A DNA stretch of 34,653 nucleotides from Kangiella sp. (GTDB taxonomy: Bacteria; Pseudomonadota; Gammaproteobacteria; Enterobacterales; Kangiellaceae), in the NCBI RefSeq assembly GCF_014762745.1, contig NZ_JABURJ010000015.1, positions 85,303 to 119,955 of the forward strand. Direction: 5' to 3'. The notes under the pieces were generated by a model, which worked only from the letters and a program-made list of their open reading frames with translations, was not told the origin of the DNA and did not search any database. Below are positions 1-34,653 of the stretch, piece after piece (position 1 is the first letter of the stretch; each line of letters begins with the position of its first letter). The translations under genes were made by a program, and so were the position numbers.

Positions 1-876
1 AGCTGCAATCAGCTCATGATAAGGCTCAAGCACTTCTGCTTCAAATTCCGCCGCTTCCGCTAACAATTGCGAACGACCGCGTCCCGGCATGGGGGCTGTG
101 GGGTGGATGTCTTTGGCGACAAAGCGCGGCAGTTCCTGCGCCATATCCTGAACCGTGAAACCACTTTCAGAACCATCTAGCTGAACATAGTCGCCATTCA
201 TCAACTCTGTAAACTTATTGGCTTCGATGCGCCTGGCCAGAACCTGATTAAAGAAAAAGGAGCGCACAGCCGAAAACAATAAACCCTGCAAATTTCGATT
301 TTTGAGTTTTTTATTGACCAGCAACAGCTCAGCACCGCGCGTTAAGTTATCGCCATTATGGCCAAAACGCTGCTCACCAAAATAATTAGGGAACCCCTGC
401 TCCTGAATCTGTTCAAGCCTTTGCTCCAGGGCTTGCTTATCATAATTCTGGCTAAAGTTCAGATCACGTAAAGTAATCGCAAAATGATTTTGCTTAACGG
501 CACCAATACGCAGCTTTTTGTCATGGCGGGTGGCTTTCAGAACAGTCACTTCATCATCGTTAAACTCAGACCAGTCAATCTCTCTCAATAATGGCAACTG
601 CACGCTGAACCATTGTCTGGCAATAGCAAAACGATCTTTCTTGCCTGCATAGCCAATATCGGTTGGATTGACCTCAGCAAAGCGACGCAGTTTATGGCAG
701 ACAATGTCCGTATTGATATTGCGCTTTTCGATCAATAATAAATGGTGCGCACCTTCACCCGAAGGCTCGAAACGTAAATCTTCATCAACACAGAAGTCGC
801 TTAACTGCTGGCGAAAAGTAGCGCTGGCTAATGGAGTACCGTAGGCTCTTGGCCAATCCTGGACGTGTATCTCCAT
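1..876 (-). CDS. truD: tRNA pseudouridine(13) synthase TruD, partial (3' end outside window)
   Basis: TruD converts U13 of tRNA-Glu to pseudouridine in the cytoplasm. I translated the minus strand from the ATG at 876. The frame stays open for 292 codons to the window edge, so roughly the last 50 to 60 residues are missing compared with the usual ~350. The catalytic motif GYAGKKDRFA is present with the nucleophile at Asp81, and the conserved FPNYFGEQRFG segment follows near residue 150. The start lies one base after the ispF stop codon, so the two are almost certainly co-transcribed and translationally coupled. The ispF-truD order is the usual gammaproteobacterial one. Identification is firm; only the C-terminus is unseen. 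Confidence 0.95.
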   Translation of the reverse strand, partial: MEIHVQDWPRAYGTPLASATFRQQLSDFCVDEDLRFEPSGEGAHHLLLIEKRNINTDIVCHKLRRFAEVNPTDIGYAGKKDRFAIARQWFSVQLPLLREIDWSEFNDDEVTVLKATRHDKKLRIGAVKQNHFAITLRDLNFSQNYDKQALEQRLEQIQEQGFPNYFGEQRFGHNGDNLTRGAELLLVNKKLKNRNLQGLLFSAVRSFFFNQVLARRIEANKFTELMNGDYVQLDGSESGFTVQDMAQELPRFVAKDIHPTAPMPGRGRSQLLAEAAEFEAEVLEPYHELIAA

Positions 877-877
877 C

Positions 878-1360
878 TTAACGATCGACGGATTCAAGTA
901 AACAAACAGAATGCACCGCAATTCCCTCTTTGCGGCCCACAAAACCCAGCTTTTCGGTGGTTGTTGCTTTGACGTTAATGCGGTTCAGTTCAGCTTTGCA
1001 GATATCCGCAATGACTTCACGCATTTCGAGAATTTTGTCGGCCATTTTAGGTGCCTGCGCCACAATAGTGACATCCAGATTACCCAAACGATAACCTTCG
1101 TCATTCACCTGCTGCATGACTGCTACTAATAACCCTCGGCTATCAGCGCCGGCAAATTTTTCGTCAGTGTCGGGAAAATGATGACCAATATCCCCTTTGG
1201 CAATAGCACCCAACAGCGCATCACAAACTGCATGCAGCACCACATCACCGTCAGAATGAGCAAGCAAACCTTGCTCACCGGGAAATTCAACGCCACCTAA
1301 AATTAGTGGGCTGTCGCCACCAAATTTATGTACGTCATAACCATGACCAATACGAAACAT
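878..1360 (-). CDS. ispF: 2-C-methyl-D-erythritol 2,4-cyclodiphosphate synthase
   Basis: IspF converts CDP-ME 2-phosphate to ME-cyclodiphosphate and CMP in the MEP isoprenoid pathway. The 160-residue length is typical. The N-terminal GHGYDVH motif gives zinc ligands Asp9 and His11. A third ligand is His43 in [14 protein letters not shown]. The C-terminal [15 protein letters not shown] segment is the CDP-binding signature. An AGGA ribosome site lies 7 bases before the ATG. The gene starts 37 bp after hisD, with no terminator between them, and runs straight into truD. It is normally next to ispD; here the whole his operon separates them, so transcription probably comes through his unless there is a promoter inside hisD. 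Confidence 0.97.
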
Positions 1361-1397
1361 AGAAATCCTAACACTCGCGCTTTGACAAAACTGAATG

Positions 1398-2615
1398 CTA
1401 GGATCTTACCTGCATACTGCGTTCATGCCAAACCAATTGCTCCGCTTCGGCCAATGGACGCCCTATTTCCGCCAATTGAGTGCGCCCTTGTTCGGTCACC
1501 TGCTGGTACGACTGAATATTCATAAAGCTTTGCACGCATAAACCACTGGAACGATTAGCGCTGCCCATGGTCGGTAAGGTGTGGTTAGGCCCAGCACAAT
1601 AATCGCCAAAGGCAACCGCGCTATTCTGGCCAATAAAGAGTGAACCATAGTGCTTCAACTGTTCTGGTTGAATTCTCTCATCGGCCAGCAACAAGTGCTC
1701 TGGCGCATACCGATTGCTGAACTTAATCATGTCGTCGACGTTGCGAGCCTGTAACAACACAATTTGCTCATCTTTTAACAGGTTATATAGCTCTTCATTG
1801 GCAATAAGCTGTTGCTCGACAGATTCTAAAAATGCTAGATCATCACTGACCAACACGCTTTGCGCCTGTGGATCGTGCTCCGCCTGCGCTGCCATATCCG
1901 CAATCAGCCATTCCTGATTAGCCTCAGCATTGGCCAGGATCAGCAATTCGCTTGGCCCGGCCGCCACATCAATCTTGATACGACTTTGCAGCAACTGCTT
2001 AGTCACATTGACATATTGATTACCGGGTCCCACCACCATCTGCACCGGCAACATATCCTGATAACCAAATGCCATGGCTGCAACGGCTTGCGCTCCACCG
2101 ATCTGCCAAAACTCAGTAGCGCCAGCCAGCGATGCCGCAGCTAAAATCGCAGGGTGTACTGATGGCGAGCAGGCTATTCGACGTTCGCAACCTGCAACTC
2201 GTGCCGGAATTAATGTCATTAAAGCCGTAGAGATAAGCGGAAAACGGCCGCCCGGAATATAAGCACCAATCGCCTCTATCGGACTGTACTGAAATCCAAA
2301 GACGCCATTTTTTTCTTCAATCTGCTGCGGCTGCAAAGTGTCTTTCTGCAAAGTACAAAAAGCTTCTATTCGCTGCGCAGCCTGCTCAATGGAGTTCAGT
2401 AGCTGTGGGGCGAGCTCATAATCACGATAAGGTTTCAGTTCAATTTTGCGCGGCTGATAGCCATCAAAACGTTTACTCAAACTATCAATCGCCAGATCGC
2501 CACCAGTTTCAATTTCTTGCAACAGTTTTGCCACCTGCTGAAACAACTCAGGTGATTGGGTGAGATTAGGACGCTTCCAGTTAGAGGAGCATTCAATGTA
2601 AGATTTATCCGCCAT
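1398..2615 (-). CDS. hisD: Histidinol dehydrogenase
   Basis: HisD carries out the last two steps, NAD-dependent oxidation of L-histidinol to histidine, as a zinc enzyme. At 405 residues it is a little shorter than the usual ~430. Visible motifs are [14 protein letters not shown], the [15 protein letters not shown] segment, [23 protein letters not shown] and the zinc/active-site [29 protein letters not shown] (Asp ligand) and a C-terminal EAEQLVWH (terminal His ligand) complete the set. The ATG has an AGGAG site 6 bases upstream and overlaps the end of hisA-hisIE by 11 bp, so translation is likely coupled. HisD is the last his gene here, whereas in enterobacteria it is second after hisG. Confidence 0.97.
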
Positions 2616-3843
2616 TACGTGCTCCTAATTCGTTAATGATATCGCTCGATGAAACACCTTTTGATTTAGCACGAGCCAAGGCAAAGAAGATCAAGTCCGC
2701 GGCTTCCCAGCGAACTTCATCTTTATCATCAGCTTCGATTAATTCTTCGCATTCTTCGCGTAGCTTTTCCTGTTGCAGTTCATCACTGGCTAACAATTTC
2801 TGACTGAAAGTTTTTACTTCTGAAGTTTGCATGCGCTGCTCGAAAACACGATCCAGGGTATCCAGCTCGAACGATGCTGACTGACCGGCGAAACAACTAT
2901 AGCGCTCAAAATGACAGGCATTACCTGTTTGTCTGACTTTGAACAATAAAGTATCGCCATCGCAGTCATAATCGACATTAACCAACTGTTGTTGATTACC
3001 ACTGGTTAAGCCTTTCTCCCATAACTCATTACGCGAACGGCTGAAGTAAATACCAGCACGCTTGCTGATGGCAGCTTCTAGCGAAGCCTGATTAGAATAG
3101 GCCAGCATCAGTACAATGCCCGTATCAACATCCTGGACAATGGTAGGAATCAACGGCGCTTTCTCAAAATCGAGACAAGCCATAACTGCTTCATCCAGTT
3201 TCAACTTACCGGTATAAATCGACATGCCAAGCTGGCTATTAGCACCCAGCTTGTTGATGTATTTGATGTCGTCCAGATCGGTGATGCCACCAGCGACTGT
3301 TACCGGAATCTTCGACTGCTTGATGACCTGCTCTATACGCTCACGATCAATGCCCTGCATCATCCCTTCTTTTTCCACTTGGGTATAAAGAAACTCTGAG
3401 CAGTTTTGTTGCAACTCATCAATCATGGCTGCGACTTTATTACTTGAAGCGGACTGCCAACCATGTGTCACCCAATCATCGCCTTTTGCATCAATGGCAA
3501 AAATGAGCTGTGACTTTGGCAACTTTTTAACAAACTCTTCGCGACAACAAGTGCCTAAAATAATCTTTTTAGCACCACTGGCAAGATAATCTCTGGCCGT
3601 ATCATAATCTCTAATCCCCCCACCTACGCGACACGGAAACTTCTTAATCATTTGCTTAATTAAATCTTTATTGTCGCCTCTGCCTAAAGCGGCATTTAAA
3701 TCAATAATGGCGACTTCGCCAAACAAAGAAAACTCTTCCAACAATTCGAACAAGTTGTCTTTTTCAACAATCTTCCGGCTGGCATCGCCTTGCTGTAATT
3801 GCACTGCCTTGCCATCTAATAAATCAATACTTGGAATTAACAT
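2605..3843 (-). CDS. hisA-hisIE: Bifunctional-to-trifunctional fusion: HisA isomerase + HisIE cyclohydrolase/pyrophosphohydrolase
   Basis: One 412-residue frame carries two normally separate proteins. Residues 1 to ~225 are HisA, the ProFAR isomerase: the start IPSIDLLDGKAVQLQQGD has catalytic Asp7, IFAIDAK has the second Asp at 118, and AGGITD and GMSIYTG are phosphate-binding loops. From ~228 the protein is HisI (phosphoribosyl-AMP cyclohydrolase), with PTIVQDVDTG, YFSRSRNELWEKGLTSGN, DCDGD and the zinc cysteines of ACHFERYSCF. From ~325 it is HisE (phosphoribosyl-ATP pyrophosphatase), with LREECEELIEA and EAADLIFFALARA. HisIE is a common fusion; attachment to HisA is not the standard arrangement. 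It starts 11 bp after hisF and overlaps hisD. All domains look intact, and the single open frame argues against a sequencing artefact. Confidence 0.93.
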   Translation of the reverse strand: MLIPSIDLLDGKAVQLQQGDASRKIVEKDNLFELLEEFSLFGEVAIIDLNAALGRGDNKDLIKQMIKKFPCRVGGGIRDYDTARDYLASGAKKIILGTCCREEFVKKLPKSQLIFAIDAKGDDWVTHGWQSASSNKVAAMIDELQQNCSEFLYTQVEKEGMMQGIDRERIEQVIKQSKIPVTVAGGITDLDDIKYINKLGANSQLGMSIYTGKLKLDEAVMACLDFEKAPLIPTIVQDVDTGIVLMLAYSNQASLEAAISKRAGIYFSRSRNELWEKGLTSGNQQQLVNVDYDCDGDTLLFKVRQTGNACHFERYSCFAGQSASFELDTLDRVFEQRMQTSEVKTFSQKLLASDELQQEKLREECEELIEADDKDEVRWEAADLIFFALARAKSKGVSSSDIINELGARNGG

Positions 3844-3854
3844 ATTTTTAAACC

Positions 3855-4685
3855 TTAACCTTTTAAGTATTCGTTTCGAACGGCAACACCGTTTCTTAAT
3901 AATTCGTCTTTCACCTGGCCAACTGTATATTCACCGCGATGGAACATGCCTGCAGCCAGTGCTGCGTCGCTGCCTGCGAGAAAGGTTTCGGTAAAGTGTT
4001 CAGGTTTTGACGCTCCGCCAGAGGCAATCACTTGAATACCAAGTTGCTGACTGACCTTGCTCATCAATTCATTATCAAAGCCTAGGCCAGTACCATCACG
4101 ATGCATCGCTGTCAGCAAGACTTCACCAGCACCTCGCTGCTCTACTTCTGCAAGCCACTGCATCGCATCTAAATCGGTTGGGGTATTGCCACCGTTGATA
4201 AAGACCTGGTAATTTTCGCCCTCTAGTTGCTGGTCTTTCTCTTGATTTAAGTCCACAGCCACCACTACACACTGCGAACCAAAACCCTTAGCAATCTGGT
4301 CAATCAAATCAGGGTGCTTAACTGCAGCACTGTTCAGTGCCACTTTGTCTGCTCCGGCGTTTAGGAACTGTGCCACATCAGTGTAAGTATTAAGGCCCCC
4401 GCCGACGGTAAAGGGAATCGACAAATTTTCAGCTACCCGGGTTACCGTTTCTAAAGCATTAGCGCGCTGCTCAAGAGTCGCCTTGATATCAAGAAATACA
4501 ATCTCATCAGCACCCTGCTCCTGGTAACGAATTGCTAATTCAACGGGGTCGCCCATATCCTGCAAGCCTTTAAAATTGACACCTTTGACCACACGGCCAT
4601 GTGCCACATCAAGGCATACAATGACGCGCGACTTAAGGCCCTGTTCAGTTTTCTTGATTAACTCAGAGCTGTTTAACTCAGACAT
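3855..4685 (-). CDS. hisF: Imidazole glycerol phosphate synthase, cyclase subunit
   Basis: HisF is the TIM-barrel subunit that uses ammonia from HisH to turn PRFAR into imidazole glycerol phosphate and AICAR. It shows the [18 protein letters not shown] start region, FLDIKAT, the phosphate loop FTVGGGLNT, a second catalytic Asp in [30 protein letters not shown] and VIASGGA. I placed the start at the ATG at 4685 (MSELNSSEL), which has GAGG 10 bases upstream; this leaves a longer N-terminus than the usual MLAKR start. The upstream in-frame extension lies wholly within hisH and is unlikely to be used. The gene overlaps the hisH end by 13 bp, as expected for two subunits of one heterodimer. Confidence 0.96.
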
Positions 4686-5281
4686 TGCTTTAATACCTCT
4701 TCGCCAGCTATACCCGATTTTTCCGGGTGGCATTGAAATGCAATCATGTTCTTGCTCGAAACGGCCGCTACAAATGTTTGCCCATAAGTCACTGTCGCAA
4801 TGGATTGAACGCTGGTTCTAACACCATAACTATTCACAAAATAAAGTGTCTGGTTATTAAGCCAGTCTTGACTCGACTGAACATCAGCCCAGCCAACCAT
4901 AGGCTGTTTTGGACTTTGTAGGCGAGTCACTTTGCCCTGCAACAATCCCAGCCCTGCAACATCAGGATCTTCTTCAGATTCTTCAAACATAATCTGCAAG
5001 CCAACACAGATACCAATCAGTTTTTTGTTGTCCCGATACCAGTTCGTTATAACCTCATCCAAGCCACTAGCCTTCAGATTGGTCATCACAGTTCCAAATC
5101 GTCCCTGACCAGGAACCACCAAAGCGGAAAGCTCGCAGCGCTCCAGATCGCTCGCTTGGTTGATAGTGACCGGGTAAAACCCTATACGGCGCAAGCAACC
5201 GTTTAAGCTGTATAAGTTGCCAGCACCGGTATTGATAATACCGATCTTTTTGTGGCGCTCATTAATGATAGCTTCAATCAT
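4673..5281 (-). CDS. hisH: Imidazole glycerol phosphate synthase, glutamine amidotransferase subunit
   Basis: HisH hydrolyses glutamine and channels ammonia to HisF. The 202-residue protein is a class I amidotransferase: IGIINTGAGNL at the start, an oxyanion region VVPGQGRFGTVM, the nucleophile Cys in GICVGLQIMFE, and the His/Glu pair in FQCHPEKSG. It overlaps hisB by 4 bp (ATGA) and hisF by 13 bp, so it is translationally coupled on both sides. The start at 5281 leaves about ten residues ahead of the conserved core, which is slightly long but dictated by the overlap with hisB. Confidence 0.96.
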   Translation of the reverse strand: MIEAIINERHKKIGIINTGAGNLYSLNGCLRRIGFYPVTINQASDLERCELSALVVPGQGRFGTVMTNLKASGLDEVITNWYRDNKKLIGICVGLQIMFEESEEDPDVAGLGLLQGKVTRLQSPKQPMVGWADVQSSQDWLNNQTLYFVNSYGVRTSVQSIATVTYGQTFVAAVSSKNMIAFQCHPEKSGIAGEEVLKQCLS

Positions 5282-5874
5282 AAACTCCCCTTGGAGCTGT
5301 TGGCTCCCAGCTTAGGAATCAATGCCTCGCGCAGTGCAAAAGCGAGGCCTTTAAAGCTGGCTTCAATCAAGTGGTGATTGTTATCGAAATACTCCACTTT
5401 AATGTGCAGACTGATTTGCGCATTAATGGCAAAGGTGTAGAAAAAGTGTTTCCACATCTCGGTTGCGATATTACCAATCATCTCGCGAGTAAAAGGTAAG
5501 TCGGTTACACCATAACCACGGCCACAAACATCCACCGCGACCATGATCAGGCTGGCATCCATTGGTAATAAGCGTTGACCATAACGGGTAATCGATTGCT
5601 GTTGACGCCACGCTTGTTGCAAAGCCTGGCCTAAACAAATCGCTACATCTTCAATCAAGTGATGGTCATCAACCTCTAAGTCACCTTTCGCTTCAAGCTG
5701 TAAATCCCAACCCGCATGCAACGCTAACTGGGTCAGCATGTGATCGTAAAACGGTAAACCTGTATTGATTTTGAGTTGCTGTGTGCCATAAATATTCAGC
5801 TCCAATCGAATCGCGGTTTCTTTGGTTTGGCGGACTATTGAAACTATCGACTGATTTTTCGTTTGTTCTGTCAT
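5278..5874 (-). CDS. hisB: Imidazoleglycerol-phosphate dehydratase (monofunctional)
   Basis: HisB dehydrates imidazole glycerol phosphate to imidazole acetol phosphate using Mn ions. The 198-residue length matches the single-domain form. The metal-binding motifs are DHMLTQLALH, DDHHLIEDVAICLG and DNNHHLIEASFKGLA. It has no N-terminal HAD phosphatase domain, unlike the bifunctional E. coli HisB. The missing histidinol-phosphatase is plausibly supplied by the HAD domain fused to HisC just upstream, whose stop overlaps this start by 4 bp. Confidence 0.96.
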   Translation of the reverse strand: MTEQTKNQSIVSIVRQTKETAIRLELNIYGTQQLKINTGLPFYDHMLTQLALHAGWDLQLEAKGDLEVDDHHLIEDVAICLGQALQQAWRQQQSITRYGQRLLPMDASLIMVAVDVCGRGYGVTDLPFTREMIGNIATEMWKHFFYTFAINAQISLHIKVEYFDNNHHLIEASFKGLAFALREALIPKLGANSSKGSL

Positions 5875-7568
5875 AACAACCTCTCTAATTCATTGACAGA
5901 CGCCACTACCAGATCGGCCCCCGCCTGGTATAAATTATTAGCGCTTTCGCTTTCGGCAATACCTATGGCCAATGCCCCAGCGGCTTTAGCCGCCTGAATA
6001 TCATCCGGTGTATCACCCAGCATCCAGCAGTAAGTTGAACCGTAATAGGTTTTGCACTGATTGATGCCCTCTGGCGCAGGCTTGGATTCAATAACGTCAC
6101 AATCACTGACCAGATATGTATTTCGAATACCCAATAGCTCCAAGCCAATTTCTGCTTCTCCACGAGGACGCCCCGTGACCACCGCAGTTTTAAATTGCTT
6201 GCTATTCTGCACAAATAACTGAGTGCAAAGCTTGGTACTTAATAAGGCCTCTTCTAATTGATTAAGACCTGCCTGCTCACCGTTACCCAAGTAAAACTGC
6301 TGAAACTGTTCAACCACTGACTCGTAGTCTGGTAATGATTCATCCTGTTGCTGCTTTATCAATTCATAAGTCAGTACCCAGTCATTATTAAATCCACCAC
6401 GTGAACGTAATGTGTCGATTGCCTGCTGCTCAAGTTTTGTCTTAGTAAAAAACTCTACAGTTTGCTTAATAGCAGCGTCATAACTTTTACTGGTATCAAT
6501 TAGGACACCATCCATATCAAAGCAAATCAATTCAGGTTTAAGCGCGAGTACCAAAGCCTGTCTTAGCGCTTCAATCTCATAAGGAATGGCAATACGTATG
6601 GCTGACTGCTCTTGTGAACCCAACTCCTTTTGCTCTAAGCCAACCAAATCAGTTTTAATCTGGATATTGCTTTGTTCACAAGCCGCTTTAATCAGCTGCA
6701 ATCGTTGCGAGTTATCCACAATCAGAATAAAGTTGGCCTCGCTATCTAGCACATTCAAACCACGCTGGCGCAAAAACTGCACTAACAGATCACGGTTCTC
6801 TGCGATGCGTTGAGTAAAGTCCGCCACATCATGCTGCGCTGCTTGAGTGAATGCCTGAATTGCGATTTCCAGAGTTGGCTGCGGCACATTGAATGGCATC
6901 TTGCGCTCAGCAAATCGCTGGATGAAAGCTTTGCTGCCCAATAGATAGCCACATCGAATGCCAGCCAGTCCATAAGCTTTAGATAAAGTGCGAAGCAGCA
7001 CCAGATTGTCGAACTCTTCCAGCAAAGACAGCGACTCTGTTGTCTGTCCTGTAAACTCGATATAAGCCTGATCAAGAAAGACCTCCGCTCCTTTGTTCTT
7101 AGCCTTTTGACAAGCATCTCTAATGACATCCAAACTCAGGGTTTCACCGGTTGGGTTATTAGGACTGGTCAATACCAGAATCGAATTCTCTGTTAGCGCT
7201 TGCAGGCTTGCCTCAAGATCAATTGATAGATCTGGCTTAGCTGGAATCAGTTTAGCTTTACTGTTCCAAACTTTGATACCTGATAAATATTGACTAAAAG
7301 CAGGCATAGGAATGATCAACTCACGCTGCTCAAGCGTTGCCAGTTTGAACATCAGTTCAATCGCTTCGTCGCCACCGTTGGTTACTAAAATCTGCTCGGG
7401 GCTCAAACCCAATTGCTTACTCATTGCTGACTTCAACTGTGACTGATCGGGATAGCGCCAATAATTCTGTGGCGATAGTTTGCTGATATCTAACCACTCA
7501 GGAAAACGATCCGCCCGCTCATTAAAATCGAGCTTTAAAGGCTCAGTTCTAGTTTCTTGCATATTCAT
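5871..7568 (-). CDS. hisC: Histidinol-phosphate aminotransferase fused to a HAD-family phosphatase
   Basis: This 565-residue protein joins two domains. Residues 1 to ~342 are HisC, the PLP enzyme that makes histidinol phosphate: TSPNNPTG, LDQAYIEF, the PLP lysine Lys197 in TLSKAYGLAG and the RIAIPYE substrate-binding end. From ~347 to the end is a complete HAD hydrolase: motif I FDMDGVLID, motif II VVTGRPRGEAE, motif III ESKPAPEG and motif IV MLGDTPDDIQAAKAAG. The aminotransferase product is the substrate of histidinol-phosphatase, and hisB here lacks that domain. I therefore infer that the HAD part is the histidinol-phosphatase; it could instead be a phosphatase of other specificity. I chose the ATG at 7568 because AAGGA lies 8 bases upstream; a GTG one codon earlier is less likely. 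It overlaps hisB by 4 bp. Confidence 0.92.
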   Translation of the reverse strand: MNMQETRTEPLKLDFNERADRFPEWLDISKLSPQNYWRYPDQSQLKSAMSKQLGLSPEQILVTNGGDEAIELMFKLATLEQRELIIPMPAFSQYLSGIKVWNSKAKLIPAKPDLSIDLEASLQALTENSILVLTSPNNPTGETLSLDVIRDACQKAKNKGAEVFLDQAYIEFTGQTTESLSLLEEFDNLVLLRTLSKAYGLAGIRCGYLLGSKAFIQRFAERKMPFNVPQPTLEIAIQAFTQAAQHDVADFTQRIAENRDLLVQFLRQRGLNVLDSEANFILIVDNSQRLQLIKAACEQSNIQIKTDLVGLEQKELGSQEQSAIRIAIPYEIEALRQALVLALKPELICFDMDGVLIDTSKSYDAAIKQTVEFFTKTKLEQQAIDTLRSRGGFNNDWVLTYELIKQQQDESLPDYESVVEQFQQFYLGNGEQAGLNQLEEALLSTKLCTQLFVQNSKQFKTAVVTGRPRGEAEIGLELLGIRNTYLVSDCDVIESKPAPEGINQCKTYYGSTYCWMLGDTPDDIQAAKAAGALAIGIAESESANNLYQAGADLVVASVNELERLL

Positions 7569-7593
7569 CACACTTATCCTTTTGTAAACGGTG

Positions 7594-8442
7594 TTACAGC
7601 ACTTTACGGATCGGCGTTTCTAAAATATCCGTCGCACCGGCAGTAATCAGCTTTGGCAACAAGTCTTTAATCAGCTTACGCTCAATAGCAGCTTTAATGG
7701 CAAAACCATCGGCGTTATATAAACGGCTCACGGTTGGTGCGCGCATTGCTGGTAGCAAATCAACCACTTGGTCAATACTTTCTTCCGAACAGTTCATCTC
7801 AAGCAAGACACGCTTACGACCATTCAAAACACCTCGCATTAATAGCAATAAATCATCAATCTGCTGACGCTTCTCTGGATCATTAAGCACATTTTTATTG
7901 GCAATAAGCTGGGTCGAACTTTCCATGACGGTATCCACAATCTTCAAACGATTAGCACGAATGGTTGAACCGGTACTGGTATTGTCGATGACCATATCCG
8001 CATCCTCTGGCGGGAATACTTCGGTCGCCCCATAAGCACGGAGCAGCTGATATTGAACGCCTAATTTATCAAGGTACTTTGCTGAAATCTTTTTATACTC
8101 AGAAGCAACAATGATTTTACGTTGCTGCACTTCATTCCAGTCCCAGTCTTCTGGAATACAGGAAACCAGTCTGACCGGGTTAAAACCTAAATCTTCAAGT
8201 ACCTCAACATCCGCCTCCTGTTCCAGGATCCAGTCCATACCGGCAAAACCAATATCGTGTTGACCCAACGCCACCATTTCTGGAATATTCTGACTTTTCA
8301 GCAACTTAACCTCGATATCACAGCCAAATAGCTGAGGGCGATAATTGCGACTGTCACCAACCAGCGTCAAACCAATATCAGAAAGTAGCTCAGCCACCTT
8401 GTCATACAACTTCCCTTTTGGGATTACCATTTTTAAAGCCAT
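7594..8442 (-). CDS. hisG: ATP phosphoribosyltransferase, long form
   Basis: HisG condenses ATP and PRPP, the committed first step of histidine synthesis, and is feedback-inhibited by histidine. The start MALKMVIPKGKLYDKV is set by the ATG at 8442, with AGGAG 7 bases upstream; a longer in-frame reading would run through the attenuator terminator. At 282 residues it is the long, self-contained form with a C-terminal regulatory domain (from about residue 205), so no HisZ partner is needed. The PRPP-binding signature is seen as DADMVIDNTSTGSTIRAN, with GFAGMDW earlier. It is the first structural gene behind two his attenuators and lies 25 bp ahead of hisC. Confidence 0.95.
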   Translation of the reverse strand: MALKMVIPKGKLYDKVAELLSDIGLTLVGDSRNYRPQLFGCDIEVKLLKSQNIPEMVALGQHDIGFAGMDWILEQEADVEVLEDLGFNPVRLVSCIPEDWDWNEVQQRKIIVASEYKKISAKYLDKLGVQYQLLRAYGATEVFPPEDADMVIDNTSTGSTIRANRLKIVDTVMESSTQLIANKNVLNDPEKRQQIDDLLLLMRGVLNGRKRVLLEMNCSEESIDQVVDLLPAMRAPTVSRLYNADGFAIKAAIERKLIKDLLPKLITAGATDILETPIRKVL

Positions 8443-8500
8443 GTCATTTCTCCTAAAGTTTAAAAAATTAAAAGTTTCAAAATCATCATTTATTAAAGCC

Positions 8501-8538
8501 AATAAAAAACCCCGTTGACCTTGCGGAGCAACGGGGTT
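8501..8538 (-). terminator. Second (promoter-distal) his attenuator terminator
   Basis: On the minus strand the stem AACCCCGTTG / CAACGGGGTT (10 bp, 11-nt loop) runs directly into TTTTTTATT, an intrinsic terminator 59 bp before the hisG start. Its 5' arm overlaps CCGTTGCTC (8526-8534), which can pair over 9 bp (one G-U) with GAGCGACGG (8605-8613) in the leader 2 coding region to form an antiterminator. Confidence 0.93.
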
Positions 8539-8562
8539 CTTAAACCTGAGTGTCATAACTGT

Positions 8563-8661
8563 TTAAACTGAATCCTGATAAAGTCTTAAACATAAGCACC
8601 ACCACCGTCGCTCGCGCAGTGTATGATGATGGTGATGATGTAAGCTCTTGTTTAAAAACAT
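8563..8661 (-). CDS. hisL: his operon leader peptide 2 (six consecutive His codons)
   Basis: A 32-codon frame from the ATG at 8661 reads MFLNKSL, then six His, then TLRERRWWCLCLRLYQDSV and TAA. The His codons (CAT CAT CAC CAT CAT CAT, 8623-8640) can pair, with wobbles, with GGTGGTGGTG at 8597-8606, giving the 1:2 pause hairpin. The overlapping GAGCGACGG can instead pair with the terminator arm. Ribosome stalling at uncharged His-tRNA should therefore let hisG be transcribed. The ribosome-binding site is weak (GAGA 8 bases upstream). The frame is longer than the 16-residue E. coli leader, and its stop lies well beyond the antiterminator strand. It is not a close copy of leader 1. Confidence 0.85.
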   Translation of the reverse strand: MFLNKSLHHHHHHTLRERRWWCLCLRLYQDSV

Positions 8662-8720
8662 GTTTATCTCAGTTTGTCAGTTTCAGTGTTCGGTTATAAA
8701 TAATCGGTTAAAAGTTACAG

Positions 8721-8754
8721 GTATAAAAAAAGCCCCGCTTGTCGGCGGGGCTTT
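8721..8754 (-). terminator. First (promoter-proximal) his attenuator terminator
   Basis: On the minus strand AAAGCCCCGC / GCGGGGCTTT with a 6-nt loop (CGACAA) is followed by TTTTTTATAC. This is a strong intrinsic terminator 24 bases after the leader 1 stop. The CCGCC at its 5' base (8744-8748) is complementary to GGCGG within leader 1 (8795-8799), giving the competing antiterminator. Confidence 0.94.
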
Positions 8755-8777
8755 TAGAAATTCCTAATCAGTAAATT

Positions 8778-8840
8778 TCACACATAAAGCAACACCGCCA
8801 ATCGGTCTGAATGGTGGTGATGGTGGTGAATTTGCGTCAT
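8778..8840 (-). CDS. hisL: his operon leader peptide 1 (six consecutive His codons)
   Basis: The frame from the ATG at 8840 reads MTQI, six His (CAC CAC CAT CAC CAC CAT), then SDRLAVLLYV and TGA, 20 residues, close in size to the E. coli his leader. An in-frame ATG at 8852 would add MNTV. The His codons can pair with GGCGGTG at 8793-8799 (one mismatch), and GGCGG in that segment can alternatively pair with CCGCC of the following terminator: the classic pause, antiterminator and terminator choice. The predicted transcription start is at about 8853, so the 8852 ATG would be nearly leaderless and the 8840 ATG would have only a ~12-nt leader. No good Shine-Dalgarno is visible for either. Confidence 0.88.
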   Translation of the reverse strand: MTQIHHHHHHSDRLAVLLYV

Positions 8841-8859
8841 TACTGTATTCATGAAGCTG

Positions 8860-8888
8860 ATTAAAACCTATTCGGTGGTTTGAGTCAA
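8860..8888 (-). promoter_or_regulatory. Probable sigma-70 promoter of the his operon
   Basis: On the minus strand TTGACT (8888-8883) and TTTAAT (8865-8860) are separated by exactly 17 bp, each matching the consensus at 5 of 6 positions. The predicted start, about 7 nt after the -10, falls at ~8853, immediately before leader 1, so both attenuators would be transcribed. Confidence 0.72.
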
Positions 8889-8950
8889 CAGTGTCATTAA
8901 TATTTAATAGTTGTATCAGGTAGTTACTTGTAGTGGTTTACAAACTATGG

Positions 8951-9180
8951 GGTTAACTCAGTGTTTCGCTTCTCAGCGACCTCCTTTTTATGAAGTACAT
9001 CCCCGTACTTCACCCAAGGGGCTAGCTTCGCTATTGAAAATCGTTCCAGACGATTTTTTCTTTTTCGCGTAAGACAAATTTGTCTGGAACAAATTTGAAC
9101 AGCGGAGTAAAACGACGCTGGCTTTAGCGGAATACAGGATGTATTCCGTAAAAAGAAGGTCGCCGACGGGCGAAATAACC
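8951..9180. repeat. Nested inverted-repeat element between ispD and the his promoter
   Basis: The interval ispD-his holds no credible gene but is a large imperfect palindrome. Outer arms are TTTCGC (8965-8970) with GCGAAA (9170-9175), and GCGACCTCCTTTTT (8976-8989) with AAAAAGAAGGTCGC (9150-9163, one mismatch). Inside are smaller hairpins: TGAAGTAC/GTACTTCA (8991-9012), AAAATCG/CGATTTT (9037-9057), GTTCCAGA/TCTGGAAC (9043-9090), the palindrome AGACAAATTTGTCT (9072-9085) and CGGAATAC/GTATTCCG (9128-9148). This architecture resembles a non-autonomous palindromic repeat (MITE or REP-like), which is inference. It may also end ispD transcription. Confidence 0.6.
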
Positions 9181-9190
9181 AATCAAAGAA

Positions 9191-9892
9191 TCACATCCCT
9201 GCCAACCAAACTGACGCCAGTATCATATCTTCCGGTTCGGTGACTTTAATATTTTTACGAGTTCCTATGACCAGGGCTGGATGTTGGCCTTGCGCTTCAA
9301 TAGCGGAGGCTTCATCAGTTATCGACAGTCCTTGCTGCAAACCGGTTTCAATTGCTATGGCTAAAGCTTCAACGGGAAAATATTGCGGTGTTTGAGCCAG
9401 CCAGATTTGTTCGCGGTTAAGTGTTTTATCGATCGTTTGGTTAGCGTTTGCAAGTTTGACCGTATCTACTGAAGGAATAGCCAGAATAGCGCCGTGTTTT
9501 GAATCTTTGCCTGCCTGGATCAGTGCATCGATGCTACCTGCATCAAGGCAGGGCCTTGCGGCATCATGCACCATCACCCAGTCACTGCCACCCTTTTGCT
9601 GCTGTATGGCTTGCAGGCCATTAAGCACAGACTCAGCACGCGTTTCACCACCTTTAACGGTAATCATCTTTGGATGCTTAGCAATTTTTAGCTTTACCCA
9701 ATAATTGTCATTCGGATGCAAAGCGACTACGACTTTATCAATAGAAGGATGTTCGAGAAACTTGGAGAGGCTATGCTCGAGAATGGTTTTGCCATCTATT
9801 TCAAGGTATTGCTTGGGTACTACGGCTTTCATGCGACTGCCAATTCCTGCTGCTGGAATCAGTGCCCATATCTTGGCTTTACTGTCATTCAT
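9191..9892 (-). CDS. ispD: 2-C-methyl-D-erythritol 4-phosphate cytidylyltransferase
   Basis: IspD couples CTP to MEP in the isoprenoid pathway. The 233-residue protein starts with the nucleotidyltransferase signature LIPAAGIGSRM and PKQYLEIDGKTILEHS (Arg20 and Lys27 are the usual catalytic positions). It also contains the CTP-binding VHDAARPCL, LAQTPQYFP, TDEASAIEAQG and the C-terminal KVTEPEDM motif. It begins 12 bp after ftsB, the normal arrangement, but its usual downstream partner ispF lies more than 7 kb away, beyond the his operon. No strong ribosome site is visible before the ATG, suggesting coupling to ftsB translation. Confidence 0.96.
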   Translation of the reverse strand: MNDSKAKIWALIPAAGIGSRMKAVVPKQYLEIDGKTILEHSLSKFLEHPSIDKVVVALHPNDNYWVKLKIAKHPKMITVKGGETRAESVLNGLQAIQQQKGGSDWVMVHDAARPCLDAGSIDALIQAGKDSKHGAILAIPSVDTVKLANANQTIDKTLNREQIWLAQTPQYFPVEALAIAIETGLQQGLSITDEASAIEAQGQHPALVIGTRKNIKVTEPEDMILASVWLAGM

Positions 9893-9904
9893 ATGGTTTG
9901 AGTC

Positions 9905-10240
9905 TTAACGCTGCTCTTGAGGGTTCTCTTGGTAAGAGCTTTGACGGGTCTCTTGGCGAGAGCCCTCCCTCGAATCAAGAATACGGAAGAAGGTTTCACC
10001 CTCTTTGATCATGCCCAGCTGATAACGGGCACGCTCTTCGATGGCGTCGGTTCCTTCTCTCAGGTCATGAATTTCAGCGAGAATTTTTTGGTTACGCAGA
10101 GCAAGTTCTGCGTTTTCTGATTTGACGAGTTCAATTCTGGCTTCTTGTTGCTTTATTTCACGAAAAGAGGTTTGCCCGAACCACATTCGGTATTGAAGAC
10201 TGGCTAAAACAACCAGCAATGTCAGGACTACCCATTTCAT
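9905..10240 (-). CDS. ftsB: Cell division protein FtsB
   Basis: FtsB is a bitopic inner-membrane divisome protein that forms a complex with FtsL and FtsQ. The 111-residue protein has a short cytoplasmic Met-Lys, a transmembrane helix at about residues 3-18 (VVLTLLVVLASLQYRMW) and a periplasmic coiled coil (residues ~25-65). The conserved EERARYQLGMIKEGETFFRI segment follows. A Gln/Glu/Arg-rich tail after residue ~90 makes it slightly longer than E. coli FtsB (103). Its position between eno and ispD is the standard gammaproteobacterial location. Confidence 0.93.
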   Translation of the reverse strand: MKWVVLTLLVVLASLQYRMWFGQTSFREIKQQEARIELVKSENAELALRNQKILAEIHDLREGTDAIEERARYQLGMIKEGETFFRILDSREGSRQETRQSSYQENPQEQR

Positions 10241-10264
10241 AAACGTAACAATGCCAGAAAACAG

Positions 10265-10303
10265 GGGGCAAATAAAGCAAATATGATAGTACTTACTTGC
10301 CCC
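10265..10303 (-). other. Hairpin between eno and ftsB
   Basis: GGGGCAA (10265-10271) and TTGCCCC (10297-10303) form a 7-bp stem with a 25-nt AT-rich loop. On the minus strand it is followed, after CTG, by only TTTT, so it could be a weak terminator after eno or an mRNA-processing hairpin. Confidence 0.3.
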
Positions 10304-10319
10304 ATAAGGCTATAGTTTA

Positions 10320-11606
<1,287 letters not shown>

Positions 11607-11665
11607 TTAAATTGTTTCAACCAAAACTAAACGAGAAAAATAAATCACTAAATAAAAAATGAAAG

Positions 11666-11698
11666 ACATAAAAAAACACTCCTGAGAACAGGAGTGTT
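11666..11698 (-). terminator. Intrinsic terminator after kdsA
   Basis: On the minus strand AACACTCCTG / CAGGAGTGTT (10 bp, 4-nt loop TTCT) is followed by TTTTATG. It lies 6 bp after the kdsA stop and upstream of eno. Confidence 0.88.
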
Positions 11699-11704
11699 TG
11701 AAAT

Positions 11705-12565
11705 TTATAGCAAGTCGCCCTTGCCAAAGTCGTGGATTGAGTCCTCGATGTAGCCGGCCTTTTTAACCACATCATCCAGCTCTTTCATGACACGTAGCAT
11801 TTCTTCGATGCGATACATGGGGAAAGAGTTAGGACCATCGCACTTGGCTACTTCTGGATTTGGGTGAGACTCCATGAATACACCAGAAACACCGGCGGCA
11901 ATGGCAGCACGGGCTAGCACTGGTATCACATCACGCAAACCACCTGAAGATGAACCTTGTCCACCCGGTAATTGAGCAGAATGGGTCGCGTCATAAACCA
12001 CAGGACAACCAGTATCGCGCATAATCGACAGCGAACGCATATCCGACACCAGGTTGTTATAGCCAAAAGAAACGCCGCGCTCACAGACCATAATATTCTT
12101 GTTGCCGGTTTCACGCGCCTTATCGACCACATTCTTCATATCCCAAGGTGAAAGAAACTGGCCTTTCTTGATGTTGACCGGAATACCTGCCTCACACACT
12201 TTACGAATGAAATTGGTTTGGCGGCATAGAAACGCCGGTGTCTGCATGACATCAACCACCTCAGCAACTTCCTGAATTGGTGTGTCTTCATGGACATCAG
12301 TCAAGACTGGCACGCCCACCTGCTCCTTAACTTTTTGCAGAATACGCAAGCCTTCCTCAAGACCGGGCCCACGGAAACTTTTACTGGATGAACGATTTGC
12401 TTTATCAAATGACGACTTGTAAATATAAGGAATTCCTAGTCGATCCGTGATTTCTTTCATGTAGCCTGCCGTATCAATCGCCAGCTGTTCACTTTCGATG
12501 ACACAGGGTCCACATATTAAGAAAAACGGTTTGTCGATACCAACTTCCCAATCCAGTAATTTCAT
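11705..12565 (-). CDS. kdsA: 3-deoxy-D-manno-octulosonate 8-phosphate synthase (metal-dependent type)
   Basis: KdsA condenses PEP with arabinose 5-phosphate to make KDO-8-P for lipopolysaccharide. The 286-residue protein has [12 protein letters not shown]-like [62 protein letters not shown] and [17 protein letters not shown]. Residue 21 in CGPCVIES is Cys, where the E. coli enzyme has Asn (Asn26); Cys at this position, with the later His, Glu and Asp, is the signature of the metal-dependent class known from Aquifex. It lies 42 bp after pyrG, its common neighbour, and is preceded by a duplicated ribosome-binding segment. Confidence 0.97.
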
Positions 12566-12567
12566 AT

Positions 12568-12600
12568 TCTTACCTTAATAACTAGTCTCACCTTAATAAC
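12568..12600 (-). repeat. Tandem duplication carrying the kdsA ribosome-binding site
   Basis: On the minus strand GTTATTAAGGTGAGA (12600-12586) and GTTATTAAGGTAAGA (12582-12568) are 14/15 identical with an 18-bp period. Each holds an AAGG ribosome-binding core; only the second is correctly spaced for the kdsA ATG at 12565. Confidence 0.75.
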
Positions 12601-12607
12601 CACTTGA

Positions 12608-14590
<1,983 letters not shown>

Positions 14591-15034
14591 ATGAAAATCT
14601 GGGTTGATGCGGACGCCTGTCCCGTGGTCATCAAAGACATTTTGTTTCGTGCCGCAGAGCGCACCAAAACACATCTAATCCTGGTCGCTAACCAGTTTAT
14701 TCGCACGCCACCCTCGCCTTACCTCAAAGCAATTCAGGTCAGTTCTGGCTTTGATGTGGCAGATAATGAAATCGTGCAACGTGCAGAGAAAGGCGATCTG
14801 ATTATCACTTCTGATATTCCATTGGCTGCTGAGGTCATTGAAAAAGGCTGTCAGGCGTTAAGTCCTCGTGGTGAGCTTTACACCAAGGACAATATTCGAG
14901 GACGGCTTAATATGCGCGACTTTATGGACACCATGCGTTCAAGCGGTATTCACACCGGTGGCCCACCACCATTAAGCCATAATGACCGGATGAACTTCGC
15001 CAATCATCTGGATAGGATATTAACGAAAAGCTGA
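14591..15034 (+). CDS. yaiI: YaiI/YqxD family protein (DUF188)
   Basis: A 147-residue cytoplasmic protein of the widespread YaiI/YqxD family, whose biochemical role is not established. It begins [16 protein letters not shown], with the family's conserved Asp cluster, then [28 protein letters not shown]-like [30 protein letters not shown] and [11 protein letters not shown]. The acidic residues recall PIN-like nuclease folds, but that is inference. The ATG at 14591 matches the usual start; a TTG five codons upstream is less likely. It is the only plus-strand gene between ispD and relA, divergent from pyrG, and ends in the hairpin shared with the convergent membrane-protein gene. Confidence 0.92.
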
Positions 15035-15061
15035 GATTGGCGGCAAGAAAGTTAAGCGGAT

Positions 15062-15096
15062 ATGAAAAGTCCCGAACAGTAACACTGATCGGGACT
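15062..15096 (-). terminator. Terminator between convergent yaiI-like and membrane-protein genes
   Basis: AGTCCCGAACAGT / ACTGATCGGGACT form a 13-bp stem with one mismatch and a 3-nt loop (15068-15096). On the minus strand a short TTTT run follows, so it most likely ends the minus-strand gene; it could also slow plus-strand transcription. Confidence 0.7.
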
Positions 15097-15116
15097 CGAT
15101 ACTTCCAAACTAGTTA

Positions 15117-15458
15117 TTAGAATGCCATGTTGCTTGTGATGGCACCTAAGAATCCAAGCATGAATGCAAGCACAAAGAATATAACAGCAATCAATGCAAG
15201 AACACCCATAATAATGAAGTAAGTCTTAAGCTTTGCTAAAGACTCTGCCAATGCCATTTCATCTTCGGAGTTATAAGCTCTTTCAATTGCTCCAGCAGAC
15301 TGAAATAAAAGAACCCCCATCCAAATTGGTAGCCAAGCCACGACAATACCAATAATACTCAGTGCTGTGAAAACCCCCTGAACAAATAGCAAGACTGCTG
15401 TTAATTTCATCCAGCCTTTTGCTGAGTACAAGCTACTACTTAGTTGTTTTATATCCAT
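15117..15458 (-). CDS. Small integral membrane protein of unknown function
   Basis: The 113-residue product starts MDIKQLSSSLYSAKGW. AAGG lies 8 bases before the ATG at 15458, which makes longer upstream starts unlikely. Hydrophobic stretches at about residues 16-36 and 37-55 form two membrane helices or one hairpin. A polar loop with acidic residues (GAIERAYNSEDEMALAESLAKLK) follows, then a long hydrophobic segment at ~79-108. The arrangement of two N-terminal helices, a short charged helix and a C-terminal helix recalls the DUF5362-type family, but I am not certain of that. It stands alone between terminators and mazG; nothing in the context indicates a job. Confidence 0.7.
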   Translation of the reverse strand: MDIKQLSSSLYSAKGWMKLTAVLLFVQGVFTALSIIGIVVAWLPIWMGVLLFQSAGAIERAYNSEDEMALAESLAKLKTYFIIMGVLALIAVIFFVLAFMLGFLGAITSNMAF

Positions 15459-15601
15459 TTTTTTTCCTTTTGGTCTGTTTAAAATCCAAAAGATATTAGC
15501 AAGCATTAAATAAGCTATCAACTACAAATATAGACTGAGCATCTGGCTAGAAAGTACGAAATTTCTTTAAATGAACTGCTAATTTGGGAAAGGTTTTCGA
15601 T

Positions 15602-16408
15602 TTATTGTGACTTTATACTGCGCCAGCCTTCATCCAACTGCTCAAGCGTTGCGCTGTCCACAGACAATTTTTTCTGAGTCAAATAATCTTCCAGTTTTCT
15701 GAATCGAGCTTCAAACTTACGAGCGCTTTTTCGTAATGCGGCTTCGGCATCAACTTTAAGATGGCGCGACAAGTTCACGCAAGAAAATAGTAAATCACCA
15801 ATTTCTTCTTCAATGTTTTGACGATCATCATTTGCGATAGCCTGCTTGAGCTCTTGAATCTCCTCTTCGATTTTATCAATAACACCACTGATTTCAGGCC
15901 AGTCAAAGCCATGGCGACCAACGCGCTTTTGCATTTTTTGTGCAAGCGACAAAGCTGGGAAATGTTTGGGTAAGTCATCCAACAAGCTGGTATTGGACTC
16001 ATTTTTACCCTGGCGCTCACGGTGCTTCTGTTGCTCCCAGTTCTTTTTCAACTCTTCATCAGTGGTAAATTCTTTATCGCCAAACACATGAGGATGGCGG
16101 CTGACTAATTTGTCAGAAACCTTTTCAGCAATCGACTCAAAATCAAAGCGCCCTTCTTCCTGACCAATCTGGGCATAGAAAATGACCTGAAATAATAAGT
16201 CACCTAATTCTCCATGTAATTCTTCAAAATCACCACGCTCAATGGCATCGGCAACTTCATAGGCTTCTTCCAGCGTATACGGAACGATGGTTTCATAGGT
16301 TTGCTTGCGGTCCCAGGGGCAACCGGACACAGGGTCACGCAGAGCCTGCATGATAGTCAGTAAACGATGAGTCTGTGGCAGGGAAGTAACAACTTTAGTA
16401 TCGCTCAT
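15602..16408 (-). CDS. mazG: Nucleoside triphosphate pyrophosphohydrolase MazG
   Basis: MazG hydrolyses NTPs and dNTPs to monophosphate and pyrophosphate and, in E. coli, lowers ppGpp effects. The 268-residue protein contains two MazG domains. The first (residues ~20-120) has CPWDRKQTYETIVPYTLEEAYE, a Mg-binding ELHGELGDLLFQVIFYAQ and RHPHVFGD. The second (~165-245) has GFDWPE, KIEEEIQELKQAI and EEEIGDLLFSCVNLSRHL. It begins 9 bp after relA, so the two form an operon, as in E. coli. Its length matches the E. coli protein (263). Confidence 0.97.
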   Translation of the reverse strand: MSDTKVVTSLPQTHRLLTIMQALRDPVSGCPWDRKQTYETIVPYTLEEAYEVADAIERGDFEELHGELGDLLFQVIFYAQIGQEEGRFDFESIAEKVSDKLVSRHPHVFGDKEFTTDEELKKNWEQQKHRERQGKNESNTSLLDDLPKHFPALSLAQKMQKRVGRHGFDWPEISGVIDKIEEEIQELKQAIANDDRQNIEEEIGDLLFSCVNLSRHLKVDAEAALRKSARKFEARFRKLEDYLTQKKLSVDSATLEQLDEGWRSIKSQ

Positions 16409-16417
16409 AATAATGGC

Positions 16418-18628
16418 TTATCCACGTCGGCGTTCGACTTTGAATATATTAGGCAGCTGCTTAAGCAGTGTAATGACACGCTGTAAATCTTCAAGTTGTG
16501 ACAGCTCAATTTCAATGTTGATCTGAACCTGTTCGCCACGCTTACTAGTGGACAAGTCCGTTACGCCGGCATTTTCATTAGCAAGCACCGTAGTAATGTC
16601 TTTAAGCAGACTTTTTCTATCCATTGCAAAGATCACCAGATCGACTGCATAGGCATTGCTCGATTCAGCTTCCCACTGCACCGGAACAATCCGCTCAGGC
16701 TTATCGCGCAGTGCCTTTTTGGCATGGGTACAGTCTTTATGGTGAATAACAATGCCACGCCCCTGGGTGATATAGCCAATAATGTCCTCACCCGGCACTG
16801 GCTTACAGCACTTGGCAATACTGGTCAGCAGATCACCGACACCCGATACCGACACATCATTATAAGACTTACGCTTGGACTTTTTACGCAAGGTCGGCTG
16901 AATGTCGCGTTGTGGCTTTTTCGCTTCCAACAATTCTTTAGCGCGATTGATCGCCTGCATGATACCCAGATTACCAGTGCCTATCTTGGTGTACATTTCG
17001 ACATCACTGGCCAGATGCAATTTTTGTGCTAGCTCCTGATGAGGCACATTCGCCAGGTCATTTCGCGCCAATTCTTTTTCCAATAACTGACGGCCAGCAT
17101 TGGCATTATCTTCTTGATCCAACTTATTAAAAAACTGCTGGATTTTGTGGCGGGTGCGGCTACTGTTGATATAGCCATTGTGTGGAATCAGCCAGTCACG
17201 ACTCGGCGACTCCTCTTTCTGTGTCATGATTTCTATGACTTCGCCAGTATGAACCTGATAGGTTAGCGGAACAATTCGGCCATTGATTTTAGCACCGACG
17301 CAACGGTGGCCGATCGAACTGTGAATCCGATAGGCAAAGTCAATCGGCGTGCTACCAGCAGGTAAGTCAATGACCTTACCTTGCGGTGTAAACACAAACA
17401 CCCGATCTTCCGAAACAGAGCTTTGGAACTCCTGCATTAACTCATCGGCATTAACATCTGCCAGCTCACTTTGCCATTCGAGCAACTGACGCATCCAGGC
17501 AATTTTTTCATCCACACCGACCTTGGCCAGATTGGCACCTTCTTTGTAAGCCCAATGTGCCGCAATGCCCTTTTCGGCTTCTTCATGCATCTGAAAGGTT
17601 CGAATCTGCACTTCTAGAATTTTGCCTTCTGGCCCCACCACAGCTGTATGAATTGACCGGTACCCGTTTTCTTTTGGCGTTGCCACATAGTCATCAAACT
17701 CTTTCGGAATATGTTGCCACTCGCCATGCACAATCCCCAGCGCGCCATAACAGTCCTGCACCCGCTCAACCAGAATCCTCACCGCACGAACATCATAAAT
17801 TTCTTCAAAGCCTACATTCTTACGGGTCATCTTTTTCCAGATGCTGTAGATATGTTTTACTCGGCCAGACACTTCCCCTTTAATATTTTCTTCTTTCAGT
17901 TTTTGCTCAAGTAATTTCGTAACGTCTTCAATGTAACGTTCGCGATCGACACGTTTTTCTTTAAGGCTTTTAGCAATAGAAAGATAAGCTTCAGGTTCAA
18001 GGTAGCGGAATGCAAGATCTTCCAACTCCCACTTAAGCTGACCAATTCCCAAGCGATTCGCCAAAGGGGCAAAAATATTTTTCGTTTCGCGAGCAAAAGT
18101 CAGCTGGATATCTCGGCTGGCATCTTTGATATGACGTAGCGACACCACCCGATCAGCAAGCTTTAACAAGACCACCCGCGCATCGTTAACCATGCCCAGC
18201 AGCATCTTACGCAGGCTCTCCACCTGCTGCTGGTCATTTTCAGCACCGGCCTGCTGCTGCAAACTGCGCATAGCCTCCATCTGGCCAGCACCTTCCACCA
18301 GACTGGCAATAGTCGAGCCGACCTTGTCCTTGATGGTTTCAACTTTAACTGAACCAGCAATGACAGAGGGCAATAAGACCGCAGCGGTCAAAGTGTCGAA
18401 ATCAGCATTGAAATGAGTCAGAACCTCAGCCAGCTCAAGACCTGCCGCCAAGGTATTCAGCTTCAAAACAGGCGTCACCGATACATTCTGCTGCGCCATA
18501 GTCACCGCCTTCTCCAGCTTCGACTTGGGCTTACCCTCAACCGTAAGTTGATTCAGCTCAAGCCACTGCTCAAAGGCAAACTGCGACTTCTCAACCAGCT
18601 CAAATATATCGTGATCTTTACGTTTCAT
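16418..18628 (-). CDS. relA: (p)ppGpp synthetase RelA
   Basis: RelA makes (p)ppGpp on ribosomes holding uncharged tRNA. The 736-residue protein has an N-terminal pseudo-hydrolase domain in which the HD-type metal site is replaced (LLPSVIAG where SpoT has an HD..ED pattern), so it should be synthesis-only. The synthetase domain follows (~residues 235-370: SIWKKMTRKNVGFEEIYD, RAVRILV, FDDYVATPKENGYRSIHT, VQIRT). Next come the TGS domain (~405-465: VFVFTPQGKVIDLPAGSTP) and, near the C-terminus, a Cys/His zinc-finger-like segment (IAKCCKPVPGEDIIGY) and an ACT domain. It heads the relA-mazG operon. Uncharged His-tRNA would signal both here and at the his attenuators of the same window. Confidence 0.97.
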   Translation of the reverse strand: MKRKDHDIFELVEKSQFAFEQWLELNQLTVEGKPKSKLEKAVTMAQQNVSVTPVLKLNTLAAGLELAEVLTHFNADFDTLTAAVLLPSVIAGSVKVETIKDKVGSTIASLVEGAGQMEAMRSLQQQAGAENDQQQVESLRKMLLGMVNDARVVLLKLADRVVSLRHIKDASRDIQLTFARETKNIFAPLANRLGIGQLKWELEDLAFRYLEPEAYLSIAKSLKEKRVDRERYIEDVTKLLEQKLKEENIKGEVSGRVKHIYSIWKKMTRKNVGFEEIYDVRAVRILVERVQDCYGALGIVHGEWQHIPKEFDDYVATPKENGYRSIHTAVVGPEGKILEVQIRTFQMHEEAEKGIAAHWAYKEGANLAKVGVDEKIAWMRQLLEWQSELADVNADELMQEFQSSVSEDRVFVFTPQGKVIDLPAGSTPIDFAYRIHSSIGHRCVGAKINGRIVPLTYQVHTGEVIEIMTQKEESPSRDWLIPHNGYINSSRTRHKIQQFFNKLDQEDNANAGRQLLEKELARNDLANVPHQELAQKLHLASDVEMYTKIGTGNLGIMQAINRAKELLEAKKPQRDIQPTLRKKSKRKSYNDVSVSGVGDLLTSIAKCCKPVPGEDIIGYITQGRGIVIHHKDCTHAKKALRDKPERIVPVQWEAESSNAYAVDLVIFAMDRKSLLKDITTVLANENAGVTDLSTSKRGEQVQINIEIELSQLEDLQRVITLLKQLPNIFKVERRRG

Positions 18629-18837
18629 AATATTGGTTTGAATTCTTTCCCTGAGGTTAAATCAATGGGCACTGTTGATGATCAAAGAGCTATATTAGCA
18701 GTATTGGTTTTTATTGGAAGTGGATAAAAGGAATAAGGGTGTAAGCAAGTACAATGGTGTTTACTGGCTCGCAGAAAGATACAGCCAGCCGCGATCTTGT
18801 GTTAATTTATTGACAACAAATCAGAACTGGCAAAACA

Positions 18838-19611
18838 ATGGATATCATCATAACTGGCGTCATAGCTAGCCTCATAGCGGGAATGATGACCGCAGTAGGC
18901 GCTTTAGGCGTTTATTTCGTACGGACCCTCTCGCCAAAAATTGAAGACTCCATGCTCAGCTTCGCTGCAGGTATCATGCTAGCAGCTTCGATATTTTCAC
19001 TGATTATTCCAGCCATCAATTACGGAGAAGCCCATTTTGCCAATAAAGAATACGCTGTCGCCTGGGTAGTATTTGCCATCATGGCAGGCGCAGTTATTCT
19101 ATATCTGATTCACCAATTTGTACCGCATGAACATTTCCAGCTGGGCTATGAAGGCCCAGATACCGAAAAACTCAGTCGCATCTGGCTATTCATCATCGCC
19201 ATCACACTGCACAATTTCCCGGAGGGAATGGCCGTTGGTGTTGGCTTTGCTGGTGAAGACATTAACAATGGATACAACCTGGCGCTTGGTATCGGTATCC
19301 AAAATATCCCCGAAGGACTCGCCGTCGCCCTATCACTACTCTCCGTCGGCTACTCGAAACACACCAGCTTCTTCATCGCTTTCATCACAGGACTTGCTGA
19401 ACCCATTGGCGGATTTATCGGCACCCTCGCCTCAACCTTCTCAGGCATATTCCTGCCCTTCTCCCTCGCCTTCGCTGCCGGAGCCATGCTCTTTATCATC
19501 AGCAACGAAATCATCCCCGAAACCCACCGCAGCGAATTCGCCAGTCGTGCCACCTTCGCACTACTGATAGGCTTTGGCCTAATGATGTACCTTGATGCGA
19601 CATTGGGGTGA
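18838..19611 (+). CDS. ZIP-family divalent metal transporter
   Basis: An inner-membrane protein of 257 residues with about eight hydrophobic helices, likely importing zinc or other divalent metals. The ZIP signature motifs are HNFPEG at residues 125-130 (TM4) and QNIPEG at 155-160 (TM5), which form the binuclear metal site. A His-containing loop (QFVPHEHFQLGYEGPD) lies at ~93-108 between TM3 and TM4, and AEPIGG appears in TM6. It resembles the GufA/ZupT branch. It is transcribed away from relA across a 209-bp gap in which I see no clear promoter. No regulator gene (Zur, Fur) or obvious operator is adjacent. Confidence 0.92.
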   Translation: MDIIITGVIASLIAGMMTAVGALGVYFVRTLSPKIEDSMLSFAAGIMLAASIFSLIIPAINYGEAHFANKEYAVAWVVFAIMAGAVILYLIHQFVPHEHFQLGYEGPDTEKLSRIWLFIIAITLHNFPEGMAVGVGFAGEDINNGYNLALGIGIQNIPEGLAVALSLLSVGYSKHTSFFIAFITGLAEPIGGFIGTLASTFSGIFLPFSLAFAAGAMLFIISNEIIPETHRSEFASRATFALLIGFGLMMYLDATLG

Positions 19612-19672
19612 AAGGCAATACCAAATAAACTAAACTCTTTGCTTCATAACAATATTGGAAAAAAGCCTTAAT

Positions 19673-20434
19673 ATGCGTGATTACAGAATTACAAAGTATA
19701 ACCCTAAAAACCGTAATGAAAGCGGCCACTATTTAATTGACGAATGGACTGAACCGGAGCAAATAGGAAAATCTTTCAATGGAGTTAAAGCAAGCAAATC
19801 AGACTATTTCGCAACTGAAGAGAAATATGTCCTATCGATTATTGAAGTTCTTAAATCTTTATCAATAAGCCACTTGAGGGTTGTCGACCTAGATAATAAC
19901 TACACAGAATGGCTTTTATCACAAAGAGAAAAAGCATGGCTTAGAGAAGATGTGTTCTCTGAAATTGAGGTGTTTGAGGATAAGTCTGTTGGACTATCCG
20001 AAATCGAAACGATAATAAGAATGAACTTAAGACACTTCCTGTCCTGTAGATTAGAAATTAATAATAAATTTGGTTTGAGATTTGGCTTTGACTTTTATAT
20101 GTATGTGCTTTGTCATGAATTACCTGCCGAGGTACAGGATAAGATCCATCAAATAGGTCTTTTCGTTGAAGAGATTGAGCCGATGTACCTAATGGATAGG
20201 TGCGATTTTTATATACAGGTATCAAAAAAAGGGGGTGAATTTGTTGATCACGAAATACTTCTAAAGAAAATGACCAGAAAAAAAATCAAAATAGGCCTTG
20301 GTTTATCAGCAGAACATCCCGGCAACCATAGTTTTAAAATAATACCCAAAAATTCAGTGATTTTTATAGACGAACTCCAGTTTGACTTTGATAAGTATGA
20401 ATACTATCTAAACTGCGACAAAATCTATTGGTAG
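19673..20434 (+). CDS. Hypothetical protein, AT-rich accessory gene
   Basis: I do not recognise the product with confidence. The ATG at 19673 gives 253 residues starting MRDYRITKYNPKNRNESGHY; a TTG six codons upstream is an alternative, and neither has a strong ribosome site. It is soluble, with no signal peptide or membrane helix, and rich in charged and aromatic residues. Features are a DEWTEPEQIGKSFNG segment near the N-terminus, a central helical acidic region (SEIEVFEDKSVGLSEIET) and a basic KKMTRKKIKI stretch near residue 200. Codon use is clearly more AT-rich (AAA, ATA, TTA) than the flanking genes, suggesting recent acquisition. It sits alone between a transporter and a repeat-filled gap. 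Confidence 0.7.
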   Translation: MRDYRITKYNPKNRNESGHYLIDEWTEPEQIGKSFNGVKASKSDYFATEEKYVLSIIEVLKSLSISHLRVVDLDNNYTEWLLSQREKAWLREDVFSEIEVFEDKSVGLSEIETIIRMNLRHFLSCRLEINNKFGLRFGFDFYMYVLCHELPAEVQDKIHQIGLFVEEIEPMYLMDRCDFYIQVSKKGGEFVDHEILLKKMTRKKIKIGLGLSAEHPGNHSFKIIPKNSVIFIDELQFDFDKYEYYLNCDKIYW

Positions 20435-20893
20435 TCGTTTTGTTGGCTGGGATGAAGAATGAATCTGAGCGTTTTTCTCAGATGGATGCGTGGGTAGTAA
20501 ACTGAGAAAATATATTTCTACTGCTTATACTAATATTTAAAAAGAAATAGATTCCCGCCTTCGCGGGAATGACAATGCTTTAGGTTAATTGCTTTAGATT
20601 TACAGATGTTAGTTCCGTTAAATTACCGCACCACAGAGAACTAAAATGCTTAAGTTCGCGGCAAAGAGTTGCGAAAGAGCGGAGGTGACCTAGAATGTCA
20701 TTGAGCATCTTGAGCAACTCTCTAACAAAGCATAAAAAAGAACTAGCGACATTCTTTCCGACATGGTTTTAAAGCAGGATTTTCCTTTCAAGACAAGGCA
20801 TGAGACTTTTTGAGGCGCGGAGCGGACTAGTCGTCCGTGAGCACCTCAAATAAGTCTTATAACGCGGTATTGGGAGAAAAAGACTATTTAAAA
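20435..20893. other. 459-bp gene-free interval rich in inverted repeats
   Basis: No credible gene is seen. Competing hairpins ATCTGAG/CTCAGAT (20463-20483) and TTTTCTCAG/CTGAGAAAA (20473-20510) follow the hypothetical gene and may help end its transcript. Further inverted repeats are TTAGTTC/GAACTAA (20609-20644), AGAGTTGC/GCAACTCT (20665-20721) and AGAATGTC/GACATTCT (20692-20755). Two more elements are listed separately. Confidence 0.6.
20551..20570. repeat. Short palindromic repeat (ATTCCCGC type)
   Basis: ATTCCCGC / GCGGGAAT with a CTTC loop, followed by GACA. This ATTCCCGCnnnnGCGGGAATGA hairpin is a common dispersed intergenic repeat in many gammaproteobacterial genomes (general knowledge, not checked for this genome). 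Confidence 0.7.
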
Positions 20894-20894
20894 C
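20766..20894. repeat. Long imperfect hairpin element upstream of the rlmD 3' end
   Basis: Outer arms GTTTTAAA (20766-20773) and TTTAAAAC (20887-20894) enclose AGACTT-TTTGAGG (20803-20815), which pairs with CCTCAAATAAGTCT with one bulge. A perfect inner hairpin CGGAC-TAGTC-GTCCG lies at 20823-20837. The right arm ends at the rlmD stop codon. The nested form suggests a dispersed structured repeat or a folded RNA; it could also serve as the rlmD terminator, although there is no clear U-run. Confidence 0.6.
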
Positions 20895-22240
20895 TAGACT
20901 TTCTTAAATAGAGCGATGGATTCTGTATGTGACGTATGCGGAAACATATCCATAACCCCCGCCTTCACCAACTTATAACCTCTTTCTTTCAACTCACCGG
21001 CATCGCGCGCTAAGGTCGCTGGATTGCATGACACATAGACGATGCGTTCTGGATTGAATCGGGTAATGTTTTGCACGACATCCAGTGCGCCGCTGCGTGG
21101 TGGGTCGATTAGAATTTTGTTGAAACCCTGCTGTGCCCATTCTTCCTGGGTGAAATCGTCTTGCAGGTTTGTTGCGTGAAACTCTACATTGCTCAGATTG
21201 TTGTGTTTGGCGTTCATCTGGCCGCGCTCAACCATGGCTTCGCTGCCTTCGACGCCAACCACGTTTTGTGCCTGGGTTGCCAATGGTATGGTGAAGTTTC
21301 CTAGACCGCAGAAGAGATCGAGGATTCGGTCTTCTGCTTTGGGTTCGAGCCATTCGATGGCGCGTTTAACCATTTTCTGGTTGATACTGGCGTTAACCTG
21401 AGTGAAATCCATGGGGTGGAACAGCATTTCCACATCATAATCTTCAAAGCGATAGGACAACCAATCGCGAGTGTCTGGACCATAAAGCAAATGAACTGTA
21501 TCCGGTCCTTTCGGTTGCAGGTAAATATAGAGGCCATGCTCCTTGCCAAAATCGATCCAGAGGTTCTGGTCTTTCTCGGTTAATGGCACCAGATGGCGAA
21601 CAACCAAAGCAACCTGGTCATCGCCCATAGCGACTTCCAGCTGGGCGGTTTTATCATTGCTATCAAGCTCACTGATCATGTTTTTCAATGGCGTGATTAG
21701 TTGCCCTACTCTTGGGTCCAGTACCACGCATGAATCTATGGTTGCTAAAAAGTTGCTTCGCTTCTCACGAAAACCAACCAGAGCACCACCTTTTTTCGGT
21801 ACATACTTAACACCAAGACGAGCTTTGCGGCGATAACCCAGAACATCTGCTTGTAATGGCTCTACCAATTCATAGTCACCATTTTTATGTGAATAACCAC
21901 CAAAGTGTTCAAACTGCTCCACTAACACATTTTGCTTATGGCCTATTTGTGCAGCGTTGCTCATGTGTTGAAGACTGCATCCGCCACAAATTTCGGCATG
22001 TTCACAAGGCGGGGTTACTCGATCCTCAGAAGCTTTATGGATCTCAATAGCCACGCCTTCATCAAACTTGCCGCGCTTTTCGGTGTACTGGAATGATACT
22101 TCTTCGCCCTTTAGAGCATTGTCTACAAAAACCGTTTTGCCTTCGACACTACAGATGCCGCGACCTTCGTGGGAAAAAGCATGAATGGTTGCGTTGACGG
22201 GTTCTGTCGGTAACGGCTTTCTACGACGTCTTCTTGCCAT
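20894..22240 (-). CDS. rlmD: 23S rRNA (uracil(1939)-C5)-methyltransferase
   Basis: RlmD methylates U1939 of 23S rRNA. The 448-residue protein has a basic start (MARRRRRKPLP), an N-terminal TRAM domain (~12-65), and iron-sulfur cysteines CEHAEICGGCSLQHM at ~78-92. The central RNA-binding region is followed by the SAM-binding motif DLFCGLGNFTIPLA. The catalytic and base-binding segments DPPRSGALDVV and VYVSCNPATLARD complete the set. Length and motif order match E. coli RlmD (433). In E. coli rlmD sits between barA and relA; the same neighbours occur here with three extra genes inserted. It follows the exonuclease gene by 63 bp on the same strand. Confidence 0.97.
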   Translation of the reverse strand: MARRRRRKPLPTEPVNATIHAFSHEGRGICSVEGKTVFVDNALKGEEVSFQYTEKRGKFDEGVAIEIHKASEDRVTPPCEHAEICGGCSLQHMSNAAQIGHKQNVLVEQFEHFGGYSHKNGDYELVEPLQADVLGYRRKARLGVKYVPKKGGALVGFREKRSNFLATIDSCVVLDPRVGQLITPLKNMISELDSNDKTAQLEVAMGDDQVALVVRHLVPLTEKDQNLWIDFGKEHGLYIYLQPKGPDTVHLLYGPDTRDWLSYRFEDYDVEMLFHPMDFTQVNASINQKMVKRAIEWLEPKAEDRILDLFCGLGNFTIPLATQAQNVVGVEGSEAMVERGQMNAKHNNLSNVEFHATNLQDDFTQEEWAQQGFNKILIDPPRSGALDVVQNITRFNPERIVYVSCNPATLARDAGELKERGYKLVKAGVMDMFPHTSHTESIALFKKV

Positions 22241-22303
22241 GATTAATTCTCAACTTGATTTCGTTAAAATTCGGTAAATCTGAATGCTGGAGCTTGCTTA
22301 AGG

Positions 22304-23071
22304 TCAGCTCCAGGCTTCGAGGAATTCATTAAAGTGTGGCTGGTTTTCGTGCTTTAGATAATCACGAAGTTTTTGTTCTTCTGCTTCCAGATCCTGCTGG
22401 CTTAGATTGCCGCGCATCACTTCAAAACGCAGGTACACCAGATAAGTATTGAGTACATCCGTTTCGCAATAATCGCGGATAGCCTTGAGATTGCCCTGAT
22501 GATAAGTCTCCCAAACTTTAGCCCCGCTCATGCCCATTTTGCCAGGATAGCCCAACATACTGGCGATTTTATCCAGCGGTGCATTGGCGCGAGGATTATA
22601 GGAAGCAATAACGTCCATCAAATCCAGATGACGACTATGGTAACGGCTAATGTAGTTATTCCACTTGAATTGACTGTCCATTTCGCCAGTATCCCAATAT
22701 TTAGGAGCGGCAATATTATGCTTCATGGCGCGATAATGTAAGACTGGCAAATCAAAGCCAGAACCATTCCAGGACACGATAGTGGGCGTGAAGCGATCGA
22801 TACCATCAAAAAAGCGTTGAATGATTTCTTTCTCATCCGCCTGTTCGTCACCCAAAGACCAGACCGTTAGCTTGTCGCCATGACGAAATACGGCTGAAAT
22901 CGCAACCACCTTTTGTAAATACAAAGGCTGAAAAGCATTGCCGGTTTGCTGATAGCGTAGATGCTCCATGGCAGTAACCACGTCTTCGTCGGATAGGCCT
23001 TCAAATTCGTTCAGCAAGCGGCCGGTTTCAACGTCTGGAATAGTTTCGATATCAAATACAAATATATTCAT
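22304..23071 (-). CDS. Predicted 3'-5' exonuclease, PolB-type DEDD family
   Basis: A 255-residue cytoplasmic nuclease of the DEDD superfamily related to the exonuclease domain of DNA polymerase B. Motif I is FDIETIPD (Asp7, Glu9), motif II is SWNGSGFDLPVLHYRAM, and motif III is YCETDVLNTYLVYLRF near residue 205. ExoIII-like alternatives are excluded by these motifs. No polymerase domain follows, so it is a stand-alone proofreading-type nuclease of unknown cellular role. It precedes rlmD on the same strand (63-bp gap) and is divergent from the binding-protein/barA operon across ~160 bp. Confidence 0.88.
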   Translation of the reverse strand: MNIFVFDIETIPDVETGRLLNEFEGLSDEDVVTAMEHLRYQQTGNAFQPLYLQKVVAISAVFRHGDKLTVWSLGDEQADEKEIIQRFFDGIDRFTPTIVSWNGSGFDLPVLHYRAMKHNIAAPKYWDTGEMDSQFKWNNYISRYHSRHLDLMDVIASYNPRANAPLDKIASMLGYPGKMGMSGAKVWETYHQGNLKAIRDYCETDVLNTYLVYLRFEVMRGNLSQQDLEAEEQKLRDYLKHENQPHFNEFLEAWS

Positions 23072-23230
23072 AATGTCAGTCTATATATTGAGCCTTGTCC
23101 AGCCTATATCTGGCCTTGGGCATCAGAGCTTAAGGCCTTTACTTGCCTATATCCATGGGGCAAGGTAGATTATGCAGCGAAAGCACCACATTATAACGAC
23201 TTTGCCAGAAAAAGCTTGGAGAAATCACCT

Positions 23231-24202
23231 TTGAAACCTTTGCCGTGGCTCAGCACAGCAGCTTTGATCTTTTGCCTGTTATTACAGTGCCCATCTGCTG
23301 TGGCCGAGCATCCTAGTCGCAAGGTGATTTCAGTTGATGTTTTAGGCCCCTATTCCAGTTCACAAGAGCAGGAACTGCTGTTTGGATTGCGCCAGGCAAT
23401 GGAGCAAAAATATGACCTCGGGCTAAAGCAGAACCTGTTGTTCTGGCAAAAACAACATAACTGGGCCAGTTATATCAATAATTCTGAAGCTGACTATATT
23501 ATAACGGTCGGTCAGGAAGCGCTGGAACTGGTATTGCAGGAGCGCCCAAGCCGTCCTGTCATCGCGTTGATGAATACCGCGGATAGTATCGAACTCCTAC
23601 GCCAGAACCCGCATGACAATCTTTATGCCATTACTCATGAACAACCGCTGTTGCGCTATTTTGCCCTGATTAAAAGCCTCAATATCTATCAGGCGCAGAC
23701 CGCAACATTTTTTCGCCAGAACGATAGCCACATGAAGTCACGTTATCAGCAAATGGCGCGCTTTTTTAATCTGCCCTATAAATCTTTGATGGTTGAACCA
23801 AAGCTGAAAACTCTGGATGCCATCAATCAACTGAAAAGCTGTTGCCGTATCATGCTACATGATACTGATAGAATTTACCCACCAGGACGCTCCCGAAAAT
23901 CATTGCTTTATAACAGTTACCGTCATCGGGTGGTCGTGATCGGTAATTCGCCGAGTATGCTACAGGAAGGCGCGATGCTGGCATTATTCAGCAAGCCCTA
24001 TACAATAGGCGAACAAACTGCTGACTTAATCTATCAGATTGAAAATGGGCAAGTTAAAGAGCGGTATCAATACCCGAATACGTTTGTATTGGATGCTAAC
24101 CGCCGAATTGCTGGGTTGCTTGGTTTTTCTGAATTGACTTTAGGTGAGTTAATTGGTCAGATCGAGATGTTAGAAAATGTATATTACGAAATGGAACAGT
24201 AG
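23231..24202 (+). CDS. Periplasmic binding protein (ABC substrate-binding, TrpX-like fold) paired with BarA
   Basis: A secreted periplasmic-binding-fold protein of 323 residues. The likely start is the TTG at 23231: GGAG lies 8 bases upstream and it puts the signal peptide at the N-terminus (KPLPWLSTAALIFCLLLQCP, cleavage after AVA). A TTG 15 bases earlier is an alternative. The mature part shows two lobes, with YIITVGQEALELV and PVIALM in the first. The C-terminal pattern VVVIGNSPSMLQEGAMLALFS, IGEQTADL and NTFVLDANRRIAGLLGF resembles the PF04392-type substrate-binding family. No permease or ATPase is nearby. Its stop abuts the barA ATG directly, so it may be a ligand-sensing partner of the kinase rather than a transporter component (inference). 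Confidence 0.8.
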   Translation: MKPLPWLSTAALIFCLLLQCPSAVAEHPSRKVISVDVLGPYSSSQEQELLFGLRQAMEQKYDLGLKQNLLFWQKQHNWASYINNSEADYIITVGQEALELVLQERPSRPVIALMNTADSIELLRQNPHDNLYAITHEQPLLRYFALIKSLNIYQAQTATFFRQNDSHMKSRYQQMARFFNLPYKSLMVEPKLKTLDAINQLKSCCRIMLHDTDRIYPPGRSRKSLLYNSYRHRVVVIGNSPSMLQEGAMLALFSKPYTIGEQTADLIYQIENGQVKERYQYPNTFVLDANRRIAGLLGFSELTLGELIGQIEMLENVYYEMEQ

Positions 24203-27058
24203 ATGAAAGAATGGGGAATCAGTAAACGGATTATGACCTTGGCGCTAACGCCAACCATTTTGGTTGCCTTATTATTGGGAACCCTCTTCATCAGTAATCA
24301 CATCAACGATAGTAAATACTCTTTAACCGCCCGCGGAAAAACCATTGCCACTCATCTTGCTCTTGCCAGCGAATACGGGCTGATCACTTTAGATGAAAAG
24401 AATCTTGCCGAAATGGCCCAGGCTGCGCGCGACAATGACAAAGACTTAATTGCGGTCGCTATTTTCGACCAGAACAACCGAGTTTTAGCCTCGGTTGGAT
24501 CAGCCGAAACGCTCAGTGAGATGAGCATTGATAACCCATACTCCCTTGCCAGATCCGGTTCATCCAATAATTTAATGCGTTTTGCCCGAACGGCTGAGAG
24601 TGAGCAAGGAAAACTATTCTATGCTCCGATCATTTCAAAGTTCCCCGAAACCTACGAGTCCTGGCAGAACTACAGCCAGGCCAATGCTCAGCTATTAGGC
24701 TATGTTGCGGTCATGATGACCGACGAGTTTTCTGCCATCAGCCGCTACAACACCATTTTAACCACTTTATTTATTACCCTGATTGGCTTGCTTATTGGCG
24801 GCTTTTTGGCCCGCAGAATGTCCATGAGCGTGACAACTCCGATCGAAAAGATGGTTGAGGGGATTAACCGAATTAAAGACGGCCGACTTGATACGCGAAT
24901 TGAGTCAGAGGCCAGCGCAGAACTGTTGACACTACAGGAAGGGATTAACCTGATGGCTGAAAACATGGAACATAATCAGGACGAAATGCAGCTGGCAGTT
25001 GATCAGGCAACCGAAGACTTACAGGAAACGCTGGAAACTCTTGAGGTAAATAATCTTGAGCTGGATATCGCACGTCGTCAGGCGCTTGAGGCAAGCCGAG
25101 TTAAAACCGAGTTTCTGGCCAATATGAGTCACGAAATTCGTACTCCAATGAATGGTGTGATCGGCTTTACAGAGCTATTATTAAAAACCGAACTCAATAA
25201 CAAACAGAAAGACTTCCTGTTTGATATTAAACGCTCTGCCACCAGTCTGTTATCAATTATTGACGATATCCTTGATTACTCGAAAATTGAAGCGGGTAAA
25301 ATGTCCTTCGAGCGTTATCCGTTTGATTTACGCGAATGTGTAGATGATATCTTCCGAATGCTGGGACCCAACGCCAATAAAAAAGGTATCGAACTGGTTT
25401 CACTGATCTATTCAGATGTTCCGAAAGCCTTGTTAGGCGATCCAATTCGAATCAAACAGATTATTACCAACCTTGTTAACAATGCCATTAAGTTTACCAA
25501 GTCTGGCAGCGTTGAGCTCTATGCCGAGGTTGAGTCCGAAAATAAGAAAGGGCTTAAGCTTAAAATTCAGGTCAAAGATTCAGGCATTGGCCTGACACAA
25601 GATCAACAGCGCAACCTGTTTAAAGCCTTCAGTCAGGCCGACAGCTCAACCAAACGCGAATTTGGTGGCACAGGTCTGGGCCTGGTGATTTCCAAGTCAC
25701 TGGTGGAAAAAATGGGTGGCAACATTGGTGTAAGCAGCACCCAGGGCGAAGGCTCAACCTTCTGGTTTACCTTGCAGTGCGAACGTACCGATGCCCTGCC
25801 AGAAGATGGCCTGACGGGCGAGTTCCTTGCCAATAAGTCAGTTCTGGTGTTCGATCCCCATCCTTCCACTCGCCTGTCCATCACTCAGATTCTGGAAGAA
25901 TGGAGTATGCTGGTTCGCTCGTTTGACAAGATTGATGACCTAATGACAGAAATCGATCTTTATAGTCAAAGCGGCAAAAGTATTGAATTAATTATCATTG
26001 GCGGCCAACGATTCCGACGTCGACAGCAGCAACTGGAATACATCTGCAATAAAGCGCAAACTCAGCTTTATTGCCCAGTTATTACATTCACTACAGCAGG
26101 CAATGCAGACTTCCTTGAGCACCTTCATTCAATCGGTGTCAGTCGTGCCATGACCAAGCCAGTCACTCACCGCGCACTCTATAACTCCCTGATCGAGCTC
26201 TTAAAAACACCTTCAGTGCACTCTGGCAAGGAGCCTGCTGAAGTACCTGTCGGTGATGCCAGTTTACTAAAAGATATCTACGTGCTGGCAGTTGATGATA
26301 ATCCTGCTAACCTACGCCTGGTGACGACCCTGTTACAGGACTTAAACATCAAGGTTGATGCTGCCGAAAGTGGTATGCAGGCAGTTTCGCTGAGTAAGAA
26401 TAAAGTTTACGACGCCATATTGATGGATATTCAGATGCCGGAAATGGATGGTCTTGAAGCCACTCGAACCATACGTGCTAATCGTACCAACCTGAGCACC
26501 CCAATCATCGCCCTAACCGCTCATGCCATGGCTAATGAGCGAGAACAATTATTAGAAGCAGGCATGGATGACTATATGACTAAACCTGTTTCTGAGCAGG
26601 CTCTGGTCAATCTACTATTGAAATGGACACAGGCGGCTTCGGACATCAATCCAACCCCAACTGAAGAACCTCAGGCTGAGGACAATAGTCAGGAGCAATC
26701 GCTGGACTGGAGCCTAAGTCTTAAACTTGCAAATAATAATGAGCAACTGGCGATAGATATGCTGAAAATGCTGGTTGATTCAAACTTTGAAACAGGCCGC
26801 AATATTCATGCCGCCTATCAGTCCCAGGACTTCGACCAGCTGTTGCAGCATGTTCATAAACTGCACGGCGCCAGCTGCTACGTCGGCACACCGAAGCTTA
26901 AACACCTCAGTAATGTTTATGAAACACGCCTGAAAAAACAACAGTACAACAAACTTGAAGAATTACACGAACAACTTCTGGCTGAACTTGAAGTGATTAA
27001 CAAAGAGGCAGAGCGATTCTTAAAACCCGAAAAGCCAGAAACGGTAGATAATTCCTGA
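24203..27058 (+). CDS. barA: BarA/GacS-type hybrid sensor histidine kinase
   Basis: A 951-residue inner-membrane tripartite kinase. TM1 is at ~10-32, a periplasmic sensor domain at ~33-180, TM2 at ~183-204, HAMP at ~205-260 and a coiled coil to ~297. HisKA carries His310 in FLANMSHEIRTPMNG. HATPase follows with NLVNNAIKFTKSG, KDSGIGL and FGGTGLGL. A first receiver-like domain (~548-668) lacks the acceptor Asp (ELIIIGGQ) but keeps a TKPV end. The true receiver has AVDDNPAN, Asp742 in LMDIQMPEMDG and MTKPVS. The C-terminal HPt domain carries His885 in HKLHGASCYVG. In E. coli BarA phosphorylates UvrY to drive CsrB/C synthesis. The location near rlmD and relA matches E. coli barA, supporting the assignment. 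Confidence 0.92.
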   Translation: MKEWGISKRIMTLALTPTILVALLLGTLFISNHINDSKYSLTARGKTIATHLALASEYGLITLDEKNLAEMAQAARDNDKDLIAVAIFDQNNRVLASVGSAETLSEMSIDNPYSLARSGSSNNLMRFARTAESEQGKLFYAPIISKFPETYESWQNYSQANAQLLGYVAVMMTDEFSAISRYNTILTTLFITLIGLLIGGFLARRMSMSVTTPIEKMVEGINRIKDGRLDTRIESEASAELLTLQEGINLMAENMEHNQDEMQLAVDQATEDLQETLETLEVNNLELDIARRQALEASRVKTEFLANMSHEIRTPMNGVIGFTELLLKTELNNKQKDFLFDIKRSATSLLSIIDDILDYSKIEAGKMSFERYPFDLRECVDDIFRMLGPNANKKGIELVSLIYSDVPKALLGDPIRIKQIITNLVNNAIKFTKSGSVELYAEVESENKKGLKLKIQVKDSGIGLTQDQQRNLFKAFSQADSSTKREFGGTGLGLVISKSLVEKMGGNIGVSSTQGEGSTFWFTLQCERTDALPEDGLTGEFLANKSVLVFDPHPSTRLSITQILEEWSMLVRSFDKIDDLMTEIDLYSQSGKSIELIIIGGQRFRRRQQQLEYICNKAQTQLYCPVITFTTAGNADFLEHLHSIGVSRAMTKPVTHRALYNSLIELLKTPSVHSGKEPAEVPVGDASLLKDIYVLAVDDNPANLRLVTTLLQDLNIKVDAAESGMQAVSLSKNKVYDAILMDIQMPEMDGLEATRTIRANRTNLSTPIIALTAHAMANEREQLLEAGMDDYMTKPVSEQALVNLLLKWTQAASDINPTPTEEPQAEDNSQEQSLDWSLSLKLANNNEQLAIDMLKMLVDSNFETGRNIHAAYQSQDFDQLLQHVHKLHGASCYVGTPKLKHLSNVYETRLKKQQYNKLEELHEQLLAELEVINKEAERFLKPEKPETVDNS

Positions 27059-27064
27059 GGTAAT

Positions 27065-27093
27065 TAAAAAGGGGCTGAATCAGCCCCTTTTTT
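27065..27093. terminator. Bidirectional terminator between barA and mtaB
   Basis: AAAAAGGGGCTG / CAGCCCCTTTTTT with a 3-nt loop lies between two convergent genes, 6 bp after the barA stop and 20 bp from the mtaB stop. A T-run follows the stem on both strands. Confidence 0.93.
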
Positions 27094-27113
27094 AAAAATT
27101 GTTAATGTGCAAT

Positions 27114-28457
27114 CTAAGCAATGGTTTTAACAGCTATTGCTGATGATTCACTTGCAGGAACCTCATCAACAATGACACCATTCAAATAACCATTTTCAGA
27201 ATCAACACTCTTTATTTCAGTGTTCAAAATCAGGCGCTCAGGACTTAAACCTACCGGAATTTCGACTGCAACTTTATGGTAGTTAGGCGTATATCCAAAG
27301 TAGCGCTGCTTGCCGTCTTCGGTAAACTGGTTCGAGCTTTCCCAAAGCACAGGAACGGTCAGACCAACCTGACGCTTAAGCTCCTCGACTTTAAGTCTGG
27401 CGGCTAATTCATGGAGACGATGACTACGCTCCTTTTTAACCTCCTTACTGATTTTATCCGGTAAACGAGCGGCCTTGGTGCCCTCGCGATCAGAATAAGT
27501 GAAAATATGAATATGCCCGAAACCGACGGCTTCAATATATTGCATGGTTTGCTCGAACTCTTCATCAGTTTCACCGGGAAAGCCAACAATGACATCAGTG
27601 GTCACATTAAAACCAGGCACCTGAGTTCTTGCCTGCTGAACCAGCTCACTAAAGGAAGAGGTTTTACAGCGACGCGACATACGTCTTAACACAGTATCAG
27701 CACCACTTTGAATGGGTAAGTGCATGTGTGGCATCAAGCGGGGATTGGCAAACAACTCGAAGAAATTCTCACCCAGATCCCACGGCTCAACCGAAGCGAA
27801 ACGTATACGAGGCATATCCGTCTCGCGCAATATAGTTTCGACTAACTCATACAGACTTGAATCAATATCAGAACCATAACCGCCCACATGCACACCAGCC
27901 AGAACAATTTCCTGAACACCTTCGGCGTGTAGCTGGTTAATTTCATCAATCAGGTCCTGAATCGTGCGGCTTTTCTCTTCGCCACGCGCCACCGTGACAA
28001 TGCAGTAGGTACAACGATAACGGCAGCCATCTTGAATTTTGATAAAGGCCCGCTCGCGGTTACGGGCAAATAAAGCACTTTCGCCCGGTTCAGTGGCAAA
28101 TTCCGGCATGGCTGGAATATCAAGAAGCTGCCTGGCCTGTTCAACTAAAACCTCTTTATCTTCATTAGCCACCACCAGATCAACGCCCATGATCTGAGCA
28201 ACCTCTTCTGGCTCCAACGAGGCATAACAGCCGGTAACCACCTTGCGCGCCTGAGGATTTGCCCTGTGAAAACGACGGACTGTCTGACGAGATTTACGAG
28301 CAGCCTCAGCAGTTACCGCGCAGGTATTCAGTACGATCAAGTCTGCAGCATCAGCTTCAGAAGTTAGGGACAGGCCCAGACGTTGGAACGAATTTGCCCA
28401 GTTCTGAAGCTCCGCCTCATTCAATCGACACCCTAGTGCACTTAAATGTACCTGCAT
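27114..28457 (-). CDS. mtaB: MtaB-like tRNA methylthiotransferase (radical SAM)
   Basis: A 447-residue methylthiotransferase of the MiaB/RimO/MtaB family. MtaB adds a methylthio group to t6A37 in tRNAs. The N-terminal domain (~1-125) has cluster cysteines in LGCRLNEAE, LNTCAVTAEAARKSR and VTGCYASLEP. The radical SAM domain has CRYRCTYCIV, GVHVGGYG, LPIQSGAD and VGFPGETDEEF. A TRAM-like C-terminal segment follows. The HVGGYG, CRLNEAE and CAVTAEA variants fit MtaB (B. subtilis YqeV) better than MiaB or RimO; I judged this by eye. I chose the ATG at 28457 because AGGTGG precedes it and it begins right at the conserved domain. Upstream it faces the mscS terminator. Confidence 0.85.
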   Translation of the reverse strand: MQVHLSALGCRLNEAELQNWANSFQRLGLSLTSEADAADLIVLNTCAVTAEAARKSRQTVRRFHRANPQARKVVTGCYASLEPEEVAQIMGVDLVVANEDKEVLVEQARQLLDIPAMPEFATEPGESALFARNRERAFIKIQDGCRYRCTYCIVTVARGEEKSRTIQDLIDEINQLHAEGVQEIVLAGVHVGGYGSDIDSSLYELVETILRETDMPRIRFASVEPWDLGENFFELFANPRLMPHMHLPIQSGADTVLRRMSRRCKTSSFSELVQQARTQVPGFNVTTDVIVGFPGETDEEFEQTMQYIEAVGFGHIHIFTYSDREGTKAARLPDKISKEVKKERSHRLHELAARLKVEELKRQVGLTVPVLWESSNQFTEDGKQRYFGYTPNYHKVAVEIPVGLSPERLILNTEIKSVDSENGYLNGVIVDEVPASESSAIAVKTIA

Positions 28458-28584
28458 AACCACCTGACTCTCAAAACTCAGCAAAGGCAAAGGATCTCAC
28501 TTTGCCCCATAAAATTGGGCGCTAATTGTACAGTTTCTAGCCGTTATTGGCACTACCTTTTAACGTTGAATTTTTCCAAGTATC

Positions 28585-28608
28585 AAAAAAGGCACCCTAG
28601 GGTGCCTT
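28585..28608 (-). terminator. Intrinsic terminator after mscS
   Basis: On the minus strand AAGGCACC / GGTGCCTT (4-nt loop CTAG) is followed by a TTTTTT-type run; it lies 20 bp after the mscS stop. Confidence 0.9.
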
Positions 28609-28628
28609 GAAGAATCTGTAATAAACGC

Positions 28629-29468
28629 TTACTTTTCAACCGTATGCAGATGCACATCGCGCTGAGGATACGGGATACTGATATTATTAGCATCCAGAGC
28701 CTTTTTGATAGCTTCTAGGTTTTCGAAATAAACGCCCCAGTAATCGCCACTGTCCGCCCAGACCCTAAGCACGAAATTCACCGAGCTGTCTGCCAGCGCT
28801 GAAACTGCAATAAATGGCTCTGGATCTTTATGAACACGCTCATCTTTATTGATGACACCCAAAATAACATCGCGGGCCTTATCAATATCATCGTCATAGC
28901 CTATGCCAATGGTGAAGTCGACACGGCGTTTCGGCTGTGTGCTGTAGTTAATCATTGAGCCAGTAGAGATAGGGGAGTTAGGAATAATAATGGTTTTATT
29001 GTCCGGAGTAGTCAGAATGGTGTTAAAGATTTGAATCTCTTTAACAGTGCCCGAATGGCCCTGCATTTCAACAAAGTCACCCACTCGATAAGGACGTAAA
29101 ATCAGAAGAATAACGCCACCGGCGAAGTTCTGCAAAGTACCCGACAGAGCCAAACCAATAGCCAAACCAGCTGCACCCAACATGGCGACGAAGGTGGTCA
29201 TCTGAATACCGAGCATACCAATTACAGTGATGGCCAGTGCCGCCTTGAGCAAAATGCTAATCATACTGACCAGGAAGCGTTGCAGGGTTATATCAAAGTT
29301 CTTTTTTTCAAAACCTTTTCGAACACCATTAACGATCATACGGATGATGATCAAGCCAACAATCAGGACCACTAAAGCGGAAACAACTTTTGGCGTGTAT
29401 TCCAAAACTATCTGCCAGCCCTTCTCAGCGAAACTGGTTATCTGAGCAGTATCAACGGGTAATTTCAT
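28629..29468 (-). CDS. mscS: Small-conductance mechanosensitive channel MscS
   Basis: An inner-membrane heptameric channel that opens on hypo-osmotic stress to release solutes. The 279-residue protein has three helices: TM1 ~26-47 (VVSALVVLIVGLIIIRMIV), TM2 ~66-88, and the pore-lining TM3 GAAGLAIGLALSGTLQNFAGG with its Gly/Ala packing pattern. The beta domain starts at RPYRVGDFVEM and includes IQIFNTILTTPDNKTIIIPN; the cytoplasmic alpha/beta cage follows. The length matches E. coli MscS (286). The ATG has GAGG 6 bases upstream. It is a single-gene unit with its own terminator, divergent from the lipoprotein gene across 191 bp. Confidence 0.95.
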   Translation of the reverse strand: MKLPVDTAQITSFAEKGWQIVLEYTPKVVSALVVLIVGLIIIRMIVNGVRKGFEKKNFDITLQRFLVSMISILLKAALAITVIGMLGIQMTTFVAMLGAAGLAIGLALSGTLQNFAGGVILLILRPYRVGDFVEMQGHSGTVKEIQIFNTILTTPDNKTIIIPNSPISTGSMINYSTQPKRRVDFTIGIGYDDDIDKARDVILGVINKDERVHKDPEPFIAVSALADSSVNFVLRVWADSGDYWGVYFENLEAIKKALDANNISIPYPQRDVHLHTVEK

Positions 29469-29659
29469 AGCTATCCTCTTGATTTTAGTATTGTAAATTT
29501 CTGCTTGCCATTCTAGCCAACTGAATAGAAAGTTGCTAATTTCAAGCTCAAAATTTACAAAAATGTCACGATATCGGTCATATTATCGAGCAAATACTGG
29601 CAAGATGCTAAATCTCGTGCAACACTCTAGTTATTAAAGAGACCAAACAGGAAACGGGC

Positions 29660-30079
29660 ATGATCAATAAATCATTCATTAGATTAAGCCTCATCAGCGT
29701 TGTGATGGGAACATTTTTAAGCGGCTGTAGTACCGCCCAACCAGCAGAAATCGACAGCAAACTATCCGCCTGGCAGGGTGCTGAAATTGAAACCTTGATT
29801 CAAACCTGGGGACTGCCAACGGGCGAGCAGCAAGTCAATGATTTAACTTATGCCGAATGGAATACTCGAGACATCAAAAATAAGCCTTCCATGAGTGTCG
29901 GAGTCGGTGGCTTTGGTGGGAATTTCTTTGGCAGCATAGGCACAACATTATTCGGTGGCCGGGAAGAGGTGCACTGCCGAGTACAGGTTGGCTATAATCA
30001 GCAAGGCCGCGTGGTCACCACTAACTGGACTGGCGATCCGGAAGCCTGTGACGTAGCGATTCCTGAGCGCCAGCCTTAA
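29660..30079 (+). CDS. Small predicted outer- or inner-membrane lipoprotein
   Basis: A 139-residue protein with a lipoprotein signal peptide: basic INKSFIRLS, hydrophobic LISVVMGTF and lipobox LSGC, giving Cys23 as the lipidated residue. The mature part begins with a stretch (LSAWQGAEIETLIQTWGLPTG) typical of small envelope proteins of unknown function with a W-x-G pattern. A Gly-rich loop (VGVGGFGGNFFGSIG) and a C-terminal domain with two Cys (HCRVQVGY, GDPEACDV) that may form a disulphide follow. AGGAAACGGGC precedes the ATG. It is convergent with recJ with only 19 bp between stops and no evident terminator. Its function is unknown. Confidence 0.82.
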   Translation: MINKSFIRLSLISVVMGTFLSGCSTAQPAEIDSKLSAWQGAEIETLIQTWGLPTGEQQVNDLTYAEWNTRDIKNKPSMSVGVGGFGGNFFGSIGTTLFGGREEVHCRVQVGYNQQGRVVTTNWTGDPEACDVAIPERQP

Positions 30080-30098
30080 GCGTTATGAATATCTGACT

Positions 30099-31826
30099 CT
30101 AAGCCAGTCGCTCAAAATACTGAATCAGTAATTGCAGCTCTGGAACATTAAAGTAATCATTAATATCCGGTTTATAAACAGCCCGTATTCTGTTTGCTGG
30201 CTGTGACAGCCAATCCTCAACATCAATTCTGAAGGCTATGGCCTGCACCGCATTTTCTTGCTCTGGGCTTCTCAAGGTGAGTTTCAAATGGTTCTCACCA
30301 ACAATTCGATGGTTCAAAACCTCAAACTCACCATCAAAAGCCGGTTCTGGAAAACCTTGCCCGAATGGCCCAGCCTGGGCTAACTGAACGGCTGTTTCAA
30401 TGGAGAGCTCTTCTTCTGCAAGTTCGCCATCGGTTTCAATCACATCCTCAATGGCTTTACCATTCAGCAAGTCAGTAACCGCTTGCTCAAACGCTTGCTG
30501 AAAGGCTTTAAGGTTATCCAGCGACAGCGACAGGCCAGCTGCCATGGCATGACCGCCAAATTTATCTATTAATTTGGGATGGCGACTGTCAATCAGAGCC
30601 AAGGCATCACGAATATGAACCTCCTTTACCGAACGAGCAGAACCTTTAACGTTGCTATCATCGGCATTGGCAAACACAATACAGGGTTTATTAACCTTGT
30701 CCTTAATACGCGAGGCCAGTAAACCAACCACACCCTGATGCCAATGGGGCTCATACAAACATACAGAATGAGCAAACTCACCGGCATGCCAGTCCATCTC
30801 TTCCAATTTAGACAGGGCTTCATCCTGCATTTCCTGCTCAACCTGCTGACGATCACTGTTAAGGCTGTGCAGAATTTCAGCCAGCTCATTCGCTCTGTTC
30901 TTCTCTTCTGCCAGTAAACACTCAATACCAATCGACATATCGTCCAATCGCCCTGCGGCATTTAATCGTGGTCCGACTGCAAACCCCAGATCTGTCGCTG
31001 TGACTTTTGCCAGCTGGCGTTTGGCTAATTGCAATAAAGCACTTATCCCGGGACGACAGCGCCCCGCTCGAATCAGGCGTAAACCGTTATGCACTAATAG
31101 TCGATTATTGGCATCCAGTGGAACCACATCAGCAACCGTGCCCAGTGCCACAATGTCGAGATAGTGCGCCAGATTAGGCTCTGCTATCTGCTGCTTTTCA
31201 AACCAGCCGAGCTCACGAAGTCTCGCACGCAAAGCCAGCAAAACATAAAACACCACACCTACTCCTGCCAGGTTCTTGCTGGGGAAGGTATCACCGGGCT
31301 GGTTAGGATTGACGATGGCATCAGCTTCGGGAAGCTCATCCCCCGCCAGATGATGGTCGGTGACCAGCACTTTAATGCCTGCCTCTTGCGCTGCTTTGAC
31401 TCCAGCGATACTGGAAATACCATTATCCACAGTAACGATTAAATCAGGTCGGAATTGCTTTGCCACATCCACCAGCTCTGGAGACAGACCGTAGCCAAAC
31501 TCAAAGCGATTTGGCACCAGAAAATCAACATGACTTGCACCAAAGTCTGTTAGCACCAGCTTGCTCAAGGCACTGCTGGTGGCACCATCAGCGTCAAAGT
31601 CACCCACAATCAATATGCGTTGTTGCTGATACACTGCCTCCACCAACAAATCGACCGCGATATCAATACCCGTTAATTGATTATAGGGAAGTAGATGATG
31701 CAGGCTATAGTCCAGCTCAGACGCATCCTCAATCCCCCGGTGAGAATACACTCGATTAAGCACCGAACTTGTGGTCAAAGGCTTGATACTATCTTTAGGT
31801 TGCCGCTGTCGAATACGTTTTTGCAT
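30099..31826 (-). CDS. recJ: Single-stranded-DNA-specific exonuclease RecJ
   Basis: RecJ degrades single-stranded DNA 5' to 3' in recombination, mismatch and base-excision repair. The 575-residue protein is the normal length (E. coli 577). DHH-family metal motifs are VGDFDADGATSS (75-84), VTVDNGIS (Asp134), TDHHLAGDELPEADAIVNP (His158, His159) and DIVALGTVADVVPL. The DHHA1 domain has GFAVGPRLNAAGRLDDM and later KFGGHAMAAGLSL. The C-terminal OB-fold ends in LIQYFERLA. In E. coli the order is xerD, dsbC, recJ; here the same order is kept with an Mth938-fold gene inserted on the other strand. Confidence 0.97.
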   Translation of the reverse strand: MQKRIRQRQPKDSIKPLTTSSVLNRVYSHRGIEDASELDYSLHHLLPYNQLTGIDIAVDLLVEAVYQQQRILIVGDFDADGATSSALSKLVLTDFGASHVDFLVPNRFEFGYGLSPELVDVAKQFRPDLIVTVDNGISSIAGVKAAQEAGIKVLVTDHHLAGDELPEADAIVNPNQPGDTFPSKNLAGVGVVFYVLLALRARLRELGWFEKQQIAEPNLAHYLDIVALGTVADVVPLDANNRLLVHNGLRLIRAGRCRPGISALLQLAKRQLAKVTATDLGFAVGPRLNAAGRLDDMSIGIECLLAEEKNRANELAEILHSLNSDRQQVEQEMQDEALSKLEEMDWHAGEFAHSVCLYEPHWHQGVVGLLASRIKDKVNKPCIVFANADDSNVKGSARSVKEVHIRDALALIDSRHPKLIDKFGGHAMAAGLSLSLDNLKAFQQAFEQAVTDLLNGKAIEDVIETDGELAEEELSIETAVQLAQAGPFGQGFPEPAFDGEFEVLNHRIVGENHLKLTLRSPEQENAVQAIAFRIDVEDWLSQPANRIRAVYKPDINDYFNVPELQLLIQYFERLA

Positions 31827-31856
31827 AAAGTTATCGGTTTCTGTCGAATGGAGACT

Positions 31857-31886
31857 TTGATCCTGCCTTCAAGGAGTTGCTATTAT
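31857..31886 (+). promoter_or_regulatory. Possible promoter of the Mth938-fold gene
   Basis: TTGATC (31857-31862) and TATTAT (31881-31886) are spaced by 18 bp in the 91-bp divergent gap between recJ and the plus-strand gene, 31 bp before its ATG. The -10 is 5/6 and the -35 is 4/6. Confidence 0.45.
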
Positions 31887-31917
31887 AGGGACACACTTCA
31901 GAAGATTAAAACCATCT

Positions 31918-32286
31918 ATGGACTTTTCGCAGGACAAAACCAGCGGACGTTACACCATTCGTTCCTATCGCTCAGGTTCCATTATCATCAATGATGCGAC
32001 ATATCAGGACCCAATAGTTCTTGGCCTGGAACATTTGCAAGAGAACAAACTACCTTCTGATCTCGATGAGCTGGATAAAAGGTTACTGAGTGAGCTTGAG
32101 ATTGGCAGCTATGAAGTGGTCATCTTAGGAACAGGGCAAAGACAGCAATTTCCGTCCTGGGATATACTGGAAGTAGCTCAGATAATGGGAACTCCGCTGG
32201 AGGTAATGGCTACCGATGCTGCCTGTCGCACCTATACCATTTTAGCCAGCGATGGCAGAAATGTATTAGCCTTGCTTTATCCTTAG
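31918..32286 (+). CDS. Mth938/NDUFAF3-like domain protein
   Basis: A single-domain cytoplasmic protein of 122 residues. The pattern of beta strands and conserved segments (GRYTIRSYRSGSIIIN, YEVVILGTGQRQQFPSWDI, MGTPLEVMATDAACRTYTIL, EGR-like DGRNVLALLYP) is that of the Mth938-like family. The family is common in proteobacteria; its eukaryotic relative NDUFAF3 assists respiratory complex I assembly. No biochemical role is established for the bacterial form. The ribosome site is weak (AGAAG). It is divergent from recJ and its stop lies 14 bp from the convergent dsbC stop. Confidence 0.85.
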   Translation: MDFSQDKTSGRYTIRSYRSGSIIINDATYQDPIVLGLEHLQENKLPSDLDELDKRLLSELEIGSYEVVILGTGQRQQFPSWDILEVAQIMGTPLEVMATDAACRTYTILASDGRNVLALLYP

Positions 32287-32300
32287 CACTCTTTATTAAT

Positions 32301-33143
32301 CTATAGTCCTAATTTTAAAAGAGCCTGCTTTAGCATTACCACAGCAGGGTTTGAGGGGGACTCAAGATCAGTTTTTTTTTGCTCTGCCTTTTGTTCTTTC
32401 TTCAACTGATCTAGACGCTGACGCATGATCTCTGCTGGCAAGTAACCACCAATAAGGTCACCATTTTCCAGAACTATCCCCGGAGTACCGCGAATGCCAA
32501 ATTTTCTGACCAGACTCATTTGCTCTGCAAATGGTGTTTTACAATTGCCTTCACGATATTTTCGTTCGAGCTTTGCTTCCGTCATAGCTGTCTGCTGATC
32601 TTTTGCACACCAGATCCCTTCTAACTTCTTAGCCGAAGAAGAGTTCAGACCTGCTCTGGGAAATGCAAGATAGCGTATGGTAATACCACGGCTTAAATAA
32701 TCATTACGCTCACGATGCATCTTCTGGCAATAGCCACAATCAATATCTGTGAATACGTTAATAACATACTTTTCGTTGGGAGCTTTAAAAATGACCAGGT
32801 CTTCATCTTTCACCTTAGCCATTTCACGCTTACGCATTGGCGATTTCATCTGATCGAGCTGAGTAATTCGCTCCTGTGAGACATTACGGATTTGTTCTGT
32901 TGAGATATCCAGCATCTTGCCATCAATTAAATATTTACCATCATCAGAGATATAGTAGAGATCACCTTGTAATACAAATGAATACAGGGAGTTGATTTCA
33001 GAAGGAGCCACATGTTCAATTGACGCTCCCGGGAATCTAGCCTCTAGCATGGCTCGAATTTCATCTTCGTTAAGCGCTTTACTGGCTGCCGATGCAAGCG
33101 GGACACTCAAGCTTAGCATTAATAGAATAAACAGCTTTTTCAT
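32301..33143 (-). CDS. dsbC: Thiol:disulfide interchange protein DsbC
   Basis: DsbC is a periplasmic dimeric disulfide isomerase kept reduced by DsbD. The 280-residue precursor has a signal peptide (KKLFILLMLSLSVPLASA, cleavage near residue 19-20). An N-terminal dimerisation domain (~22-80: DLYYISDDGKYLIDG) and a linker helix follow. The thioredoxin domain has active site Cys136-Gly-Tyr-Cys139 in TDIDCGYCQKMH, a second Cys pair (IWCAKD and GNCKTP) and the cis-Pro loop RGTPGI. After the expected end there is an additional basic/acidic Lys/Gln-rich tail of about 30 residues (QKAEQKKTDLESPS...), absent from E. coli DsbC. It lies downstream of xerD, as in E. coli. Confidence 0.95.
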   Translation of the reverse strand: MKKLFILLMLSLSVPLASAASKALNEDEIRAMLEARFPGASIEHVAPSEINSLYSFVLQGDLYYISDDGKYLIDGKMLDISTEQIRNVSQERITQLDQMKSPMRKREMAKVKDEDLVIFKAPNEKYVINVFTDIDCGYCQKMHRERNDYLSRGITIRYLAFPRAGLNSSSAKKLEGIWCAKDQQTAMTEAKLERKYREGNCKTPFAEQMSLVRKFGIRGTPGIVLENGDLIGGYLPAEIMRQRLDQLKKEQKAEQKKTDLESPSNPAVVMLKQALLKLGL

Positions 33144-33296
33144 CTGATAAGAACTCCAGGACGTTCGATTGAATTGGATGAGAGACGTTGCCTCAAGACT
33201 GAGGGCGCATCATAAACAGTCTTATTCTAGCGATCAGCTGGTCAAGGTTTAAGCCGATTTACAAACCTTTACACCCTATAAACATTGGACTCTTAG

Positions 33297-34184
33297 CTAC
33301 CCTCGAGGGTGGTGCTGACTATGTAATTGCTTAAGACGCTCTTTTGCCACATAGGTATAAATTTGTGTGGTCGACAAATCACTATGGCCCAACAACATTT
33401 GCAACGTCCTTAAGTCTGCACCATGATTCAGAAGGTGTGTAGCAAACGCATGCCGCAGAGTATGCGGAGACAGATGCTTTCTGATACCAGCGGTTTTGGC
33501 ATAGAACTTAATTCGATGCCAGAAGGTCTGGCGGGTCATCTTTTGCCCGCGAGTGCTTAAAAATAGCCAATCGCAGACCTTTTCATTGGCTAACTCGGCT
33601 CTACCGTGTCGAATATAGGCTGCAATTGCCTGCAACGCTTCTTCGCCAATTGGCACAATTCTTTCCTTGTTACCCTTACCAATCACTCTCATCACGCCCT
33701 GTTGAAATCCGATCTGGTTGATTTCAACTGAAATCAGCTCAGTAATGCGTAAACCGCTGCTGTACAGCAATTCCAGCATTGCCTTATCGCGCAAGCCTAA
33801 TGCGGTATCCAGATCCGGCTGACTCAGAAGATTATCCACTTCATTTTCACTTAATGACTTAGGCACGGGAGGTTGAATCTTTGGACTCTCTATCTGTTGA
33901 GTAGGGTCGACTTTGACTTGATTGGACTGCAAAAGATAACGGTAAAATTTTCGGGCCGAAGACAAAAAGCGAGCTGTTGAACGACTGCTGTACTGCTGAG
34001 TGTATCGTTCAGCTAAATACTGCTGAATATCCGGAGCGCTGGCATTAACTATATTTTTACCCTGCTTATCGAGCCACCGGCTAAATAATTTTAGATCGCT
34101 GCGATAACTCGACAAGGTTGCATCAGAAAGTCCCTGCTCCATCCAGATCTGATCACAAAACTGTTCGATGACCGATTCACTCAT
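33297..34184 (-). CDS. xerD: Site-specific tyrosine recombinase XerD
   Basis: XerD acts with XerC at dif to resolve chromosome dimers under FtsK control. I chose the ATG at 34184, giving 295 residues that start MSESVIEQFCDQIWMEQGLS and align with the E. coli start; a TTG seven codons upstream is an alternative. The N-terminal SAM-like core-binding domain spans ~1-95. The catalytic domain has SSGLRITELIS (Arg), GKGNKERIVPIG (Lys), SPHTLRHAFATHLLNHGADLR (His and Arg), LGHSDLSTTQIYTYV (His and nucleophile Tyr), ending in QLHSQHHPRG, which is characteristic of XerD. It lies between rplS and dsbC. Confidence 0.96.
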   Translation of the reverse strand: MSESVIEQFCDQIWMEQGLSDATLSSYRSDLKLFSRWLDKQGKNIVNASAPDIQQYLAERYTQQYSSRSTARFLSSARKFYRYLLQSNQVKVDPTQQIESPKIQPPVPKSLSENEVDNLLSQPDLDTALGLRDKAMLELLYSSGLRITELISVEINQIGFQQGVMRVIGKGNKERIVPIGEEALQAIAAYIRHGRAELANEKVCDWLFLSTRGQKMTRQTFWHRIKFYAKTAGIRKHLSPHTLRHAFATHLLNHGADLRTLQMLLGHSDLSTTQIYTYVAKERLKQLHSQHHPRG

Positions 34185-34238
34185 AGCTTCTGTACCACAA
34201 CTCAAAGTGCTCTAACTGTACCAGAATACAATCTTACA

Positions 34239-34271
34239 GGCATAAAAAAAGCAGTCACGAAGACTGCTTTT
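34239..34271 (-). terminator. Intrinsic terminator after rplS
   Basis: On the minus strand AAAAGCAGTC / GACTGCTTTT (5-nt loop TTCGT) is followed by further T residues and ATG; it lies 19 bp after the rplS stop and ends the ribosomal-protein transcript before xerD. Confidence 0.92.
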
Positions 34272-34289
34272 CTTTTGAAAAAATGGATA

Positions 34290-34646
34290 TTACTTTTTAA
34301 CAGCCAATTTTTCTTTAATACGTGCAGACTTACCTGAACGTTCACGCAAGTAGTAGATTTTCGCTTTACGAACATCACCACGACGCTTAACTTCAATGCT
34401 ATCAATCAATGGGCTATAAGTTTGGAATGTACGCTCAACGCCTACACCAGAAGAAATCTTACGCACAGTGAATGCAGAATTAAGACCACGGTTACGCTTT
34501 GCGATTACAACGCCTTCAAAAGCCTGTAGACGCTCACGGTTACCTTCTTTAACTTTAACTTGAACAACAACTGTGTCACCCGCGCCAAAAGTCGGGATTT
34601 CTTTAGTCATTTGCTCAGCTTCTAATTGCTGGATGATGTTACTCAT
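34290..34646 (-). CDS. rplS: 50S ribosomal protein L19
   Basis: L19 sits at the 30S-50S interface. The 118-residue protein matches the family along its length: [87 protein letters not shown] and a basic C-terminal tail. It is normally the last gene of the rpsP-rimM-trmD-rplS operon, whose other members would lie just outside the window on the right; only 7 bp upstream are visible. Confidence 0.98.
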
Positions 34647-34653
34647 GGCTGTA

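Follow-up and report, generated by a model that had tools for sequence, protein, structure and literature searches.

Two predicted histidine attenuators in series upstream of hisG in Kangiella and Marinicella-type bacteria

The his operon mRNA of Kangiella, started at a single promoter, probably crosses two independent, ribosome-mediated attenuators with His codons before it reaches hisG, with read-through at the two multiplying; we give this interpretation of the sequence a probability of about 0.8. Two attenuators in series had been proposed in an initial sequence-only reading of the locus, and this arrangement gave the best fit to the conservation of both units (25 of 28 loci), their covariation, the contrast in folding between ribosome positions, and the finding of neither a conserved intervening promoter nor co-evolution from one unit to the other.

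The his leader region of the Kangiella window

The window, that is, the whole stretch of 34,653 nucleotides that was analyzed (contig G000:C101), comes from a genome whose HisG shared 98% identity with that of a Kangiella metagenome-assembled genome (MAG) and 96% with that of Kangiella aquimarina. The order on the minus strand, where all the features described below lie, is ispD, promoter, leader ORF 1, terminator T1, leader ORF 2, terminator T2, and hisG. The latter (7594 to 8442, ATG at 8442) is the first structural gene, with the C-terminal domain PF08029 and an AGGAG just upstream, followed at 1398 to 7571 by a hisC-HAD fusion, hisB, hisH, hisF, a hisA-hisI/E fusion, and hisD, all with Pfam domains; gene names were assigned by domain and order. 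The fusion of hisA with hisI/hisE spans 2605 to 3843 and that of hisC with a HAD phosphatase-type domain 5871 to 7571, while hisD is the last gene of the operon. A dispersed repeat of ca. 135 bp, which recurs in the genome as 13 further near-full-length copies (77 to 88% identity), is found between ispD and the his promoter (8986 to 9120).

On both strands of the window, no ORFs other than the two leaders began with ATG, stopped within 50 codons, and contained at least five consecutive His codons. The single promoter that had been expected ahead of both units was located upstream of leader 1 (8860 to 8888), with a −35 box TTGACT (8888 to 8883), a 17-nt spacer, and a −10 box TTTAAT (8865 to 8860). 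Its score was reached by only 1% of shuffles, and it was missing from the list of a simple promoter scanner, whose rule requires the second base of the −10 box to be A. Leader peptide 1 (LP1; MNTVMTQIHHHHHHSDRLAVLLYV, 8778 to 8852) holds two ATGs, at 8852 and 8840. The two leaders with six His codons placed at 8840 to 8778 and 8661 to 8563 by the sequence-only reading are indeed both present, but the first is likelier to start at ATG 8852, since this codon is 7 nt past the −10 box at 8865 to 8860. Its six His codons (strand 1) are at 8811 to 8828, and strand 2 (TTGGCGGTGTTGC, 8789 to 8801) has as its partner strand 3 of the intrinsic terminator T1 (dG23, −13.5), predicted at 8725 to 8755 from sequence and pairing and consisting of the 3:4 strands and a T run.

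Upstream DNA was too short at one of the 25 loci with both units (L019, unit 1), which left 24 for the promoter count; in all 24, the best promoter had a 17-nt spacer and the leader ATG was 6 to 8 nt past the −10 box, and in 23 the promoter beat 95% of the shuffles. (L043, in which no ATG was found, was dropped from the corresponding test of single-unit loci.) Given this constant distance, the LP1 mRNA probably begins at or beside the AUG, that is, leader 1 would be leaderless.

Leader peptide 2 (LP2; MFLNKSLHHHHHHTLRERRWWCLCLRLYQDSV, 8563 to 8661) has its six His codons (strand 1) at 8623 to 8640. Strand 2 (GAGCGACGGTGGTGG, 8599 to 8613) can pair with CCGTTGCTC of strand 3 (8534 to 8526; dG23, −25.3), and the intrinsic terminator T2 (3:4 strands and T run) is predicted in the same way at 8504 to 8541. 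Thus, the terminator expected after each leader was recovered within a few bases (T1 at 8755 to 8725 and T2 at 8541 to 8504, compared with 8754 to 8721 and 8538 to 8501 originally), as was the 2:3 antiterminator pairing of each unit. The Shine-Dalgarno pairing of LP2 was weak, with a mean of −1.3 kcal/mol over 25 loci versus −5.5 for hisG. No above-chance promoter precedes LP2 in the window, and against a shuffle control, one was found in just 1 of the 25 tandem loci. The strong promoter between the units that had been named as decisive against the proposal was searched for, and none was conserved.

These data are also relevant to the idea that the gates answer different states, with a leaderless ORF and an ORF inside the mRNA loading ribosomes differently, so that the pair would sense histidine and also, for example under stress, the condition of the initiation machinery. 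Both the 6 to 8 nt that separate the LP1 start from the −10 box in every testable locus (24 of 24) and the near lack of LP2 promoters (1 of 25) are in line with it. However, the 5′ end of LP1 is a prediction from sequence, the Shine-Dalgarno of LP2 is weak too, and leaderless and Shine-Dalgarno-bearing trpL fusions are described as accumulating equally (PMC7298713), so we regard this alternative as unlikely, although the most plausible of those considered.

Conservation of the tandem arrangement

HisG relatives were drawn from genome contigs (29 loci) and from whole genomes. That the two units should be conserved across relatives had been suggested as a check, and it held: both were present in all 14 distinct Kangiella-group loci (one labeled only Kangiellaceae) and in 11 of 14 Marinicella-type loci (L015, L016, L018 to L025, and L027), for a total of 25 of 28, from isolates as well as MAGs. 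The three remaining Marinicella-type loci (L014, L017, and L030) carry one unit, which resembles unit 1. Nine more relatives with this HisG type also have one unit (L012, L013, L028, and L040 to L045), as do L026 and L029, labeled Acidobacteriota and Planctomycetota, respectively. Five loci (L033 to L037) repeat the peptides of L004, L008, L010, L009, and L011 and were not counted. Scanning of 105 other gammaproteobacterial hisG upstream regions (L046 to L150) revealed no tandem his leaders; 56 had one leader and 49 had none. These controls were not random and comprised 15 of the best-scoring loci of the order (L046 to L060), 30 of the class (L061 to L090), and 60 that were hand-picked (L091 to L150), the latter being, for the order, one per genus.

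In the NCBI taxonomy, Kangiella belongs to the Kangiellales and Marinicella to the Lysobacterales. The 14 Kangiella-group loci formed one clade in the HisG tree (99/98), while the Marinicella type needs three changes and the deep nodes were not separated; the history may thus have involved a single ancient doubling followed by losses, a transfer, or two separate doublings. The same tree indicated that two lineages lost a unit (L014, and L017 with L030), so the doubling is dispensable. In L016, L021, L023, and L025, a stretch (AATGGCGA) located after the last terminator and just before hisG appeared by eye to be complementary to strand 3, and L028 has another after its last terminator (GTAAACGG), also complementary by eye; such a stretch might be a fifth pairing element.

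Rfam His_leader (RF00514) detected only unit 1 in the window, at 27.1 bits against a cut-off of 49, with unit 2 not listed, so the two matches anticipated with this model did not materialize. At the gathering threshold, it gave no match in any of four further tandem his loci (L003, L008, L016, and L022), whereas the single-leader loci L054 and L126 were matched at 74 to 75 bits; the model seems not to cover this lineage and misses the tandem loci tested. Other Rfam families named in the window (BSnc120, IS605-orfB-II, and more) scored below their own cut-offs and were taken as terminator look-alikes. Separately, L003 has a weak match to TwoAYGGAY at 835 to 972 on the minus strand (44.9 bits; cut-off, 43).

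Two models, R1 and R2, built from the 14 Kangiella-group loci (R1 from unit 1), performed better. R1 matched both units in all 11 Marinicella-type tandem loci, none of which was in the training set, with E values of 0.02 or better. R2 also matched both units in these 11 loci, weakly at unit 2 of L018, L022, and L027 (E values of 0.06 to 0.29). Weak covariance matches prove little by themselves, since the palindromic terminators give opposite-strand matches of up to 30 bits. Judging from the differences between R1 and R2 scores, unit 2 of L016, L021, L023, L025, and L015 appears to be orthologous between the genera, the other loci being less clear. In a class-wide search, R2 found matches at an E value of 0.001 or better in 9 of 369 genomes, with two adjacent matches only in the source genome. 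Inspection of all nine R2 match places in other genomes showed no His-leader pair; the filters of this search were stricter and may have missed weak matches.

A recent or local duplication, or an assembly artifact, without lasting function would likewise give a doubled arrangement. Nevertheless, the two units are not alike in sequence, and isolates and MAGs from two orders have retained both in 25 loci; this bears out the original view that they are not a recent copy. In addition, covariance models from one genus match the units in the other. We consider the chance of such an origin negligible.

Predicted switching and independence of the two units

Switching was evaluated in the 25 tandem loci by folding nascent RNA truncated within the terminator loop, so that strand 4 was still absent, and placing the ribosome on either the third His codon or the stop codon; L026 and L029, with one unit each and foreign MAG labels, were excluded from the folding tests. 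The mean probability of 2:3 pairing, P(2:3), was 0.96 with the stalled ribosome versus 0.07 with the ribosome at stop for unit 1, and 0.87 versus 0.15 for unit 2. In the window, unit 1 gave 0.92 at the third His codon and 0.08 at stop, and unit 2 gave 1.00 when stalled and still 0.40 at stop. Free RNA had mean values of 0.68 (unit 1) and 0.82 (unit 2) over the 25 loci and of 1.00 for unit 2 of the window; therefore, the gates might stay open if untranslated. The 2:3 pairing was above 95% of dinucleotide shuffles in 23 (unit 1) and 22 (unit 2) of the 25 tandem loci and in 6 of 12 single-unit loci. The weakest element was the 1:2 pairing, above 95% of shuffles in 8 (unit 1) and 11 (unit 2) of 25 loci; the RNAalifold consensus of each unit contains a helix of the 1:2 type. 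Equilibrium folding at full length was discarded in favor of cut RNA as uninformative for a kinetic switch, the terminator winning in nearly all units and ribosome states. Switching must therefore depend on kinetics, as it does in classical attenuation. By sequence and computation, then, each unit has the makings of a leader-peptide his attenuator: a His-rich ORF, a predicted terminator, and a 2:3 pairing favored on stalling.

When unit 1 was aligned across the 25 loci, the 3:4 strands were paired in 99.2% of the alignment cells and the 2:3 strands in 86.5%. Columns 43 and 108 were G-C in 14 loci and A-U in 11, and columns 108 and 117 were C-G in 13 and U-A in 11. Since column 108 keeps both of its partners, 43 and 117, strands 2, 3, and 4 changed together; unit 2 of L015 showed a comparable triple change. 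For the 2:3 pairing of unit 1, three of five covariation measures exceeded all shuffles, while doubly changed pairs were reached by 356 and pair types by all of the 500 shuffles. For 3:4, three of five measures also exceeded all shuffles, the others being reached by 8 and 226 of 500. This covariation of unit 1 follows the genera and so amounts to few events, not many.

It could be argued that gate 2 alone regulates, gate 1 being a terminator, vestigial or constitutive, that imposes a fixed upper limit, or else a means of releasing a short leader RNA. The His run of unit 1 is broken in some species, reading HHSNHH in L039 (from the alignment, with unit and terminator kept) and HHDHHH in L006, and relatives with a single unit manage on one gate. 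On the other hand, leader, 2:3, and 3:4 of unit 1 are kept in all 25 tandem loci, with 23 above shuffles, the promoter in 24 of 24 testable loci, and the triple covariation, and it is the unit 1-like unit that one-unit Marinicella-type loci retain. We judge regulation by the second gate alone to be improbable.

Permutation of loci showed that the 2:3 strands of each unit pair better within than between loci over the 25 loci (P = 0.0005 for unit 1 and <0.0005 for unit 2). Within Kangiella alone and Marinicella alone, the P values were 0.64 and 0.30 for unit 1 and 0.05 and <0.0005 for unit 2; the co-evolution signal of unit 1 therefore rests on the difference between genera, being not significant within either. 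Three cross-unit pairings compared in the same way gave no signal over the 25 loci (P values of 1.0, 0.91, and 0.12). Because the antiterminator pairings within each unit co-evolve and those across units do not, we read the two units as probable independent gates. Judged by sequence, the locus has what a tandem switch consists of, namely, two complete units, one promoter, the same codon, and no cross-unit co-evolution. One of the cross-unit pairings would provide a relay, in which opening of gate 1 frees strand 4 (GGGG) to pair with strand 3 of unit 2 and thus helps to open gate 2, with true cooperativity. It is energetically possible (mean of −13.9 kcal/mol over 25 loci), yet it was no better within than between loci (P = 0.91), and GC-rich terminator arms are expected to pair so generically; a relay is therefore very improbable.

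Under the preferred reading of two independent gates, we infer that both ORFs are translated, that transcription terminates at each site, that the first leader is leaderless, that read-through at the two gates multiplies, and that this is of benefit. The first leader ORF, with its AUG at the 5′ end (probably leaderless), would be translated as the RNA emerges. With scarce His-tRNA, the ribosome would wait at the His codons, strands 2 and 3 would pair, and RNA polymerase would pass T1; with ample His-tRNA, the ribosome would cover strand 2, 3:4 would form, and the polymerase would stop. A polymerase leaking through or passing T1 would meet gate 2, with a leader ORF, antiterminator, and terminator of its own, where another ribosome would decide anew. 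Since the gates share no pairing partners, the read-through probabilities would multiply, so that fed cells would leak at the product of both leaks and starved cells would open both gates (“pseudo-cooperative”). Attenuation gates have been treated theoretically as a race between ribosome and RNA polymerase, in a text that uses neither “in series” nor “tandem” (PMC1183508). In our toy race model, with parameters chosen by us and each terminator leaking 10%, fed expression was 0.100 with one gate and 0.010 with two, and starved expression was ca. 0.999 for both; one gate with 12 His codons was more sensitive, but its leak was no lower (0.138). From this model and by analogy with tandem riboswitches for the same ligand (PMC9481103), the second gate would multiply repression and sharpen the response.

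Doubled Trp leaders and comparison with known systems

A search of the source genome with R1 revealed a further tandem pair (G000:C80, 119982 to 120287, minus strand), which precedes a gene for DAHP synthase and then trpE. A separate terminator follows each of its two Trp leaders, MNMNIIQNIWWWHVT and MTIHLKTDISLMANWWWFR. DAHP synthase of this type was found at an E value of 1e−30 in 18 of 30 genomes searched and was absent at this threshold from all 10 searched Marinicella-type genomes with both his units. All 16 readable upstream regions (of 18), 12 of them from the Kangiella group, had two Trp-rich leaders; L178 and L180 (contig ends) and L181 and L182 (second paralogs) were left out. P(2:3) was 0.96 versus 0.20 for the first unit and 0.92 versus 0.16 for the second, with values above 95% of shuffles in 14 and 10 of the 16, respectively. 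The leaderless geometry of LP1 was present in 15 of 16 (without shuffle control), and the second terminator of L177 was weak (−5.7 kcal/mol).

Across the order, 64 trpE upstream regions (30 best scoring, with no terminator required, and 34 hand-picked) included 42 with one candidate Trp leader, 19 with none, and 3 flagged as double. Two of these were real (L243 and L244, both of family f14), and L269 was judged false, as both ORFs share one terminator. Overall, all 12 Kangiella-group genomes examined and six relatives have tandem Trp leaders (L163 to L177, L179, L243, and L244); none were detected in seven Marinicella-type genomes. The his doubling is thus a feature of Kangiella and Marinicella and the trp doubling one of Kangiella and some relatives in the order. 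We lean slightly toward a broader view, in which doubling of attenuators for the same amino acid (his and trp) would be a general design of the Kangiella lineage and some neighbors. Gate 1 would be leaderless and fused to the promoter, gate 2 would lie within the mRNA, and the pair, a ribosome counterpart of pseudo-cooperative riboswitches, would respond to tRNA charging in a near-digital manner with very low leak.

Conservation in two orders, the probably leaderless leader 1, and the doubling in the trp operon go beyond the sequence-only reading. Textbook attenuation is a single gate, and a naturally doubled form conserved in two pathways offers a direct way to ask what a second gate buys; lower leak, a steeper response, and different ribosome loading are the candidate gains, with single-unit relatives as natural controls. 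Vitreschak and others reportedly made a comparative survey of proteobacterial attenuators in 2004. Classical hisL of Escherichia coli and Salmonella (RF00514) shares with Kangiella a leader ORF with His codons, stalling, an antiterminator, and an intrinsic terminator upstream of hisG. It has one unit, whereas Kangiella has two, an Rfam score below the cut-off, and an LP1 probably without Shine-Dalgarno, and the E. coli his leader is described in terms of AB, CD, and EF stem-loops (PMC10989985) instead of the 1:2, 2:3, and 3:4 design. T-boxes bind tRNA directly. Double T-boxes, such as the tandem his T-boxes before an Enterococcus transporter operon (PMC9413887), are, like the Kangiella units, two serial sensors of tRNA charging for one amino acid, although they have no leader peptide. 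The mgtCBR leader RNA of Salmonella, where tandem attenuators were called a singular example (PMC3641672), also has two leader ORFs and two attenuators, which respond to different signals (ATP and proline), while Kangiella would sense the same amino acid twice, with an intrinsic terminator per gate. Tandem riboswitches for the same ligand, e.g., TPP, termed pseudo-cooperative (PMC9481103), are two complete serial switches for one signal with a steeper response; there, the gates are ligand-binding aptamers, whereas in Kangiella they would be translating ribosomes.

Other systems share single features. The trpL transcript of the alphaproteobacterium Sinorhizobium meliloti starts with the leader ATG, as proposed for LP1, but it responds to Trp and one leader ORF is described (PMC7298713), compared to two in Kangiella. 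Some gammaproteobacterial rimP leaders have a second terminator and a potential antiterminator upstream of the first and, unlike Kangiella, are not presented there as a leader-peptide amino acid system (PMC2965389). Two leader peptides precede ermB, which is controlled by drug-induced translational attenuation, unlike Kangiella (PMC8274638). Within the open-access literature searched, we found no tandem leader-peptide attenuator for the same amino acid; an earlier mention elsewhere is possible.

Single leaders were also noticed upstream of other biosynthetic genes. A leader with an Arg-rich stretch and a terminator precedes argF-argG (names from reading of the translations) in the source genome (G000:C42, 10 to 123, minus strand) and in the Kangiella aquimarina genome (L221; MKHTLVLTAQLRRRSFRIRKAGVYSA), possibly an arginine leader-peptide attenuator. 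L226 has a single Thr leader (MIIFNTTTTTTTIFLTEVAG) with a terminator, at ca. 1456 to 1610, upstream of an aspartokinase gene (thrA-like by reading), and a TTGACA box begins 36 nt before its ATG.
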